Below are positions 1 through 64,000 of a DNA stretch of 64,000 bases, in pieces. Positions within the stretch are counted from its first letter, which is position 1; the number at the start of each line of letters is the position of its first letter. The position numbers and the translations under genes are program-made. The notes below the pieces were generated by a model that did no database searches, was not told the origin of the DNA, and saw nothing but the letters and a program-made list of their open reading frames with translations. The stretch lies in contig MKVX01000018.1 in NCBI GenBank assembly GCA_001899255.1, positions 249,150 through 313,149 of the forward strand, in the 5' to 3' direction. The DNA comes from Rhizobiales bacterium 62-47 (GTDB taxonomy: Bacteria; Pseudomonadota; Alphaproteobacteria; Rhizobiales; Xanthobacteraceae).

Positions 1-279
1 CTTCCACATCTGCTTGAGGTTGAACTCCTTCACCCGCGCTTCGTCCGGGGTGATGGTGGCGCACTTGACGCCGACGCCGACCTTCTTGATGGCGTTGGCG
101 GCGTCGATGGTGACCTGGTCGTTGGTCTTGTCGCGATACTCGATTCCGAGGTCGTAATATTGCAGGTCGATATCAAGGAAAGGATTGATGAGCTTGTCCT
201 TGATGTATTGCCAGATGATCCGGGTCATCTCGTCGCCATCGAGTTCGACGACGGGGTTGGTCACCTTGATTTTTGCCAT
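1..279 (-). CDS. icd: NADP-dependent isocitrate dehydrogenase, N-terminal part (cut by window edge)
   Basis: Only the first 93 codons are present; the gene runs off the left edge in frame. The reverse-strand translation begins [20 protein letters not shown], the N-terminus typical of the dimeric eukaryote-like NADP isocitrate dehydrogenases of alphaproteobacteria, with the TRIIW segment following. The enzyme oxidatively decarboxylates isocitrate to 2-oxoglutarate in the cytosolic TCA cycle and supplies NADPH. The ATG at 277-279 is the natural start because the family begins at this residue. It is divergent from trmJ. Confidence 0.93.
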
Positions 280-586
280 GGGGAATCGGGCCTTTTCGGA
301 GTGCGCTTTTCGCGGCTGATTTGGGCTTGGGTTGACGCGGGGGCTATAGCACCGCAGGAGAAGCTGCGAAAGCTCAACCGTTCTTTCGCAACAGGGAGAT
401 TGGAGAGATTCCGCGGCGGCCCTCGGGCGCCGATGCGGCAAGCGCCGCGCGGGTTGCCTCCAATTTCGGCTTAAGATGAAGAGAACTATCTAAACTGCGG
501 ATTTATTTGATAAATTCGCATATCAAGCCGTCTGGGATGGGCCCGGGCGGACCGTTAAACGTAGCGATACCAGGAAGTGACGTGAC
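280..586. other. Intergenic region between icd and trmJ
   Basis: About 300 bases separate the divergent icd and trmJ starts. It should hold both promoters, but I see no clear -35/-10 pair. An AT-rich patch near 497-530 lies on the trmJ side, and an AGGAAG ribosome binding site (572-577) precedes the trmJ ATG. An open frame across 160-474 is a shadow of icd and its leader. Confidence 0.5.
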
Positions 587-1780
587 ATGTCCGGTTCAGG
601 CACCGACAAAACAAAGACCGGCAAAACCATCGAAGGCCCCGTGGTGGTTCTGGTCGAACCGCAGCTCGGCGAGAATATCGGCATGGCGGCGCGCGCCATG
701 GGCAATTTCGGGCTGACGCGGCTGCGGATCGTCAACCCGCGCGACGGCTGGCCGAATCTCAGCGCGCAGCGGGCGGCGGCCGGGGCCGACCACATCCTCG
801 ATCGCGTCGAGCTGTTCGACACCGTGCAGGAGGCGGTGGCCGATTGCGCGCTGCTGTTTGCGACCACGGCGCGGGCGCACGATCAGGCCAAGCCGGTGGT
901 GGCGCCGGAAGCCGCCGTCAAGGAGATGGGCGGGCAGATCGCCGGCGGAGGCACCGTCGGCATCCTGTTCGGCCGCGAGCGCTACGGCCTGCAGAACGAG
1001 GAGGTGGCGCTCGCCGACCGCATCATCACCTATCCGGTTAATCCCGGCTTTGCCTCGCTCAATTTGGCGCAGGCGGTGCTGCTGCTCGGCTACGAGTGGT
1101 TCAAGCTGGCGACGCAGGGCGCGCTGCCGTTCGCCATGCCGGAGCGCTCCGAGCGCGCCTCGCAGCACCAGATGCAGGCGTTCTTCGACAATCTGGTGCG
1201 CGAACTCGACAAGGTGGAGTTTCTCCGCCCGGCCGAGAAGCGCGACACCATGCTGGTGAACCTGCGCAACATCTTCACCCGGATGGAGCCGACCAAGCAG
1301 GACATGCACACGCTGCACGGCGTGGTGATGGCGATTGCCGAAGGCCGCAAGGGGCCGGCCAAGGGCGGCGTGCTCGATGGCGCGCAGGCGACGCGGCTGC
1401 GGGCGCTGCTCGCCGAGCAGGGCGCGGGCGCCGACCCCTCGCAAAGCAGCAGCGTGCGCGGGCTGGCGCGGTTGCTACGGCGCAATCCCACCGATGCCGA
1501 ACGCATCCTGTGGAAGGCGCTGACCTCGGACCGGCGCTTCGCCGGGCAGTTCAAGCGGCAGACTCCGGTGGGGCGGCACATCCCGGACTTCGTGTCGTTC
1601 GTGCACCGCATCGCCATCGAGATCGTCAACGCCGACGAGAGCGAAGCCATTGCCAACGATCGCGCCGCGCGCAGCGCGTGGCTGGCGGCGCGCGACTATC
1701 GCGTCGTCGAACTCCAAGCCGCGGCGATCGAAGCCGATCTGGTGGATGTGTTGGATGGGTTGGCGGAGAGGGTGGGGTGA
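587..1780 (+). CDS. trmJ: TrmJ-type tRNA 2'-O-methyltransferase fused to a C-terminal DUF559 (Vsr-like) domain
   Basis: Residues 17-255 form a SPOUT methyltransferase: N-terminal VVLVEPQLGENIGMAARAM, then GRERYGLQNEE (129-139) and SLNLAQAV (157-164), the SpoU motifs that build the knotted SAM site. TrmJ enzymes methylate the ribose of C32/U32 in tRNA anticodon loops. Residues about 292-397 match the DUF559 endonuclease-like family (LLRRNPTDAERILWKAL, then PDF at 333-335). In active-looking members the core strand reads E-x-D-G, but here it is EIVNAD (345-350), so the nuclease chemistry is probably lost. TrmJ alone is usually 240-280 residues, so the 397-residue length reflects the fusion. The stop lies 12 bases from the convergent tcmP stop. 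Confidence 0.87.
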   Translation: MSGSGTDKTKTGKTIEGPVVVLVEPQLGENIGMAARAMGNFGLTRLRIVNPRDGWPNLSAQRAAAGADHILDRVELFDTVQEAVADCALLFATTARAHDQAKPVVAPEAAVKEMGGQIAGGGTVGILFGRERYGLQNEEVALADRIITYPVNPGFASLNLAQAVLLLGYEWFKLATQGALPFAMPERSERASQHQMQAFFDNLVRELDKVEFLRPAEKRDTMLVNLRNIFTRMEPTKQDMHTLHGVVMAIAEGRKGPAKGGVLDGAQATRLRALLAEQGAGADPSQSSSVRGLARLLRRNPTDAERILWKALTSDRRFAGQFKRQTPVGRHIPDFVSFVHRIAIEIVNADESEAIANDRAARSAWLAARDYRVVELQAAAIEADLVDVLDGLAERVG

Positions 1781-1792
1781 GGGGCTGTACGA

Positions 1793-2950
1793 TTACTTGT
1801 GCATTTTATAGTTTGGTTGCGGCACGCGCTTTCCGGGCTCCCACTCGGGAAAAATAATCTTTTGCTCAGTTCGGAGCCGGGCCGCAATTCGATTAACATC
1901 CGGAAGCCGCACTATGTGCTTTGCGAGTACTTGCGGCCAAATGTGTGCGTACTTGGCTGATGCGGGTGCAGCAGGCGTCAATTCCAAAAGCGTTTTTTCT
2001 GCCATCCTTCTCGCAGCGGACAGTTTGGTCTCGAGAACATTCGGAGCCATCTCGTGGAGAGATTCGAAAATCTCACGTTGACCAGTAATCGCTTCGGCAT
2101 GTTTAACCTTAGTTGCCGCCCGTGCTTTGGCCTGCTCGTGCAAGGCTTTCAATTGACAGTCCCTAAAAACTTCGATTCCTTTCGGGTGCCGCGTTGCGTA
2201 GCAGAGGCAGTAGAGGGCCCGGTCGCTTAGAGGTTTCAGAACGGTCGTCTCAGCGACGTAGTTGTAAGAACCTATTTTAGCCAAGCTCTCACCGAATGCA
2301 TCGACGAGGATGGCCTTTCGATCTTCAGAAGTTGCTCCTCGCTCTTCGGCCTGTTCTAGCTTTTTCCGCCAACCTCCATACGGGATCAGTTCGTCAACGC
2401 CTTGCTCAATGGCTGAGTCTTTCATGCTTGCTGCGCGATTGATGAAGTCGAACATAAAATTGAAGATCACCTCAGAATGATCACGCTGCAGCATCTTTGC
2501 CAGATCGTGCAAACGAAAGCGCCATCCTTTTGGATCGATGAAGAAGAATGCAAATGCCTGAGATGGAATAATTTCAAGAATTGCAGGAAGAGCTTTCAAA
2601 AAATCGTGGTGAAAGGTTTTCACCTCGACATCCGGGTATCGCGTAGCAACTCCAGCAAGACGGTCATAGGCCGCAGAATCTTGCTCAACCAGATAGGCAG
2701 ACATCTTCACCTCGCGCCCATTGGTTTTCCAGGTAGCCTTCGCCTGCCGTAGGGCGCGGAGCGCTATTCCGAATGAGGTGTCTTGAAATTGCTCATTTGC
2801 GCTTTGCCAAGGTCCTGCAAAGCCATCGACATATACGATGCGATCGTACCTGCTTGCCGTCTTATGAACGAGACGTTCGAGGTAGCGTTCTAAGAATACG
2901 TGCTTAACGTAGGCTTGTTCGCGACCCTGATAATCGTGGATCGCAACCAT
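1793..2950 (-). CDS. tcmP: Three-Cys-motif partner protein TcmP
   Basis: This 385-residue protein carries the hallmarks of the TcmP family: YVDGFAGPW (40-48) near the N-terminus and FFFIDP (135-140), which together resemble a class I methyltransferase-like Rossmann core (SAM binding is an inference). The C-terminal third is rich in charged helices and ends in a winged-helix-like segment. The family is known mainly from its genomic pairing with three-Cys DUF5131 proteins, and exactly such a gene lies directly upstream with its stop codon abutting this ATG, so the two are co-transcribed. Biochemical role unknown. Base composition is unusually AT-rich: by hand, 26 of 60 bases at 2401-2460 are G/C, against 37 of 60 at 1201-1260 in trmJ. 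Confidence 0.85.
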   Translation of the reverse strand: MVAIHDYQGREQAYVKHVFLERYLERLVHKTASRYDRIVYVDGFAGPWQSANEQFQDTSFGIALRALRQAKATWKTNGREVKMSAYLVEQDSAAYDRLAGVATRYPDVEVKTFHHDFLKALPAILEIIPSQAFAFFFIDPKGWRFRLHDLAKMLQRDHSEVIFNFMFDFINRAASMKDSAIEQGVDELIPYGGWRKKLEQAEERGATSEDRKAILVDAFGESLAKIGSYNYVAETTVLKPLSDRALYCLCYATRHPKGIEVFRDCQLKALHEQAKARAATKVKHAEAITGQREIFESLHEMAPNVLETKLSAARRMAEKTLLELTPAAPASAKYAHIWPQVLAKHIVRLPDVNRIAARLRTEQKIIFPEWEPGKRVPQPNYKMHK

Positions 2951-3697
2951 CTACTCGGCCGCCATAAAAAATTTTCGGCGAGTCGGAAATTGATCCCATT
3001 CGCGTCCGTCCAGTTCTCGCCCGCCCGACTTAGGACGCATCCCGCCCCACTGCTTGAAGAAAAACGCGACTCCTTTTTCAGTGCATTGGTCGCGTATATC
3101 GCGAACCCATTCGACGCGCATCTCGCGAGCGCCGGGGCCGCTTTCACCACCGACAATCACCCAATCAATTCCGTCTAGGTCGAGAATCCCCACATCATCG
3201 ATAAGAGGTTCTATCGAAAGAAACCGTACCCCGGCAGGTGCTTCTTGAAGGTGTTGAATGCGAGCCCTACGCTTTCCGTCTTCAACGGAAACGCCGCACC
3301 AAATGTGTGTCGGTCCGCGATCATTTCCGTAACGGGAGCGAAGAAAGTTTCGCATAATCGACGAGCGTTTGGTCAAAATTTGAAATGTATGCCAGTCGGC
3401 CTTTTCCATGGTGTCGAAGACCTTTGAGATGAACTCCCTCGGGACTTGCTTATGAAAAAGGTCACTCATCGAGTTGACGAACACCATTTTCGGACGGCGC
3501 CACAAAAGCGGTTGCGCGATACGCTCTGGCCGCAACGTCAAGTCAAAGCCGCTTTCGAATGGATGGCCGGGTGTGCCTCGAAAACGTTCTGAAAATCTCT
3601 CAGCGTAGCAGTGGTCGCAGCCAGCGCTGATTTTTGTGCATCCCGTAACCGGGTTCCACGTTGTGTCCGTCCATTCAATTGCGGTGACATTTGCCAT
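2951..3697 (-). CDS. Three-Cys-motif protein, DUF5131 (phage Gp37/Gp68 family)
   Basis: 248 residues beginning MANVTAIEWTDTTWNPVTGC, the standard N-terminus of the family, so I prefer the ATG at 3695-3697 over the in-frame start 33 bases upstream. Cysteines 20, 27 and 30 form C-x6-C-x2-C followed by YAERF, the three-Cys signature that suggests an Fe-S cluster. Later conserved segments include FVNSMSDLFH, ILTKRS and VIVGGESGPGAR; the last is common to the family. The fold is likely a radical-SAM-like barrel, but the spacing differs from the canonical CxxxCxxC, so this is inference. It is the first gene of a two-gene unit with tcmP. Sporadic in bacteria and phages; function unknown. Confidence 0.85.
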   Translation of the reverse strand: MANVTAIEWTDTTWNPVTGCTKISAGCDHCYAERFSERFRGTPGHPFESGFDLTLRPERIAQPLLWRRPKMVFVNSMSDLFHKQVPREFISKVFDTMEKADWHTFQILTKRSSIMRNFLRSRYGNDRGPTHIWCGVSVEDGKRRARIQHLQEAPAGVRFLSIEPLIDDVGILDLDGIDWVIVGGESGPGAREMRVEWVRDIRDQCTEKGVAFFFKQWGGMRPKSGGRELDGREWDQFPTRRKFFMAAE

Positions 3698-3851
3698 TGC
3701 AGAACCGAGAACAAATTGAGAACATGGCATACAACTCTAGATGGTGAAGGTAAACCTCGTCAGTAAATTTTGCTGAAACGTTTGGTCGTCCCGGAAGAAT
3801 AGCGGACGGTCGCATGAACCGGTGAGCCGAGATCGAGGGCGACGCTCCCCG

Positions 3852-4514
3852 CTATTTTCTCTTCCCTCTTTCCCTCAGCGCCGGGTGATCGGCCTCCACC
3901 GGCAGGTTCGCATCGATCACCATGTCCAGCGCTTCCTGCGGGGCGCGGTCGATGTCCACGCCGCCGCGGCGCATTTCCTTGAGCGCGCCGCGAATGGCTT
4001 GCTCGCGCGAGGCCCATTCGAACCCGGTCATCCCGCGTCCCGGTGATCGGAATCTGCCACGCCGTCCCATCGCTTCGAGCCGCGCCATCTTCACCACCTG
4101 CAGCGCTTGCATCAGCTTGTCGAGATCGACGCCTGGCGTTTCTTCCAATTCCTGGATCATGCGCTCGGCGATCGCCCGCAGCCGTTCTGACAGTGTGCGC
4201 AGTTTCTGGCGTCGTCCGTGACGGGCGGTCGGGATCAGGTCCCATGGGCGCGGCGCATGGAGCGGTCGCTGCCAGCCGTAGTCGCGCTTCCAGTTGGTGA
4301 TGTTGCTGTGGGGGATGCCCACCTTCAAACCGATCTCGCGATAGCTCAGCCCGGTGTTTTCGACGAGGTAGCGCACTTTCGCGACCGTCATATCGGTGTG
4401 GATGCGCCGCTTGCCGGGTGGCCGGGGACCGTCGATCGCGGGCGGTCCCTCCGCCGGTTCGTCGGGCTTGATGCGGAGGCGGGTGATGACGGGAGGAATA
4501 TGAGGCAGGATCAT
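3852..4514 (-). CDS. Conserved hypothetical protein with helix-turn-helix segment
   Basis: 220 residues from the ATG at 4512-4514; an upstream in-frame start would add 33 unconserved-looking residues. Around residues 43-75 a segment (TVAKVRYLVENTGLSYREIG, then VGIPHSNITNWKRDYGW) reads as a recruited helix-turn-helix of the kind seen in small terminase or transposase-like DNA-binding proteins. The rest is basic and helical, rich in Arg, without catalytic motifs. No obvious Shine-Dalgarno precedes the ATG; an AT-rich palindrome ATAAT-CCT-ATTAT lies just upstream. GC content looks like the host genome rather than the tcmP insert. I do not recognise a named family; a DNA-binding regulator is the simplest guess. 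Confidence 0.6.
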   Translation of the reverse strand: MILPHIPPVITRLRIKPDEPAEGPPAIDGPRPPGKRRIHTDMTVAKVRYLVENTGLSYREIGLKVGIPHSNITNWKRDYGWQRPLHAPRPWDLIPTARHGRRQKLRTLSERLRAIAERMIQELEETPGVDLDKLMQALQVVKMARLEAMGRRGRFRSPGRGMTGFEWASREQAIRGALKEMRRGGVDIDRAPQEALDMVIDANLPVEADHPALRERGKRK

Positions 4515-4523
4515 GCCGCGGAA

Positions 4524-4536
4524 TATAATCCTATTA
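4524..4536. promoter_or_regulatory. AT-rich palindrome upstream of the HTH gene
   Basis: A perfect 5-base inverted repeat ATAAT-CCT-ATTAT sits about 10 bases upstream of the HTH protein ATG in otherwise GC-rich DNA. It could be a -10 region, an autoregulatory operator or both. Position-based guess only. Confidence 0.25.
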
Positions 4537-4676
4537 TCCGGGAGGGCAATAGGGTGAATGCGAGAGCCAGCGGATCGCGCACCGGAAGGCCGAAAACAAA
4601 CCAGCCGCCGCACGGTGTCGCTCGTGCGGCGGCTGAATGTCGATGGATGCTCGCGGAGCCGATCGCGTCGGCGTTA

Positions 4677-4997
4677 TTACCCCGCCTTCACCTGCTGAAT
4701 GGCCTGGATCATCAGTTCGTCCATCTTCACGCGAACCTGCTGCGGGGTGATCGCGACGCCCTTGGCGCTGAAGTCGCCGGCGACCTTGTTCAACACGTCG
4801 TCATCGCCGGCTTCCTCGAAATCCGCCGCGACGACCTCCTTGGCGTAGTTGGCGGCGTCGTCGCCACTCTTGCCGAGCAGTTCCGCCGCCCAAAGGCCGA
4901 GCAGCCGGTTGCGGCGCGCCATGGCTTTGAACTTCTGCTCCTCGTCGAGCGCGAACTTCTTCTCGAAACCTTCTTCGCGTTTGTCGAATGTGGTCAT
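4677..4997 (-). CDS. F1-ATPase inhibitor zeta subunit (DUF1476)
   Basis: 106 residues starting MTTFDKREEGFEKKFALDEE, a near-diagnostic N-terminus for the DUF1476 family, shown in Paracoccus denitrificans to be the zeta subunit that inhibits the F1-ATPase by inserting its N-terminal helix. The all-helical remainder (ARRNRLLGLWAAELLG, ending in KMDELMIQAIQQVKAG) fits the family and its usual length of about 105. The ATG at 4995-4997 is chosen over an upstream TTG that would add 30 atypical residues. It is a single gene, divergent from purC. Confidence 0.9.
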   Translation of the reverse strand: MTTFDKREEGFEKKFALDEEQKFKAMARRNRLLGLWAAELLGKSGDDAANYAKEVVAADFEEAGDDDVLNKVAGDFSAKGVAITPQQVRVKMDELMIQAIQQVKAG

Positions 4998-5302
4998 GAT
5001 TCGGGTTCCGATCCTTATCCTGATGGTTAATTCCGACATGTTGCGGCAACCTTGCCGCGTGCATAGATAGAGAGCGGGAATGGCCAAAACAACGGCCTCA
5101 TGGTCGCAGGGGAGTGTGGTAAAACTGCCCTCGGATCGCTGGATCGATTGTGCTGTGGGGACTGATCGGCTACGTTGCGGTCAGGTTGGGTTCTCGTTCT
5201 GTTTCGCGTCCCTGGCCTTCACGGCAGCTCCGTCGTGGGTCGCACTGTCATCATACGGAGCCAACCAAATCCATGGATTTCAACAACACACGGTACATCC
5301 CT
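4998..5302. other. Divergent intergenic region between zeta subunit and purC
   Basis: About 300 bases with no convincing gene. It contains a perfect inverted repeat GCGGCAA-CC-TTGCCGC at 5043-5058. The purC frame stays open upstream through 5150, but that stretch encodes an atypical, Arg/His-rich peptide and lacks family conservation, so I treat it as leader. No clear sigma-70 hexamers are visible. Confidence 0.45.
5043..5058. promoter_or_regulatory. Inverted repeat (candidate operator or hairpin)
   Basis: Seven-base perfect arms GCGGCAA and TTGCCGC separated by CC, located about 45 bases upstream of the zeta subunit ATG and 245 bases upstream of purC. Symmetry suggests a protein-binding site or small hairpin; the ligand is unknown. 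Confidence 0.3.
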
Positions 5303-6070
5303 ATGAGCCGTCGGCGTCGCATCTATGAAGGCAAGGCCAAAGTCCTCTATGAAGGGCCTGAGCCGGGCACCTTGATCCAGCATTTCAAGGACGACGCGAC
5401 CGCGTTCAATGCCAAGAAACACCAGGTGATCGAGGGCAAGGGCGTCCTCAACAACCGGATCTCGGAATATATCTTCCAGCATCTCAACGACATCGGGGTG
5501 CCGACCCATTTCATCCGCCGGCTCAACATGCGCGAGCAGTTGATCCGCGAGGTGGAGATCGTGCCGCTCGAGGTGGTGGTGCGCAACGTCGCCGCCGGGT
5601 CGCTGTCGCAGCGTCTCGGCATCGAGGAAGGCACGCAGCTGCCGCGCTCGATCATCGAGTTCTACTACAAGAACGACCAGCTCAACGATCCGATGGTCTC
5701 CGAGGAGCACATCACCGCGTTCGGCTGGGCTACGCCGCAGGAAATCGACGACATCATGGCGCTGGCGATCCGCGTCAATGACTTCCTCTCCGGGCTGTTC
5801 CTCGGCATCGGCATCCGTCTGGTCGATTTCAAGATGGAATGCGGCCGGCTGTTCGAGAACGAGATGATGCGGATCATCGTCGCCGACGAGATTTCACCCG
5901 ACTCGTGTCGGTTGTGGGATGTCAAATCCAACGAGAAGCTCGACAAGGATCGCTTCCGCCGCGATCTCGGCGGCCTGATCGAGGCCTATACCGACGTCGC
6001 CAAGCGGCTCGGCATCCTGATGGAGAACGAGCGGCCCGTCGGCTCCGGCCCGGTGCTGGTCAAGGGCTGA
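5303..6070 (+). CDS. purC: Phosphoribosylaminoimidazole-succinocarboxamide (SAICAR) synthase
   Basis: 255 residues from [18 protein letters not shown], matching the standard start and length of alphaproteobacterial PurC. It ligates aspartate to CAIR with ATP in de novo purine synthesis. Visible signatures include the ATP-binding [10 protein letters not shown] strand and the central [17 protein letters not shown], and DFKMECGR plus [12 protein letters not shown] near residues 170-200, the two classical SAICAR synthase patterns. An upstream in-frame ATG at 5273 would add ten residues; the chosen start fits the family better. It leads purS and purQ on the same strand, though a 235-base gap with a hairpin follows it. 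Confidence 0.96.
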
Positions 6071-6104
6071 GCGGGGCGGGACAGGCAAACGCCGCCACAT
6101 CGCG

Positions 6105-6130
6105 AACGGGAGCCGGATGGTTCCCGTTTT
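6105..6130 (+). terminator. Terminator-like hairpin after purC
   Basis: AACGGGA (6105-6111) pairs with TCCCGTT (6122-6128) across a 10-base loop and is followed by a short T-rich stretch (TTGCGTTT). The weak T tract suggests attenuation or mRNA end processing rather than full termination. Confidence 0.4.
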
Positions 6131-6305
6131 GCGTTTGGGGACCGATTCGCCGTGGCGGCGTTCAGGTGCGGATGGGGCGGCGCAAGCTGCCGCATTCGGG
6201 CGATCCGAGGCCCGATTTTTGGGGGTAAGGCCTGCGGCGGTTGTGATGCCGGGTGGCCGGTGCTAGGTCAGGGGACCGATCGAACCTTTGGGAATTCTGG
6301 TGCAA

Positions 6306-6548
6306 ATGAAAGCGCGTGTGACCGTTACGTTGAAATCCGGCATTCTCGATCCGCAAGGCAAGGCGATTGAGGGCGCGCTGAAATCGCTCGGCGTCGAGGG
6401 CATAGCCAGCGTGCGCCAGGGCAAGGTGTTCGACATCGAACTCGCCGGCGCCGACAAGGCGAAGGCCGAGGCGGTGCTCAAGGATGCCGCCGATAAGCTG
6501 CTGGCGAACACCGTCATTGAAAACTATCGCGTCGAATTGCTGAGCTAG
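6306..6548 (+). CDS. purS: Phosphoribosylformylglycinamidine synthase subunit PurS
   Basis: 80 residues, [20 protein letters not shown] and then [20 protein letters not shown], the textbook PurS sequence. PurS is the small non-catalytic subunit that bridges PurQ and PurL in the three-component FGAM synthase of alphaproteobacteria and Gram-positives, channeling ammonia. The ATG at 6306 gives the family length; the upstream TTG would add six residues. The stop is 11 bases before purQ, so the two are co-transcribed. Confidence 0.95.
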
Positions 6549-6559
6549 GTCTGACGCCG

Positions 6560-7261
6560 ATGAAATCCGCCGTCCTCGTTTTTCCGGGTATCAATCGCGA
6601 GCGCGACATGGCGCGCGCGCTGCGGCTGGCGTCGGGCCGGGAGCCGGCGATGGTCTGGCACGCCGAGACGTCGTTGCCGGCGGGCACCGATCTTGTCGTG
6701 GTGCCGGGCGGCTTCTCTTACGGCGACTATCTGCGTTGCGGCGCCATCGCTGCGCGCTCGCCGGTGATGGACGCGGTGCGCAAGTTTGCCGCCGATGGCG
6801 GTCTGGTGCTCGGGGTCTGCAACGGCTTTCAGATTCTCTGCGAGTCCGGCCTGCTGCCGGGAGTGCTGATGCGCAACGCACGGCTCAAGTTCATCTGCCA
6901 TGACGTGCATCTGCGCGTCGAGCGCTCCGATACGCCGTTCACGCGCGGCTACAATGCCGGGCAGGTGATCCGCGTGCCCGTCGCGCATGGCGAAGGCAAC
7001 TATGCCGCCGACGAAGAGACCATCCGGCGGCTCGAAGGCGATGGCCGCGTGCTCTATCGCTATTGTTCGCCGACAGGTGAAGTCGGCGATACCCACAACA
7101 TCAATGGCGCAGCGCAATCGATCGCCGGCATCGTCAACGAGCGTGGCAACGTGCTCGGCATGATGCCGCATCCGGAGAACCACGTTGAGGACATCATGGG
7201 CTGCACCGACGGTCGAGGCCTGTTCGCAGGCTTGACGGCGCATCTCGATCGCGCCGCGTGA
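6560..7261 (+). CDS. purQ: Phosphoribosylformylglycinamidine synthase subunit PurQ (glutaminase)
   Basis: 233 residues with a class I glutamine amidotransferase fold. The nucleophile is Cys87 in GVCNGFQ, and the His204/Glu206 pair appears in MMPHPENH. The oxyanion region [13 protein letters not shown] (49-61) is typical of PurQ. It hydrolyses glutamine and passes ammonia to PurL for the FGAR to FGAM step. Directly downstream of purS; its partner purL lies 1.6 kb away beyond a gene on the opposite strand. Confidence 0.96.
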
Positions 7262-7276
7262 CCTGAAGGACGGCGC

Positions 7277-8629
7277 TCAGGCCGTCCGCAGCGCCAGCAG
7301 GAAGTTCTCGACTTCGCTTTGCAATTGATGGCTCTCGGAGCGCAGTTCGTTGGCGGATGCGTGAACGCCTGCCGCCGCGGACTCGGTGTCCTCCGAGCCT
7401 TTGCTCACGTCCACGATCGTCGTTGCCACTTCGGTCGATCCCGACGCCGCCATGTTGATATTGTGGGTGATTTCGCGGGTCGCACGCATTTGCTGATCGA
7501 CCGCTACGGAAATCGCCTGCGAGTTCTGCGAAATCGATGCGATGGTTTCAGCGATCTCGGAAATGGCGGCGACCGCGGTACCGGTGACGGTCTGGATCTC
7601 CTTGATCTGGGAGGTGATCTCTTCGGTCGCTTTCGATGTTTGCGAGGCGAGCTGCTTCACTTCGTGGGCAACCACCGCAAATCCTTTGCCGGACTCGCCT
7701 GCGCGCGCGGCCTCGATCGTGGCATTGAGCGCGAGCAGGTTGGTTTGCTGCGCGATGGTGCCGATGATCTGGATGACATCGCCGATACGACTGGCGGCCT
7801 GATTGAGTTCAGCAATCTGGTTGTTGGCGATTTCGGCTTGTCTCACCGCATTGTTAGCGGTTTCGAGCGACTTCTGAACCTGCCCTGAAATTTCTCCGAC
7901 TGACGCTTCGAGGCTTTCGGTCCCGACCGCCACAGATTTCACACTGGCTGAGGCTTCTTCCGAGGCGCTGGCCACGGTGGCGGACATTAGCTGGGTCGAT
8001 TTGGCCGTTGTGGTCAGGTCATCAGCCGCGCCCTTCAGCGTTTCGGACATCCCGGCGACGCGGCCGGCGATCTGCCCAATCGTCCGCTCGAAGCGATCCG
8101 AAAGGTTTTGCAACGCATTCGCCTTCTCGTCCCGACCCGCATCGAGATAGACTGAGATGACGAAATCCATGTCGAGCAGCACGACGCTGACAAGCGCGTC
8201 GATCAGCGCCGCCTGTTTCTCATGGTCGGCCTTGCCGAGCCAGCGTCCGCGCGGGCGCGTTTCGAGCCGGCGCAGCAAGGTCACGAGCAGCTTGCGATAC
8301 CCGCCGATGTACCATCGCGGCTCCAATCCGAGGCGGTGATGGACGTGACCGATCCGATGCGCGGATTCCACATAGGCCTGGTCGAATGTGCCGGCCATAA
8401 TCTCTTCCCAATGGCGGATTTGCGCCGCTTTGGCGTGAGCCTGGATCGCGGGATCGGTAAAATGCCGCTGCAGGTCGGGATAGTGGCGGAGGAAGCCATA
8501 GAACTCTTCCAGCACCTCGGGCATCAGTGCCATCACGAAGGGACGAAGCTCGGTCAAAGCGAGGCGGGTGCCGTCGGTGATTTCGGAGAATGAAAGGCGC
8601 GTCGAGAGCGAATTGCTCAAATCCATCAT
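7277..8629 (-). CDS. Globin-coupled methyl-accepting-chemotaxis-like sensor (soluble)
   Basis: About 450 residues with no membrane segment. The N-terminal 180 residues read as a protoglobin-type sensor globin: the run [11 protein letters not shown] followed by [11 protein letters not shown] is the heme-binding signature, with the proximal His near residue 97. A linker follows, then an MCP signalling domain whose hairpin tip ([20 protein letters not shown], then [15 protein letters not shown]) is the CheA/CheW contact region. The architecture matches HemAT-like oxygen sensors. It probably senses O2 and signals to a chemotaxis kinase or other output encoded elsewhere. The start is one of two adjacent ATGs at 8624-8629; no strong Shine-Dalgarno is visible. 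It sits inverted between purQ and purL. Confidence 0.88.
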
Positions 8630-8899
8630 GAAAAACCGGCGGGCCACACTCTGATGGTCACCGGCGCGCCAGCCCGTGGTAGCTGCCCGTGCGGGCCGGT
8701 TGAACGAGGAGGGGACCGGGCCGAATTCGCGGGAACCGTATCGGCCACGTGGTTAAGCCTTGCTAAATTTTGCCGCCGACCGAAATAGGGAGGGGGAGCG
8801 GCCGTTGGCCGCAACTCCGGCGGGATGAGGCCCGAAAAGTGCTTTCGCGCGGCCCGCAATCTTCGTAAACAGGGCCGCATTCGCGAGGAATCCCCGATC

Positions 8900-11104
8900 T
8901 TGACCGAGCCTAAAATCACTCCCGAACTGGTCGCCAGCCATGGTCTCAAGCCAGACGAGTATGAGCGCATCCTCAAGCTGATCGGGCGGGAGCCGACCTT
9001 CACCGAACTCGGCATCTTCTCCGCGATGTGGAACGAGCACTGTTCCTACAAGTCGTCGCGGATCCATCTGCGCGGGCTGCCCACCACGGCGCCGTGGGTT
9101 CTGGTCGGGCCGGGCGAGAATGCCGGCGTCATCGATATTGGCGACGGGCAGGCCATCGTCTTCAAGATGGAAAGCCACAACCACCCGAGCTTCATCGAGC
9201 CATATCAGGGCGCGACCACCGGCGTTGGCGGCATCCTGCGCGACGTCTTCACCATGGGCGCGCGGCCGATTGCCTGTCTCAACGCACTGAGCTTCGGCGC
9301 GCCGGAACATCCCAAGACGCGGCATCTGGTGAGCGGCGTGGTCGCCGGCGTCGGCGGTTACGGCAATTCGTTCGGCGTGCCGACGGTCGGCGGGCAGGTG
9401 CGCTTCCACACCCGTTACGACGGCAACATTCTCGTCAACGCCATGGCGGTGGGATTGGCGCGCACCGACGGCATCTTCCTGGCGGCGGCGTCCGGCGTGA
9501 ACATGCCGATCGTCTATCTGGGCTCCAAGACCGGCCGCGACGGCATCCACGGCGCGACCATGGCGTCGGCGGAGTTCGACGACGACAGCGACGAGAAGCG
9601 CCCCACGGTGCAGGTCGGCGATCCGTTCGCCGAGAAGCTGCTGCTCGAAGCCTGTCTCGAAATCATGGCGAAGGATTGCGTTATCGCCATCCAGGACATG
9701 GGAGCGGCGGGGCTGACCTGTTCGGCGGTGGAGATGGGCGCCAAGGGCGATCTCGGCGTCGATCTCGATCTCGACGCGGTACCGACGCGCGAAACTGGCA
9801 TGAGCGCCTATGAGATGATGCTCTCCGAAAGTCAGGAGCGCATGTTGATGGTGCTGAGGCCCGAGAAGGAAAAGGAAGCCGAGGCGATCTTCCGTAAGTG
9901 GGGCCTCGATTTCGCGGTGGTCGGCTACACCACGCCGACGAAACGTTTTGTCGTCAAGCACGGCGGCAAGGTGATGGCTGATCTGCCGATCAAGGAATTG
10001 GGCGACGAAGCGCCGCTTTACGATCGTCCGCACGTCGCGACACCGCCGCTCGCTATCATTCACGCGCGCGACGTGACGCCGCCGATGCCGGTTTCCGATG
10101 CGTTGGAAAAGCTGATCGCGACGCCGGATATGTGCTCGCGGCGCTGGGTGTGGGAGCAGTACGATCACATCATCGGCGGCAACACCGTGCAGCGCCCCGG
10201 TGGCGATGCCGCCGTCGTGCGTATCGAGGACGGCCCCAAGGGCTTGGCCATCACGGTGGATGTCACGCCGCGTTACTGCGAGGCCGATCCGTTCGAGGGC
10301 GGCAAGCAGGCGGTCGCCGAAGCCTGGCGCAATGTCACCGCCGTGGGCGGCCGTCCGTTGGCAATCACCGACAATCTCAATTTCGGCAATCCCGAGCGGC
10401 CCGAGATCATGGGGCAATTCGTCGGCTGCCTGAAGGGCATCGGGGAAGCTTGCCGCGCACTGGATTTCCCGGTCGTGTCCGGCAACGTCTCGCTCTACAA
10501 CGAAACCAACGGCCGCGGCATTCTGCCGACGCCGTCGATCGGTGGCGTCGGACTGCTGGACGATTTCACCAAGTCGGCGACGCTGGCGTTCAAGGCGGAA
10601 GGTCAGGCGATCCTGTTGATCGGCGACACGCAGGGCTGGCTCGGTCAGTCGGTCTATCTGCGCGACGTCTGCGGGCGCGAAGAGGGTGCGCCGCCACCGG
10701 TCGATCTCGCCGCCGAGAAACGCAACGGCGATGTCGTGCGCGGCATGATCCATGCGGGCACCGCAACCGCTGTGCACGACCTCTCAGACGGTGGTCTGTT
10801 GATCGCGCTGGCGGAGATGGCGATGGCCAGCGGCATCGGCGCACATCTCGACGCGCCGCCGGCTGCAATCGTGCCGCATGCGTGGTGGTTCGGTGAGGAC
10901 CAGGCGCGCTACGTCGTTACGGTTCGCGATTCCGATCTGCTGGGCGTGCTGAGCAAGCTGAAAGCCGTTGAAGTGCCGTGCGTTCAGATCGGCAAGACCG
11001 GCGGCGACGCCATTGCCATCGCCGGCGAGAGGCCGGTGAAAGTCGAGGCGCTGCGCAGCGGCTTCGAAAGCTGGCTGCCGGATTATATGGCCGGCAAAAA
11101 CTAA
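8900..11104 (+). CDS. purL: Phosphoribosylformylglycinamidine synthase subunit PurL
   Basis: 734 residues from a TTG at 8900, which is preceded by GAGGAA at good spacing; the translation [20 protein letters not shown] matches the known PurL start. An ATG at 8825 would add 25 arginine-rich residues and is less likely. Signatures: [12 protein letters not shown] (ATP and substrate loop), [18 protein letters not shown], and glycine-rich GIGGVLRDVF-like [10 protein letters not shown]. It performs the ATP-dependent amidation of FGAR with PurS and PurQ. Its stop codon overlaps the stop of the convergent acyltransferase gene (sequence CTAA). Confidence 0.95.
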
Positions 11105-12288
11105 AGCACGTGTTGTGAACCCGGTATCTTGCGCAGGGCGGCGGTGGCCGCCCAGCTCAGGAGCAACGTCAACACGAACGAGACCAGCGCCTTGACGATG
11201 GCCGGCCAATCGAAATCGAACATCCAGTACTGAATCCACAGCACGAACGGATAGTGCACCAGGAACATGCCGTAAGCGTCATGCTGCAGCGGATCGAGCA
11301 TGCTCCGGCCGGTCTTTTTGTAGTGCAGGAAGTAAGCCAGGATCGCGAAGGTGATCGCTGCGCTGAAAACGACGAAGAAAATGCTGTAGCTGGCTTCATA
11401 CCATGTTGGCAGGTCGTCCGGATTGCCGAGGATCTCGCGCTTGATGTAAATCAGGCCCCATAGCAGACAGTAGGGCACAAGAGTCAGGGCTGCCCAACCC
11501 CATCCGCTGCTTTTTGCCAACTGCCCATCGGCGCCCAAAACGCCATTGCTGAAATTCGCTACGCCGATGCCGGCGCCGATGAAGAAATAGGCGGCATAGA
11601 GCAGCACGCGGCTGGCCTGCACCGAAAACGGGCCGAACTCGAACCAGTAGCTCGGTCCGTAGTAAAGGCGCGACGGCACGTAGACGATCGCCGTCACCGC
11701 GACGAGAAACAGGAAGAACTTGACTGGTGCGTCGCAACTGCTGAGCGACAGCTTGTTGATCCGGTCGAGGCTGTGCGTATTGAGTCGGTACAGCACGCCG
11801 GCCACGATATCGAACACCAGCAGCACCCAGACGAACCAGACCGGACCGCTCGGCCACGGGCCGACGGTCACTGTCTTCCACCAGAATTCGCTGAAGCTGA
11901 GGTCGGTGTGTTCCTGCAACGCGAGGGCGTAATAGGCGATCGGTATCACGGTCAGCGCGGCGACAACGAACGGCACCCCCAACCGGATCAGCCGGTCGCG
12001 CGCAAAGGCGCCGGTGACGCGATGCGCGAGACTTGGCCAGACGAACAACCCCGACAGGAAAAAGAACATCGCCATGAAGAAGCTGTCGGTGGCTAGCACG
12101 ATCATATCGAAGCCGAGCCACGACTTGGGGTCGGTATGGCCGAAGTAGGTGTAGGGGATCACCGCATGGTGGATGAGCACGATGATGGTGAGAAACGTTC
12201 GGGCGCGGTCGACGGCGTTGTTGCGCGCCGCAGCTCGCGGTGTTGCCTCATGACCAATTTCGGGAGCGGAATGGGCAATCGATTTCAT
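11101..12288 (-). CDS. Membrane acyltransferase family 3 protein
   Basis: 395 residues with about ten hydrophobic helices and the N-terminal acyltransferase-3 pattern: [20 protein letters not shown], where the Arg and the HH near residues 30-42 fit the conserved catalytic His of the family. Such proteins O-acylate extracytoplasmic sugars or lipids. The ATG at 12286-12288 is preceded by AGGAG at ideal spacing, so I prefer it to the ORF start ten codons upstream. Substrate cannot be told. The gene is convergent with purL, sharing stop-codon bases. Confidence 0.82.
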
Positions 12289-12382
12289 GAGAACTCCTGC
12301 AATCGGCCGGCCCGGCAATCGTTCGATCGGGAACCAAGTTCCCGGCAGATTGTTATCGCATCAGGTGTCTGGAGGACAGCGG

Positions 12383-12556
12383 ATGAGTATTCTCAAGTGG
12401 GCATTGATCTTTCTGGTGGTGTCGATTGTCGCCGGTCTTCTCGGCTTCACGGGGGTGTCGGCCGCGTCGGCGGATGTCGCCCGCGTGCTGTTTTACATCT
12501 TCGTCGTCATCTTCCTCGTGTTGCTTATACTGGGCCTGACGATCTTTCGAGCCTAG
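12383..12556 (+). CDS. Small membrane protein, DUF1328 (YtjA family)
   Basis: 57 residues: [20 protein letters not shown] then [20 protein letters not shown], two transmembrane helices with the short loop typical of DUF1328. Function unknown; homologues are common in proteobacteria and sometimes stress-induced. GGAGG at 12371-12375 sets the ATG. A strong hairpin follows the stop. Confidence 0.88.
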
Positions 12557-12561
12557 CTCAG

Positions 12562-12593
12562 GCCAGCCGCGCCGGCTCTTCGGCGCGGCTGGC
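12562..12593. terminator. GC-rich hairpin between convergent genes
   Basis: Thirteen-base arms GCCAGCCGCGCCG (12562-12574) and CGGCGCGGCTGGC (12581-12593) with a six-base loop, lying between the ends of the DUF1328 and DUF427 genes. No T tract, so it may act as a bidirectional or factor-assisted terminator. Confidence 0.5.
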
Positions 12594-12605
12594 GCGGGCG
12601 GTCGT

Positions 12606-12971
12606 TCAATCGCCCGGCAACTCCTCGATAGCCACCTTGTCCGGGTAGAATGCAAGGTAGCCCGCGATTTCGGCCATGGCCGGATAGGGCGTTTCATAGG
12701 TCCAGATCGAGTCGGCGATGAACTGGCCGTCGGTCTTGATGCTGTAATAATTGGCGTCGCCCTTGTAGGGACAATGGGTTACCCGGCCGGAGCGAACCAG
12801 ATCGGCCATGCTGGCATCGCCGCGGGGGATATACTGCACCGCCGGATAGGTCGCTTCCTTCAACGTCAGCGCACGGGTTGTGTCCGCGATCACGGTCTGG
12901 CCGACCGAGACGCGGATACGCTTGCGATTGGGCGTGATGGTGATCGGGTGGTCGGGGCCGGGGGTTTTCAT
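12606..12971 (-). CDS. DUF427 domain protein
   Basis: 121 residues with the DUF427 pattern: a beta-rich domain containing VIADTTRALTLKE, PAVQYIPRGD, THCPYKGDANYYS and the C-terminal AFYPDKVAI. Members are small cytosolic proteins of unknown biochemical role. The ATG follows a GAGG Shine-Dalgarno. Single gene, convergent with DUF1328. Confidence 0.88.
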   Translation of the reverse strand: MKTPGPDHPITITPNRKRIRVSVGQTVIADTTRALTLKEATYPAVQYIPRGDASMADLVRSGRVTHCPYKGDANYYSIKTDGQFIADSIWTYETPYPAMAEIAGYLAFYPDKVAIEELPGD

Positions 12972-13118
12972 CAGCGAGCCTCGTTACGTCGCATGCGACA
13001 GTTGGGGATATCCGGACAGGCTATTGAAGACGGATGGGATATAGTATTCTTGAGTCCAACTGAGTAGACCCCGGTTCAGGCCGCGGGACGAAGCTCGAAG
13101 GTTGTTTGGAGATCAAAA

Positions 13119-13352
13119 ATGCCGATGGATGCTCGGGATATCGAAGCCATGATCAAAGCCGCGATCCCCGACGCGCAAGTCACGATTCGCGACCTCGCCG
13201 GTGACGGGGACCATTATGCCGCGACCGTTATCTCGGAATCGTTCCGTGGCAAGTCACGCGTCCAGCAACACCAGACCGTCTACAAGTCGTTGCAAGGACA
13301 AATGGGCGGCGTGCTGCACGCGCTGGCGTTGCAGACCGGCGTGCCGGAGTAG
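13119..13352 (+). CDS. BolA/IbaG family protein
   Basis: 77 residues with the BolA2-type fold signature: DGDHYAATVISESFRGKSRV, then QQHQTVYKSL with the conserved His. BolA proteins bind [2Fe-2S] clusters jointly with monothiol CGFS glutaredoxins and serve Fe-S trafficking. The partner glutaredoxin gene (grxD) is 3.8 kb downstream on the same strand, separated by ltrA and the ergothioneine genes. GGAG at 13108-13111 supports the ATG. Confidence 0.9.
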   Translation: MPMDARDIEAMIKAAIPDAQVTIRDLAGDGDHYAATVISESFRGKSRVQQHQTVYKSLQGQMGGVLHALALQTGVPE

Positions 13353-13394
13353 CGGCGGCGGTGCCGGGGGCGGACCAACGGGATTAGGTGACGG

Positions 13395-14609
13395 ATGGTG
13401 GAGATGCGGAACGGCTCCCTGCTGCGTGTCCGCAAACCGCATCAACACAACCGGGTGACTTACGTCGAACTGTTCTTCGACCTCGTTTTCGTTTTCGCAA
13501 TCACCCAGATCTCGCACACGCTGCTCGCGCATTTCACGCCGCTCGGCGCGTTGCAGGTCGGCATCCTGATGTGCGCCGTTTGGTGGGTGTGGGTCTACAC
13601 CTCCTGGATTACCAACTGGCTCGATCCCGAACAGACGCCGGTGCGCGTCATGATGTTCGGCCTGATGATCGTCGGGCTGCTGCTCTCGACGTCGATTCCG
13701 AAAGCCTTCGGCGATCGCGGATTGGTATTCGCGCTCGCTTACGCCGTGATGCAGGTCGGTCGCACGTTATTCTTCCTGTTCGCGATGCCGGCCTCCGATA
13801 CCGGGCCGCGCCGCAACTTCCTCCGCATCCTGATCTGGCTCGTGGCTAGCGGCGTGTTCTGGATCGCCGGTGGCTTCGCCGACGGTGCTGTGCGGATCGC
13901 GCTCTGGCTGCTGGCGCTCGCGATCGAGTATAGCGGGCCGGCGATGCGGTTTCGCTTGCCCCTCCTTGGCGCCTCGACCATCCAGGACTGGACGGTCGAA
14001 GGCGGACATATGGCGGAGCGTTGCGCGCTGTTCATCATCATCGCGCTCGGAGAATCCATCGTGGTGACCGGGGCGACGTTCAGCGAAGCGGCATGGACGC
14101 TGCCGACTGTCGCGGCGTTCGTCGTGGCGCTGATCGGTAGCATTGCGATGTGGTGGGTGTATTTCCATATCGGCGCCGAAGCCGGTGCCGAACATATTTC
14201 ACACGCGGAAGATTCCGGCCGGCTGGCGCGGCTGGCCTATACCTACCTGCATTTGCCGATCGTCGCCGGCATCGTGGTGTCGGCGGTGGGTGACGAGGTG
14301 GTGCTCGCACATCCGCTGGGGCATTCCGGCCCGAAGGAAATGCTGACCCTAATCGGCGGCCCGCTGCTCTATCTGGTCGGTGTGATCCTGTTCAAGCACA
14401 GCATTCGCGGCCAGTTCCAGCTGTCGCATCTGGTCGGCATTGGGCTGCTGATCGTTCTGATTCCGTTTGCGACCGCTTTGACGCCGCTGATGCTCGCGAC
14501 GACGACGACGTTGATCATGTTGATCGTTGCGGTGTGGGAGACCAGGTCACTCGGTGGTTCGAACAAACCTGTCATGTCCAAACATCACTCGGACGCCACC
14601 AGCGCGTGA
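13395..14609 (+). CDS. ltrA: Low temperature requirement protein A (LtrA) family membrane protein
   Basis: 404 residues with about twelve hydrophobic segments. VTYVELFFDLVFVFAITQIS at residues 22-41 is the LtrA hallmark, and the MAERCALFIIIALGESIVV segment near 204-222 is the second conserved block. Named for a Listeria gene needed for growth in the cold; the biochemical function is unknown, probably transport. The last 25 bases overlap the end of the convergent egtD gene. Confidence 0.85.
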   Translation: MVEMRNGSLLRVRKPHQHNRVTYVELFFDLVFVFAITQISHTLLAHFTPLGALQVGILMCAVWWVWVYTSWITNWLDPEQTPVRVMMFGLMIVGLLLSTSIPKAFGDRGLVFALAYAVMQVGRTLFFLFAMPASDTGPRRNFLRILIWLVASGVFWIAGGFADGAVRIALWLLALAIEYSGPAMRFRLPLLGASTIQDWTVEGGHMAERCALFIIIALGESIVVTGATFSEAAWTLPTVAAFVVALIGSIAMWWVYFHIGAEAGAEHISHAEDSGRLARLAYTYLHLPIVAGIVVSAVGDEVVLAHPLGHSGPKEMLTLIGGPLLYLVGVILFKHSIRGQFQLSHLVGIGLLIVLIPFATALTPLMLATTTTLIMLIVAVWETRSLGGSNKPVMSKHHSDATSA

Positions 14610-15559
14610 ACCGAGAACAATCCGTCGGCGTCGGTCCACGACGCGCGCGGTTGCCAGCCGGAGCCTTTCGCCAGCGTTCTGAAGCGATCGAGGCTGTATT
14701 TGTAGCTATTTTCGGTGTGGATACTTTCGCCGGTACGAAATGTGAAATTCCTTCCGAGAATGCGAACGGTCTGTGGCTTGCGGCTGACCAGATGCATTTC
14801 GATGCGATGCCGTTCGCGATTGTAGATAGCGCGGTGGGTGAAGGCTGACAGGTCGAAGTTGCCGCCGAGCTCGCGATTGATCCGGACCAGCAGGTTGAGG
14901 TTGAAGCGCGCGGTCACGCCCGCGGCATCGTTGTAGGCGGCGTAAAGCGCGCGTTCATCCTTCTCGAGGTCCGCACCGACCAGCATCAACGCGCCCGGCC
15001 CGAGAATCTGGCGCGCACTGCGCAGGAAGCCGCAAGCTTCATGCGGCTCGAAATTGCCGATCGTCGAACCGGGAAAGAAACCGACCTTCGGCATGGCCGC
15101 CACGGCTTCGGGCAGTTCGAACGGCGACGTGAAATCCGCCGTGACCGGATGGATCAGCAGATCGGGAAAATCCTGCCGCAGGGCGCGAGCCTGTGCATTG
15201 AGAAACTCACCGGAAATATCCACTGGCACATAGGCGTCGAAGGAGCATTGCTCGAGCAACAGCCGGACCTTGGTGGTGGCGCCGGCTCCGAATTCTATCA
15301 GGGCGGCATGCGGAGGCAGGATGGCTGCGATCTCCGCGCCTCTATCGCGCAGAATGCCCAGTTCGGTGCGTGTCGGATAATACTCCGGCAGCACGGTGAT
15401 CTGTTCGAACAGCTCGGAGCCGGTGACGTCGTAAAAATACTTCGGCGACAATTGCTTCGGCTGCTTTGCCAGACCGTCCAGCACGTCTGTCGCGAAGGCC
15501 GACGTTTGCGGATCGAGCTGCTGGCCTTTTGCCAATGCGGATGCATGCACGTTCATCAT
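14585..15559 (-). CDS. egtD: L-histidine N-alpha-methyltransferase EgtD
   Basis: 324 residues. The N-terminal LSPKYFYDVTGSELFEQIT (38-56) and the SAM-binding EFGAGATTK (89-97) are diagnostic for EgtD, and FFPGSTIGNFEP is the family-specific substrate loop. The enzyme trimethylates histidine to hercynine, the first step of ergothioneine biosynthesis. AGGAG precedes the adjacent ATG pair. It follows egtB on the same strand with a 41-base gap, so they form an operon. EgtA, EgtC and EgtE are not in this window. Confidence 0.94.
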   Translation of the reverse strand: MMNVHASALAKGQQLDPQTSAFATDVLDGLAKQPKQLSPKYFYDVTGSELFEQITVLPEYYPTRTELGILRDRGAEIAAILPPHAALIEFGAGATTKVRLLLEQCSFDAYVPVDISGEFLNAQARALRQDFPDLLIHPVTADFTSPFELPEAVAAMPKVGFFPGSTIGNFEPHEACGFLRSARQILGPGALMLVGADLEKDERALYAAYNDAAGVTARFNLNLLVRINRELGGNFDLSAFTHRAIYNRERHRIEMHLVSRKPQTVRILGRNFTFRTGESIHTENSYKYSLDRFRTLAKGSGWQPRASWTDADGLFSVHALVASE

Positions 15560-15600
15560 GATCTCCTAGGCGCTTTGTAAAGCGCGCGGATAGCTATGGA

Positions 15601-16863
15601 TTAGTCGCCGTAATCAGCGAGACGCAGTCCGGTGAACTGCCAGCGGTGATGTGGATAGAAGAAGTTGCGATAGGTCAGGCGGCTATGGCCAGCCGGCGTT
15701 GCCAGCGACGAGCCGCGCAGCACCAGTTGATTGACCATGAACTTGCCGTTGTATTCACCGAGCGCGCCCTCGACGGCGCGATAGCCTGGGTAGGGCGCGT
15801 AAGCGCTGCGGGTCCATTGCCAGACGATACCGAACGCATCGTTGAGCTGGCCGGAGCGCGCCGCGACTTCCCATTCCATCTCGGTCGGCAGATGCTTGCC
15901 GGCCCAGCGCGCGAAGGCGTCGGCCTCATAGTAGCTGACGTGGGAGACAGGTGCATCGGGGTCGACGGGGCGCAAACCGCCGAGCGTCATCACGTGCCAC
16001 GCGCCATTGACCATGTGCCAATGACCGGGCGCATTCCATATCTCTTCGGAAGCCTTGGCGAAGCCATCCATCAGCCACAGGGTCGCGGTGCGATACCCGC
16101 CGTCGGTCATGAACGCCAGCCATTCGCTGTTGGTCACGAGATTGCGGGCGATGTTGACCGGACCGACTAGGACGCGATGCACCGGCTTTTCATTGTCGAA
16201 GTGAAAAGTCTCGCCGGCATGGCCGATGCTGTGAATGCCTTCGTTGAGCTTGATCCAGTCTTCGCCGTCTCGTGTTGCGATCGGCGCTTGCCACGCCGTG
16301 TCGTAGGCCGGTGGGATCGGGTTCTGCGCAAAGGCGTGGAGGATATCGGTCAGCATCAACTCCTGATGCTGTTGTTCGTGATTGAGACCGACCTCCATCA
16401 ACGGCGCAAGGTCAGCCAGCGTTGCTTTGTCGGCCTGGCGGAGAAAGGCAATCATCGCAGCGTCGACGTATTGGCGATATTGCGTCACGTCGTCGGCGCT
16501 GGGGCGCGTGAGGTGGCCGCGCTGGGCGCGTGCATGGCGCGGACCGGCGCTGACGTAATAGGAGTTAAAGAGGAAGGCGTAATCGGGATGGAAGGGCCGG
16601 TATCCGGGACAATGTGGTCCGAGCAGGAACTGCTCGAAGAACCAGGTGGTATGCGCACGGTGCCATTTGGCCGGGCTGGCGTCCGGCATCGACTGGATGA
16701 GTTGATCCTCGGGACTTAGCGGCGCGGCCCTCTGTTCCGTCTCCGCCCGGACCGCCGAAAACGCCTCGATAAGACGTTCGCGCAGCAAACCGGACTGGCG
16801 ATACGGCGCAACGCCCGGAGCCGCCGTCGCCGCTGTAGCGGTTAGAGTGTTCGTCACGAGCAT
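15601..16863 (-). CDS. egtB: Hercynine oxygenase / ergothioneine biosynthesis protein EgtB
   Basis: About 420 residues. An N-terminal DinB-like domain supplies the iron ligands: WHRAH (66-70) and H161-x3-H165-x-E167 in LNHEQQHQE. The C-terminal half is the formylglycine-generating-enzyme-like sulfatase-modifying domain ([41 protein letters not shown]). EgtB couples hercynine and a thiol donor through non-heme iron and O2. ATG at 16861-16863 directly abuts GGAG; a GTG two codons later has better spacing, so either may be used. The open frame reaches 17001 but the added residues are not conserved. Confidence 0.93.
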
Positions 16864-17158
16864 CTCCGGGTTTCGGGAAAAACGATGCACCGGCGCATAG
16901 GTTCCGAAGAAAACCCTGCTGCGGCGGGCGGTCTTCCAAGATAGGCGTGCCGGTGGCCGGTATAAAGGGTTGCCGGCAAGATTGACCGCAACCAGCGCCA
17001 AAGGGGCCGAAAATGTCCCGAAAAGCAGATGTTTAGGCCGTGCGGCAGTTACCTCTTTGTCATTTTACTTGGGATGAATCGCCGTTTCAGGCTACATATA
17101 TGACAAGCGGGGAGCTCGCCGGAGGTGCGCGCGGGCGGTGCCGCAAAAGGACGTGGAT
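16864..17158. other. Divergent intergenic region egtB-grxD
   Basis: Roughly 295 bases between divergent genes. It includes an AT-rich stretch (17055-17102, with TACATATATGACA) on the grxD side that may include its promoter, but no confident -35/-10 pair. No gene seen. Confidence 0.45.
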
Positions 17159-17497
17159 ATGAGCATTGAGCAATTCATCGAGAATGAAGTGAAGTCGAAC
17201 GACGTCGTGCTGTTCATGAAAGGCACGCCGCAATTCCCGCAGTGCGGGTTCTCGGGCCAGGTGGTCCAGATCCTCGATCACGTTGGCGTCGGCTATAAGG
17301 GCCTCAACGTGCTGGACTCCACCGACCTGCGCAACGGCATCAAGACCTATTCGAACTGGCCGACCATCCCTCAGCTCTACGTCAAGGGTGAGTTCATCGG
17401 CGGCTGCGATATCGTGCGCGAGATGTTCCAGGCGGGTGAACTGCAGAAGTTGTTCGCCGAAAAGGGCATCACGCTCAGCGCCCCGGCCTCGGCCTGA
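17159..17497 (+). CDS. grxD: Monothiol glutaredoxin Grx4 family
   Basis: 112 residues with [17 protein letters not shown] (20-36); Cys29 begins the CGFS motif that coordinates a glutathione-ligated [2Fe-2S] cluster. [20 protein letters not shown] is the conserved glutathione-binding region. It carries Fe-S clusters with BolA partners. The ATG at 17159 gives the usual Grx4 N-terminus [11 protein letters not shown]. The macro-domain gene follows immediately, apparently by translational coupling. Confidence 0.95.
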
Positions 17498-18036
17498 CGT
17501 TATTTACGCGATCGATCGGCGCGGCGACCTTCGAGGTCGTCGTCGCCGATATCACGACATTGCGCGTCGATGCTATCGTCAATGCGGCGAACACTTCGCT
17601 GTTGGGCGGTGGTGGAGTCGACGGCGCGATCCACCGCGCGGCGGGCCCCGAGCTGCTGGCTGAGTGTCGAACACTCGGCGGCTGCGCGACCGGCGATGCC
17701 AAGCTCACCGGCGGTTACGGATTGCCTGCGCGCCACGTTATTCATGCTGTCGGTCCGGTCTGGCATGGTGGCGGCCAGAATGAGGACGCCGCGCTGGCGT
17801 CCTGCTACCGCAGGGCGGTGGCGCTGGCTGCAGCGCATGATGTCACATCGCTGGCATTTCCGGCCATTTCGACCGGCGTCTATCGTTTCCCCGCCGACCG
17901 CGCCGCAACCATTGCCGTGACCACGGCAATTGACGCCGCCGCCAATGTCCCCACGCCGCGCCGGATCGTCTTTTGCTGCTTCTCAGAACCCAGCGCCGTG
18001 CTGCATCGGCAGGTGTTGGCGCTCCGCCCCACTTGA
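17494..18036 (+). CDS. Macro domain protein (O-acetyl-ADP-ribose deacetylase type)
   Basis: The conserved core [20 protein letters not shown] then [10 protein letters not shown] is unmistakable for an ADP-ribose-binding macro domain that deacetylates O-acetyl-ADP-ribose or removes mono-ADP-ribose. The first strand ([11 protein letters not shown]) lies upstream of the only canonical start, a TTG at 17560. In this frame there is no ATG, GTG or TTG between the stop at 17437 and 17560. I therefore propose initiation at CTG 17494-17496, overlapping the grxD stop (CTGA), giving 180 residues. If TTG 17560 is used the product is 158 residues and lacks the first strand and the ADIT aspartate. Confidence 0.82.
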
Positions 18037-18091
18037 TAAGCGACCCCGGCGGCATCATCTTGCCCGCAAGGAAACAACTGGAGCCGTGCCT

Positions 18092-19381
18092 ATGAGCCGT
18101 TTGCAGAGGATTCGACTGTTGGCATTGGGAGCCTTGATGCTGGCGGCCGTGCCGCTTCCTGCATCCGCGGAAGGTACATTCGACATTCCGCCCGGCGCGA
18201 AGTTCTCGCAGGAGAAGCTTGCGCGTATCGATGATTTCTTTCGTAACGAAATCGCGCAAGGCAAAATTCCTGGCGCCATTGTGCTGATCGAACAGCACGG
18301 AAAGCCGGTCTATTCGCGCTTCTTCGGCGTTCGCGATGTTGCGACCCAGGAGCCGATGACACCGGACACGATCTTTCGCATCTTCTCGATGACAAAGCCG
18401 ATCACCAGCGTCACGGCAATGATGCTGATCGACGAAGGCAAGCTCGCATTGAGCGATCCAGTGTCGAAATACATTCCATCATTTGCGGACGTGAAGGTCG
18501 GCGTCGAGAAGAAAACCGAGAATGGCGACTTGAAATTGGAGCTGGTGCCGCTGCAACGGCCGATCACCATTCTCGATCTGATGCGTCACACCTCCGGCAT
18601 CACCTACGGATTTTACGGCGATAGTCTGGTCCGTAAGACCTATGCCAACGCAAACATTTTCGACGGCAATATCGACAACGCCGAGTTCGCGGAACGTATC
18701 GCGCGGCTGCCGCTGCAAGAACAGCCCGGGACGCTTTGGGATTATGGTCACTCGACCGATATTCTCGGCCGTGTCATCGAAGTGGTGTCCGGAAAATCAC
18801 TCTATCAATTCGAGAAAGAACGGTTGCTGGGCCCCTTGGGGATGGTGAACACCGGTTTCTACATTACCGATCCGGCGAAGCGCGATCTCATCGCTCGACC
18901 GGTGCTGAAAGATGACAATTTCCGCGTAGGCTATACCGTCTATAGCCCCGACGTGGTGCGGAAGCGCGAGGCCGGCACCGGCGGCATGGTGTCGACGGCA
19001 GCCGATTTCTCGCAGTTCGTGCGGATGATCCTCAATAAAGGGTCACTGGACGGCAAGCAGTATCTGAGCCCGGCGGCGTTCAAGGAAATGACCACCGATC
19101 AAATCGGACCGAAATCCGGCGTCGAGCGCGACTACTTCTATTTCCCTGGCGATGGCTTTGGCTTCGGTCTCGGCTTCGGCGTCCGTACCGATCCCGGCAA
19201 TGCCAAGCCGCCGCCGCCGGGCTCGCTTGGCGAGTTGAAGTGGGATGGCGCCGGAGGTTCGTACTTCGTGATCGACCCCAAGCAGGACATGTTTTTCCTG
19301 CTGATGGAGCTGACCCCGACCGAGCGACAGCGCATTCAGCGTGAGCTGAAGAAGCTGGTGTATGAGGCATTGCTGCCCTGA
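18092..19381 (+). CDS. Secreted serine hydrolase, beta-lactamase/esterase (class C-like) family
   Basis: 429 residues with a clear signal peptide (hydrophobic LLALGALMLAAVPLPASA, cleavage after about residue 26). The catalytic S99-M-T-K102 is followed by Y218 in WDYGHS, the Tyr of the Y-x-N/S motif, and a late GGMVSTAADFSQF block. These are features of the beta-lactamase (PF00144) family that includes esterases, DD-peptidases and peptidases such as EstB. The substrate is unknown. GGAG precedes the ATG at 18092. It lies 55 bases after the macro gene but appears independent. Confidence 0.85.
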   Translation: MSRLQRIRLLALGALMLAAVPLPASAEGTFDIPPGAKFSQEKLARIDDFFRNEIAQGKIPGAIVLIEQHGKPVYSRFFGVRDVATQEPMTPDTIFRIFSMTKPITSVTAMMLIDEGKLALSDPVSKYIPSFADVKVGVEKKTENGDLKLELVPLQRPITILDLMRHTSGITYGFYGDSLVRKTYANANIFDGNIDNAEFAERIARLPLQEQPGTLWDYGHSTDILGRVIEVVSGKSLYQFEKERLLGPLGMVNTGFYITDPAKRDLIARPVLKDDNFRVGYTVYSPDVVRKREAGTGGMVSTAADFSQFVRMILNKGSLDGKQYLSPAAFKEMTTDQIGPKSGVERDYFYFPGDGFGFGLGFGVRTDPGNAKPPPPGSLGELKWDGAGGSYFVIDPKQDMFFLLMELTPTERQRIQRELKKLVYEALLP

Positions 19382-19406
19382 GGCATCGGGACGGGTGGTG
19401 GTGAAT

Positions 19407-20474
19407 TTACGCAGTGCGCAGGATTTCGCGCACTGCGGTCATCGTCTCCTCGATCATCGCGCCCGTCACGTCGAGATGCGTGCAGGCGCGAATGCGCCCC
19501 TCCATCGTCGCCAGCAAGATACCGCGTTGTCCCAGCGCGGCAACGAGCTTGTCGCCGGTCATCCCGGCATCGGCCGGATCGAAGAACACCAGATTGGTCT
19601 CCGGCTGCTGCACCTGCATGCCGGCGATTTGCGACAGGCCGCGTGCCAGCGTTCGCGCGTTGGCGTGATCGTCGGCCAATCGCGTGACGTGATGATCCAG
19701 CGCGTGGACGCAGGCCGCCGCGCAGATGCCGGCCTGGCGCATCGCGCCGCCGAGGCGTTGTTTCCAGCGCCAGACCTGATCGATGAAGTCGCGCGATCCG
19801 GCCAGCACCGCGCCAATTGGCGTCCCCAATCCCTTGCTGAAATCGATCCACACCGAGTCCCATCCGGCCGACATGTCGCGTGCGCTGATGCCGGTGGCGA
19901 CGCAGGCATTGAGCAGGCGTGCGCCGTCCATATGCGTGATCAGGCCGTGCGCCTTCGCCAATTCGGTGACACCATTCAGGACGTCTTGCTTCCAGATCGT
20001 GCCGCCGCCGATGTTGGCGGTCTGCTCGACGCTGACGAGGGTCTGCGGTGGCTGATAACGTGTCGGTGGATGCAGCGCCGCGCGAAACGTCTCGAGCGTG
20101 AACTGTCCGTCGTCGCCGGGCAGTTGCGTGATCTGGAAACCGCCAAGCGCCGCATGCGCGCCGCCTTCGCGCGCGATGATGTGCGCCGTCGTCTGCGCGA
20201 GGATTTCATCGCCGGGACGGCAATGCGCCAGCGTCGCTGCGACGTTGCACATGGTGCCCGAGGGCATGAATACCGCAGCCTCCTTGCCGAGCAGCGCGGC
20301 GACGCGTTCGCACAGCAGATTGACGGTGGGATCGTCGCCGATCTGTTCGTCGCCGACTTCGGCACGCGCCATCGCCTCGCGCATCGCGGCTGTCGGGCGC
20401 GTTTGCGTGTCGGACAGTAGATTGATGCGGATCGGCGGCAGCTTCGGGTCGCGCGGGGCAGGGGTGTAGGTCAT
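19407..20474 (-). CDS. Low-specificity L-threonine aldolase
   Basis: 355 residues of fold-type I PLP enzyme. Signatures: INLLSDTQTRPTAAMREAM at the N-terminus, GDDPTVNLLCERVAALLGKE, HMDGARLLNA (181-190) where the Asp pairs with PLP, and the PLP lysine K214 in WIDFSKGLGTPIGAVLAG. The enzyme splits L-threonine or L-allo-threonine to glycine and acetaldehyde. A beta-eliminating lyase relative is possible but the motifs fit threonine aldolase. Monocistronic in appearance. Confidence 0.9.
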   Translation of the reverse strand: MTYTPAPRDPKLPPIRINLLSDTQTRPTAAMREAMARAEVGDEQIGDDPTVNLLCERVAALLGKEAAVFMPSGTMCNVAATLAHCRPGDEILAQTTAHIIAREGGAHAALGGFQITQLPGDDGQFTLETFRAALHPPTRYQPPQTLVSVEQTANIGGGTIWKQDVLNGVTELAKAHGLITHMDGARLLNACVATGISARDMSAGWDSVWIDFSKGLGTPIGAVLAGSRDFIDQVWRWKQRLGGAMRQAGICAAACVHALDHHVTRLADDHANARTLARGLSQIAGMQVQQPETNLVFFDPADAGMTGDKLVAALGQRGILLATMEGRIRACTHLDVTGAMIEETMTAVREILRTA

Positions 20475-20519
20475 TGCGATTGCTTTGTGAGAATTCAGCT
20501 TGCCATCTTACGCAAATAA

Positions 20520-20546
20520 AAAGGCCCCGGCAAAACCGGGGCCTTT
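20520..20546 (-). terminator. Rho-independent terminator of rpsD
   Basis: Perfect 11-base stem AAAGGCCCCGG/CCGGGGCCTTT with a five-base loop. On the minus strand it is followed by TTTTTATTT, directly beyond the rpsD stop, so it terminates rpsD transcription. Confidence 0.9.
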
Positions 20547-20571
20547 CGTAATCGAACGATGAGACGCTGGA

Positions 20572-21189
20572 TCAGCGCGAATAGAATTCGACGATCAGAT
20601 GCGGCTCCATCTGTACCGCGAACGGCACGTCGGAGAGCAGCGGAATGCGGGTGAACTTGGCGGTCTGCTTGTTGTGATCGACTTCGAGGAAGTCCGGTAC
20701 ATCGCGTTCACCGAGCTGATTGGCTTCCAGTACGATCGCAAGCTGCTTCGAGGCTTCCTTGACCTCGACGACGTCGCCGACCTTCAGCTTGTAGCTGGCG
20801 ATGTTGACGCGGCGGCCGTTCACCTTGACGTGGCCGTGGTTGATGAACTGACGCGCGGCGAACATCGTCGACACGAACTTGGCGCGGTAGACGACGGTGT
20901 CGAGACGTCGCTCGAGCAGGCCGATCAGGTTTTCGCCGGAATCGCCCTTGAGACGGGTCGCTTCGACGTAAATGGCGTAGAACTGGCGCTCGGAAATGTT
21001 GGCGTAGTAGCCCTTGAGCTTCTGCTTGGCGCGGAGCTGCGTGCCGAAGTCGGAGAGCTTGCCCTTGCGGCGCTGGCCGTGCTGGCCGGGACCGTATTCA
21101 CGCTTGTTGACCGGGCTCTTCGGGCGGCCCCAGATGTTCTGGCCCATACGGCGGTCGAGTTTGTATTTGGCTTCTGCACGCTTTGTCAT
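20572..21189 (-). CDS. rpsD: 30S ribosomal protein S4
   Basis: 205 residues starting [20 protein letters not shown], the alphaproteobacterial S4 N-terminus. The S4 RNA-binding domain [20 protein letters not shown], then [20 protein letters not shown], sits in the middle. It binds 16S rRNA early in 30S assembly and acts as a translational repressor in some bacteria. GAGGA precedes the ATG at 21187-21189. Here it stands alone rather than in the alpha operon, as in related alphaproteobacteria, with its own terminator. Confidence 0.97.
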
Positions 21190-21308
21190 CGCGTCCTCTA
21201 TGAGTTCAAGGTTGAGGAAACGCGCCCTCCTATGCGCCGGGAATTTCCCGGAGCCGACAGGTCCGTCCTTAAAGCTTAAGGGGAGGACCACGGGTCGCGA
21301 AACGCAAA

Positions 21309-21328
21309 GCGGGCCGAAACCGGCCCGC
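21309..21328 (-). terminator. Hairpin after the E2-like acyltransferase gene
   Basis: GCGGGCCG/CGGCCCGC stem with a four-base loop, followed on the minus strand by TTTGCGTTT. It lies between the acyltransferase stop and rpsD and probably ends the former's transcript. Confidence 0.6.
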
Positions 21329-21427
21329 GAGCAGGCGTTTTCTAGGGAGAATGGCCTGCAATGTCAAACGAAACGGCCGCTTTTGGTGCTGAATCGCTGA
21401 ATTTGGCCGATTATTGCGCGGTTTCCC

Positions 21428-22207
21428 TCAGCTCGCGGCCAAAACAGCCCGTTCCGGCGCGCAGGACGGCCGGTCTGCCAGCAATTCGTCCACCATCGCG
21501 GTATTGAGGACATGTTGCAGCTGGCTGAGCACGCTGGCGATCTTCGCCGCGTCCGTGATCCGGTGGTCCCAGCGGATCATCACGTCGATCGTCCGGTCCG
21601 GAGTGAGCGCGCCGTAGGTCAGGACGTAGGGGCCGGGGCTGATGGCATGCAACTCGCCGGGACCGAAGGCCGAGACCGATGTGATACCGAAGCTGCCGAA
21701 ATAGTTGGCGCGCTGCCGTCCGACGTTGAGGCCAAAGCTCCAGACCAGCCGCCGCAACGGCCAGGGCAGCAGCGTGGTGCGGATCATCTTGCGGAACGGC
21801 GGAACGTCGGCAATCGGTGCGGTCTGCGCGTGGCGGATGTCCGCGTCGATGTGCGCCAGCGTCAGGCGGTCCGCGGTGCCGATCCGGTGTGGAAGAATGC
21901 AGTCCTCGCCGAAGTCACGGCGGGCGATGGCCACCATGCCGACGCTGCGAGGCAGTTCATAGAAATGAGGCCACGGCCATTTCAGATAAAGCGTACGCAG
22001 CACCGGCTCGTCCCGCGCGACAATGCAGAAGGCCTTGGTGAAGAGCGCGGCCCAGCCGATACGGACCGGCGAGATCTCGCGGGTTTCGGCCAATCGGCTG
22101 ACATCGAGCGTGCGGCAGAGCGAGACGAACGGCACGCCTATCGACGCGCGCATCAGGTCGATGATGAACTGGCGCGGCGGCGAAATTCGTCGAACCGTCC
22201 CGCGCAT
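21428..22207 (-). CDS. Stand-alone 2-oxoacid dehydrogenase E2-like acyltransferase domain
   Basis: 259 residues. The C-terminal half resembles the catalytic domain of dihydrolipoamide acyltransferases and chloramphenicol acetyltransferase: NYFGSFGITSVSAFGPGELH, then a DRTIDVMIRWDHRITDAAKI block carrying the conserved His of DHRxxDG. The motif is altered (DHRITDAA, lacking the Gly), and no lipoyl or E1/E3-binding domain is present. Early residues RIGWAALFTKAFCIVARDEP match E2 core helix. It cannot be a normal pyruvate dehydrogenase component; an acyltransferase with another acceptor is more likely. Monocistronic between cupin/murI and rpsD. Confidence 0.68.
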   Translation of the reverse strand: MRGTVRRISPPRQFIIDLMRASIGVPFVSLCRTLDVSRLAETREISPVRIGWAALFTKAFCIVARDEPVLRTLYLKWPWPHFYELPRSVGMVAIARRDFGEDCILPHRIGTADRLTLAHIDADIRHAQTAPIADVPPFRKMIRTTLLPWPLRRLVWSFGLNVGRQRANYFGSFGITSVSAFGPGELHAISPGPYVLTYGALTPDRTIDVMIRWDHRITDAAKIASVLSQLQHVLNTAMVDELLADRPSCAPERAVLAAS

Positions 22208-22315
22208 CGTCTACCTGTTATCTCGCATGCATAGTCAACGCGAACCCGGCCATTGGGTTGCATGTCCGCTGATCTAGCACGGATCAGCGGACCATATGCT
22301 AGTTTCGGATACGGA

Positions 22316-22708
22316 TTATTTCGCCGGAGACGCCAGCGGCTTGTCCTTCTCGACGACGTAAACCCCGAGTATTTTCAGGTGTTTGCCTTCATGCACCTTG
22401 GCGTCGTGAACCGCGCCGGCGGGGATCGAGTAGGAATCGCCGGCCTTGAGCTGCAGCGGTGGCTTGCCGTCGATCAGCAGTTCGGTCTCGCCTTCGAGTA
22501 CATAGCCGGTCTCGATGCCCGGATGGGTATGGCGACCCGCCGACCCACCGCCGGGAATTTCGGCAATTCCGGTCACGGTGACGTATTTGTCCGGGAATTC
22601 GATTTTCTGCAACGGCGTGCGCTTGATGCCGCCCTGTTGCGCGATCGCCGTACTAGCCAACGCGAACGAAACCACGCCCAGCCCAAGCAAGATTTTCTTG
22701 ATCATCAT
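22316..22708 (-). CDS. Secreted cupin domain protein
   Basis: 130 residues with a signal peptide (MIKKILLGLGVVSFALASTA, cleavage after AIA). The cupin motif is GRHTHPGIETGYVLEGETEL (metal-binding His-x-His and Glu) with the second motif AGDSYSIPAGAVHDAKV. A small periplasmic metal-dependent cupin of unknown substrate. GGGAGG precedes two adjacent ATGs; the second has the better spacing. murI lies upstream with a 56-base gap on the same strand. Confidence 0.85.
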   Translation of the reverse strand: MMIKKILLGLGVVSFALASTAIAQQGGIKRTPLQKIEFPDKYVTVTGIAEIPGGGSAGRHTHPGIETGYVLEGETELLIDGKPPLQLKAGDSYSIPAGAVHDAKVHEGKHLKILGVYVVEKDKPLASPAK

Positions 22709-22764
22709 TTCCTCCCAATGGATGAGCGAGGCTAACAGCCCGCTCATCGCGAGGGAAGTCTGCC

Positions 22765-23577
22765 TCAGGCCACGGCCGTCACGGGCTGGCTGAACGAGTG
22801 CACCAGCGCTTCCGCCGCAGGATGCTGCCTGCCCGAGGTAAAAATCAGCCGCGTATCGCCGTGCGATGAACTGTCGGGGCGCTGGGGGCCAAGCAGATCG
22901 GCGACACGCCGGGCGATGGCCGGCGCCGGATCGATCCATTCGACCGGCCAGGGAGCGAGCCGAACCAGCCTGTCGAGCAACAGCGGATAGTGCGTGCAAG
23001 CCAGCACCACGGTATCGGTCCGCGACGCGCCATCGACGAAGCAGGGAGCGATCTCCGCAAGAATGTCGCCGTCGCTGATGGTCTCGCCGTTCAAGGCCGC
23101 CTCGGTCAATGCCGCAAGACGTGCCGAGCCGACCAGTTTGACCTCGCAGTCGCGGGCGAAATCCCGGATGAGCGCCTGGGTGTATTCGCGTTTGACCGTG
23201 CCGAGGGTACCGAGCACCGAGACGCGGCGGGTTTTTGACCGCGCGCATGCTGGCTTGATGGCCGGGACAGTCCCGACGAAAGGCACGTCGTAAGCCGCGC
23301 GGAGGTGGCTCAACACCAGCGTCGAGGCGGTGTTGCAGGCGATGACGGCGAGATCGGGCTTATGCGTCGCGATCAGGTCGCCGATCAGCGGGACCACGCG
23401 GGCAATGATCTCGTCTTCGCTATGCTGGCCGTAGGGGAAATAGGCGTCGTCGGCGACATAGATCTCGCGCGCATCCGGCCGCGTCCGAACGATCTCTCGC
23501 AACACGGTGAGGCCGCCGAGGCCCGAATCAAAGACAAGAATGGTGGGATTGTTCCGCACGCTACGACTGTACCCCAA
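22765..23577 (-). CDS. murI: Glutamate racemase
   Basis: About 270 residues. The catalytic cysteines are C81 in VIACNTAST and C194 in LACTHYPLL, and DSGLGGLTVLREI (17-29) is the N-terminal substrate loop. It makes D-glutamate for peptidoglycan. The start is uncertain: TTG at 23575-23577 gives the longest product, GTG at 23557-23559 starts six codons later closer to the conserved region. Neither has a strong Shine-Dalgarno. Confidence 0.93.
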   Translation of the reverse strand: MGYSRSVRNNPTILVFDSGLGGLTVLREIVRTRPDAREIYVADDAYFPYGQHSEDEIIARVVPLIGDLIATHKPDLAVIACNTASTLVLSHLRAAYDVPFVGTVPAIKPACARSKTRRVSVLGTLGTVKREYTQALIRDFARDCEVKLVGSARLAALTEAALNGETISDGDILAEIAPCFVDGASRTDTVVLACTHYPLLLDRLVRLAPWPVEWIDPAPAIARRVADLLGPQRPDSSSHGDTRLIFTSGRQHPAAEALVHSFSQPVTAVA

Positions 23578-23753
23578 TCCGGTTACCAGTGGGTTGTCAT
23601 TGCGGCGGCGATAAGGAAGCCGCCCGTGGCCTGGCGCTAAAATTAGTCTGGAAGGATTCCAGATGCCAATCCGGCCTTTGCGTCGCCCTATGGCTTGCCG
23701 AAAGCCTCAACTCGTGGCCTTCGTGGGGTTCGAAACGATAACGACGGTCTTCG

Positions 23754-24305
23754 ATGATCCAAAATTCCGACCGAAGCTGGGGAAGTCTTGCCCGGCTATT
23801 TCATTGGGGTCTCGGCCTCGCCATCATCGGCATGCTGGCCTACGGCTGGTGGATGAACCACATGGCGCCCCGGCCTGATAAGTTCTTCCATCGGTCGATC
23901 CATGCCGATATCGGCTACGTCGTCCTGCTGTTGATGGTGGCGCGCCTGATCTGGCGCGGCATCAATCCAACCCCGGCGCTGCCGGTGGACACGCCCGCCT
24001 GGGAGCGAATTGCCGCTCGTATCGGCCATGCCTCGCTTTATGTCGTTACCATCCTTGTTGCCGTGCTCGGCTGGGCGCATTCCGGCGCGCACAAGCCGGA
24101 TTACGCCGACTGGTTCGGGCTATTTCGCGTGCCGCAGTTCACCTCGGAAAATCGTGCCGATGCTGGCTTCTACGAGAACTGGCATATTTGGCTCGCCTAT
24201 CTGTTGACCGCGCTAATCGCGGTGCACGTTCTGGCGGCGCTCTATCACCATTTCATCAAGCGTGACCGGGTCACCGCGCGGATGGTGAGCGGCGAGGCGG
24301 GGTGA
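23754..24305 (+). CDS. Cytochrome b561 family protein
   Basis: 183 residues with four transmembrane helices and spaced heme-ligand histidines: RLFHWGLGLAIIGML (helix 1), FHRSIHADIGYVVLLLMVAR (helix 2), RIGHASLYVVTILVAVLGWA (helix 3), and WHIWLAYLLTALIAVHVLAA (helix 4). These match the bacterial b561 (YodB/CybB) family, inner-membrane di-heme electron carriers between quinol and other redox partners. Single gene. Confidence 0.9.
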   Translation: MIQNSDRSWGSLARLFHWGLGLAIIGMLAYGWWMNHMAPRPDKFFHRSIHADIGYVVLLLMVARLIWRGINPTPALPVDTPAWERIAARIGHASLYVVTILVAVLGWAHSGAHKPDYADWFGLFRVPQFTSENRADAGFYENWHIWLAYLLTALIAVHVLAALYHHFIKRDRVTARMVSGEAG

Positions 24306-24319
24306 GTTTAACAACGCAG

Positions 24320-24343
24320 CGTCGTCCCTGCGCAGGGGCGACG
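24320..24343. repeat. Palindromic element (CGTCGTCCCTGCGCAGGGGCGACG)-like, intergenic
   Basis: Near-perfect inverted repeat with arms CGTCG(T)CCCTGCG / CGCAGGG(G)CGACG between the convergent b561 and MOSC genes. No T tract. It could be a terminator without U run or a degenerate copy of a dispersed palindrome. Confidence 0.4.
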
Positions 24344-24357
24344 ATAGAGTAATTAAC

Positions 24358-24897
24358 TCACACCGGCTTCAACGGCTGGTGCGGACCGTCCGGCAATTCG
24401 ATTCGGATCGGATCACCGGGGCGGACATCGCCATCGACGACAACCACGCTCATGACTCCAGCCTTGCGGATCAGGTTGCCGTTGGCATCCCTGTCTAAGG
24501 TCGCGGCCATCACGCCTTGCTTGAATCGATCGATCAGCACGCAGGGATTGCGCAGGCCAGTGACCTCGACAACAGCGCATTCGCCCAGATGCAATCGTGT
24601 GCCGACCGGCAGCCCCAACAGATCGATGCCGCGCGTCGTGATGTTCTCGCCCAGTTCGCCGGGTCTCACGACGAATTGCTTGTCGCGCAGTTCGTCCAGC
24701 AATTCCTCGTGCAGCAGGTGAACCTGTCGCAGGTTCGGCTGCGTCGGATCGCGCATCACGCGGGCGCGATGCTTCACCGTGACGCCCATATGCGCGTCGC
24801 CGGCCACGCCCAGCCCGGCCAGCAATCGGATCTCCAGCGCGTTCGGCTTGCTGAAGTGATGTCCCTTGCTCAGGCTGACCGCGGTGACGACGCTCAT
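24358..24897 (-). CDS. MOSC domain protein
   Basis: 179 residues. The N-terminal SKGHHFSKP, the GLGVAGDAHMG strand and the late GLRNPCVLIDRFKQG with the conserved Cys119 are MOSC landmarks; ENITTRGIDLLGLPVGTRLHLGE is the central fold. MOSC proteins move sulfur or bind molybdenum cofactor. Its start is four bases beyond the purB stop on the same strand, so it is likely co-transcribed with purB. The ATG at 24895-24897 is used rather than a start six codons upstream inside purB. Confidence 0.86.
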   Translation of the reverse strand: MSVVTAVSLSKGHHFSKPNALEIRLLAGLGVAGDAHMGVTVKHRARVMRDPTQPNLRQVHLLHEELLDELRDKQFVVRPGELGENITTRGIDLLGLPVGTRLHLGECAVVEVTGLRNPCVLIDRFKQGVMAATLDRDANGNLIRKAGVMSVVVVDGDVRPGDPIRIELPDGPHQPLKPV

Positions 24898-24901
24898 TGT
24901 G

Positions 24902-26209
24902 TCAGCTTGCTCCAAACACCCGCTTGAAGATCGTATCGACGTGCTTGAGGTGATAGCCGAGGTCGAACTTCTCCGCGATCTCGTCGTCGGTGAGATACTT
25001 CTTCACGTCGGGGTCTTTTTTCAGCAGCGTCTGGAAGTCGCCTTCGCCGCGCCACACCGGCATCGCGTTGCGCTGGACCAGCTTGTAGCTGTCCTCGCGG
25101 CTGGCGCCCTTCTGGGTCAGCGCGATCAGCACGCGCTGCGAGTGCACCAGGCCGCCGAGCCGGTCGAGATTCTTCTGCATGTTGGCCGGGTAGATCAGCA
25201 GCTTTTCGATCACGCCCGCGAGACGGTTGAGTGCGAAGTCGAGCGTCACCGTGGCGTCGGGGCCGAACATGCGTTCCGCTGACGAGTGCGAAATATCGCG
25301 CTCATGCCACAGCGCGACGTTTTCCAGCGCCGGCGTTACGTAAGCGCGCACCATGCGGGCGAGGCCGGTGATGTTTTCGGTCAGCACCGGGTTGCGCTTG
25401 TGCGGCATAGCCGACGAGCCCTTCTGGCCTTCGGAGAAAAACTCCTCGGCCTCGAGCACTTCGGTGCGCTGCAGATGGCGGATTTCGATGGCGATGCGCT
25501 CCATCGACGAGGCGACGACGCCGAGCGTGGCGAAGAACATGGCGTGACGGTCGCGCGGGATCACCTGCGTCGAGATCGGCTCCGGCACCAGACCCATCGC
25601 CTTGGCGACGTGCGCTTCGACGCGCGGATCGATCTGCGCGAAGGTGCCGACGGCGCCGGAGATGGCGCAGGTGGCGACTTCCTTGCGTGCCGCGATCAGG
25701 CGCTCCTTGGCGCGGGAGAATTCGGCGTAGGCGTAGGCCAGCTTGAGACCGAACGTCACCGGCTCGGCGTGGATGCCGTGCGAGCGGCCGATGGTCGGTG
25801 TCATCTTGTGTTCGAATGCGCGCTTTTTCAGCGCCGCGAGCAGCCGGTCGACATCCGCGATGAGAATGTCTGCGGCGCGGGTGAGCTGCACATTGAGGCA
25901 GGTGTCCAGCACGTCGGAGGAGGTCATGCCCTGATGCACGAAGCGCGCTTCGGGGCCGACGATTTCCGCGAGGTGCGTCAGGAAGGCGATGACGTCATGC
26001 TTGGTCTCGCGCTCGATTTCGTCGATGCGTTCGACATTGAACACCGCATCCTTGGCTTTGGCCCAGATCGTCTTGGCGGCGTCCTTCGGAATGACGCCAA
26101 GCTCGGCCAGCGCGTCCGCCGCATGCGCCTCGATCTCGAACCAGATCTTGAAGCGGGTCTGCGGCTCCCAGATCGAAGCCATTTCCGGGCGGGTGTAACG
26201 GGGGATCAT
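24902..26209 (-). CDS. purB: Adenylosuccinate lyase
   Basis: 435 residues of the fumarase/aspartase superfamily. MIPRYTRPEMASIWEPQTRF is the classic PurB start; HQGMTSSDVLDTCLNVQL carries the first conserved region, the catalytic His region is GRSHGIHAEP, and GSSAMPHKRNP is the mobile signature loop. It performs two steps of purine synthesis: SAICAR to AICAR and adenylosuccinate to AMP. AGAGG precedes the ATG. Confidence 0.97.
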   Translation of the reverse strand: MIPRYTRPEMASIWEPQTRFKIWFEIEAHAADALAELGVIPKDAAKTIWAKAKDAVFNVERIDEIERETKHDVIAFLTHLAEIVGPEARFVHQGMTSSDVLDTCLNVQLTRAADILIADVDRLLAALKKRAFEHKMTPTIGRSHGIHAEPVTFGLKLAYAYAEFSRAKERLIAARKEVATCAISGAVGTFAQIDPRVEAHVAKAMGLVPEPISTQVIPRDRHAMFFATLGVVASSMERIAIEIRHLQRTEVLEAEEFFSEGQKGSSAMPHKRNPVLTENITGLARMVRAYVTPALENVALWHERDISHSSAERMFGPDATVTLDFALNRLAGVIEKLLIYPANMQKNLDRLGGLVHSQRVLIALTQKGASREDSYKLVQRNAMPVWRGEGDFQTLLKKDPDVKKYLTDDEIAEKFDLGYHLKHVDTIFKRVFGAS

Positions 26210-26238
26210 TGCGTGCCTCTTAGTCTGTCTTCTGTACT

Positions 26239-26346
26239 GGCCTCATCCTGAGGAGCGCGCAGCGCGTCTCGCAGGATGGCCAAATCTTTGAAACGCATTC
26301 TCATGGTTCGAGACGCCGGGCTTCGCCCGTCTCCTCACCCTGAGGT
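26239..26346. repeat. Palindromic intergenic repeat, copy 1
   Basis: Two hairpin units: CCTCATCCTGAGGAGCGCGC/GCGCGTCTCGCAGGATGG and a second GGTTCGAGACGCCGGGC/GCCCGTCTCCTCACCCTGAGG. The same arm consensus (TCATCCTGAGG..CTCGAAGGATGA) recurs at 37995, 42661, 53016 and 63068. Located between purB and rpe. Confidence 0.8.
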
Positions 26347-26350
26347 CAAA

Positions 26351-27052
26351 CTAAACCATCTCGCCGCGCGCCGTCGCCGCAGCGTGGCGAATGGCGTCGA
26401 TGTTGCTCTTGTAACTCTGCATGGTGCCGCCCTTGAACACGGCGGAGCCTGCAACCAGTGCGTTGGCACCGGCCGCCGCGAGCCGCGCCGCGACATCCGG
26501 CACCACGCCGCCGTCCACTTCGATATCGATCGGGCGACCGGCGACCATGGCGCGCAGATCGGTCACCTTGTTGACCATCGCCGGAATGAAGGCCTGACCG
26601 CCGAAACCGGGATTGACCGACATCACCAGCACCAGATCGACCAGGTCGAGCACGTATTCGATGGCCGAGAGCGGCGTCGCCGGATTGAGCGACACGCCAG
26701 CCTTCTTGCCGAGCGCGCGAATGGCCTGCAGCGAGCGATGCAGATGCGGACCGGCCTCGGCGTGAACCGTGATGTGATCGCAGCCAGCCTTGGCGAAGGC
26801 TTCGAGATACGGATCGCACGGCGCGATCATCAGATGGGTGTCGAAGATCTTCTTCGAATGCGGCCGCATCGCCTTGATGACGTCCGGCCCGAACGAGATG
26901 TTCGGCACGAAATGGCCGTCCATGACATCGAGGTGCAGCCAGTCGGCCCCGGCCTGATCGACGGCCCGGACTTCCTCGCCGAGCCGGGCGAAATCCGACG
27001 CCAGAATCGACGGAGCGATGACCAGCGGCCGTGACGCAAATGGCTGGGACAT
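26351..27052 (-). CDS. rpe: Ribulose-phosphate 3-epimerase
   Basis: 233 residues from the ATG at 27050-27052, where the conserved sequence [18 protein letters not shown] begins; the open frame upstream to 27298 is not conserved. TIM-barrel metal site residues appear in [17 protein letters not shown] (His and Asp), HLMI and IEVDGG. The enzyme interconverts ribulose-5-P and xylulose-5-P in the pentose phosphate and Calvin cycles. Gap of 140 bases to purB includes the repeat. Confidence 0.96.
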
Positions 27053-27364
27053 GGTGACTTTCCGAATGTTGACGCGACCTGGAAAGGGGTCGGGTAACAC
27101 GCAGGCGGGATGGGGGCAAACGGCTATTTCGAGCTGCCCACCGCCATATCGCGCGGCTGCGGGTGAGAGGCTGTTTTGGCACCGCCGGGGCGGGCAAGAA
27201 ATGCCGTTCCCAAGCACCTGTTTCGGCATCATTTGCCGATATCCGGCGGATGCGGGCTCAAAGAAATCGTTGTGCTGCAGTGACTTGGGCATCGGCACGA
27301 AATTTGCTCAGACAACACCGGTCGTTGTAGCGCCGCCTCGGGCGGCAGGGGTCGGGAGTTTTCC

Positions 27365-28114
27365 ATGTTGCTTGCTTTAGGGGCCGTATCGTCCGCGCTG
27401 GGCATGCTACAATCGCTGACAGCGAAAAAATCGGCATCGGCCACGACCGCCAACCCGACACAGGGCGGCGGGACGGCGGATTTTTTCAGCACAGCGGCGA
27501 CCCAGACCAGTACGAGCCAGATCGGCGCGACCGGCAACTCGTCGCGTTCCGGCAGCCTGTCATCGGATACGCTGGGGGCATTGCTTGCCGCGCAGGGCCA
27601 GCGACCGTCATCGACGTCGTCGACGAGCAGGGATGCGGCGCTGAAGGATCTGTTCTCGCTGCTGGACGCTGACGGCAACGGCCAGATCAGCAAGTCGGAG
27701 TTCGAGAAAGCGCTCGGCGCCGGCGGCACCAATCTGGCGCAGGCCGACGATGTGTTCGGCAAAATGGACAAGAACGGCGATGGCTCCGTCAGTCTCGGCG
27801 AGATGTCGTCATCGCTGAAGGGCGGGCGTCACGGTCATCATCATCGCGCGGGCGGTGCCGGGAATGGCGGTTCGTCCGATCCACTGATGCAGGCGCTTGA
27901 CGGCGCCAGCAGCACGACGACTACCAACAGCGATGGCTCGACGACGACGTCATTGACCTACGCCGACGGCTCCAAGGTGACGCTGACCACGCCAGCGGTG
28001 TCGTCCACCGCGAGCGCGGCAACGTCGTCGTACAATTTCGTCGAGCAGGCCATCAAGCGCGAGGCGCAGGCGATCGCGGCGTCCACGACGTCGACATTGT
28101 CCGTCAGCGCCTGA
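27365..28114 (+). CDS. EF-hand calcium-binding protein
   Basis: 249 residues, low-complexity Ser/Thr/Gly regions flanking two canonical EF-hand loops: DADGNGQISKSE (101-112) and DKNGDGSVSLGE (135-146), each with Asp/Asn at positions 1, 3, 5 and Glu at 12. A HGHHHRAGG stretch follows. The C-terminal third resembles a Thr/Ser-rich repeat (STTTTNSDGSTTTSLTYADG). A hydrophobic N-terminus (MLLALGAVSSALGMLQSL) may anchor or export it. Probably a calcium-sensing protein of unknown partner; similar two-EF-hand proteins are known in Bradyrhizobium relatives. Confidence 0.8.
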   Translation: MLLALGAVSSALGMLQSLTAKKSASATTANPTQGGGTADFFSTAATQTSTSQIGATGNSSRSGSLSSDTLGALLAAQGQRPSSTSSTSRDAALKDLFSLLDADGNGQISKSEFEKALGAGGTNLAQADDVFGKMDKNGDGSVSLGEMSSSLKGGRHGHHHRAGGAGNGGSSDPLMQALDGASSTTTTNSDGSTTTSLTYADGSKVTLTTPAVSSTASAATSSYNFVEQAIKREAQAIAASTTSTLSVSA

Positions 28115-28145
28115 TCGCATTCGCGTTCGCGCGAATAGCTGTCGC

Positions 28146-29147
28146 TTAGCGTTTGGCGAAGCGATCCCGCCACGCGGGCAGCGCGTCCGCGAACGGCAGC
28201 GCTGTCGCCTCGTAGACGCCCCGCGCGATGGCGCGCGCCACGGTGTTGGCGGCGAGCGTGCCGAGTTCGGTAAGCCCATAAAGCGGATCGATCGGTTTCA
28301 CGCCGGTGGCTGCGGCGAACACCAGATCGCCGTCGAGCGGCGCATGCACCGGATAGATGGCGCGGGCGAAGCCGGTTTGCGCCAGCATCGCCAGCCGTTT
28401 GGCCTGCGCCTTGTTGAGGATGGCATCGGTGACCACCGCGACCAGCGTGGTGTTTTCGATGGCGGTAGCCGTCGCGGCGCCCTTGACGCGCATCGCCAAC
28501 ATCTCCGGGGTGAACTGCGCGGGCATGCCGTGGCCGCCGAATTCGTTGCCGACCTCGAATGGTCCTGACCAGAACCATGGCCCATCGCCGACGGTGACGC
28601 TGCCGACGGCATTGACCACGGCCAGCGCCGCGACTTTCACACCGCCTGCCGTCACCGCTGAAGCGGAGCCGAGTCCGCCCTTGTAGTTGACCGTCGTTGC
28701 ACCGTAACCGGCGCCGACCGTGCCTAGCGCGAAGGTCGTGCTAGCCGCGGCGGCGGCGACATAGCCGAGATCGCGATAGGGCGCGAAACGGCCCCAGGCT
28801 TTGTCGCCGCCGTTCAGCAGGTCGAACACGATGGCGCCGGGAACGATGGGGATCACCGCGTCGGCGATCTTGAAGCCGCGGCCATGCTCCGCGAGCCACG
28901 CCTGCACGCCACCGGCGGCATCGAGGCCGAATGCAGAGCCGCCGGCAAGCGCAAGCGCATCGATGCCCTCGACGGTGTTGACCGGATCGAGCAGGGCGCT
29001 GTCGCGGGTGCCCGGCCCGCCGCCGCGCACGTCGAGAGAGGCGACGGCCGGCTTGTCGAACACGATGGCGGTGACGCCGGAGGCCAGCGCCGCGTCATGC
29101 GCGTGCCCGACGCGGACGCCGGCGATATCGGTAAGCAAGTTGTTCAT
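28146..29147 (-). CDS. P1 (S58) family autoprocessing hydrolase, NylC/DmpA type
   Basis: 333 residues. The ENTTLVAVVTDA run (231-242) contains the Asn232-Thr233 pair that matches the self-cleavage site and N-terminal Thr nucleophile of NylC-type enzymes; DmpA uses a Gly-Ser pair instead. Earlier conserved GVRVGHAHD and RGGGPGTRDS segments are typical of the DmpA/NylC family. Likely activities are aminopeptidase or cyclic/linear oligoamide hydrolysis. The ATG at 29145-29147 has AGGGGAT upstream. Convergent with the EF-hand gene; divergent from ccdA. Confidence 0.84.
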   Translation of the reverse strand: MNNLLTDIAGVRVGHAHDAALASGVTAIVFDKPAVASLDVRGGGPGTRDSALLDPVNTVEGIDALALAGGSAFGLDAAGGVQAWLAEHGRGFKIADAVIPIVPGAIVFDLLNGGDKAWGRFAPYRDLGYVAAAAASTTFALGTVGAGYGATTVNYKGGLGSASAVTAGGVKVAALAVVNAVGSVTVGDGPWFWSGPFEVGNEFGGHGMPAQFTPEMLAMRVKGAATATAIENTTLVAVVTDAILNKAQAKRLAMLAQTGFARAIYPVHAPLDGDLVFAAATGVKPIDPLYGLTELGTLAANTVARAIARGVYEATALPFADALPAWRDRFAKR

Positions 29148-29280
29148 CGTACGGATCCCCTTTTGCCGTGCAGATGACCGTACCATCGGAACGCGGTCAA
29201 CCCGATCACCGCCGATCACAAACACGCAGGTCGCGCGCGTGGCTCTTGCATCCCGCCGCCGGAGCAGTGCATTTAGCCCC

Positions 29281-30015
29281 ATGCTTCACGATGTCACCTT
29301 GCCGGCCGCATTGCTCGCCGGCCTCATCAGTTTCCTGTCGCCATGCGTTCTGCCGCTGGTGCCGCCATACCTGATCTATCTCACTGGCGCGACCATCGAG
29401 CAGGTCGCCAACACTGACGATACGACGGCGTCCAAGCGTGCCGTGATGCTGTCGGCGTTGCTGTTCGTCTGCGGCTTCTCCACGGTGTTCGTCGCGCTCG
29501 GCGCCAGCGCCAGTCTGATTGGCGGATTGATCCGTGCCTGGTCGGCGGAATTATCGATCGCCGCCGGCATCATCATTATCGTCATGGGCCTGCACTTCCT
29601 TGGTCTGACGCGTATCAGTTTCCTGATGCGGGAAGGGCGTCTGTCGATGCCCCGGCCGGTCGGCCTGTGGGGCGCCTATCTGATGGGGTTGGCGTTCGCG
29701 TTCGGCTGGACGCCTTGCATCGGGCCGATCCTCGCCGCGATCCTCTCGGTCGCCGCCGCCGAGGCCACCGTGACCAAGGGCGCCGGCCTGCTGGCGGTCT
29801 ATTCCGCCGGACTTGGCATCCCGTTTCTCATCGCCGCGTTTATGATCGAGCAGTTCTCCGAATTGTTTGCGCGGATGAAGCGTCATCTCGTAACCGTCGA
29901 GAAGGTGATGGGCGTGCTGATGGTCCTCACCGGTGTCGGTTTCCTCACCGGCTCCATCACCTGGATCAGCATCTGGCTGCTGGAGACGTTCCCGGCGCTG
30001 GCGAATTTCGGGTAG
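29281..30015 (+). CDS. ccdA: Cytochrome c biogenesis protein CcdA
   Basis: 244 residues with six hydrophobic helices. Paired redox cysteines C22 (LSPCVLPLVPPYL) and C146 (GWTPCIGPIL) are the CcdA/DsbD-beta signature. It passes reducing equivalents from cytoplasmic thioredoxin across the inner membrane to periplasmic apocytochrome c and other thiol proteins. The ATG at 29281 starts with the conserved LHDVTLPAALLAGLISF. The short divergent region contains its promoter; none clear. Confidence 0.93.
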   Translation: MLHDVTLPAALLAGLISFLSPCVLPLVPPYLIYLTGATIEQVANTDDTTASKRAVMLSALLFVCGFSTVFVALGASASLIGGLIRAWSAELSIAAGIIIIVMGLHFLGLTRISFLMREGRLSMPRPVGLWGAYLMGLAFAFGWTPCIGPILAAILSVAAAEATVTKGAGLLAVYSAGLGIPFLIAAFMIEQFSELFARMKRHLVTVEKVMGVLMVLTGVGFLTGSITWISIWLLETFPALANFG

Positions 30016-30030
30016 CGCGGCCGAAAAGGT

Positions 30031-30116
30031 CGTCATGGCCAGATTTATTCCATCCACGTCTTGGTTTCCGAGCAATCTGGAAAGACGTCGATACCCGCGA
30101 CAAGCGCAGGCATGAC
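30031..30116. repeat. Palindromic intergenic repeat, second family, copy 1
   Basis: Ends CGTCATGGCC and GGCATGACG are inverted; internal ATCCACGTCTTG and AAAGACGTCGAT pair. The same layout, with CCACGTCTT-like and GACGTGGAT arms, recurs at 56477-56573. Confidence 0.6.
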
Positions 30117-30182
30117 GCTGATGGTGTCGCGGCGCAGTGCATCGATGCCGTATCAGTTCCGTTTCAACCCCATAAAAACAAA

Positions 30183-30204
30183 ACGCCCCGGCGAACCGGG
30201 GCGT
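30183..30204 (-). terminator. Rho-independent terminator of livK
   Basis: ACGCCCCGG/CCGGGGCGT stem with a short loop, followed on the minus strand by TTTTGTTTTT. Sits 28 bases beyond the livK stop. Confidence 0.9.
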
Positions 30205-30231
30205 CGAGATGGCTGATTGGATTAGCGGAGA

Positions 30232-31353
30232 TCAAGTGCCCTTGCCCGGCTGGATCTCGGCGTAGTTGCCCTTGTCGTCCCACTTGTAGACGACGTAGTC
30301 GATGGCCTTGATGTCGCCCTTCTCGTCGAAGGCGAGCTTGCCCAGCACCGTATCCCAGGTGCCGGCCTTGATGACCTTCATCACCTTCTGCGGATCGGTG
30401 GTGCCGGCCTGCTTGACGGCATCGAGCCACAACTGCATCGCGGCGTAGGTGTAGAGCGTATAGCCTTCCGGATCGATGCCCTTGGCCTTGAACTTCTCGA
30501 CGATGGCCTTGGCGGTCGGCTTGTTGCGCGGATCGGGACCGAAGGTGAACAGCGTGCCTTCAGCGAGCGGTCCGGTGATCGAGGCGAACTCCTTGTCGTT
30601 CATCGAGTCGCCGGACATCATCACCGTCTTCATGCCCTGCGCGCGCATCTGGCGGAGGATCGCACCGGCCTGCTGATGGTAGCCGCCGATGTAGACCAGA
30701 TCGATGTTGTCGCGCTTCAGCCGGGAGGCGATGGCGTTGAAGTCCTTTTCATCCTTGTTGTAGGACTCGAACATCTTCTCCTGGAAGCCCGCCTTGTTCA
30801 GCGCCTTCTTGGTTTCGTCGGCGAGGCCTTTGCCATACGTCGTCTTGTCGTTGAGGATGGCGACGTTCTTGCCCTTGAAGTTCTTCAGAATGTAATCGGC
30901 GGCGACAATGCCCTGCTGGTCGTCACGGCCGCAGACGCGCAGCACGTTCCACAGCTTGCGCTCGGTGAACAGCGGATTGGTCGATGCAGGGGTGATCTGC
31001 AACACGTTGCCGTCGGCATAGGCTTCCGATGCTGGGATCGACGACGACGAGCAGAAATGTCCGGCGACGAACGGCATGCCGGCGCTGGCGACCTTCTCGG
31101 CAATCGAGCGGGCCTGCTTCGGATCGCATGCGTCATCGCCGACGAACAGTGCGAGCTTCTTTCCCAGCACGCCGCCGGCAGCGTTGAAATCGGCAATCGC
31201 CTGTTCGGCGCCGTTCTTCAACTGGCGTCCGAAGGCGGCTTCGCTGCCGGTCATCGGACCGGCGACCGCGATGGTGATGTCCTGCGCGAGTGCGGCGGTT
31301 GACAGCGCCAGCGATGCGCCGAACGCCAGGCCGATCAGCTTCAATGGTTTCAT
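30232..31353 (-). CDS. livK: Branched-chain amino acid ABC transporter, periplasmic binding protein
   Basis: 373 residues with a signal peptide (MKPLKLIGLAFGASLALSTA, cleavage after ALA). The mature start DITIAVAGPMTGSEAAFGRQ and the downstream VFVAGHFCSSSS-type segment are typical of Liv/amide binding proteins of the Leu/Ile/Val family. It captures branched-chain amino acids or a related amide in the periplasm for the LivHMGF transporter just upstream. ATG at 31351-31353. The last gene of the cluster, with its own terminator and a 174-base gap from livF. Confidence 0.92.
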   Translation of the reverse strand: MKPLKLIGLAFGASLALSTAALAQDITIAVAGPMTGSEAAFGRQLKNGAEQAIADFNAAGGVLGKKLALFVGDDACDPKQARSIAEKVASAGMPFVAGHFCSSSSIPASEAYADGNVLQITPASTNPLFTERKLWNVLRVCGRDDQQGIVAADYILKNFKGKNVAILNDKTTYGKGLADETKKALNKAGFQEKMFESYNKDEKDFNAIASRLKRDNIDLVYIGGYHQQAGAILRQMRAQGMKTVMMSGDSMNDKEFASITGPLAEGTLFTFGPDPRNKPTAKAIVEKFKAKGIDPEGYTLYTYAAMQLWLDAVKQAGTTDPQKVMKVIKAGTWDTVLGKLAFDEKGDIKAIDYVVYKWDDKGNYAEIQPGKGT

Positions 31354-31527
31354 TCGAATGGTCCTCGCGGTGATGTGGCGGAATGCGTCCGGTTTCGGTG
31401 ATCCGGTGCGGCAAATCGGCGGTATTGTCGGCTGATTTGCCGCCGGTGTCATGAGCAAATTTTACTACCGGTGGCGGTTGGTGGGCGCGTCACTTGGTCG
31501 CCGTGGTTTGGGCTTGCGCCGTAGCGA

Positions 31528-32271
31528 TCAAACCCGCCGGCCGCCTTCGAGATAGGCCGCGCGGATTTCCGGTCGCTGCAACAGTTCCAGTCCGGCTCCG
31601 GCCATGGTGATCAGGCCGTTGACCATGACGTAACCGCGATGCGCCAGCCGCAGCGCGTGATTGGCATTCTGTTCGACGATCAAGACGGTCAGTCCGTCCT
31701 CGCGGTTCAGCGTGCGGATGGCGTTGAAGATCTGCCGCGTAATGAGCGGCGCGAGACCGAGCGACGGTTCGTCGAGCAGCAGCAGGCGCGGGCGGCTCAT
31801 CAGTGCGCGGCCGATCGCCAGCATCTGCTGCTCGCCACCGGAGAGCGTGCCGCCGCGTTGCGTCAGCCGTTCCTGCAAGCGCGGGAACAGCGTCAGAACG
31901 CGCTCGAGACTGGCGGCGCGCACGGCGTCGCTGCCCGGCGTGGCGTCGGCGCCCATTTGCAGATTTTCCGCCACCGTCATGCGCGGAAAGATGCGGCGTC
32001 CTTCCGGCGATTGCGCGATGCGCAGCCGAGCGATCTCGTGCGTCGCCAATCCGGTGATATCGCGGCCGTCGAACGTGATGTGGCCGGCGCGTGCGCGCGG
32101 GCGGCCGAAGATGCTCATCATCAGCGTTGATTTTCCGGCACCGTTGGCGCCGATTAGCGCCACGATCTCGCCGGGCTGGATATCGAGATCGACACCCTTC
32201 AGCGCTTCGATCTTGCCATAGGCCGCGCGCAGACCGCGAATGGCGAGCAGGGGCGTGGTTATCGTGCTCAC
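31528..32271 (-). CDS. livF: Branched-chain amino acid ABC transporter ATP-binding protein LivF
   Basis: 247 residues. Walker A GANGAGKST, signature LSGGEQQ and Walker B LLLLDEPSLGLAP identify an ABC ATPase; the ending and lack of a regulatory insert place it with LivF. The start is a GTG at 32269-32271 that overlaps the livG stop (GTGA), showing translational coupling. An open frame extends upstream to 32568 but that is the livG shadow. Confidence 0.94.
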   Translation of the reverse strand: MSTITTPLLAIRGLRAAYGKIEALKGVDLDIQPGEIVALIGANGAGKSTLMMSIFGRPRARAGHITFDGRDITGLATHEIARLRIAQSPEGRRIFPRMTVAENLQMGADATPGSDAVRAASLERVLTLFPRLQERLTQRGGTLSGGEQQMLAIGRALMSRPRLLLLDEPSLGLAPLITRQIFNAIRTLNREDGLTVLIVEQNANHALRLAHRGYVMVNGLITMAGAGLELLQRPEIRAAYLEGGRRV

Positions 32272-33104
32272 GAGCCGCCCTCCATGATCGCGGTGGCGGC
32301 GTCTTCGTCCGCGCCGAGGTAGGCGGCAACGACTTTCGGATCGTCGCGCACGGCGCGCGGGGCGCCGTCGGCAATCTTGACGCCATGGTCGAGCACGACG
32401 ATGTGGTCGGAGATTTCCATCACCACCGACATGTCGTGTTCGATCAGCAGAATCGAGGTGCCGAAGTCCTGCCGGATCGACAGCAGCAACTCGCTGAGCG
32501 CCGCGCTTTCGTTGGCGTTGAGACCGGCGGCAGGCTCGTCGAGGCACAGCAGCGCCGGTTCGGAACACATCGCGCGGGCGATCTCGAGACGGCGCTGGTC
32601 GCCGTAAGGCAGATTGCCGGCGGCATCGTCGGCGCGCTCGACCAGGCCGATACGATCGAGCCAGTCGCGGGCGTGGGCGATGGCGCGCGCCTCGGCGTCG
32701 CGGAACGACGGCGCACCGAGCAGACCGAGAAAGGTGAAGCCGGATGCGCGCATCAGCGGGTTGTGCTGCGCCACCATCAGGTTCTCCAGCGCCGTCATGC
32801 CGGGAAACAGCCGGATATTCTGGAACGTCCGCGCCACCTTGGCGGTTTTCGAAATGCGGAAGTCGTGCAGCTTTTCGAGTTTGTATTCCGTGCCGTCATC
32901 GTGGGTGAGATGCATCGTGCCGCCGCTTGGGCGGTAGAAGCCGGTGATGCAATTGAATACCGTGGTCTTGCCGGCGCCGTTGGGGCCGATCAACGCGGTG
33001 ATGTGACGGCGCTGCGCACTGAACGACAGGTCGTTGACCGCAACGATGCCGCCGAAGCGCATCGACAGATGCTCGACCTGCAGGATGTCGCGGTCGTTGC
33101 TCAT
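32268..33104 (-). CDS. livG: Branched-chain amino acid ABC transporter ATP-binding protein LivG
   Basis: 278 residues with Walker A GPNGAGKTT (about 40-48), the LivG-specific ARTFQNIRLFPGMTALENLM, and Walker B LLCLDEPAAGLN. The region before the signature reads NLPYGDQRRLEIARAM, the LivG form of the signature motif. It starts by overlapping the livM stop (ATGA) and ends by overlapping livF. Confidence 0.95.
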   Translation of the reverse strand: MSNDRDILQVEHLSMRFGGIVAVNDLSFSAQRRHITALIGPNGAGKTTVFNCITGFYRPSGGTMHLTHDDGTEYKLEKLHDFRISKTAKVARTFQNIRLFPGMTALENLMVAQHNPLMRASGFTFLGLLGAPSFRDAEARAIAHARDWLDRIGLVERADDAAGNLPYGDQRRLEIARAMCSEPALLCLDEPAAGLNANESAALSELLLSIRQDFGTSILLIEHDMSVVMEISDHIVVLDHGVKIADGAPRAVRDDPKVVAAYLGADEDAATAIMEGGS

Positions 33105-34489
33105 CCGCGGCCTTCCTTCACCATGTCAGCGGCGATGGTCGTGCGATGATGCAGGAATACGCTGGGCGCGCGATGGCCGACGAGGCCGCGCGGCCGCCAA
33201 ATCATCAGCAGCACCATCACGGCGCCGAACACCAACATCCGGTATTGGTCGAGGCCACGGAACAGTTCGAAGCCGCCGATCATGGTCAGCGCGGCGAGTG
33301 CGACGCCAAGCTGCGAGCCCATGCCGCCGAGCACGACAATCGCCAGCACCAGCGCCGATTCCTGGAAGGTGAACGACTCGGGACTGATGAAGCCTTGCCG
33401 TGTGGCGAAGAACGCGCCCGCGAAACCGCCGAACATGGCGCCGAGCGCGAAGGCCGACAGCTTCGTCGTCGTGATGTTGATGCCGAGCGCGCGGCAGGCG
33501 ACTTCGTCCTCGCGCATGGCTTCCCACGCGCGGCCGATCGGCAAGCGGCGCAGGCGGATCGCGACCCAGTTGGTGAGCAGCGCCAGTGCGAGGATCAGAT
33601 AGAACAGGAACACCAGCCGGTGCGTCGGCGAGAACGGCACGCCGAGCATGGCGGCGAGACCATCGGGCCCCGGCGTCAGCGGTATGCCGAATACGGTCGG
33701 TCGCGGAATGCCGCTGATGCCGTTCGGACCGCCGGTGAGGCTTTGCCAGTTGAGGATCACGAGGCGGATGATTTCGCCGAATGCCAGCGTGACGATGGCG
33801 AGATAGTCGCCGCGCAGCCGCAGCACCGGAAATCCGAGCAGCACGCCCCACAGCGCGGCGAGCAGGCCCGACACCGGCAGCAGCACCCAGAACGCCCATG
33901 GGCCGAGTTGCAGGAAATCGACCGCGACGAACGGATAACTGCCGGTGAGATACGGCAGCGGCAGGCCGCTTTGCGCCAGCAGCGCGTAGGAGTAAGCGCC
34001 GACCGCATAGAACGCGACGTAGCCGAGGTCGAGCAGGCCGGCGAGGCCTACGACGATGTTCAATCCCCAGCCGAGCATGACGTAGGTCAGCACGAGGATG
34101 CCGAGATCGAGCAGGTAGCGCTGATTGTAGAAGATCACCGGCACCAGCAGCGCGAAGATCAAGAGCGCGGGTGCCAGCAGCTTGCCGATTTTGGCCAGCG
34201 CGCTGCCGACCCATGGCGCGGGCGTGGCGGCAATGCCGATGCGCCCGGACCATTGTCGCAGCAACTCGACGACGATACTGCCGACGAATACCGCCGCGAC
34301 GATAGCGGCGAGTTCGCCGAACCGCGTCCAGTAAATCAACTGCCCGGACGGTCCTGCTTCGGTGCGAATGCCGATCATCAATAAGAACAGCCCAAGCGCG
34401 ACCAGTGCGCTGAGCGCGGCTTTCTTAAGGATGAAGGCAAAGGTTGAGGCGGGCTGCGTCGATGTCCGGTCTGTAGCGAGCGTTGCCAT
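33101..34489 (-). CDS. livM: Branched-chain amino acid ABC transporter permease LivM
   Basis: 462 residues with an N-terminal extension (about 130 residues including three hydrophobic helices) before the LivM core. GLLDLGYVAFYAVGAYSYAL and GFPVLRLRGDYLAIVTLAFG are the permease signatures, and AMREDEVACRALGINITTTK is the cytoplasmic coupling loop. Longer than the E. coli protein, but such extended LivM forms occur in alphaproteobacteria. Overlaps livG by four bases; nine bases after the livH stop. Confidence 0.93.
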   Translation of the reverse strand: MATLATDRTSTQPASTFAFILKKAALSALVALGLFLLMIGIRTEAGPSGQLIYWTRFGELAAIVAAVFVGSIVVELLRQWSGRIGIAATPAPWVGSALAKIGKLLAPALLIFALLVPVIFYNQRYLLDLGILVLTYVMLGWGLNIVVGLAGLLDLGYVAFYAVGAYSYALLAQSGLPLPYLTGSYPFVAVDFLQLGPWAFWVLLPVSGLLAALWGVLLGFPVLRLRGDYLAIVTLAFGEIIRLVILNWQSLTGGPNGISGIPRPTVFGIPLTPGPDGLAAMLGVPFSPTHRLVFLFYLILALALLTNWVAIRLRRLPIGRAWEAMREDEVACRALGINITTTKLSAFALGAMFGGFAGAFFATRQGFISPESFTFQESALVLAIVVLGGMGSQLGVALAALTMIGGFELFRGLDQYRMLVFGAVMVLLMIWRPRGLVGHRAPSVFLHHRTTIAADMVKEGRG

Positions 34490-34498
34490 GCCGGGCCG

Positions 34499-35416
34499 TC
34501 AGACTTTCTCGACTTCCGGACGGCCGAGCAGGCCGGTCGGAAGGAAGATGAGCACGATGATGAGGATCGAGAACGCGGCGACGTCCTTGTATTCGACCGA
34601 GAAGTAGGCCGACCACAACGTTTCGATCAATCCGATGGCGAGGCCGCCGAGCATGGCGCCGGGCAACGAGCCGATGCCGCCGAGCACGGCTGCGGTGAAC
34701 GCCTTGATGCCGGCGAGGAAGCCCATGAAGAAATCGACCAGCCCATAATAGAGCAGGTACATCACGCCGGCGACGGCAGCCAGCGCGGCGCCGATGACGA
34801 AGGTCATCGAGATGGTGCGATCCACATCGACGCCGAGCAGCGCCGCCATGGTCTGGTCCTGCTCGCACGCGCGCATGTCGCGGCCGAAACGCGTGCGCGC
34901 GACCAGCCAGGTGAAAATGGCAAGCAGCACGATGGTCGTCACGACGACGACGATTTGTACATTGGAGAGCTGCACGGCGAAGCCGGCATCCGACTCATGC
35001 AGCGTGTAGCCGCCAGTGATGATCGGCGGCACCGGCTTGACGCGCGCGCCTTGCGCCACCTGCGAGAAGTTCGACAGCACGAACGACATGCCGATCGCGG
35101 ACAGCATCGGGGCAAGACGGAACGATTGCCGCAGCGGCCGATAGGCGATGCGTTCGACGCTCCAGCCATACAGCGCGGTGACCGCCATCGACACCAGCAG
35201 CACGATTAGCAAGATCACCGGAACGACGGTGAGGCCAATGGAGATCAGGATCAGGAAGGTAATCAGCGCGATGAAGCCGCCGATCATGAAGATGTCGCCA
35301 TGGGCGAAGTTGATCATGCCGACGATGCCGTAGACCATCGTGTAGCCGATCGCGATCAAGCCGTAGATCGAGCCGAGGACGATGCCGTTGATCAATTGTT
35401 GGAGGAAATAATCCAT
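34499..35416 (-). CDS. livH: Branched-chain amino acid ABC transporter permease LivH
   Basis: 305 residues, eight or more transmembrane helices. LINGIVLGSIYGLIAIGYTM, then VYGIVGMINFAHGDIFMIGG, is the LivH N-terminal signature and ACEQDQTMAALLGVDVDRTI the coupling loop. The ATG at 35414-35416 is preferred over the frame start 15 codons upstream. It is the first gene of the liv operon (H-M-G-F, then K), which imports branched-chain amino acids. Confidence 0.94.
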   Translation of the reverse strand: MDYFLQQLINGIVLGSIYGLIAIGYTMVYGIVGMINFAHGDIFMIGGFIALITFLILISIGLTVVPVILLIVLLVSMAVTALYGWSVERIAYRPLRQSFRLAPMLSAIGMSFVLSNFSQVAQGARVKPVPPIITGGYTLHESDAGFAVQLSNVQIVVVVTTIVLLAIFTWLVARTRFGRDMRACEQDQTMAALLGVDVDRTISMTFVIGAALAAVAGVMYLLYYGLVDFFMGFLAGIKAFTAAVLGGIGSLPGAMLGGLAIGLIETLWSAYFSVEYKDVAAFSILIIVLIFLPTGLLGRPEVEKV

Positions 35417-35785
35417 TCGCCGCCGCGGTGGGATTGAAGATCGGAGGTGTGGTCGCGCCACTCGTTCAGCGCGAACCTGCCCAAGCCTGGTTATCCAGTT
35501 CGGGAACGCTCACAGATTGCACTTATGCCGCGAAACGTCGCCCCGTCTGGTTAACGCATATTGCGCCATATGCCGATTTTTAACAGTGGCCAGAGGGTGC
35601 GGCAACCGCGCACGGGCGTGCTGTACACGGAAGATTTGCCAATGGCGGTGCCATCCGGCTTGCGCTGGCCGTCTCGGCTTCGCCGTCAAATCGCCACGGA
35701 AAGATCAGGCCGGAACCGGCCTCGTGCTGAAACAACCCCCGTTCTCGCTTGTTGTTTAGGGCGTCCAACAAAAAGGAGACGTCGC
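35417..35785. other. Intergenic region between livH and the Q-rich miniprotein
   Basis: About 370 bases, presumably holding the divergent promoters of the liv operon and the miniprotein. An AT-richer patch at 35550-35585 stands out. AAGGAG at 35773-35778 is the miniprotein ribosome binding site. I checked for a sigma-54 -24/-12 element by eye and found none. No gene seen. Confidence 0.4.
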
Positions 35786-35959
35786 ATGTCGAATCAGAAC
35801 CAGTCCGGCCAGCAGAATCAATCCGGCGGTCAGAAGCCCGGCCAGCAGCAGGGCGGCGGTCAGAAGCCGGGCCAGCAGCAGCAGGGCAATCCGCGTCCCG
35901 ATCAGCAGAACCCGAGTCGCCAGGGCCAGCAGGATCCGGGCCATAAGTCCGGCCAGTAG
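35786..35959 (+). CDS. Gln/Gly-rich low-complexity miniprotein
   Basis: 57 residues: MSNQNQSGQQNQSGGQKPGQ continuing with a second GGGQKPGQQQQG unit and ending RQGQQDPGHKSGQ. It is built from imperfect QKPGQQQ-type repeats, has no hydrophobic core and is likely disordered. A strong AAGGAG seven bases before the ATG and a hairpin after the stop argue that it is real. No function is known; unstructured Gln/Asn-rich peptides of this kind may be stress or desiccation related, which is speculation. Confidence 0.7.
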   Translation: MSNQNQSGQQNQSGGQKPGQQQGGGQKPGQQQQGNPRPDQQNPSRQGQQDPGHKSGQ

Positions 35960-35975
35960 CAGGGATTGAACTGAC

Positions 35976-36000
35976 AAGCCCCGCCGCGAGGCGGGGCTTC
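35976..36000 (+). terminator. Hairpin after the Q-rich miniprotein
   Basis: AAGCCCCGCC/GGCGGGGCTT with a GCGA tetraloop, followed by TCGTC rather than a long T tract. Seventeen bases after the stop codon. Confidence 0.65.
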
Positions 36001-36149
36001 GTCATGCCGGTTATCCACAGCAACGGGCCAAAACAGCGCCGCCGTTAAGGTAAACAAATGGTTTAGATTGCCGCTCGCAGTTGACGGAGCTTACCTCGCG
36101 TCAAACGCACCCTCTCTCTCATGCGGTGCGAACGACAGGCAGGTTCCTC

Positions 36150-36680
36150 ATGATGTCCCATTGGCGACTCAGCACCTTCAGCGGCGTGCTGCTGGCTTGT
36201 TACTTCATCCCGGTATGGGCGATCGCAGCGTTCGGCATCGTGATGGCGCCGGTCCATGGCCTGTTCGAGCGGCCCAACGTCGCGGTGGCGATGTTCATCA
36301 GCGATTATCTGCATGCCGCGCCGCTTGTCACGATTCGTTTCGCCTGGTTGCTGGCGTTCAGCAAATTGACGGTCGTCGCCTTCTTCGCATTGTTCGCCGT
36401 GATGGTCGTGCGCGCTTCGGCGCGGAAAACCCGCAACTGCGACGAACCTCTTGCGATCGGCCTCAGCCTCGCCAGCATCGTCAGTTTCATCAGCATGGTC
36501 TGCGCGGCGCAGGTCAACGAACAGGCGGCGCTGCAATTGCACGCCACCGAATTGCTGTTGTTGCTCGGCACCTCGGTCTTGATGCTGGTCGAGCAACCGA
36601 AGCCGGAGGCGGCTCAGCCGCGCGCACCTGCTATCGTTGCAACAGCCCCAATTCTTGCACCACAGCTCCGGCTTCCTTGA
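36150..36680 (+). CDS. Hypothetical integral membrane protein
   Basis: 176 residues from the ATG at 36150 (an ATG also at 36153) with four predicted transmembrane helices: around residues 8-35, 55-90 and 100-140 (for example GVLLACYFIPVWAIAAFGIV and LAFSKLTVVAFFALFAVMVV). The tail is Pro/Ala-rich. No named family recognised. An upstream TTG at 36081 would add 23 residues. Its 3' end overlaps the convergent pcaC gene by 50 bases, which is unusual and suggests that the C-terminal tail is not constrained. Confidence 0.6.
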   Translation: MMSHWRLSTFSGVLLACYFIPVWAIAAFGIVMAPVHGLFERPNVAVAMFISDYLHAAPLVTIRFAWLLAFSKLTVVAFFALFAVMVVRASARKTRNCDEPLAIGLSLASIVSFISMVCAAQVNEQAALQLHATELLLLLGTSVLMLVEQPKPEAAQPRAPAIVATAPILAPQLRLP

Positions 36681-37023
36681 CCGCGTGATTTGCGGCGGGG
36701 ACGCCGCAATAGATCGCCTGTTGTAGCAGTATTTCCTTGATATCGTCCGGGGTGAAACCACCTTCGGCCAGCGCCGCGCGCACATGCAGGCGGAATTCAT
36801 CCCACTGGCCGAGCGCCACCATGGTGCCGATCACCAGTACGCGGCGCGTGCGCTCGTCGAAGTGTGGCCGCGTCCAGATCTCACCCCACGCATGGCGCGT
36901 GATGAGATCGATGAAGTCGGCATTGAAGGCATTCTTGTTGTTGATCGACTTGTCGACCCACGCATCGCCCAGCACCTTGCGGCGCATCGCCATACCGTTA
37001 TCGCGGCGTTGTTGATCGTCCAT
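36631..37023 (-). CDS. pcaC: 4-carboxymuconolactone decarboxylase
   Basis: 130 residues of the AhpD-like/CMD family: GMAMRRKVLGDAWVDKSI, FIDLITRHAWGEIWTRPHFD and LVIGTMVALGQWDEFRLHVR match PcaC of the beta-ketoadipate pathway, and GVPAANHAVKEA follows. It decarboxylates gamma-carboxymuconolactone to beta-ketoadipate enol-lactone. GGAG precedes the ATG. The pca genes run B-D-C on the same strand, with pcaC 145 bases after pcaD. Confidence 0.92.
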   Translation of the reverse strand: MDDQQRRDNGMAMRRKVLGDAWVDKSINNKNAFNADFIDLITRHAWGEIWTRPHFDERTRRVLVIGTMVALGQWDEFRLHVRAALAEGGFTPDDIKEILLQQAIYCGVPAANHAVKEAGAVVQELGLLQR

Positions 37024-37168
37024 GATGGTCTCCGGTTTTTTGTTCGAGCTTATTGAAGCTCAAATTGCAGATTGTCTTTCGCCGCAAACGAGGCGCGCTC
37101 CCTCTCCCATGGGGAGAGGTGAAGTCGTGGCGCGCGGCCTAACGTCGGTCGCGCTTTACGGCGTCGTC

Positions 37169-37951
37169 TCACCGTTGGGTCAAGAAGCCGATGACCGCCT
37201 CGGTGAAAGCGTGCGGCTGTTCGACATTGGAGATGTGCGCCGAGTCGAGAATGGTCATGCTGGCGCCGGGAATGTGGCTGCGAATGTATTCGCCCGCGGC
37301 AACGGTCGTCGCCGGGTCCTGCCGGCCCGCGATCACCAGCGTCGGACGCGTGATGCGCGGCAGCAGATCGCGCTGATCGAGCGTGCGCAGCGCTTCGCAG
37401 CAGGCGATGTAGCCTTGCTGCGGCGAGGCGATCAGCATCTCCTTCATGCGCGCGGTGGTTTGCGGTTCGCGTTCGCGGAAGTCCGCCGTCAGCCAGCCAC
37501 CGATCACCGCATCGGCCACGGAGGCGATGCCGCCCGCCTTCACGGCTTTGATGCGATTGTCCCAGTTGGTCGGATCCGGATAGTAGCAACTGGTGTTGCA
37601 CAGGATCATGCGGTCGAACCGATCAGGGGCGTTGGCGCCGAGCCATTGCCCGACCATGCCGCCCATCGACAGTCCGCACCAATGCGCCTTGGCGATGTTG
37701 AGATCGTCGAGAATCGCCAGCACGTCACGGCCGAAGCGCTCCATCGAATAGGGCCCGGGCGGGACGCCGGATTTGCCATGGCCGCGCCGGTCATAGCGGA
37801 TGACGCGAAACAGCTTGGTGAGCGCCGCCATTTGCGGCTCCCACATCGCCATGGTGCAGCCGAGCGAGTTCGACAGCATCAAGGTGGGGCCATCGTCGCG
37901 GCCATCGATCGCCACGTTGAGCAGGCAGCCATCGGCATCGATCATCGGCAT
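37169..37951 (-). CDS. pcaD: 3-oxoadipate enol-lactonase
   Basis: 260 residues of alpha/beta-hydrolase fold with the nucleophile elbow CGLSMGGMVG (Ser95). YDRRGHGKSGVPPGPYSMER is the conserved cap-side strand, and VIAGRQDPATTV with HISNVEQP contribute Asp and His. It hydrolyses beta-ketoadipate enol-lactone to beta-ketoadipate. Start at ATG 37949-37951, with another ATG two codons later. Follows pcaB after 151 bases that contain a palindromic repeat. Confidence 0.92.
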   Translation of the reverse strand: MPMIDADGCLLNVAIDGRDDGPTLMLSNSLGCTMAMWEPQMAALTKLFRVIRYDRRGHGKSGVPPGPYSMERFGRDVLAILDDLNIAKAHWCGLSMGGMVGQWLGANAPDRFDRMILCNTSCYYPDPTNWDNRIKAVKAGGIASVADAVIGGWLTADFREREPQTTARMKEMLIASPQQGYIACCEALRTLDQRDLLPRITRPTLVIAGRQDPATTVAAGEYIRSHIPGASMTILDSAHISNVEQPHAFTEAVIGFLTQR

Positions 37952-37994
37952 TCATAGGTCTCCACGTTCATTTGTCATTGCGAGATGGAAGCCG

Positions 37995-38085
37995 TCACCC
38001 TGAGGTGCGCGCTCTTGCGCGTCTCGAAGGGTGGCGGCGATCCTTCGAGGCTCGCGACGTTCGTCGCTCGCACCTCAGGATGACG
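37995..38085. repeat. Palindromic intergenic repeat, copy 2
   Basis: Two stems: CACCCTGAGGTGCGCGC/GCGCGTCTCGAAGGGTG and ATCCTTCGAGGCTCGCGAC/GTCGCTCGCACCTCAGGAT. Arms match the copies at 26239, 42661, 53016 and 63068. Lies between pcaD and pcaB. Confidence 0.85.
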
Positions 38086-38102
38086 CCGTCTCGAACCATG
38101 CC

Positions 38103-39461
38103 CTAGCTTTCATCCTTTAGCGACGCCAGCAGCCGGTCGATCAGCGCTTGCGAGACGCCTTGATAAGCCATCGGCTCGAACAGCGCGGCGAGTTTTTTCG
38201 CGTCGAGGTGCGCGGTGACGCGCGGATCTTCCGCCAGTACCTCGCGCAGGTGGCGTTTCGCTGCCACCGCCTTGCGTGAGGCATCCTCGATCAGGTGATG
38301 TGCGTCGCTTTTGCCGATGCTGGCCGCGAGCGCCATGCTGACGGCTTCCGCCATGATGAGTCCGTGCGTGGCGTCGAGGTTGGACCGCATACGCGCCGCA
38401 TCGACTTCCAGACCTTCCGCGATATCGACGATGGCGGCCAGTGCGCCGGAGGTGACGAGCTGCAACTGCGGCAGCGTTGGCCATTCCGCATGCCATGGAC
38501 CGGCACTGCGCTCATGATCTTGCACTTGCGCGGCGAAGATGGTGGCGGCGAGGTTCGGCGCCATGGTGGCGGCGGCGAGAGCCGACGCTGCGGCAACCGG
38601 ATTGCGCTTGTGCGGCATGGTCGAAGAGCCGCCGCGCCCGGCGCCGGCAGGCTCGAATGCTTCGCCGACATCGGTTTGCATCATCAGCGAGACGTCGCGG
38701 GCGATCTTGCCGCATGTGCCCGTCAGGATGGCGAATACCGAAGCCGCTTCGGCGATGCGGTCGCGATGGGTGTGCCACGGCGCATCGGGCAGCGGCAGCT
38801 TGAGCTCTCGTGCGAGGTGCTCAGCAACGGCGAGGCCCTTGTCGCCAAGCGCTGCCAGCGTTCCCGCCGCGCCGCCAAATTGCAGTGCCAGCGTGTTGGT
38901 GCGCAACGCCTTCAGCCGCACGCGCGAGCGATGCAGTGCGGCGGCATATTCCGCGAGCTTGAGACCGAACGGCATCGGCAGTGCGTGTTGGAGCCATGTG
39001 CGCGCGACGACGGCGGTCTGGCGATGCGTGATCGCAAGCCTGGCGAAGCCGGCGATGGCGCGGTCGAGGTCGGCGAGCAGCGCGTCGATGGCGGCGCGCA
39101 GGCCGAGCATGGTCGCGGTATCGATGACATCCTGGCTGGTTGCGCCCCAATGCACGTAACGCGCGGCGTCGGCATCGGCTTTGGCGACGTTGGCGGTCAG
39201 CGTCTTGACCAGCGGAATCGCCAGATTGCCGGCGCGGGTGGCCGCTTCGGCCAGCGCGGCGAGATCGAAATTCCCGGCGCAGCAGACGGCACCGATGGGA
39301 TCGGCTGCGGCCTGCGGAATAACGCCGGTGGCGGCCTCGGCGCGGGCCAGTGCGGCCTCGAAATCCAGCATGTGCTGGAGATAGGCGGAATCGTCGCAGA
39401 TCGCGCGCATCGCGGCGCTCGACAATAGCGGTGCAAGGAGGGGGGAAAGCGAGGTGCTCAT
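38103..39461 (-). CDS. pcaB: 3-carboxy-cis,cis-muconate cycloisomerase
   Basis: 452 residues of the fumarase/aspartase superfamily. GGSSTMPHKRNPVAAA is the signature loop; HWGATSQDVIDTATML and WLQHALPMPFGLKLAEY are the other conserved regions. It cyclises 3-carboxy-cis,cis-muconate in protocatechuate degradation. Upstream of pcaD and pcaC; pcaGH and a regulator are not in the window. Confidence 0.93.
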   Translation of the reverse strand: MSTSLSPLLAPLLSSAAMRAICDDSAYLQHMLDFEAALARAEAATGVIPQAAADPIGAVCCAGNFDLAALAEAATRAGNLAIPLVKTLTANVAKADADAARYVHWGATSQDVIDTATMLGLRAAIDALLADLDRAIAGFARLAITHRQTAVVARTWLQHALPMPFGLKLAEYAAALHRSRVRLKALRTNTLALQFGGAAGTLAALGDKGLAVAEHLARELKLPLPDAPWHTHRDRIAEAASVFAILTGTCGKIARDVSLMMQTDVGEAFEPAGAGRGGSSTMPHKRNPVAAASALAAATMAPNLAATIFAAQVQDHERSAGPWHAEWPTLPQLQLVTSGALAAIVDIAEGLEVDAARMRSNLDATHGLIMAEAVSMALAASIGKSDAHHLIEDASRKAVAAKRHLREVLAEDPRVTAHLDAKKLAALFEPMAYQGVSQALIDRLLASLKDES

Positions 39462-39650
39462 TTGGGGCGAGCCTAATCATTCTCCCGCGCTTATGCCAAT
39501 ACCTTGCTTGCGATTGCTCCGTCAGGACGCCGTCGCTGGCGCCTAATTCAATGGTCCCCTTTTCATTTATCCGATCTGGCGTTAGTTGAGTGCATCCAAA
39601 TCAAGATCATTCGATCGCCTTGCGGCGGCATATTTCGAGGAGGTGACCCC

Positions 39651-40097
39651 ATGGCCATGACGATGAATGGCGAAGTCCAGCTTGCCGCGCCGCGCGAAGT
39701 GGTCTGGGGCAAGCTCAACGATCCCGAAGTGCTGAAGGCCTGCATTCCCGGTTGCGAAGAACTCGAGAAGACCGAGGACAACGGTTTTCGTGCCGTTGCC
39801 AAGATGAAGGTGGGGCCGGTTTCGGCTCGCTTCAAAGGGCGTGTCACGCTGAGCGATCTCGATCCCCCGAACGGTTACAAGATCTCGGGCGAAGGTGAGG
39901 GCGGTGTTGCCGGTTTCGCCAAGGGCGGTGCCACGGTCGGGCTCACCGACAAGGATGGGGGCACGCTGCTGAGCTACAATGTCGAGGCGCAGATCGGCGG
40001 CAAACTGGCCCAGCTCGGACAGCGCCTGATCAACGGTTCGGCCAAGAAACTCGCCGATGAATTCTTCGCCAACTTCGCCAAGGCGGTGCAAGGCTAG
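39651..40097 (+). CDS. coxG: CoxG-like SRPBCC domain protein
   Basis: 148 residues: MAMTMNGEVQLAAPREVVWG, then KACIPGCEELEKTEDNGFRA and GGVAGFAKGGATVGL, the standard CoxG/SRPBCC pattern. CoxG proteins in CO dehydrogenase clusters anchor the enzyme to the membrane or help assemble it. GAGGAGGTG (39637-39645) is a strong ribosome binding site. First gene of a cox-like cluster on the plus strand. Confidence 0.9.
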   Translation: MAMTMNGEVQLAAPREVVWGKLNDPEVLKACIPGCEELEKTEDNGFRAVAKMKVGPVSARFKGRVTLSDLDPPNGYKISGEGEGGVAGFAKGGATVGLTDKDGGTLLSYNVEAQIGGKLAQLGQRLINGSAKKLADEFFANFAKAVQG

Positions 40098-40300
40098 CCG
40101 GGACCTACTGCGGTTATCGGCCTCGCGATCAATTCATTGTGTGGAAACCGGACGGGAATCGCGCCATCTGACGCAACTGCGTGAGGGCAACCCCGCGTTG
40201 TGCGAGGTTGCCCACCGCAACGATGACCCATATTATGGGCTTGGAATGATTTCAAAGAACCGCGCCGCACGTAATGCCGCGCGGGTGACAGCGAGGGCTG

Positions 40301-40786
40301 ATGGCCAAAATCTCTCTCATCGTGAACGGCAATCCGGTCACTGCGAATATCGATCCACGCACATTGCTGGTGCAATTCTTGCGCGAGAATCTGCGGCTGA
40401 CCGGCACCCATGTGGGGTGCGACACCTCGCAATGCGGCGCTTGCGTCGTGCATCTCGACGGCAAGGCGGTGAAATCCTGTACTACGCTGGCGGTGATGGC
40501 CGACGGTTCCAGCGTCACCACCATCGAGGGACTGGCCGCCGACGGCGCGCCACTGCATCCGATGCAGGAAGCCTTCCGCGAACATCACGGCCTGCAGTGC
40601 GGTTTCTGCACGCCGGGCATGATCATGACGGCCGTCGATATGGTGCACCGCAAGGGACACGATCTCGACGATCACACCATCCGCGAGGAGCTTGAGGGCA
40701 ATCTCTGTCGCTGCACCGGCTATCAGAATATCGTGCAGTCGATTGCAGCGGGCGCCAAGGCAATGGCCAAATCCGATCGCGCATAA
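40301..40786 (+). CDS. coxS: Molybdenum hydroxylase 2Fe-2S subunit (CoxS-like)
   Basis: 161 residues with eight expected cluster cysteines: C40, C45, C48 and C60 in the plant-ferredoxin-type domain and C100, C103, C136 and C138 in the helical domain ([10 protein letters not shown] and NLCRCTGYQ). It carries electrons between the molybdenum site and FAD. Gap of 57 bases to the FAD subunit, where a coxL gene would be expected in form II clusters. Confidence 0.94.
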
Positions 40787-40843
40787 CCCGCGTCGCAAGA
40801 ACGCCGAGCACGACAACATTCACGACGACCCGAAGGGCTGTCC

Positions 40844-41650
40844 ATGTACGAATTCAAATATCATCGTCCGGCGACCGTGCGGCAGGCCGCAAATCTGCTG
40901 GTCAAGAACGAAGACGCCAAGCTGATCGCCGGCGGCCATACGCTGGTGCCGGTGATGAAGCAGCGGCTCGCTAGCCCGCCGCATCTGGTCGATCTGACCC
41001 GCATCGAAGGCCTCGACGGCATCGAGATGAAAGGGCGGTCGCTGGTGATCGGCGCCACCGCCAAGCATGTCGATGTTGCGAACTCGCCGATTGTCGGCGA
41101 AGCCATCCCGGCGTTGGCGGAACTGGCCGGCGTGATCGGCGATCCGGCGGTGCGCCACAAGGGCACAATTGGCGGCTCGCTCGCCAATAACGATCCGACC
41201 GCGGATTATCCCGCTGCCTGCCTGGCGCTCGGCGCAACCATCGTCACCAACAAGCGCCGGTTGAAGGCAGAGGAGTTCTTCCAGGGCCTGTTCACCACGG
41301 CGCTGGAGAGCGATGAAATCATCACGCGGGTGATGTTCCCACTGGCCAAGAAGGCGGCATACGTCAAGTTTCGCAATCAGGCCTCGCGCTATGCGCTGGT
41401 CGGCGTGTTCGTCGCGCGCCGCCCGTCGGATGTGCGCGTCGCCGTGACCGGTGCGGGCGCGGACGGCGTGTTCCGCGTCACCTCGTTCGAGGAGGCGCTC
41501 AAGAAGCGGTTCTCGTCGAAGGTGCTGGAGGGGTTGACTGTCCCCGCCGACGGGCTCAACAGCGATTTGCACGGTAGCGCGGAATATCGGGCGCATTTGA
41601 TCGGGGTATTGGCGCGCCGCGCCGTCGACGCCGCGAATAACCGGGCCTGA
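40844..41650 (+). CDS. coxM: Molybdenum hydroxylase FAD subunit (CoxM-like)
   Basis: 268 residues of the CoxM/FAD-binding PCMH family: LIAGGHTLVPVMKQRLASPP (28-47) and TIGGSLANNDPTADYPAACL (108-127) are the two flavin loops. It links the 2Fe-2S subunit to external electron acceptors. Next gene after coxS. Length is usual. Confidence 0.92.
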   Translation: MYEFKYHRPATVRQAANLLVKNEDAKLIAGGHTLVPVMKQRLASPPHLVDLTRIEGLDGIEMKGRSLVIGATAKHVDVANSPIVGEAIPALAELAGVIGDPAVRHKGTIGGSLANNDPTADYPAACLALGATIVTNKRRLKAEEFFQGLFTTALESDEIITRVMFPLAKKAAYVKFRNQASRYALVGVFVARRPSDVRVAVTGAGADGVFRVTSFEEALKKRFSSKVLEGLTVPADGLNSDLHGSAEYRAHLIGVLARRAVDAANNRA

Positions 41651-41670
41651 GGGCTCAGACTGAATGATCG

Positions 41671-42582
41671 ATGAGTACACCTGAAAGCCTACCGCAGTCG
41701 GTCGATGCCACGCTCGAACTGTTGAACAAGCGCGGTTACTTCGCCGAGCGCTCGCTGGCAACCGTGGTTTATCTCTCGCTGCGCATGGGACGTCCGCTGT
41801 TTCTCGAAGGCGAGGCGGGGGTTGGCAAGACCGAGATTGCCAAGGTGTTGTCCGCCGCGCTCGGCCGCAACCTGATCCGCCTGCAATGCTACGAGGGACT
41901 CGACGTCGCGTCCGCCGTCTACGAGTGGAACAGCGCGGCGCAGATGATCGCCATTCGTCTCGCCGAGGCGGCCGGTGATTCCGATCGCGAGCAACTGTCG
42001 CACGACATTTTCGACGAACGCTATCTGATCAAGCGGCCGCTGCTGCGGGCGCTGGAGCCGGACGTCGCCGGCGCGCCGGTGCTGCTGATCGACGAACTCG
42101 ATCGCGCCGACGAGGCGTTCGAAGCCTACCTGCTGGAAATCCTCAGCGACTTCCAGGTGACGATTCCCGAGCTTGGTACCAAGAAGGCGCCGCATCCGCC
42201 GATTGTCATCGTCACCTCCAATCGCACCCGTGAAATCCACGACGCGCTGAAGCGCCGTTGCCTCTATCATTGGGTGGACTACCCGTCCGCCGAGCGCGAG
42301 CTGGCCATCGTCAAATCGCGCGTACCGGGCATTTCCGCCAAGCTGTCGCAACAGGTGGTCCGCTTCGTTCAGGCGCTGCGGGATCAGGATTTCTACAAGA
42401 ATCCCGGCGTCGCCGAGACCATCGACTGGGCCACGGCGCTGACCCAGCTCGACGCCCGGTCGCTGACGCCCGAAGTGGTCGGCGATACGCTCGGCGCGCT
42501 GCTGAAATACCAGGATGACATAGCTAGAATGCAGGGCGGAACGCTGCAAAAGGTTTTGAAGGAGGCCACCGCCGATATATAA
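41671..42582 (+). CDS. coxD: MoxR-family AAA+ ATPase (CoxD-like)
   Basis: 303 residues. Walker A GEAGVGKT (47-54), Walker B VLLIDELD (137-144). MoxR-type ATPases in cox clusters are required for assembly of the active-site [CuSMoO2] or maturation of the molybdenum enzyme. Start ATG 41671, 20 bases after coxM. Pairs with the VWA protein downstream, as in other MoxR-VWA chaperone systems. Confidence 0.9.
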   Translation: MSTPESLPQSVDATLELLNKRGYFAERSLATVVYLSLRMGRPLFLEGEAGVGKTEIAKVLSAALGRNLIRLQCYEGLDVASAVYEWNSAAQMIAIRLAEAAGDSDREQLSHDIFDERYLIKRPLLRALEPDVAGAPVLLIDELDRADEAFEAYLLEILSDFQVTIPELGTKKAPHPPIVIVTSNRTREIHDALKRRCLYHWVDYPSAERELAIVKSRVPGISAKLSQQVVRFVQALRDQDFYKNPGVAETIDWATALTQLDARSLTPEVVGDTLGALLKYQDDIARMQGGTLQKVLKEATADI

Positions 42583-42660
42583 GGTGGTATATTACGATGG
42601 TGACGATAGCCCATCATACCGATGGCGCGAGTTAGAGCCTCGGTGGATAAGCGGTCGTCG

Positions 42661-42704
42661 GCCTTCGAGGCTCGCCGCTGATGCGGCTCGCACCTCGGGT
42701 TAAC
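42661..42704. repeat. Palindromic intergenic repeat, partial copy 3
   Basis: CCTTCGAGGCTCGCCGC/GCGGCTCGCACCTCGGGTT stem; only one hairpin with diverged arms. Between coxD and coxE. Confidence 0.65.
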
Positions 42705-42743
42705 GCTGACCCCTCCATTCCGGTGCGAGACAGGATACCGTGA

Positions 42744-43940
42744 ATGACCACCGCTGAGCCCGTCACTGGACTGATTGCCGACAATGTCGTCGGCTTTGCT
42801 CGCGCGCTGCGGGCGGCGGGGATTCCAGTCGGACCGGGCTCGGTGATCGATGCGCTGAAGGCCCTGCAGCTGATCGATATCGGCAATCGCGGCGAGGTTT
42901 ACGCCACGCTGCAATCGGTGTTCGTCACGCGCCACGAGCATATGCTGATCTTCGCGCAGGCGTTCGATCTGTTTTTCCGCCCGGCGCAGGAATGGAAGAA
43001 CCTCCTCGACTCGGTGCCGCTGCCTGACAACGCCAAGCCGAAACCGGCCCCAGCCTCGCGCCGTGTGCAGGAAGCCATGACGCCGCAGCAGTCGCTGCAA
43101 TCGACGCAGGCACCGGAGGAGCAGGAAATCCGACTCTCGGTGTCGGATCACGAGATCCTGCAGAAGAAAGACTTCGCGCAGATGAGCGCGGCTGAGATCG
43201 CCGACGTCACCCGCGCTATCGCCAACATGAAACTGCCGCAGGCCGAATTGCGCACCCGGCGCTTCGCTCCCGATGCACGCGGGTTGAAACTCGATCTGCG
43301 CCGCACCATCCGCGCCAGCCTGCGCACCGGCGGCGATATCGTCGATCTGCGTCACCTGGGGCGCATCGACAAGCCGGCGCCGATTGTGGCGCTGCTCGAT
43401 ATCTCGGGCTCGATGAGCGAATACACCCGGCTGTTTCTGCATTTCCTGCATGCCATCACCGATGCCCGCAAGCGCGTCTCGGTGTTTCTGTTCGGCACCC
43501 GGCTGACCAACGTGACGCGGGCGTTGCGGGCGCGCGACCCGGACGAGGCGCTGGCAAGCTGTTCGTCCACGGTCGAGGACTGGGCCGGAGGCACTCGCAT
43601 CGCCACCTCGCTGCAGACGTTCAACAAGCTTTGGGGCCGCCGCGTGCTCGGACAGGGCGCGATCGTGTTGCTGATTTCAGATGGATTGGAGCGCGAGGCG
43701 GATTCCAAGCTGGCGTTCGAAATGGACCGGTTGCACCGTTCCTGCCGTCGCCTGATCTGGCTCAATCCGCTGCTTCGATACAGTGGTTTCGAACCTAAGG
43801 CTCAAGGAATCAAAATGATGCTGCCTTATGTTGACGAATTCCGGCCCGTGCATAACTTATCCTCTATCGAGGATCTGATCGCCGCGCTCTCCGCAGCGCC
43901 TTCGCCGCATCGGCGCGATGCGATCCGCCCAGCAGCTTGA
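42744..43940 (+). CDS. coxE: VWA domain protein (CoxE-like)
   Basis: 398 residues. The MIDAS metal site is D219-x-S-x-S in DISGSMSEYTRL, and LISDGLERE follows. The N-terminus is helical. CoxE proteins work with CoxD in metallocluster assembly. It follows coxD after 161 bases that contain a repeat. Confidence 0.9.
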   Translation: MTTAEPVTGLIADNVVGFARALRAAGIPVGPGSVIDALKALQLIDIGNRGEVYATLQSVFVTRHEHMLIFAQAFDLFFRPAQEWKNLLDSVPLPDNAKPKPAPASRRVQEAMTPQQSLQSTQAPEEQEIRLSVSDHEILQKKDFAQMSAAEIADVTRAIANMKLPQAELRTRRFAPDARGLKLDLRRTIRASLRTGGDIVDLRHLGRIDKPAPIVALLDISGSMSEYTRLFLHFLHAITDARKRVSVFLFGTRLTNVTRALRARDPDEALASCSSTVEDWAGGTRIATSLQTFNKLWGRRVLGQGAIVLLISDGLEREADSKLAFEMDRLHRSCRRLIWLNPLLRYSGFEPKAQGIKMMLPYVDEFRPVHNLSSIEDLIAALSAAPSPHRRDAIRPAA

Positions 43941-43954
43941 ACGAGAGGTCCGCC

Positions 43955-44278
43955 ATGCTCGATCGCGATGAAGATATTCTGCAGGCTGCCGAGGAATGGA
44001 AAAAAGCCGGACGCGGCGTCGCGCTGGCCACGGTGGTCGAAACCTGGGGGTCGGCGCCACGGCCGGCGGGGTCGAGCCTCGTCATCAACGACGAAGGCGC
44101 CTTTCTCGGTTCGGTATCCGGTGGTTGCGTTGAAGGCGCGGTGGTGACCGAAGCGCTCGATATCATCGCCTCAGGTAAGCCCAAGCTGCTGGAATTCGGA
44201 GTCGCCGATGAGACGGCTTTCAACGTCGGGCTCTCCTGTGGCGGCACCATTCGGGTGTTTGTCGAGAAGGTGGCCTAG
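43955..44278 (+). CDS. XdhC family N-terminal-type protein (split)
   Basis: 107 residues: LATVVETWGSAPRPAGSSLV followed by GSVSGGCVEGAVVTEALDII is the XdhC/CoxI N-terminal domain. XdhC proteins bind molybdenum cofactor and promote its insertion. Here the protein holds only the N-terminal half; the C-terminal Rossmann half is a separate gene downstream, an arrangement also seen in other cox-type clusters. ATG 43955 follows GAGAGG. Confidence 0.88.
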   Translation: MLDRDEDILQAAEEWKKAGRGVALATVVETWGSAPRPAGSSLVINDEGAFLGSVSGGCVEGAVVTEALDIIASGKPKLLEFGVADETAFNVGLSCGGTIRVFVEKVA

Positions 44279-44371
44279 TCGAGCTGCAGAGCTACCGGTG
44301 TCCTTGCGTTTCCGAGGTTCGTTCATAGGGCGCCGCTATCGTTTACGAACTTCGGATGCGGGGCATTTGTC

Positions 44372-45067
44372 GTGAATCTGGAGACTCTGGCGCAAGTCAA
44401 TATCGAACGTGCCGCACGACGGCCAGTGTTCGTCGTGACCGACGTGAGCAATGGCGATCAGCGTCTGGTGAAGGCCGCCGATCTCGCGTCGGATCCGCTG
44501 CGCAACGAACTCAGCAAGCAGTTGCGCATGGGCAAGAGCGCCGTGGTCGAGGCCGCCGACGGCAAGAAGCTGTTCATCAACGTCTATGCGCCGACGGCCA
44601 AGATGGTCATCATCGGCGCGGTGCATATCAGTCAGGCACTGGCCCCGCTGGCCCGTTCGCTGGGTTACGATGTGACGGTGGTCGATCCGCGCACGGCCTT
44701 CGCGACGCCGGAGCGCTTCCCGGATGTGAACGTCGTTGCCGAGTGGCCGGACGTGGCCTTGCCGCCGCTCAATGTCGATCACTATACCGCCTTCGTCGCG
44801 GTGACTCACGATCCCAAGATCGACGATCCGGCGCTGCTGCACGCATTCAAATCGAACTGCTTTTATATCGGCGCGTTGGGGTCGCGTAAAACACACGCCA
44901 AGCGCGTCGAGAGATTGAAGGCGCAGGGCGCGACCGATGCCGACCTCGCCAGCATTCATGCGCCGATCGGACTCCCCATCGGCGCGATATCGCCAGGCGA
45001 AGTTGCGGTTGCGATCATGGCGCAGATCACCGCCCAATTGCGGCTTCCGAAGGAAGGTGCAGCGTGA
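44372..45067 (+). CDS. XdhC family C-terminal-type protein (split)
   Basis: 231 residues from a GTG at 44372. VIIGAVHISQALAPLARSLG, VTHDPKIDDPALL and YIGALGSRKTHAKRVERL are the Rossmann-like XdhC C-terminal domain, and GLPIGAISPGEVAVAIMAQI ends it. Complements the preceding XdhC half. Its stop overlaps the next gene's GTG by four bases. Confidence 0.9.
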   Translation: MNLETLAQVNIERAARRPVFVVTDVSNGDQRLVKAADLASDPLRNELSKQLRMGKSAVVEAADGKKLFINVYAPTAKMVIIGAVHISQALAPLARSLGYDVTVVDPRTAFATPERFPDVNVVAEWPDVALPPLNVDHYTAFVAVTHDPKIDDPALLHAFKSNCFYIGALGSRKTHAKRVERLKAQGATDADLASIHAPIGLPIGAISPGEVAVAIMAQITAQLRLPKEGAA

Positions 45068-46722
45068 AATTCGGTCCAGCCAAACCTGATGATGCAATCG
45101 GCGGCGTGACGGTTCATACCTTGCGCCAAGGTCAACTGGTGATGAAGAAGGGCACCACGATCGGACGTGCCGAAGCGGAAGCGTTGAAGCAAGCCGGCGT
45201 CGAGCAGATCGTCGTGATCCGGCTTGAAGAGGGCGACGTTTCGGAAGATGTCGCCGCCGCCGATATCGCCAAGTCGATTGCCGGTGACGGCGTCACCGTC
45301 GAGCGTGCCTTCACGGGCCGCGCCAATCTGTTCGCATCCCGGCCAGGCATCCTGGTGGTCGACCGCGAGGCGGTGGGACGCATCAACAATATCGACGAGG
45401 CCATCACCTTCGCGACACTCTCGGCTTACAAGCCAGTGGTCGAAGGCGAGATGATCGCCACGGTGAAATTGATTCCGTTCGGTGTCGAAAGCCGCCTGCG
45501 CGATGCTGCGGTGGCCGCCGCCGGACACAATGCGTTACGCGTTGCGCCGTATGTCATCAAGCGGGTTGGTGTCGTTTCGACGATGCTGCCGGGGTTGGCG
45601 CCGAAGGTGATCGAGAAGACACTGCGCGTTACCGCCGACCGACTGGCGCCCGCGGGCGCCAAGATCGTCGTCGAGCGACGCGTGCCGCATGATGAAACGG
45701 CACTGGCTGCCGCGATCAAGGATGTGCTCGCGCTCGATGTGGAGATGGTGCTCGTGTTCGGCGCATCGGCAATTGCCGACCGGCGCGATGTGATCCCCGC
45801 CGCCATCGTCAGCAATGGCGGTACCGTCGATCATTTCGGCATGCCGGTCGATCCGGGCAATCTGCTGCTGATGGGAACGGCCGGAGGCCGGCCTGTGCTC
45901 GGTGCGCCGGGTTGCGCGCGTTCGCCGGTTGAAAACGGCTTCGACTGGGTGCTGATGCGGATGCTGGCGGGGCTGAAGGTCGAACGCTCCGACATCACCG
46001 GCTTTGGCGTCGGTGGACTGCTGATGGAGATCGTGACGCGTCCGCAACCGCGCATTCCCGAGCCGCCGGCGGTCACCAATACGGTTGCGGCGGTCGTGCT
46101 TGCCGCGGGCCGTTCGACGCGCATGGGAGGCCCAAACAAGATGCTGGCCGAAGTTGCCGGCAAGCCGTTGGTGCGCATTGCCGTCGAGCAGGCGCTGGCA
46201 TCGAAAGCGTCGCCTGTGATCGTGGTGACGGGGCACCAGTCCGCCGAAATCGAGAAGGTGCTGGCCGGGCTCGACGTGACGTTCGCGCACAATCCGAATT
46301 TCGCCAGCGGTCTTGCAAGCTCGGTGCGCACCGGCATCGCCGCCGTACCGGACAATGCGAGCGGTGCGTTGATCTGCCTCGGCGATATGCCTCTGGTCGA
46401 TGGCGCGCTGCTCGACAAGCTGATCGCGGTGTTCTCGCCGGAACGTGGCAGCTTGATCGCCGTTCCCGTTAGCGGTGGCCGACGCGGCAACCCGGTGCTG
46501 TGGTCGCGCCGCTTCTTCGGCGAGTTGATGGCAGTGGACGGCGATATAGGTGGACGGCACTTGATCGATCATCACAGCGAAGCGGTGGTCGAAGTGCCGG
46601 TCGATGGCAACGGCGTGTTTCTCGACATCGACACACCGCAGACGCTGCAACTGGTTCAGCAGGCTGGCGAAGTTCAGGCGCCGCCGCTCAGCCCGCGGCT
46701 GCCTTCCCGTTCACCAAGTTGA
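45064..46722 (+). CDS. Fused molybdopterin-binding (MoeA/CinA-like) and MobA-like nucleotidyltransferase
   Basis: 552 residues from GTG 45064. Residues 1-335 form a MoaB/Mog-like molybdopterin-binding domain (the conserved LVFGASAIADRRDVIPAAIV and GRPVLGAPGCARSPVENGFD). Residues about 350-535 are a MobA/MocA nucleotidyltransferase: AAVVLAAGRSTRMGGPNKML is the NTP-binding loop, LICLGDMPLVD the metal-binding Asp region and GRRGNPVLW the later motif. It probably adds CMP to molybdopterin for the cytosine dinucleotide cofactor used by CO dehydrogenase-like enzymes. Last gene of the cluster. Confidence 0.88.
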   Translation: MKFGPAKPDDAIGGVTVHTLRQGQLVMKKGTTIGRAEAEALKQAGVEQIVVIRLEEGDVSEDVAAADIAKSIAGDGVTVERAFTGRANLFASRPGILVVDREAVGRINNIDEAITFATLSAYKPVVEGEMIATVKLIPFGVESRLRDAAVAAAGHNALRVAPYVIKRVGVVSTMLPGLAPKVIEKTLRVTADRLAPAGAKIVVERRVPHDETALAAAIKDVLALDVEMVLVFGASAIADRRDVIPAAIVSNGGTVDHFGMPVDPGNLLLMGTAGGRPVLGAPGCARSPVENGFDWVLMRMLAGLKVERSDITGFGVGGLLMEIVTRPQPRIPEPPAVTNTVAAVVLAAGRSTRMGGPNKMLAEVAGKPLVRIAVEQALASKASPVIVVTGHQSAEIEKVLAGLDVTFAHNPNFASGLASSVRTGIAAVPDNASGALICLGDMPLVDGALLDKLIAVFSPERGSLIAVPVSGGRRGNPVLWSRRFFGELMAVDGDIGGRHLIDHHSEAVVEVPVDGNGVFLDIDTPQTLQLVQQAGEVQAPPLSPRLPSRSPS

Positions 46723-46774
46723 AACGCACCCCGCTTTAGGATCGCGCGTCGTTCGATCCTTTCGGGGGAAGGGG

Positions 46775-47167
46775 ATGCTTTTGGGTGTCGTTGCCGCGCG
46801 CAGCCGCGTGGTGGCTTTGTCAGCGCTGATTTTACCACTGCTGATCCTGCACGTTTCGTCTTCGGCTGAGGCTGCTGGCGCATTCGCCATCGGTCAATGC
46901 GGTGCCTATGGTCAGGCGTTCGACTATCCCGGCGAAGCTGCGGCGATTGCCGCTGCCCGCAAGCAATGCACTGGCAAATGCGAGACAGTGACGATGAAGC
47001 GCGCCTGCGTCGCGTTGTCGATCGACATGACCAATCCCTGCGGCGCGCACGGTTATGCAGTGGCGCCGCGCATTTCGACCTCCTTGAATAGCGCGACGCG
47101 CAAGTGCTACGAATTCGGTGGCAAGGAATGCGTCATTCGCGCCTGGGCGTGTGACGCCAAAGGATAA
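46775..47167 (+). CDS. Secreted DUF4189-like Cys-rich protein
   Basis: 130 residues with a signal peptide (VVALSALILPLLILHVSSSA, cleavage near EAAG). The mature part has paired cysteines and DUF4189 features: AFAIGQCGAYGQAFDYPGEA and AARKQCTGKCETVTMKRACV. Probably a disulfide-bonded periplasmic protein. The GGGG-rich leader before ATG 46775 may act as the ribosome binding site. Confidence 0.72.
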   Translation: MLLGVVAARSRVVALSALILPLLILHVSSSAEAAGAFAIGQCGAYGQAFDYPGEAAAIAAARKQCTGKCETVTMKRACVALSIDMTNPCGAHGYAVAPRISTSLNSATRKCYEFGGKECVIRAWACDAKG

Positions 47168-47224
47168 TCAGGGACAACGCCATCTCCCGCAGCATGGTGT
47201 AGCCCCCGCGAGCGATTGGAATCC

Positions 47225-47635
47225 ATGCAATTCGATACCAAAATCGCGGTGGTCATCCGCACTGACCTTGCCGTCTGGCAAAAGTTGAACGTTGCGGCGT
47301 TTCTCACCAGCGGCATCACCGCCGCATTTCCCGTCAGCGTCGGCGAACCCTATCGGGATGGTTCGGGCACACCGTATTTGGCGCTGATCGGCCAGCCGAT
47401 CCTGATCTATGGCGGCGATGCGCCGGCGCTGACGCGGGCGCTGGAGCGCGCGCTGGCGCGCAACGTGACGCCGGCGGTCTACACCGAGGACATGTTCAAG
47501 ACGACGCACGATGCCGCCAACCGGGAGGCGGTGCTCGCGGTGCAGCGGCCGGATCTCAATCTGGTCGGTCTGGCGATGCGTGCCGAACGCAAGGTCATTG
47601 ACAAGATCGTCGATGGATTGAAGTTTCACAGCTAG
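47225..47635 (+). CDS. DUF2000 family protein
   Basis: 136 residues beginning MQFDTKIAVVIRTDLAVWQK, typical of DUF2000, and containing PILIYGGDAPALTRALERAL. The fold resembles peptidyl-tRNA hydrolase type 2, but the function is unknown. Short spacing (21 bases) to the next gene suggests an operon. Confidence 0.8.
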   Translation: MQFDTKIAVVIRTDLAVWQKLNVAAFLTSGITAAFPVSVGEPYRDGSGTPYLALIGQPILIYGGDAPALTRALERALARNVTPAVYTEDMFKTTHDAANREAVLAVQRPDLNLVGLAMRAERKVIDKIVDGLKFHS

Positions 47636-47656
47636 CTGCTACGCCAGACGAGGTGA

Positions 47657-48403
47657 ATGATGACGCGTGATTTTGCCGCAGGGAATTATCGCTTCATTCC
47701 CGCCGTGTTCCAGTTTTCCAGCGGTGCGGCGGCGAACGCCGGTTACGAAATCGAGCGCGTCCGCTTCGACAAGTTGTTGCCGCTGGCTCAGGGCTTCCAG
47801 TGCGCCGCGGAATACATGCGGGCTGCGGGGCGGCCGCTGACGGCGTTCTGCGCCTGCGAATTGCGTTCGCCCGCGGCGTTCAGCGAAGCGGGCTTTCGTG
47901 CCTTCAACGAGCACTATGTCAAGACGCTGGCGGAGTGGGGCATCTTCATCGATGGCGTCAATCCGGTGGCGCGCAGCAACGTCTGTCCCGAAATCGATCC
48001 GCCAGCCGAGCCATCGTTCTACGCGTTTTCCTTCACACGCCCGAAAGCCGATGCCGGTCCGACCTTCGTAACCGCAGGCGGAGCTGAATCGCGTAGCGGC
48101 GACACCCCCTACGCGGATCGTATCATCCGTTATCGCGATCTGAGTGCCGAGGGCCTGCGCGAAAAGGTGGCGTTCGTTGTCGGTGAGATGACCGATCGCC
48201 TGCATGCGTTCGGTGCAACGTGGAAGGATACGACAGCGGCACAAGCCTATACCGTGCACGACTTCCATCCGATGGTGGCGGATACGCTGGTGCGGCAAGG
48301 CGCGGCGCGCTCCGGGATCACCTGGCATTTCGCCCGGCCGCCGGTGATCGATCTCGAATTCGAGATGGATTGCCGCCGTGTAATGCGCGAGACAGTGATT
48401 TAG
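47657..48403 (+). CDS. Conserved hypothetical protein (possible RidA-like domain)
   Basis: 248 residues with two adjacent ATGs at 47657 and 47660. The segments CACELRSPAAFSEAGFRAFN and GVNPVARSNVCPEIDPPAEP and the C-terminal AQAYTVHDFHPMVADTLV faintly resemble the YjgF/RidA group, but I am not sure. No catalytic motif is clear. Co-oriented with DUF2000, likely the same unit. Confidence 0.55.
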   Translation: MMTRDFAAGNYRFIPAVFQFSSGAAANAGYEIERVRFDKLLPLAQGFQCAAEYMRAAGRPLTAFCACELRSPAAFSEAGFRAFNEHYVKTLAEWGIFIDGVNPVARSNVCPEIDPPAEPSFYAFSFTRPKADAGPTFVTAGGAESRSGDTPYADRIIRYRDLSAEGLREKVAFVVGEMTDRLHAFGATWKDTTAAQAYTVHDFHPMVADTLVRQGAARSGITWHFARPPVIDLEFEMDCRRVMRETVI

Positions 48404-48498
48404 GTCGCGTCCGCTCACCACGATTTGCATAACGACGCTCCAGTACTTACGTTGATGCAAGGCGCAACGACAACGCGCCTGCCATCCCGGAGCGATGA

Positions 48499-49758
48499 AT
48501 GGTTGACCTGCGCGCGGACGTGTTGGTGCTGGGCGCTGGCATTGTCGGAGTCAGTGCGGCGCTGCATTTGCAGCAACGCGGACGCGACGTTGTGCTCGTC
48601 GACAAGCATGGCATGGCGGGCGAGGAGACAAGTTACGGCAATGCCGGGCTGATCGAGTGTTCCTCGGTGTTTCCCTACATGTTTCCGCGCGATCTGCGAC
48701 AGATTTTGCGTTACGCCTCCAATTGCACCGCGGAAGCGCATTATCATGTCGATGCATTGTCTACCGTGCTGCCGTGGCTTTGGCATTATTTCCGCGCCTC
48801 GTCGCCCGAAGGCGCCATGCGCAGCGCGCGAGCGGCGCTGCCGTTGATCGCGCGCAGCCTCGTCGAGCATGAAGCCTTGATCGATGCCGCGGGCGTGCCG
48901 GATCTGCTGCGTCGGACCGGCTGGATCAAATTGTTTCGTTCGCAGGCAAGTCTCGCCAAAAGCGTCGCCGATCTCGAGCGCGCGCGGGAATTCGCTGGTG
49001 TCGAGGGGGATGTGCTCGATACTGCCGCGATTGCAATTCGCGAGCCGCATCTGTCGGGTCCATTCGCCGGCGCAATCTATTGGCCCGCACCAGGTTTCGT
49101 CCCAGACCCAGGCCGGCTCACGAAAGCCTATGCCGAACTGTTCGTTCGCAATGGCGGCCGCCTCTTTGCCGCCGATGCACGAACGCTGGAGCAGGCGCCG
49201 CACGGCTGGCGCATCAAGGATGCGAGCGGGCAGGCAGTGAAGGCGCGCGAATCCGTGGTTGCGCTCGGCCCCTGGTCCGATCTGGTGTTCGCGCCGCTCG
49301 GCTACAACATTCCGCTTGGCATCAAGCGCGGCTATCACCAGCATTTCGCCGCGCGCGGCAACGCCGTGCTCAATCATCCGATACTTGACGCCGATCGCGG
49401 ATATCTGCTGGCACCAATGAATCGCGGCATCCGACTGACCACCGGCGCGGAGTTCGCCTGCAGAGATGCGCCGCCGACTCCGGTGCAGATCGCGCGGACC
49501 CTGCCGGTTGCGCGCAGTCTGTTTCCTTTGGGCGACGCCGTCGATGCAAAGCCGTGGATGGGCGCGCGGCCGTGCCTGCCGGACATGCTGCCGGTGATCG
49601 GCAGAGCGCCGCGCCACCCCGGGCTGTGGTTCGATTTCGGACATCAGCATCATGGGCTGACGCTGGGTCCGGCGACCGGACGGCTGCTCGCCGAGATGAT
49701 GACCGGTGAAACGCCGTTTGCCGACCCGGCCCCGTTTGCGGTTGAGCGTTTCGGTTAA
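48499..49758 (+). CDS. D-amino acid dehydrogenase-like FAD-dependent oxidoreductase
   Basis: 419 residues of the DAO (PF01266) family. FAD-binding ADVLVLGAGIVGVSAALHLQ (6-25) is the Rossmann GxGxxG, followed by VVLVDKHGMAGEETSYGNAG, the DadA-like motif. The C-terminal HPGLWFDFGHQHHGLTLGPA is the second FAD region. It probably oxidises D-amino acids or a similar substrate and passes electrons to the membrane. Start ATG 48499; the nearby ATG at 48495 is out of frame. Confidence 0.82.
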   Translation: MVDLRADVLVLGAGIVGVSAALHLQQRGRDVVLVDKHGMAGEETSYGNAGLIECSSVFPYMFPRDLRQILRYASNCTAEAHYHVDALSTVLPWLWHYFRASSPEGAMRSARAALPLIARSLVEHEALIDAAGVPDLLRRTGWIKLFRSQASLAKSVADLERAREFAGVEGDVLDTAAIAIREPHLSGPFAGAIYWPAPGFVPDPGRLTKAYAELFVRNGGRLFAADARTLEQAPHGWRIKDASGQAVKARESVVALGPWSDLVFAPLGYNIPLGIKRGYHQHFAARGNAVLNHPILDADRGYLLAPMNRGIRLTTGAEFACRDAPPTPVQIARTLPVARSLFPLGDAVDAKPWMGARPCLPDMLPVIGRAPRHPGLWFDFGHQHHGLTLGPATGRLLAEMMTGETPFADPAPFAVERFG

Positions 49759-49989
49759 CTCTGCTGCCGGAAGGCACGCCGGGCGAGGGCAAGGATGTTG
49801 TAGATCTCTTGCATCGCTCCGCCTTGACGGTAGTGTGAAGGCCGCTTCGCTACGCTTGCTTGCGTCATGCGAATGTTAAATCCAGACCTTCACTGGTAAC
49901 TTGTATTTTGGTGGCATTCGACCTCATCCGCGACGCGACCGCATGAACGAATGCGGATATGATCGGCCCACTCGCTCAGGAGCTACGAT

Positions 49990-50244
49990 ATGAAAGTAAC
50001 CATTGAAGTCGATTGCACCCCGCTTGAGGCGCGTGAGTTCATGGGGCTGCCCGACGTGCAGCCGATGCAGACGGCGATGATGGAAAAGCTTCAGCAGCGG
50101 ATGTTGGAAAATATCGACAAATACTCGCCCGAGGCCATCATGCAGAGCTGGTTCACTTTCGATCCAAAGATCGGCGAGCGGTTTCAGGATATGTTCGCCA
50201 ATCTGACCGGACTCGCGACCGGACGCTCCAGCGACAAGAAGTAA
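49990..50244 (+). CDS. Small conserved protein (DUF6489-like)
   Basis: 84 residues, MKVTIEVDCTPLEAREFMGL followed by PDVQPMQTAMMEKLQQRMLE, helical and acidic near the start. Similar short proteins are common in alphaproteobacteria and annotated as DUF6489. Function unknown. AGGAGC at 49978-49983 precedes the ATG. Confidence 0.65.
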   Translation: MKVTIEVDCTPLEAREFMGLPDVQPMQTAMMEKLQQRMLENIDKYSPEAIMQSWFTFDPKIGERFQDMFANLTGLATGRSSDKK

Positions 50245-50459
50245 CAGCGCCGAACATTGCCGGACGCTGCGTGACGGTATCCGGAGCAGCCGCCTGCCAT
50301 TTGCGGGACAGGGCGGACCATAGCTGTTTCAATTATTTGCGTCGTTTGCCGTTGCAAAATGCCTCCCGGCAAATGCACAATCTGCGTCCCGATGCCGCCG
50401 GCCTGGCGGCCAAGAACGCCGCCAAGGCGTCGAGCAGTCCTGTGGATGGGAGAAGACGT

Positions 50460-52007
50460 ATGAGTGGCGCCAGGAAGCTGTCTTCGATGGATGCATCGTT
50501 CCTGTATCTCGAAACTCCCGAGATGCCGATGCATGTGGGGAGTATCGCCATCTTCCGGCTCCCGGAAAATTACGCTGGCAATTTCTTCGAAGACTTCAAG
50601 GCGATGATCGCCTCGCGGCTGCATATCGCGCCGATCCTCAAGTCGCGGCTTGAAAAGGCGCCGCTCGATATCGACCATCCGAGTTGGGTCGAGGACGATC
50701 AGTTCGATATCGATCGCCATATCTTCCGTGGCAGCCTGCCGGCGCCTTACGATCGTGCGACGCTGGAGCGCATCGTTGGCTGGATGCATGCCAAGCTGCT
50801 CAATCGCGCGCGGCCACTGTGGGAGTTCTATGTCTTCGAAGGCATGAAGGACAACGAGATCGGCCTTTACTCGAAGATGCATCATGCCTGCATCGACGGT
50901 GGCGCTGGTGCGGCGCTCACCAACATGATCTACGATATCTCGCCGGTGCCGCGCGAAATTCCCGAGCCGGCGGCGCAGCGCAAAGGTGGCCCGGAGCCGC
51001 GCGAGATTGCCGCCAACTTCATCGATTCCTATCAGCAGCTCTGGCGGCAGCCGCTCGACGGCTCGAACATGGCCAAGGGCATCGAGTTGCCGCGCTCCGG
51101 CAAGAGCGATCTCGGTTCGGTGTTGTTCGACAACGCCATGTTCCAGATCGAGAACGTGGTGAAGTTTGCGGGCAATGTACCGGGCATGCTCAAGAGCGTG
51201 TCGGAGGTTGTCGCCAAGATCGCCGATCCGAAATCGCGGGACAGCCTTGCCAGCATGGCGTCGCCGCCGACGATCCTCAACAAGTCAATCTCATCGGAAC
51301 GCAGCTTTGCTGGCGTATCGATCTCGCTGTCGCAAGCCAAGGCGCTGGCGAAGAAATCTGGCGGCAAGCTGAACGATGTGGTGCTGGCGCTCGCCAGCGG
51401 CGTGGTGCGGCGCTATCTGCTCAGTCAGGGCGCGCTGCCCAACAAGTCGCTGACCGCCGGCGTGCCGATCTCGCTGCGCGAGGAGGGCAACACCGAGGCC
51501 AACAATCAGGTTTTCGGCATGATTTGCTCGCTGGCCACCAATATCGAAGACCCGAAAGCGCGGCTGGAAGCGATTATCGCGCAGTCCAGTAAATCGAAGG
51601 AAATGTCGCATCCGCTGCGGGCGCTGATGCCGCAAATCTCCAACGTCTCGATGCTCGGTGCGCCGATCATGGTGCAGATCCTGGCGCTGCTCTACAGCCG
51701 CTCCAACCTCTCGGACGTGCTGCCACCGGCAATCAACATCACGGTGTCGAATGTGCCGGGCCCGCGCCAGACGCTCTACGCCAGCGGGGCGGAGCTGCTG
51801 CATATCTTCCCGGTGTCGATCTCGACGCATGGTGTGGCGCTCAACATCACGGTGCAGAGCTATCGCGATCAGCTCGATTTCGGCTTCATCGCGGGCGCCA
51901 ACGTCATTCCGCATGTGCAAGTGCTGGCCGATATGCTGCCCGGCGAACTGGATGCGCTGGAGGCCGCCTATGCGTCGGCGTCCGGTGCACAAAGCGCGGC
52001 AAGCTGA
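50460..52007 (+). CDS. Wax ester synthase/diacylglycerol acyltransferase (WS/DGAT family)
   Basis: 515 residues. The active site HHxxxDG is H141-H142-A-C-I-D146-G147 in KMHHACIDGGAGAALTN, and MDASFLYLETPEMPMHVGSI (10-29) is the typical N-terminus. ATG 50460 follows GGAGAAG. The enzyme esterifies fatty acyl-CoA with fatty alcohol or diacylglycerol and thus makes wax esters or triacylglycerol. Later segments NVPGPRQTLYASGAELLHIF and ISLREEGNTEANNQVFGMIC are WS/DGAT hallmarks. Fifteen bases before the epoxide hydrolase gene. Confidence 0.9.
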   Translation: MSGARKLSSMDASFLYLETPEMPMHVGSIAIFRLPENYAGNFFEDFKAMIASRLHIAPILKSRLEKAPLDIDHPSWVEDDQFDIDRHIFRGSLPAPYDRATLERIVGWMHAKLLNRARPLWEFYVFEGMKDNEIGLYSKMHHACIDGGAGAALTNMIYDISPVPREIPEPAAQRKGGPEPREIAANFIDSYQQLWRQPLDGSNMAKGIELPRSGKSDLGSVLFDNAMFQIENVVKFAGNVPGMLKSVSEVVAKIADPKSRDSLASMASPPTILNKSISSERSFAGVSISLSQAKALAKKSGGKLNDVVLALASGVVRRYLLSQGALPNKSLTAGVPISLREEGNTEANNQVFGMICSLATNIEDPKARLEAIIAQSSKSKEMSHPLRALMPQISNVSMLGAPIMVQILALLYSRSNLSDVLPPAINITVSNVPGPRQTLYASGAELLHIFPVSISTHGVALNITVQSYRDQLDFGFIAGANVIPHVQVLADMLPGELDALEAAYASASGAQSAAS

Positions 52008-52021
52008 ACACGGGGACTGCA

Positions 52022-53014
52022 ATGATCGAAATGCCGCCGCTTCAGTTCGCACAGACGAACGGCATCCGCATGGGTTTTTACGAGGCCGGGCCGGTGAGCG
52101 ATAAGCCGCCGGTGGTGCTGTGCCACGGCTGGCCGGAAATCGCTTTTTCATGGCGGCATCAGATCAAGGCGCTGGCTGATGCCGGCATCCGTGTCATTGC
52201 ACCGGACCAGCGCGGCTATGGTGCGACCGAGCGGCCCGATAACGTGGAAGCCTACGATCTCGAACACCTGACCGGCGATCTGGTCGGGCTGCTCGATCAC
52301 CTCAAGATCGACAAGGCGATCTTCGTCGGTCACGACTGGGGTGGCTTCGTGGTCTGGCAGATGCCGTTGCGTCATTTGTCGCGCGTCGCCGGGGTGGTCG
52401 GTATCAATACGCCGCATGTCGACCGTGCGCCGGCGGATCCGATCGCGCTGTATCGCAAGCGGTTCGGTGACAGCATGTATATTGTGCAGTTTCAGGACGC
52501 GGCCCGGCAACCGGACAAGATCTTCGGCAGCAAGGTCGCCGAGACGTTCGACTTCTTCATGCGCAAGCCGATGCCGCGCAAGCCGCAACAGGCCGAGGCG
52601 CCGACGGCAGGCGTCGGCGCTTCCTCGAAACTCAACCTGGCATTCCCGCAGATGGTCGCCGGCTATGACGCCAAGCTCGATCCGCGCAAAGAGATCCTGT
52701 CACCGGAGGAAATGAAGGTGTTCGTCGAGACCTTCAGCAAGACCGGATTCACTGGCGGCATCAACTGGTATCGCAATATGAGCCGCAATTGGGAACGCGC
52801 CGCAGGACTCGACCACACCGTGCGGGTGCCGTCGTTGATGATCATGGCGGAGGACGACGCCGTGCTGCCGCCGTCGGCGACCGAAGGCATGGAGAAGATT
52901 ATCCCTGACCTCGAGAAGTATCTGGTGCGCGACAGCGGCCATTGGACGCAGCAGGAGCAGCCTAACGAAGTCAGCAACAAGCTGATCGAATGGCGGCGGC
53001 GGAGATTCGGGTAA
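52022..53014 (+). CDS. Epoxide hydrolase (alpha/beta-hydrolase fold)
   Basis: 330 residues. HGWPE (35-39), nucleophile D105 in FVGHDWGGFV, and the late GHWTQQEQP with the catalytic His. These are sEH-type epoxide hydrolase features, with the oxyanion HGxP motif. Catalyses water addition to epoxides; haloalkane dehalogenase is less likely. Immediately downstream of the WS/DGAT gene and upstream of a P450, which together suggest fatty acid or terpene epoxide handling. Confidence 0.86.
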   Translation: MIEMPPLQFAQTNGIRMGFYEAGPVSDKPPVVLCHGWPEIAFSWRHQIKALADAGIRVIAPDQRGYGATERPDNVEAYDLEHLTGDLVGLLDHLKIDKAIFVGHDWGGFVVWQMPLRHLSRVAGVVGINTPHVDRAPADPIALYRKRFGDSMYIVQFQDAARQPDKIFGSKVAETFDFFMRKPMPRKPQQAEAPTAGVGASSKLNLAFPQMVAGYDAKLDPRKEILSPEEMKVFVETFSKTGFTGGINWYRNMSRNWERAAGLDHTVRVPSLMIMAEDDAVLPPSATEGMEKIIPDLEKYLVRDSGHWTQQEQPNEVSNKLIEWRRRRFG

Positions 53015-53015
53015 A

Positions 53016-53123
53016 CGTCATACTGAGGTGCGAGCCGCAAGCGGCGAGCCTCGAAGGATGACGCAAGGTGATGGATGCACCCATCCTTCGAGACGCGCAC
53101 AAGTGCGCGCTCCTCAGGATGAC
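53016..53123. repeat. Palindromic intergenic repeat, copy 4
   Basis: Two stems: CATACTGAGGTGCGAGCCGC/GCGGCGAGCCTCGAAGGATG and CATCCTTCGAGACGCGCAC/GTGCGCGCTCCTCAGGATG. Matches the family consensus. Sits between epoxide hydrolase and the P450 gene. Confidence 0.85.
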
Positions 53124-53150
53124 GGCATAAGGTGAGGAGAAGATTGAGCG

Positions 53151-56100
53151 ATGACGTCGACGAACAGACTTGATCCCATTCCCCACCCGCCGACGAAGCC
53201 GGTAGTGGGCAACATGCTGTCGATCGATTCGACGTCGCCGGTTCAGCACCTGACCCGTCTCGCCAAAGAACTCGGGCCGATCTACTGGCTCGACATGATG
53301 GGCAAGCCGATGGTCGTCGTCTCAGGTCACGACCTGATCGAGGAACTGAGCGACGAGAAGCGGTTCGATAAAGTGGTACGCGGTGCCCTGCGTCGGGTGC
53401 GTGCGGTGGGTGGCGACGGTCTGTTCACCGCGGATACCAAGGAGCCGAACTGGAGCAAGGCGCACAACATTTTGCTGCAGCCGTTCGGCAATCGCGCCAT
53501 GCAGGCGTACCACCCGAGCATGGTCGATATTGCCGAGCAGTTGGTGAAGAAGTGGGAGCGGCTGAATGCCGACGAGGAGATCGACGTCGTTCACGACATG
53601 ACGGCATTGACACTCGACACCATCGGGCTGTGCGGGTTCGACTACCGGTTCAATTCGTTCTATCGCCGCGACTACCATCCGTTCGTCGAATCTCTGGTGC
53701 GTTCGCTCGAAACCATCATGATGACTCGCGGACTGCCGTTCGAAAAAGTCTGGATGCACGGTCGCAATCGTGATCTCGCATCGGACGTCGCCTTCATGAA
53801 CAAGATGGTCGACGAGGTGATTGCGGCGCGGCGCGGCGATGTCGCCGCCGAAGGCAAGAAGGATTTGCTCGGCGCGATGATGACGGGTGTCGACAGGGCG
53901 ACTGGCGAACAACTCGACGACATCAACATCCGCTACCAGATCAACACGTTCCTGATTGCCGGGCACGAAACCACCAGCGGTTTGCTGTCGTACGCCATCT
54001 ATGCGCTGCTGAAGCATCCCGACGTGCTGAAGAAGGCTTATGATGAAGTCGATCGTGTGCTGGGGCCGAACCCCGACGTCCGGCCGACGTTCCAGCAGGT
54101 CACGCAACTCACCTACATCACGCAAATTTTGAAGGAAGCGCTGAGGTTGTGGCCGCCGGCGCCGGCGTACGGCATCGCGCCGTTGCAGGATGAGATGCTG
54201 GCCGGCAAGTACAAGCTGAAGAAGGGTACGTTTGTCACGGTGCTGGTCACAGCCCTGCATCGCGATCCTTCGGTGTGGGGGCCGAATCCGGATGCTTTCG
54301 ATCCGGAGAATTTCAGTCGCGAGGCTGAGGCTGCACGCCCGGTTAATGCGTGGAAGCCATTCGGCAACGGGCAGCGCGCCTGCATCGGTCGCGGCTTCGC
54401 GATGCACGAGGCGGCGCTGGCGCTCGGTATGATCCTGCAGCGCTTCAGGCTGGTCGATCACAATCGCTACCAGATGCATCTGAAGGAGACGCTGACGATC
54501 AAGCCGGAAGGTTTCAAGATCAAGGTGCGTCCGCGTCAGGATAGCGAACGTGCAGCGCATGTGGGCACCCCGGCGGCGCCGGTGAAAGCCGCGACACCGG
54601 TGGCCACGGCGCGCACGCGTCCCGGCCACAACACGCCGCTGTTGGTGCTTTACGGTTCCAATCTCGGGACCGCCGAGGAACTGGCGACGCGCATCGCCGA
54701 TCTTGCCGAGGTCAACGGTTTTGCCACCAAGCTGGCGCCGCTCGACGATGCGGTCGGCAAGCTGCCGGAGCAGGGCGGCGTGCTGATTTTCTGCGCGTCG
54801 TACAATGGTGCGCCGCCGGACAACGCGACGCAGTTTGTCAAATGGCTCGGCAGCGATCTTCCGAAGGATGCTTTCGCCAAGGTGAAATATGCGGTGTTCG
54901 GCTGCGGCAACAGCGACTGGACCGCGACCTACCAATCGGTGCCACGCCTGATCGACGAGAAGCTGGCGGCGCACGGTGCACAGAACGTCTACGAGCGCGG
55001 CGAGGGCAATGCGCGCGAGGATCTCGACGGCCAGTTCGAGGCGTGGTTCGCCAAGCTCGGGCCGCGCGCGGTGAAGGCGTTCGGCATCGACGCCGCCTTC
55101 ACCCGCAGCGCCGACGACGCGCCACTCTACAGCATCGAGCCGGTGGCGCCGACCGTGGTCAATGCCATCGTCGGGCTCGGCGGTGCGCTGCCGATGAAGG
55201 TGCTTGCTAACAGCGAATTGCAGAACCATTCCGGCGCTAATGCGTCGGAGCGATCGACGCGGCATATCGAGGTGCAATTGCCGGCCGGCATCACCTATCG
55301 TGTCGGCGATCATCTCAGCGTCGTGCCGCGCAACGATCCGGTGCTGGTGGACGCGGTAGCGCGCCGCTTCGGCTTCCTGCCGACCGATCAGATTCGCTTG
55401 CAGGTGCCGGAAGGCCGCCGCGCGCAATTGCCGGTGGGCGAGGCGGTGTCGGTTGGGCGTTTGCTCGCCGAATTCGTCGAACTGCAGCAGGTTGCCACCC
55501 GCAAGCAGATCCAGATCATGTCGGAGCATACGCGCTGCCCGGTGACCAAGCCGAAGCTGTTGGCTTATGTCGGCGACGATGCAGCCTCCGACGAACGTTA
55601 TCGCTCGGATGTAATGGGCAAGCGCAAGTCGGTATTCGACTTGATGGAAGAGCATCCGGCCTGTGAATTGCCGTTCCATGCCTATCTCGAAATGCTGTCG
55701 CTGCTGGCGCCACGTTACTATTCGATCTCGTCGTCGCCGTCGGTCGATCCGACACGTTGCAGCGTCACGGTCGGCGTTGTCGAAGGTCCGGCGGCGTCGG
55801 GTCGTGGCACCTACAAAGGCATCTGCTCGAATTATCTGGCGGGCCGCCGCGTCGGCGATACCATCCACGCCACGGTGCGCGAGACCAAGGCAGGCTTCCG
55901 CCTGCCGGAGAATGCGGCGGTGCCGATCATCATGATCGGGCCGGGCACTGGCTTGGCACCGTTCCGCGGCTTCCTGCAGGAGCGCGCGGCGCAGAAGGCC
56001 ACGGGCGCGACGTTGGGCCCGTCGCTGCTGTTCTTCGGCTGCCGGCATCCCGAACAGGATTTCCTCTATGCCGATGAACTGAAGGCATTCGCCGATCAGG

Positions 56101-56381
56101 GCATCACCGAACTGCACGTCGCATTTTCGCGCGCCTCGCAGCCGAAGACTTACGTGCAGCATCTCATCGCACAGCAGCAGGATCGTGTCTGGAGTCTGAT
56201 CGAGCAGGGCGCGGTGATCTATGTCTGCGGCGATGGCGGCAAAATGGAGCCAGACGTCAAGGCGGCGCTGATGAATATCTATCGCGCGCGAAGCAGCGGA
56301 AACGAGGAAGCGGCGGTACGCTGGATCGACGATCTCGGCACCAACAACCGCTATGTGCTCGACGTCTGGGCTGGGGGTTGA
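53151..56381 (+). CDS. Self-sufficient cytochrome P450-NADPH reductase fusion (CYP102/BM3 type)
   Basis: 1076 residues. The heme domain (about 1-465) carries ETTS-containing AGHETTSG with T274, the ExxR EALRLW, and heme-ligand C411 in FGNGQRACIGRGF. F92 in GGDGLFTADT lines up with BM3 Phe87, a substrate-controlling residue. A linker follows, then an FMN domain (LLVLYGSNLGTAEELATRIA), an FAD domain and an NADPH domain (MIGPGTGLAPFRGFLQERAA, VYVCGDGGKMEPDVK). The C-terminal RYVLDVWAGG matches BM3. Such fusions hydroxylate or epoxidise fatty acids without a separate reductase. Confidence 0.95.
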   Translation: MTSTNRLDPIPHPPTKPVVGNMLSIDSTSPVQHLTRLAKELGPIYWLDMMGKPMVVVSGHDLIEELSDEKRFDKVVRGALRRVRAVGGDGLFTADTKEPNWSKAHNILLQPFGNRAMQAYHPSMVDIAEQLVKKWERLNADEEIDVVHDMTALTLDTIGLCGFDYRFNSFYRRDYHPFVESLVRSLETIMMTRGLPFEKVWMHGRNRDLASDVAFMNKMVDEVIAARRGDVAAEGKKDLLGAMMTGVDRATGEQLDDINIRYQINTFLIAGHETTSGLLSYAIYALLKHPDVLKKAYDEVDRVLGPNPDVRPTFQQVTQLTYITQILKEALRLWPPAPAYGIAPLQDEMLAGKYKLKKGTFVTVLVTALHRDPSVWGPNPDAFDPENFSREAEAARPVNAWKPFGNGQRACIGRGFAMHEAALALGMILQRFRLVDHNRYQMHLKETLTIKPEGFKIKVRPRQDSERAAHVGTPAAPVKAATPVATARTRPGHNTPLLVLYGSNLGTAEELATRIADLAEVNGFATKLAPLDDAVGKLPEQGGVLIFCASYNGAPPDNATQFVKWLGSDLPKDAFAKVKYAVFGCGNSDWTATYQSVPRLIDEKLAAHGAQNVYERGEGNAREDLDGQFEAWFAKLGPRAVKAFGIDAAFTRSADDAPLYSIEPVAPTVVNAIVGLGGALPMKVLANSELQNHSGANASERSTRHIEVQLPAGITYRVGDHLSVVPRNDPVLVDAVARRFGFLPTDQIRLQVPEGRRAQLPVGEAVSVGRLLAEFVELQQVATRKQIQIMSEHTRCPVTKPKLLAYVGDDAASDERYRSDVMGKRKSVFDLMEEHPACELPFHAYLEMLSLLAPRYYSISSSPSVDPTRCSVTVGVVEGPAASGRGTYKGICSNYLAGRRVGDTIHATVRETKAGFRLPENAAVPIIMIGPGTGLAPFRGFLQERAAQKATGATLGPSLLFFGCRHPEQDFLYADELKAFADQGITELHVAFSRASQPKTYVQHLIAQQQDRVWSLIEQGAVIYVCGDGGKMEPDVKAALMNIYRARSSGNEEAAVRWIDDLGTNNRYVLDVWAGG

Positions 56382-56476
56382 TTTCTCTTCCCTCTCCCCT
56401 TGTGGGGAGGGTGCCTGAGCGATGCGAGGGCAGGCGAGGGGTTTTCGCGCGTATCGTGAGCGACATCATTTCTGTG

Positions 56477-56573
56477 TCGTCACGGCCGGGTTTATCCCGG
56501 CCATCTACGTCTTTCTTGTTTATCTATTCGGTCGATAAGGACGTGGATGCCCGGGACAAGCCCGGGCATCACG
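56477..56573. repeat. Palindromic intergenic repeat, second family, copy 2
   Basis: CGTCACGGCCGGGTTTATCC / CCCGGGCATCACG outer arms with internal CATCTACGTCTTTC and GACGTGGATGCC pairing. Related by layout to 30031-30116. Follows the P450 gene. Confidence 0.65.
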
Positions 56574-56599
56574 AGTTTGGTGTGATTTGAGAGGAGACC

Positions 56600-57514
56600 T
56601 TAGTGCGCCTCCGCCCCATGTGCGTGATTGTCGATAGCGTCGATGATCTGCGGCCACATCGGTATCGGCAGTGCGTGGCCCATACCCTCGATCATCAGGA
56701 GTTTGGCGCCGGGGATCGAGGCCGCGGTGTCCTTGCCGCCTTCCGGCCGCACCAGCGGATCGACTGTGCCGTGAATGACCAATGTCGGCGCCTTCACCGA
56801 CGCGAGACGTTCCTTGCGGCTGCCGGAGGCAAGGATGGCGCGCAACTGCCGTCCGACACCGGCTGGGTTCAGGCCGCGCTCGAACGTGCGAATGGCGCGT
56901 TCGCGATCCATCGCCTCGTCTTCCGGAAAGCTGCCGCCGCGTAGCAGTTTCCAGGTCTGGGCAAATCGCCTGATGAATTCATCGCGCTCGGTGACAGGCG
57001 GCGCCATCAACAGTGCCGAAGCCTCGCGGGTCGGCGGCGGCACTTTCGGATTGCCGGTGGTCGACATGATCGAGGTGAGCGAACGGACGCGTTCCGGAAA
57101 CGTGATGGCAATTTCCTGAGCGATCATGCCGCCCATCGAGGCGCCGACGATGTGGGCGGACTTGATGTGCAAGGCATCGAGCAGGCCGACGGTATCCTTC
57201 GCCATGTCGCGCAGCGTGTAAGTGGCACTTACCGGCACGCGGAATATTCGTAGCTTGAGCAGTTCGAGCACACCCAACCGCTTGCCGCCGGTGAGCTTGG
57301 TCGACTGGCCGATATCGCGATTGTCAAAACGGATGACGCGAAGTCCGCGCGCCGCCAGTTGCCGGCAGAAGTCGTCATCCCAGTGGATCATCTGGGCGCC
57401 GAGCCCCATGATCAGCAGCAACGGTTCGGCGTCGGGCGCGCCGAAAATCTCGTAGCAAAGCTCGATACCATTGGCGCGGGCCAGTTGCGGTGGCTGGTGC
57501 AGGGCTGCGGTCAC
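56600..57514 (-). CDS. Alpha/beta hydrolase
   Basis: 304 residues from GTG at 57512-57514, which has GAGGA about eight bases upstream; the open frame to 57694 is not conserved. Nucleophile S126 in HIVGASMGGMIAQEIA, with HG-box LLLIMGLGAQMIHWDDDFC and late VIHGTVDPLVRPEGG and GMGHALP. Related to 3-oxoadipate lactonase or epoxide hydrolase-like esterases, true substrate unknown. Divergent from phaE. Confidence 0.82.
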   Translation of the reverse strand: MTAALHQPPQLARANGIELCYEIFGAPDAEPLLLIMGLGAQMIHWDDDFCRQLAARGLRVIRFDNRDIGQSTKLTGGKRLGVLELLKLRIFRVPVSATYTLRDMAKDTVGLLDALHIKSAHIVGASMGGMIAQEIAITFPERVRSLTSIMSTTGNPKVPPPTREASALLMAPPVTERDEFIRRFAQTWKLLRGGSFPEDEAMDRERAIRTFERGLNPAGVGRQLRAILASGSRKERLASVKAPTLVIHGTVDPLVRPEGGKDTAASIPGAKLLMIEGMGHALPIPMWPQIIDAIDNHAHGAEAH

Positions 57515-57693
57515 GTCGGGATTCCTCGATGGCTGGTGGGCCGGGTTGCGGAAAGCCGGGAAAAGCGGCGGCACTCGAACAGGTATCAGGAGCAGGCTTA
57601 GCTGAATATTGACCGTGATGTCACAAGAGTATGGAATGACAGGAAAAGAACGGCGAAGCAAACCGCTGACGCCGCAACCTGGAGGGTAATCCA

Positions 57694-58080
57694 TTGACGA
57701 GCAAAGGCAGCGATCCGGCCGAAATGTGGCGTACGATGCTGGGCGAGATGGAGAAAGGATTTAACGCCTTCGCCACGCAAACCATGACGTCGCCGGAATT
57801 CAGCCGGGCTATGAACCAGGCCGGCGGCGTTGCGGCGGGTACGCAGAAGCAATTCGCCGACATGATGGAGAAATACCTCGTCAGCATGAATCTGCCCAGC
57901 CGCGCGCAGATGATCAACATGGGTGAGCGACTGCAGGCGATCGAGGCGCAACTTCACGAGATCAAATCGCTGCTGCACCGGTTGCAGCATAACTCCGCCG
58001 CGAGCGATGACGGATATGCAGGTACGCCGAGGCCGCCGCGCACCAAACGGCCGCCGTCGAGCAGCGGAGGGCCAAAATGA
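57694..58080 (+). CDS. phaE: PHA synthase small subunit PhaE-like protein (short)
   Basis: 128 residues from TTG 57694, after GGAGGG. The text MTSPEFSRAMNQAGGVAAGT and the conserved RLQAIEAQLHEIKSLLHRLQ helix match PhaE, the partner subunit of class III PHA synthase. Usual PhaE proteins are about 300-360 residues, so this one is very short and may be a minimal activator. Overlaps phaC by four bases (ATGA). Confidence 0.72.
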   Translation: MTSKGSDPAEMWRTMLGEMEKGFNAFATQTMTSPEFSRAMNQAGGVAAGTQKQFADMMEKYLVSMNLPSRAQMINMGERLQAIEAQLHEIKSLLHRLQHNSAASDDGYAGTPRPPRTKRPPSSSGGPK

Positions 58081-59159
58081 ACGCAACGACAGGCCTTGAT
58101 TTCGCATCGATCCCGGAACGCATCCAAACCGAAGTGCAGCGCGCGATTCAGCGCAGCATCAAGGGCGTCGAATACATCGCCTCGTCGGGGCCGATGCCGG
58201 GCGCGACGCCGAAAGACACCATCCTTTCGCGCGGGACAATGCAGCTCTATCACTATCGGCCGATGGCCGACGAGATCTACCGCATCCCGATTCTGATCGT
58301 GATGGCGACGACCAATCGCGGCTATATCCTCGACCTTGCGCCGGGACAGAGCATGGTCGAGTTTCTGCTCAAGCGTGGTTACGACGTTTATATGCTCGAT
58401 TGGACCGCGCCGAAGCCGGAGGAGAAGCATCTGCGGCTCGACGACTATGTTCTCGGATTCATCCCCGAATGTATTCGCGCGGTGCAGAACGACACCGGTG
58501 AAACCGACATCAACATCATTGGCTATTGCGCCGGCGGTATGTTGTCGGCGCTGTATGCATCGTTGTTTACCGATGGGCCGCTCAAGAATTTAGTCTGCTT
58601 CACCACTCCGATCGATTTCACGCAGATGAAGCTGTTCCAGAATTTCTCGGACCGGCGTTACTTCGATGTCGATCGGCTCGTCGACAGCATTGGCAACGTG
58701 CCGGCTGAGATGATCGTGACGTCGTTCGATATGCTGCGGCCTGCAGCGCGAGCGATGGGGCAGGTCCAGTTGTGGGAAAACATCTGGAATGACGAATACG
58801 TCAAATCCTATCGGATGATGGACAAGTGGGGCGCAGACACCTTACCGCTCGCGGGCGAGTACTTTCGCCAGATGACCAAGGACCTGATGTGGGACAACAA
58901 GATTTTCAATGACACGATGACCGTGGGCGGCCGTAAAGCCGTTCTTGCGAATATAGAAGTGCCGATCCTCCATGTCGTTGCCGAGCACGATCATATCGTG
59001 CCCTACGAGGCGTCGAAGCATCTGATCGCGAAAGTTGGATCAGCCGACAAGGAAGAGGTCATGCTCAAGGGTGGGCATGTCAGCCTTGCCGCCGGGGCCA
59101 ATGCGGTCAAGCGGCTATGGCCGAAACTCGATTCATGGTTAGGTGAGAGATCAGTATGA
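58077..59159 (+). CDS. phaC: Polyhydroxyalkanoate synthase, class III (PhaC)
   Basis: 360 residues with the lipase-like box GYCAGG holding the nucleophile C151, and catalytic D305 (AEHDHIVP) and H334 (KGGHVSLAAG). The length of 360 fits class III PhaC subunits, and it is preceded by a PhaE-like gene. It polymerises (R)-3-hydroxyacyl-CoA into polyester granules. Translationally coupled to phaE and to the GNAT gene through ATGA overlaps. Confidence 0.9.
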   Translation: MNATTGLDFASIPERIQTEVQRAIQRSIKGVEYIASSGPMPGATPKDTILSRGTMQLYHYRPMADEIYRIPILIVMATTNRGYILDLAPGQSMVEFLLKRGYDVYMLDWTAPKPEEKHLRLDDYVLGFIPECIRAVQNDTGETDINIIGYCAGGMLSALYASLFTDGPLKNLVCFTTPIDFTQMKLFQNFSDRRYFDVDRLVDSIGNVPAEMIVTSFDMLRPAARAMGQVQLWENIWNDEYVKSYRMMDKWGADTLPLAGEYFRQMTKDLMWDNKIFNDTMTVGGRKAVLANIEVPILHVVAEHDHIVPYEASKHLIAKVGSADKEEVMLKGGHVSLAAGANAVKRLWPKLDSWLGERSV

Positions 59160-59755
59160 ACACAAGTGAAATGCGTTCCTATCCGCGTCGTGTGGCCACC
59201 GAGGCTGGCGAGATCGAATTCCGATTGATGGGGGCCGCGGACGAGGTCGCGGTGCTGGATTTCGCCCAACAACTGCCGGTACACGATCTGTTATTCCTGC
59301 CCCGCAATATTAGCGAGCCAAAGGTGTTGCAGGCATGGATCAAGGAGATCGAGCGCGGCGCCATCGTCAGCATTTTGGCGTGGAAGGGCAACAAAGTGGT
59401 CGGCTGCGGCACCTTGGTGCGTGATCCGTGGTCATGGTCGTCGCATGTTGGTGAGATCCGCATGGTGATATCGAAGAACGTTCGCGGCCTCGGAGTCGGT
59501 CGGGCGTTGACCCAGGAAACCTTCGCCCTGGCTCTTTCGATCGGCCTCGAGAAACTTGTGGCGCAGATGACGGTCGACCAGACCGGCGCCATCGCCATCT
59601 TTGAGGGGCTTGGCTTCAAGGCCGAGGCGCTGTTGCGCGATCACGTTCGTGATCTCTCCGGGCGCAAGCACGATATCGTGGTACTAGGGCATAACGTGGC
59701 GCAGGTTCGAGCCCAACTGGAAGCCTACGGCGTTCCGGGAGCGGTCCAGAACTAG
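59156..59755 (+). CDS. GNAT family N-acetyltransferase
   Basis: 199 residues with the GNAT acetyl-CoA loop: KNVRGLGVGRALTQETFALA (about 103-122) and the MTVDQTGAIAIFEGLGFKAE region. The substrate is unknown. It overlaps phaC by four bases (ATGA), a strong hint that it belongs to this operon; whether it acts on a PHA protein is only speculation. Confidence 0.82.
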   Translation: MNTSEMRSYPRRVATEAGEIEFRLMGAADEVAVLDFAQQLPVHDLLFLPRNISEPKVLQAWIKEIERGAIVSILAWKGNKVVGCGTLVRDPWSWSSHVGEIRMVISKNVRGLGVGRALTQETFALALSIGLEKLVAQMTVDQTGAIAIFEGLGFKAEALLRDHVRDLSGRKHDIVVLGHNVAQVRAQLEAYGVPGAVQN

Positions 59756-59882
59756 GTCGTTCGTCAAATTGCCGAAGGCGGCGCGGAACTCGTTTAGGCA
59801 GTGTTGCAAGCCCAGGACGCGTTGTTTGACACCGTTCTATTCGGTCCCGCCTTGGGGATTCGAGACGCTTCTCCATTGAATT

Positions 59883-59896
59883 TCACGAAATCGTGA
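59883..59896. promoter_or_regulatory. Palindrome TCACGA-AA-TCGTGA upstream of phasin
   Basis: A perfect 6-base inverted repeat, about 115 bases upstream of the phasin ATG. It may bind a transcription regulator or be part of the promoter. Unassigned. Confidence 0.35.
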
Positions 59897-59904
59897 TATC
59901 GCAG

Positions 59905-59927
59905 TGCAACAACAATGTTGCAATGCA
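59905..59927. promoter_or_regulatory. TGC-rich palindrome: candidate PhaR operator
   Basis: TGCAACA-ACAA-TGTTGCA (59905-59922) is a perfect inverted repeat, overlapping TTGC-AAT-GCA (59918-59927). PhaR, the granule-responsive repressor of phasin genes in alphaproteobacteria, binds TGC-rich half sites of this type, so this is a sensible candidate. It lies about 85-105 bases before the phasin ATG. Confidence 0.5.
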
Positions 59928-60011
59928 CAAGTTGTCATGGCATAAGGTTCTCACCCCGGGCCATTCAGGACGGGGCGAGCCCATAGCTCAAACCTGAGGA
60001 TGGAGACAACG

Positions 60012-60497
60012 ATGACCACCGAAACCAATTCTGTGCTGAACGGCGTGAAAGAAGCTCTTGCCCCGGTCACTGACGCGCTCAAGAACATCCAGAACCTGGA
60101 AGTTCCGGAGGCTGCTCGTGACTTCGTGAAGCGCGCTGCCGGCACCGCCAAGGACCGAGCTGCTGACTTCCACACCGGCTCCGAGAAGGTGACCAACGCG
60201 ATCGAGACCGCGGTTGCCAATTCGGTTAGCGAAGCCGCCAAGATCAGCCGCAACATCCAGCAGGCGATCTATCAGGACACCGAAGCCTTCTTCAACGGCA
60301 TCGACAAGCTGGCGTCGGCCAAGTCGCTCAACGAAGCGGTTCAGATCCAGTCCGATCTGGTTCGCGCCCGCGGCGAAGTGCTCGTGTCGCGTGCCAAGTC
60401 GACCGGCGAATATCTCGGCAAGCTGGTGAGCGAAGGTGCGAAGTCGGCGCAGGAGAACTTCTCCAAGGCTGCCGCTTCCTACAGCAAGTCCGCTTGA
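60012..60497 (+). CDS. Phasin
   Basis: 161 residues, entirely helical and amphipathic, with APVTDALKNIQNLEVPEAAR and FNGIDKLASAKSLNEAVQIQ-type segments matching the phasin_2 family. Phasins coat PHA granules and control their size. GGAG six bases before ATG 60012 favours this start over the ATG at 60000. It sits downstream of the phaE-phaC-GNAT operon behind its own regulatory region and ends in a strong terminator. Confidence 0.93.
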   Translation: MTTETNSVLNGVKEALAPVTDALKNIQNLEVPEAARDFVKRAAGTAKDRAADFHTGSEKVTNAIETAVANSVSEAAKISRNIQQAIYQDTEAFFNGIDKLASAKSLNEAVQIQSDLVRARGEVLVSRAKSTGEYLGKLVSEGAKSAQENFSKAAASYSKSA

Positions 60498-60552
60498 TCG
60501 ACTACTTTCGACTGATCGCGAACGTTCCTCCCCGTTCGTGACCATAAACTAC

Positions 60553-60583
60553 GAAGGCCCGCGCGTTGCGGGCCTTCTTTTTT
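60553..60583 (+). terminator. Rho-independent terminator of the phasin gene
   Basis: Ten-base stem GAAGGCCCGC/GCGGGCCTTC with a five-base loop followed by TTTTTT. Confidence 0.93.
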
Positions 60584-60620
60584 GCTGCGTGGTACGCGCT
60601 TGATAGAATTCACCAATCTT

Positions 60621-60701
60621 CGTCATTGCGAGCGCAGCGAAGCAATCCAGATATAATGAAGAGAACTGGATTGCTTCGTCGCTTTGCTCCTCGCAATGAC
60701 G
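60621..60701. repeat. Palindromic intergenic repeat of a third type
   Basis: CGTCATTGCGAG...GAAGCAATCCAG is mirrored as CTGGATTGCTTC...CTCGCAATGACG around an AT-rich centre, a large imperfect hairpin. This is the kind of palindromic repeat commonly dispersed in Bradyrhizobium-like genomes. Located between the phasin terminator and DUF445. Confidence 0.8.
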
Positions 60702-60782
60702 TCATTGGAGGAAGCTGGACCATTCGCCAGCGAGGCTTTGGAGTCAGGTTCAGTTGCTGCGCGCAGACTTCGTAGGGACGCC

Positions 60783-62072
60783 ATGGCACGCAACGGCAAG
60801 TTCGCCTTTGATCTGACGGGTAGCGACGCCCTCCGCGCTGCCGAGCTGCGGCGTGTGAAGCTGCTGGCGACGCTGGTGCTGGTCGGCTGCCTTGCGGTGT
60901 TCGTCACGGCGAAGGCCATGCAGCACTTGCATCCAGCTTTCGGCTTTGTCGCTGCGTTTGCGGAGGCCGCAACCATCGGTGGTTTGGCGGACTGGTATGC
61001 AGTAGTCGCGCTGTTTCGCCGGCCGTTGGGTCTGCCGATTCCACATACTGCCATCATCCAGAACAACCAGCATCGCATCGCCGATAAACTGGGTGAATTC
61101 ATCGAAGAGCATTTTCTCGATGCCGCGCCGGTCGAAGCCAAGTTGCGCGAAGTCGACTTCGCCTCGTTCATTGCCGAATGGATGAGCGACCGCAAGCGCA
61201 GCGCCGATCTGGCGCGCTTCGTGCTGCGGCTGTTGCCGGAGGCGATGAACGCCACCGAGACATCGGGCCTCAAGACGTTCGTGACGCGCCGCGTCATGAC
61301 GCAATTGCAGTCCATCAATCTTGCGCCACTGGCAGCCGGAACATTGCGCACCTTCGTCAAGCAGGGGCGGCATCAGGCGCTGCTCGACGATCTGTTGACG
61401 GCGGTGCATGGCGCGCTGACCCAGCCCGAGACCATGACAGCGTTTCGCGCCAAGGTGCGCGACGAACTGCCGACGCTGCTGAAGCTTTATCGCGCGGATG
61501 CGTTTCTCGTGAAGAAAATCATGGCGTCGGCCACCGCGTTCTTCGACGAGGTGCGCAATGATCCCAAGCATCCTTTCCGCGACGAGTTCGATCGCATGAT
61601 GCTATCGTTCGTCGATCGCATGGCGACCGATCCGGTCTATAGCGGCCGCCTCGATGGCTTGAAGCGCGACTTGCTGGCGCGGCCTGAACTCAGTGATCTC
61701 GCTCGCAACGTCTGGTCCAACGCCAAGGCGTTCATCGAAAAAAGTGCCTCCGGTGAATCCACCGTGCTGCAGCATCACCTTGCCAACGTCTTCGTCGAAG
61801 CGGGTGGGGCTCTCAAGTCCGATGCCGAGATGCGCGCTGAGATCAACCAGGGTCTTGTTATGGTTCTGCGCAGCTTCATCGCAGAGCAGAAGAGCGGCGT
61901 TTCCACCTTCATTGCCGATCAGGTGAAAAGCTGGGATATGGGCCAACTGATCTCGCTGATCGAGACCAATGTCGGCAAGGATCTGCAATACATCCGCTTC
62001 AACGGTACGCTGATCGGCGGACTGGCCGGGCTGGCGCTCTATACTGCCGAAGTGCTGCTGCGGTTGGTTTGA
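60783..62072 (+). CDS. DUF445 family membrane protein
   Basis: 429 residues. LRRVKLLATLVLVGCLAVFV is the N-terminal transmembrane helix, and AAFAEAATIGGLADWYAVVA plus LFRRPLGLPIPHTAIIQNNQ are DUF445 hallmarks; the C-terminal GTLIGGLAGLALYTAEVLLR forms another helix. Between them lies a long helical region. Its role is unknown. The ATG at 60783 is chosen as the start of conserved sequence. Confidence 0.88.
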   Translation: MARNGKFAFDLTGSDALRAAELRRVKLLATLVLVGCLAVFVTAKAMQHLHPAFGFVAAFAEAATIGGLADWYAVVALFRRPLGLPIPHTAIIQNNQHRIADKLGEFIEEHFLDAAPVEAKLREVDFASFIAEWMSDRKRSADLARFVLRLLPEAMNATETSGLKTFVTRRVMTQLQSINLAPLAAGTLRTFVKQGRHQALLDDLLTAVHGALTQPETMTAFRAKVRDELPTLLKLYRADAFLVKKIMASATAFFDEVRNDPKHPFRDEFDRMMLSFVDRMATDPVYSGRLDGLKRDLLARPELSDLARNVWSNAKAFIEKSASGESTVLQHHLANVFVEAGGALKSDAEMRAEINQGLVMVLRSFIAEQKSGVSTFIADQVKSWDMGQLISLIETNVGKDLQYIRFNGTLIGGLAGLALYTAEVLLRLV

Positions 62073-62275
62073 CGAATCGCTCGCGGAGCGAGAGATCGGT
62101 GCGGAACCGGCCGGCTAAGCCCCTGTCAAGGCGCTTGAATTAACAGAATTCGCACCCTAGCTTGATATATGATGACTTTGTGTCGTCGGGCTTGCAGTGA
62201 GGTTTGAGTTATCTGAATTGCTCAATTCGACCGGTTGCCTGGGGGACCCGCAAGCCGGATGCGAAAGGAAATTGG

Positions 62276-63049
62276 ATGTCCGCTACTGCTCAGACGTTGC
62301 GACCGCCGTCCAGGACCTTGATGTTTCTGGAGGGGCGGGCCCTTTCTGAATTTGGCGCTTTCCTCGGCGCGCTGCCGCTGTTGAGCCTCGCGCCGCGCGG
62401 TGACGGTCATCCGGTGCTGGTGCTGCCCGGTCTGGTGGCGAGCGATATCTCGACGCGGCCGCTACGCAGCTTCCTGCGCAATCGCGGTTACGCCGTCAGT
62501 GGTTGGCGACAGGGCCGCAACTACGGCCTGCGCGCCGGCGTACAGGACGGTATGGTCGATCTGCTCCGCGAACTGAACGAAACCCATGGCCGCAAGGTCA
62601 GCCTCGTCGGCTGGAGCCTCGGCGGACTCTACGCGCGCCAGCTCGCCAAGATGATGCCGGATCGCGTGCGCTCGGTGATTACGCTCGGCAGTCCGTTTGC
62701 AGGTAACCCTAAGTCGACCAACGCTTGGCGCGTGTACGAATTCACCAGCGGCCAGCGCGCCGATGACGCTGCCAATGAGCGCTTCGGCGGACCGCTTGCG
62801 CAAACCCCGCCGGTGCCGACCACGGCGATCTTCAGCCGCACCGATGGCATCTGCGCGTGGCAGGGCTGTATGGAAACGCCGTCGACACTGTCGGAGAACA
62901 TCGAGGTCGAGAGCAGCCATTGCGGCATGGGGCATCACCCGGCGGTGGTCTACGCCGTCGCCGATCGCCTCGCACAGGCGGAAGGTGAGTGGCGCCCGTT
63001 CGATCGCACTGGCTGGCGTAGTCTGGTCTATCCGAACCCGGATCGGTAA
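62276..63049 (+). CDS. Alpha/beta hydrolase (lipase-like)
   Basis: 257 residues with nucleophile S114 in VGWSLGGLYARQLAKMMPDR. The early HPVLVLPGLVASDISTRPLR and the late SSHCGMGHHPAVVYAVADRL (catalytic His) complete the triad pattern. AAAGGA at 62265-62270 sets ATG 62276. Similar to lipase or triacylglycerol hydrolase-like proteins, which would fit the lipid-rich neighbourhood. Confidence 0.8.
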   Translation: MSATAQTLRPPSRTLMFLEGRALSEFGAFLGALPLLSLAPRGDGHPVLVLPGLVASDISTRPLRSFLRNRGYAVSGWRQGRNYGLRAGVQDGMVDLLRELNETHGRKVSLVGWSLGGLYARQLAKMMPDRVRSVITLGSPFAGNPKSTNAWRVYEFTSGQRADDAANERFGGPLAQTPPVPTTAIFSRTDGICAWQGCMETPSTLSENIEVESSHCGMGHHPAVVYAVADRLAQAEGEWRPFDRTGWRSLVYPNPDR

Positions 63050-63067
63050 GTGGCAGAGGTCTTGGTC

Positions 63068-63180
63068 CTCATCCTGAGGAGCGGCCTTTGAGCCGCGTCT
63101 CGAAGGATGACGGGCCGGAATTTCAACCAGCTGATGGTTCGAGACGCGAGGCGTGCCTCGCTCCTCACCATGAGGCGTCA
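63068..63180. repeat. Palindromic intergenic repeat, copy 5
   Basis: CTCATCCTGAGGAGCGGC/GCCGCGTCTCGAAGGATGA and a second GGTTCGAGACGCGAGGC/GCCTCGCTCCTCACCATGAGG stem; the same family as copies 1, 2 and 4. Confidence 0.85.
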
Positions 63181-63196
63181 GATGAGTTGCTGAAGA

Positions 63197-63886
63197 TCAG
63201 AGGGCGCGTCCTGCAGCGGGGCGCGCCTTTTCTGCTTTCTTTTTCGGTGCCGGCCGCTTGACCGACGAAGTGTCGGCCATTGACGCGATCGACGCAATCG
63301 CATCTTCGGCTCCTGCGAGCACGAGGCCGGCGGCCATGCGCGCGTAAGCTTCGCGCGTCATGCCTTTGCCGTCGCGAAACCAGAGGTAGTGCCAGTTCAG
63401 CATGCCGAACAGCGACATCGTCAGCGGCTTGAGGACATCGTGCTTGTTGGCGACAACCGGCAGCGCCGCCGCAATCGCATCGGAAAACACCACGACGAGT
63501 TTGCGCTCGAGTTCTTTGAGAACCGATTGCTGCGCTTGCGGCAACAGCTTGAGGCTGGATATCTGAACTTGATGTTCGGCATCGGCGCCGCGATAGGCTT
63601 CGAGCAACGCGATTGAAATCGCGAACAGCCGTTCCTTGCCGTTGCTGCCCGCTGCGGCGGCGTCGACTTTGGCAATGAGATGATTGAGGTGATCGGCCAA
63701 AAGGTCGAACAGCACGTCATCTTTGGATCGGTAGTAGTGGTACATCAGCGCCTTGGAGACGCCGCAGGCTTCCGCGATCATGGTGATCGAGGTGCCGGTG
63801 AAACCGTGCTGCGCGAACAGGGCTGCCGACTGGCTGAGAATGCCCAGGCGCTTCTTGTCGTAATCGTTCGCCCGCGTGCGAGCCAT
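63197..63886 (-). CDS. TetR family transcriptional regulator
   Basis: 229 residues. The N-terminal helix-turn-helix is GFTGTSITMIAEACGVSKAL followed by MYHYYRSKDDVLFDLLADHL, the TetR_N pattern. The C-terminal tail is Lys/Ala-rich and basic (PAPKKKAEKARPAAGRAL). The ligand is unknown; the target may be a divergent gene beyond the right edge. ATG 63884-63886 is the conserved start. Confidence 0.9.
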   Translation of the reverse strand: MARTRANDYDKKRLGILSQSAALFAQHGFTGTSITMIAEACGVSKALMYHYYRSKDDVLFDLLADHLNHLIAKVDAAAAGSNGKERLFAISIALLEAYRGADAEHQVQISSLKLLPQAQQSVLKELERKLVVVFSDAIAAALPVVANKHDVLKPLTMSLFGMLNWHYLWFRDGKGMTREAYARMAAGLVLAGAEDAIASIASMADTSSVKRPAPKKKAEKARPAAGRAL

Positions 63887-63972
63887 GCAGTTCCCGAACC
63901 TCTGCTTCGTGACCGGCAACGCATTGCCGGTGGCCCTTGGCTGTGACACCGCGCGGCGCGAATACCTTCGCA

Positions 63973-63992
63973 TTGACCGTCCAATTGGTCAA
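63973..63992. promoter_or_regulatory. Candidate TetR operator (inverted repeat)
   Basis: TTGACC (63973-63978) and GGTCAA (63987-63992) are perfect inverted half-sites separated by eight bases, about 90 bases upstream of the TetR ATG. Divergent or autoregulatory binding is likely. Confidence 0.55.
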
Positions 63993-64000
63993 TTATTATC

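Follow-up and report, generated by a model that had tools for sequence, protein, structure and literature searches.

What do two adjoining genes of foreign composition contribute to their host, and why do they travel together? This question is raised by a locus beside trmJ in the window, i.e., the whole 64-kb stretch of DNA analyzed here. The first gene (2951..3697, minus strand) encodes a DUF5131 protein of 248 aa, a predicted radical-SAM enzyme with an atypical CX6CX2C cluster motif, and is followed by tcmP (1793..2950, minus strand), which encodes the partner protein of 385 aa, a putative RlmJ-type class I methyltransferase featuring Lys16 and Asp139. The 248-aa protein matched the Pfam family PF07505 (DUF5131) with an E-value of 8.5e-98, and the 385-aa protein was assigned to the NCBIfam family TIGR04474 (TcmP; E 2.1e-41) with 142.6 bits, compared to a curated cut-off of 53. 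Both open reading frames were recovered as proposed in the initial annotation, the tcmP ATG at position 2950 directly following the DUF5131 stop codon (gap of 0 nt). A second in-frame ATG of the DUF5131 gene is located at 3730; the Met at 3697 corresponds to the alignment start in most relatives. Likewise, the three-cysteine motif C20-x6-C27-x2-C30 proved to be as originally described, its cysteines being invariant in 71 of 71 aligned relatives. Codons 20-30, which were placed at 3608..3640 (minus strand) by computation from the DUF5131 ORF, would form the [4Fe-4S] site, in the loop that follows the first strands. Sigma-70-like promoter sites were absent between 1700 and 4000 (0 sites), with shuffled sequences giving 1.6.

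The pair was horizontally acquired and resides at a variable spot beside trmJ. Its region (1793-3730) features a GC content of 51.4%, compared to a mean of 61.9% (sd 2.2, n=1242) for segments of the same length across the 64 kb. Just one of these 1242 segments was as low in GC, and this one overlaps the pair; all segments below 56% GC start between 1351 and 2501 and thus overlap the insert. In the initial annotation, both genes had been described as AT-richer than their neighbors on the basis of hand counts, which are exact (26 of 60 G/C at 2401-2460 and 37 of 60 at 1201-1260). The calculation of GC content and codon usage proposed there identified the pair as the lowest-GC stretch of the window, with GC3 values of 0.52 for tcmP and 0.56 for the DUF5131 gene vs. 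0.79-0.89 in four neighboring genes.

Inspection of the icd-trmJ-purC interval in relatives, also suggested previously, revealed an empty site in three out of seven genus mates (G001, G002, and G005) and the pair at this site in none of the seven, the remaining four (G004 among them) carrying other DNA in the interval. The homology of G002 to the window stops at 1785 and restarts at 3865 (blastn breakpoints), with 34 nt in between; the distance from trmJ to the DUF1476-type gene is 72 nt in G001 and 64 nt in G005, and trmJ itself was found in all eight genomes of the genus. The empty sites and breakpoints therefore indicate that the pair is an insert, extending from about 1786 to 3864 relative to the empty site of G002. 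A target-site duplication was not recognized at the insert ends. Furthermore, none of the stretches fetched from 20 relatives showed the pair next to trmJ, several of them stopping short of the far flank. Neither a general presence of the pair with normal composition in relatives nor an assignment of both proteins to a housekeeping pathway emerged. The nearest DUF5131 proteins among 152 compared originate from Sphingobium and Xanthobacter (75-76% identity; Sphingobium 75.6%), and the DUF5131 protein of genus mate G005, whose gene lies elsewhere, 383 bp from a tRNA-Ser, is 61% identical to that of the window. Judging from the nearest named relatives, the host of the window is probably an alphaproteobacterium. 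The empty genus-mate sites, the foreign composition, and the closest DUF5131 in Sphingobium bear out the horizontal transfer that had been suspected from the sequence.

The insertion spot is bordered on the left by trmJ (587..1780, plus strand), encoding a TrmJ-DUF559 fusion, and on the right by a resident gene (3852..4391, minus strand), helix-turn-helix-like by eye, which is present in G002 without the pair and matched no Pfam family above cut-off. The core flank is a DUF1476-type gene (4677..4997, minus strand), with purC next at 5303, as deduced from position and conservation; the names DUF1476, purC, and icd are presumptive, in part those of the initial annotation. The DUF559 domain fused to trmJ was identified with an E-value of 9e-16, and the fused part was matched in all eight members of the genus and in many of the family, some family members matching the TrmJ part alone. 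Different cargo was detected downstream of trmJ elsewhere, namely a TPR-caspase-domain protein (G006), and, in G012, a transposase-like gene (by eye) accompanied by one of 51% GC that weakly matches MtlR. In G032, the trmJ spot holds a gene (L046:4493-5986; 497 aa, 53% GC) with a likely signal peptide (by eye), for which Pfam and PADLOC searches gave no match. In another genus, the trmJ/helix-turn-helix-like junction of G026 harbors a 52% GC KAP NTPase gene (L039:2558-4858) matching the PifA profile (E 3e-124). PifA proteins exclude phage T7. With its varying cargo between core genes that stay in place, and no obvious mobile element, the spot resembles core-gene defence hotspots such as cDHS1 of Pseudomonas aeruginosa (PMC10250203). 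Unlike hotspots of the cDHS1 type, the flanks here are trmJ and the DUF1476-type gene with purC, and PifA is the sole known phage-exclusion type seen at the trmJ junction.

To what extent the two genes belong together was deduced from 199 sampled genomes of the order, in which DUF5131 was present in 41, TcmP in 28, and both in 26. The linkage of TcmP to DUF5131 is near-obligate, the genes being neighbors in all 26 genomes with both (Fisher p 8e-20); the two TcmP genomes lacking an adjoining DUF5131 gene are G202, with TcmP at a contig edge, and G152, with no DUF5131 in the 10.5 kb fetched. Apart from the window, 46 DUF5131 places were counted in this sample, 38 of which were fetched, plus two from genus mate G005. 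Members of both families occur in many bacterial phyla, phages, and plasmids. A TcmP match was obtained for 69 of 80 named relatives, which represent the best 80 of 588 candidates and lean to the window's own subfamily; the 69 include the fusion L178, two distant TcmPs (L190 at 1.6 kb and, weakly matched, L181 at 2.9 kb), and L210, where the match is a weak fragment. Four of the 11 named relatives without a TcmP match end within 140 bp of the DUF5131 gene. The arrangement varies: among 27 cellular pairs, TcmP lies downstream on the same strand in 16, upstream on the same strand in seven, and convergently in four, and among the 69 named relatives, the first TcmP match is located downstream on the same strand in 47, upstream on the same strand in 21 (fusion L178 counted here), and upstream on the opposite strand in one. 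The fusion, found in one of these best 80 of 588 relatives (L178, Latescibacterota, 1161-3065), is natural and joins DUF5131 and then TcmP in a 634-aa ORF. As a separate observation, TcmP is split into two ORFs in L164, L185, L208, L231, and L095 with the DUF5131 gene open, which may reflect partner decay or assembly errors.

DUF5131 also occurs without TcmP: this holds for 14 of 41 loci from cells and for 27 of 32 from viruses, contig ends cutting some of them. A permissive search for TcmP beside solo DUF5131 genes in ten loci (1.6 kb, ORFs of at least 140 aa) revealed nothing beyond the known matches. Twelve of the 14 cellular solo proteins are 314-467 aa long, compared to 250-295 aa for paired ones (n=27), and the lengths of viral solo proteins overlap the paired range. 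In a DUF5131 tree of 151 rows, in which six rows cut by contig ends were unlabelled and L178 and rows shorter than 200 aa were left out, the labels paired and solo require 11 changes vs. about 39 in shuffles; solo forms thus belong to mostly separate lineages. Among phage records, DUF5131 was detected in 161 of 50,697 and TcmP in nine, all of them Gordonia phages, the TcmP search having begun from a far more divergent protein than the DUF5131 search. The sporadic occurrence across bacteria and phages noted initially is therefore reflected in both samples (41/199 genomes of the order and 161/50,697 phage records). The idea of a coupled Fe-S and SAM-type enzyme pair, put forward at the same time, gained from the fusion and the linkage in 26 of 28 TcmP genomes, as well as from the radical-SAM fold and the RlmJ homology described below, with the cluster being predicted.

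The DUF5131 protein is predicted to be a radical-SAM enzyme, with a [4Fe-4S] cluster and radical chemistry as the predicted consequences. Its structural model adopts the radical-SAM partial TIM-barrel fold, for which the nearest fold is that of a DNA repair lyase (SPL); the best Foldseek match reached an E-value of 4.7e-3, and C20, C27, and C30 come after strands 12-14 and 17-19 of the model. The canonical radical-SAM spacing is CX3CXPhiC, from which CX6CX2C deviates; the third cysteine is preceded by His29 in the window protein and mostly by His or Asn, not by an aromatic residue, in its relatives. The general Pfam radical-SAM model matched none of 71 DUF5131 relatives at E up to 1. All 71 DUF5131 proteins matched the profile TIGR04471 (Radical SAM mobile pair protein A), the window protein doing so with 84 bits (E 1e-23) under the cut-off of 355. 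Judging by its name, TIGR04471 is also half of a mobile pair; its partner is another radical-SAM protein, not TcmP.

Several features separate DUF5131 from SPL, namely the motif (CX3CX2C in SPL), a Ser76 where SPL has its catalytic Cys140 (as placed by spacing, not superposition), and a length about 95 residues shorter. In the hhalign comparison, the DUF5131 cysteines meet C90/C94/C97 of SPL within 15 aligned columns, the alignment itself not being significant (prob 1.4, P 0.036; four SPL-family sequences). Filing DUF5131 as SPL was rejected, with local and global profile comparisons not significant, and the SPL likeness consequently refers to the fold. Searches of solved structures with phmmer (both proteins) and with hmmsearch using the DUF5131 profile gave nothing credible. 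A weak match to GP88 (PF17338) was seen in 15 of 71 DUF5131 proteins (best 6e-6), which might be a distant relative.

Profile comparison identified TcmP as an RlmJ homologue among the class I SAM methyltransferases (hhalign prob 95.5, E 1.6e-8; 55 vs. 11 sequences), and the nearest fold is likewise that of an rRNA methyltransferase. Against solved structures, the TcmP profile gave weak matches alone, RlmJ being included at E about 1. RlmJ is the 23S rRNA m6A2030 methyltransferase with catalytic Lys18 and Asp164; K16 and D139 of TcmP, which are aligned to these catalytic residues, are conserved in 55 of 55 sequences, the median identity among TcmPs being 19%. Motif IV reads DPKG in the window protein and mostly DPxG or DQxG across the 55, Gln replacing Pro in 13, which differs from the DPP(Y/F) of the RlmJ family. 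As this motif is not DPPY, an N6-adenine target is not assured. Moreover, TcmP lacks a counterpart to about 50 columns of RlmJ located between motif I and the Gly-Ser-Pro segment, which correspond to the inserted helical subdomain as placed in the RlmJ description (PMC3814359), and for Tyr4 and His6 of RlmJ motif X, the N-terminal tail of TcmP lies outside the confident alignment.

Comparison of both families indicated that DUF5131 exchanges its TcmP partners. Matched pairs with full-length TcmP and DUF5131 of up to 340 aa were available for 55 of 80 loci (L178 left out), with median identities of 57% for DUF5131 and 19% for TcmP. Across these pairs, the correlation between the two identity matrices is weak (r 0.096, a value reached by 51 of 2000 permutations). 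As a point against exchange, DUF5131 and TcmP identities to the respective window proteins do correlate across 85 loci (rho 0.34, p 0.002). In L187 and L184, the DUF5131 genes are 90.6% identical at the DNA level over 737 nt; beyond this, the upstream tRNA-Ser is all that the compared stretches have in common, and the TcmPs are 22.6% identical over 146 residues. The DUF5131 proteins of L189/L186 and L198/L199 are 81-85% identical with far diverged TcmPs; matching TcmPs are retained in L172/L167 and L177/L175. Among 90 TcmPs compared, the closest to that of the window is encoded by L107 (62%), the DUF5131 protein of which ranks 115th of 152 (47%). Conversely, the DUF5131 protein of the window is nearest to that of L160, the two TcmPs of which are 23-25% identical to the window's over part of the length.

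Differential loss from ancestral two-TcmP arrays, rather than recombination, might give the same picture, irrespective of what the enzymes do. Arrays in which two TcmP genes, unequal in length, come after DUF5131 do exist (L160:10001-12911 and L162:9998-12904), and another array, on pSymA of Sinorhizobium meliloti, holds one TcmP of each PADLOC class. In L187 and L184, however, shared DNA runs along the DUF5131 gene and is lost before the TcmP gene begins, and loss alone poorly explains a window TcmP nearest to that of L107 with the DUF5131 proteins far apart. As the whole explanation, differential loss appears less likely than not; as a partial one, it is allowed by the two-TcmP arrays.

The pair itself is already known: it corresponds to the PADLOC defence candidates PDC-M30 and PDC-M41, in which DUF5131 and TcmP are neighbors. 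The DUF5131 protein of the window matched PDC-M41B (2e-103) and PDC-M30B (8e-103), and TcmP matched PDC-M30A (8e-12) and, more weakly, PDC-M41A (2e-5). Both systems are candidates, the mechanism of which is not described in the papers found, and literature searches retrieved no experiment on any DUF5131/TcmP member. PDCs were identified through guilt by embedding, and the majority are still to be tested (PMC12988326). PDC-M30 occurred in 32 Pseudomonas aeruginosa strains of one survey, 68.8% of which were phage-resistant, this being a correlation (PMC10855318). For two other PADLOC candidates, different from this pair, an account reports no defence activity in one host (PMC12409345). Papers on PDC-M63 and PDC-M32 likewise deal with systems other than this pair.

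Neighborhoods of the pair are richer in defence-gene matches than controls. The 140 neighboring proteins of 20 pairs matched 35 PADLOC families, compared to nine for 136 control proteins from the same contigs; one control set was used, four proteins of L255 being left out of it, proteins longer than 900 aa were excluded from both sets, and families rather than proteins were counted. Among the neighbor matches listed are TIR, Pycsar, type I specificity, a phospholipase effector, DrmD, AbiTii, and LmuA; mad3 and mad8 are common to both sets. Seven hand-picked proteins of the 140 neighbors, looked at singly, gave no match. On S. meliloti pSymA (L307:14083-19903), DUF5131, a PDC-M30A TcmP, a PDC-M41A TcmP, and a PDC-S28 helicase are arranged in a row, the helicase probably being Hna. 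In Gordonia phage Fairfaxidum, integrase and immunity repressor flank a convergent pair (one phage map), and the interval between them is a usual place for lysogen-protecting genes. This phage position and the PifA link are single cases. The gene adjoining the Sinorhizobium module is, by place, hna, a proven defence gene. By place and annotation, the PDC-M41A TcmP of pSymA is SMa2243 and the helicase is Hna SMa2245, and both are described as changing together with NolR (PMC12445080).

Our results thus point, with roughly even chances of being right, to a two-enzyme module for anti-phage nucleic-acid modification with an interchangeable methyltransferase, for which enzyme activity, substrate, and anti-phage effect would have to be as the folds and the genomic context suggest. 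The defence or nucleic-acid modification role considered in the initial annotation is in line with this context and fold. The module would have been inserted as cargo at the variable spot beside trmJ. C20, C27, and C30 would hold a [4Fe-4S] cluster, enabling DUF5131 to cleave SAM to the 5'-deoxyadenosyl radical, and TcmP would methylate with SAM via Lys16 and Asp139. Both enzymes would work on the same nucleic-acid substrate, either one after the other or within a complex; a fold match does not determine this substrate. DUF5131 would provide the constant chemistry, and the fast-diverging, exchangeable TcmP the choice of target. The benefit would most likely be phage protection, either by self-marking or by damaging or marking foreign nucleic acid. 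A more specific version, which is tentative, is an immunity with interchangeable parts, of a kind not described before, in which the SPL-like CX6CX2C core would perform a fixed radical reaction on nucleic acid, and swappable RlmJ-type methyltransferases, whether single, tandem, or fused, would select the target and finish the mark of a two-step radical and methyl modification. TcmP would then be swapped between lineages as are the specificity subunits of type I restriction systems.

Other functions were weighed against this nucleic-acid modification module. The polymer need not be the direct substrate if DUF5131, like viperin, made a modified nucleotide or small molecule poisoning phage polymerases, which TcmP would methylate, release, or control. 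Viperin acts on nucleotides, is encoded by a single gene, and features the canonical CX3CX2C motif; it has no methyltransferase partner, whereas DUF5131 carries CX6CX2C and is paired with TcmP, and the viperin profile is absent from the NCBIfam and PADLOC matches of the pair at E up to 1. Such a role is considered unlikely. Less probable still is a combined self-mark and attack module similar to restriction-modification or toxin-antitoxin systems, in which one enzyme damages and the other protects the host copy. It would account for a linkage that is kept while gene order and strand vary, and the partner exchange resembles an exchange of specificity. However, the solo DUF5131 genes (14/41 cellular and 27/32 viral loci) suggest that the enzyme is probably not lethal alone, an argument qualified by the mostly separate lineages of solo forms, and neither protein matched a nuclease domain of Pfam.

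The lowest probability is assigned to a DNA/RNA repair or housekeeping-type modification pair that resides on mobile elements and is not involved in defence, even though the folds most similar to those of the two proteins belong to a DNA repair lyase and an rRNA methyltransferase, and DUF5131 is carried by plasmids as well as by phages, which might apply it to their own genomes. The sporadic distribution (41/199 genomes) and low GC content speak against it, as do neighbors matching TIR, Pycsar, and type I specificity profiles, the Hna-type helicase beside the pSymA module, and the junction shared with a PifA-type gene.

Compared to PDC-M30 and PDC-M41 as previously cataloged, a known but uncharacterized kind, the enzymatic reading of both proteins and the evidence for a conserved radical-SAM core traveling with interchangeable methyltransferases are new here. 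The named catalytic residues, together with the radical-SAM and RlmJ assignments, make an unexplained defence candidate directly testable. If the module functions as proposed, radical chemistry in prokaryotic immunity would not be confined to viperin, and the combination of one conserved enzyme with methyltransferases that can be exchanged would represent a new route by which immune systems alter their specificity.

Finally, tRNA genes were considered as the usual insertion target and rejected as such, the association being real but confined to a minority of loci. A predicted tRNA within 1.5 kb was found in seven of 95 paired and in none of 25 solo loci; two of the seven (L202 and L227) lie inside the gene span and may be spurious, and four of the other five are tRNA-Ser. 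The background amounted to three tRNAs in 390 kb of control DNA and seven in 857 kb of the outer parts of paired loci. Rfam gave no match in the 64-kb window at the gathering threshold, and hence there is no tRNA at the window site. In four loci, genus mate G005 included, the pair starts 370-464 bp from tRNA-Ser (L187:9542-9631, L184:9448-9537, L126 at about 8920-9007, and L097), which represents a recurrent insertion site.
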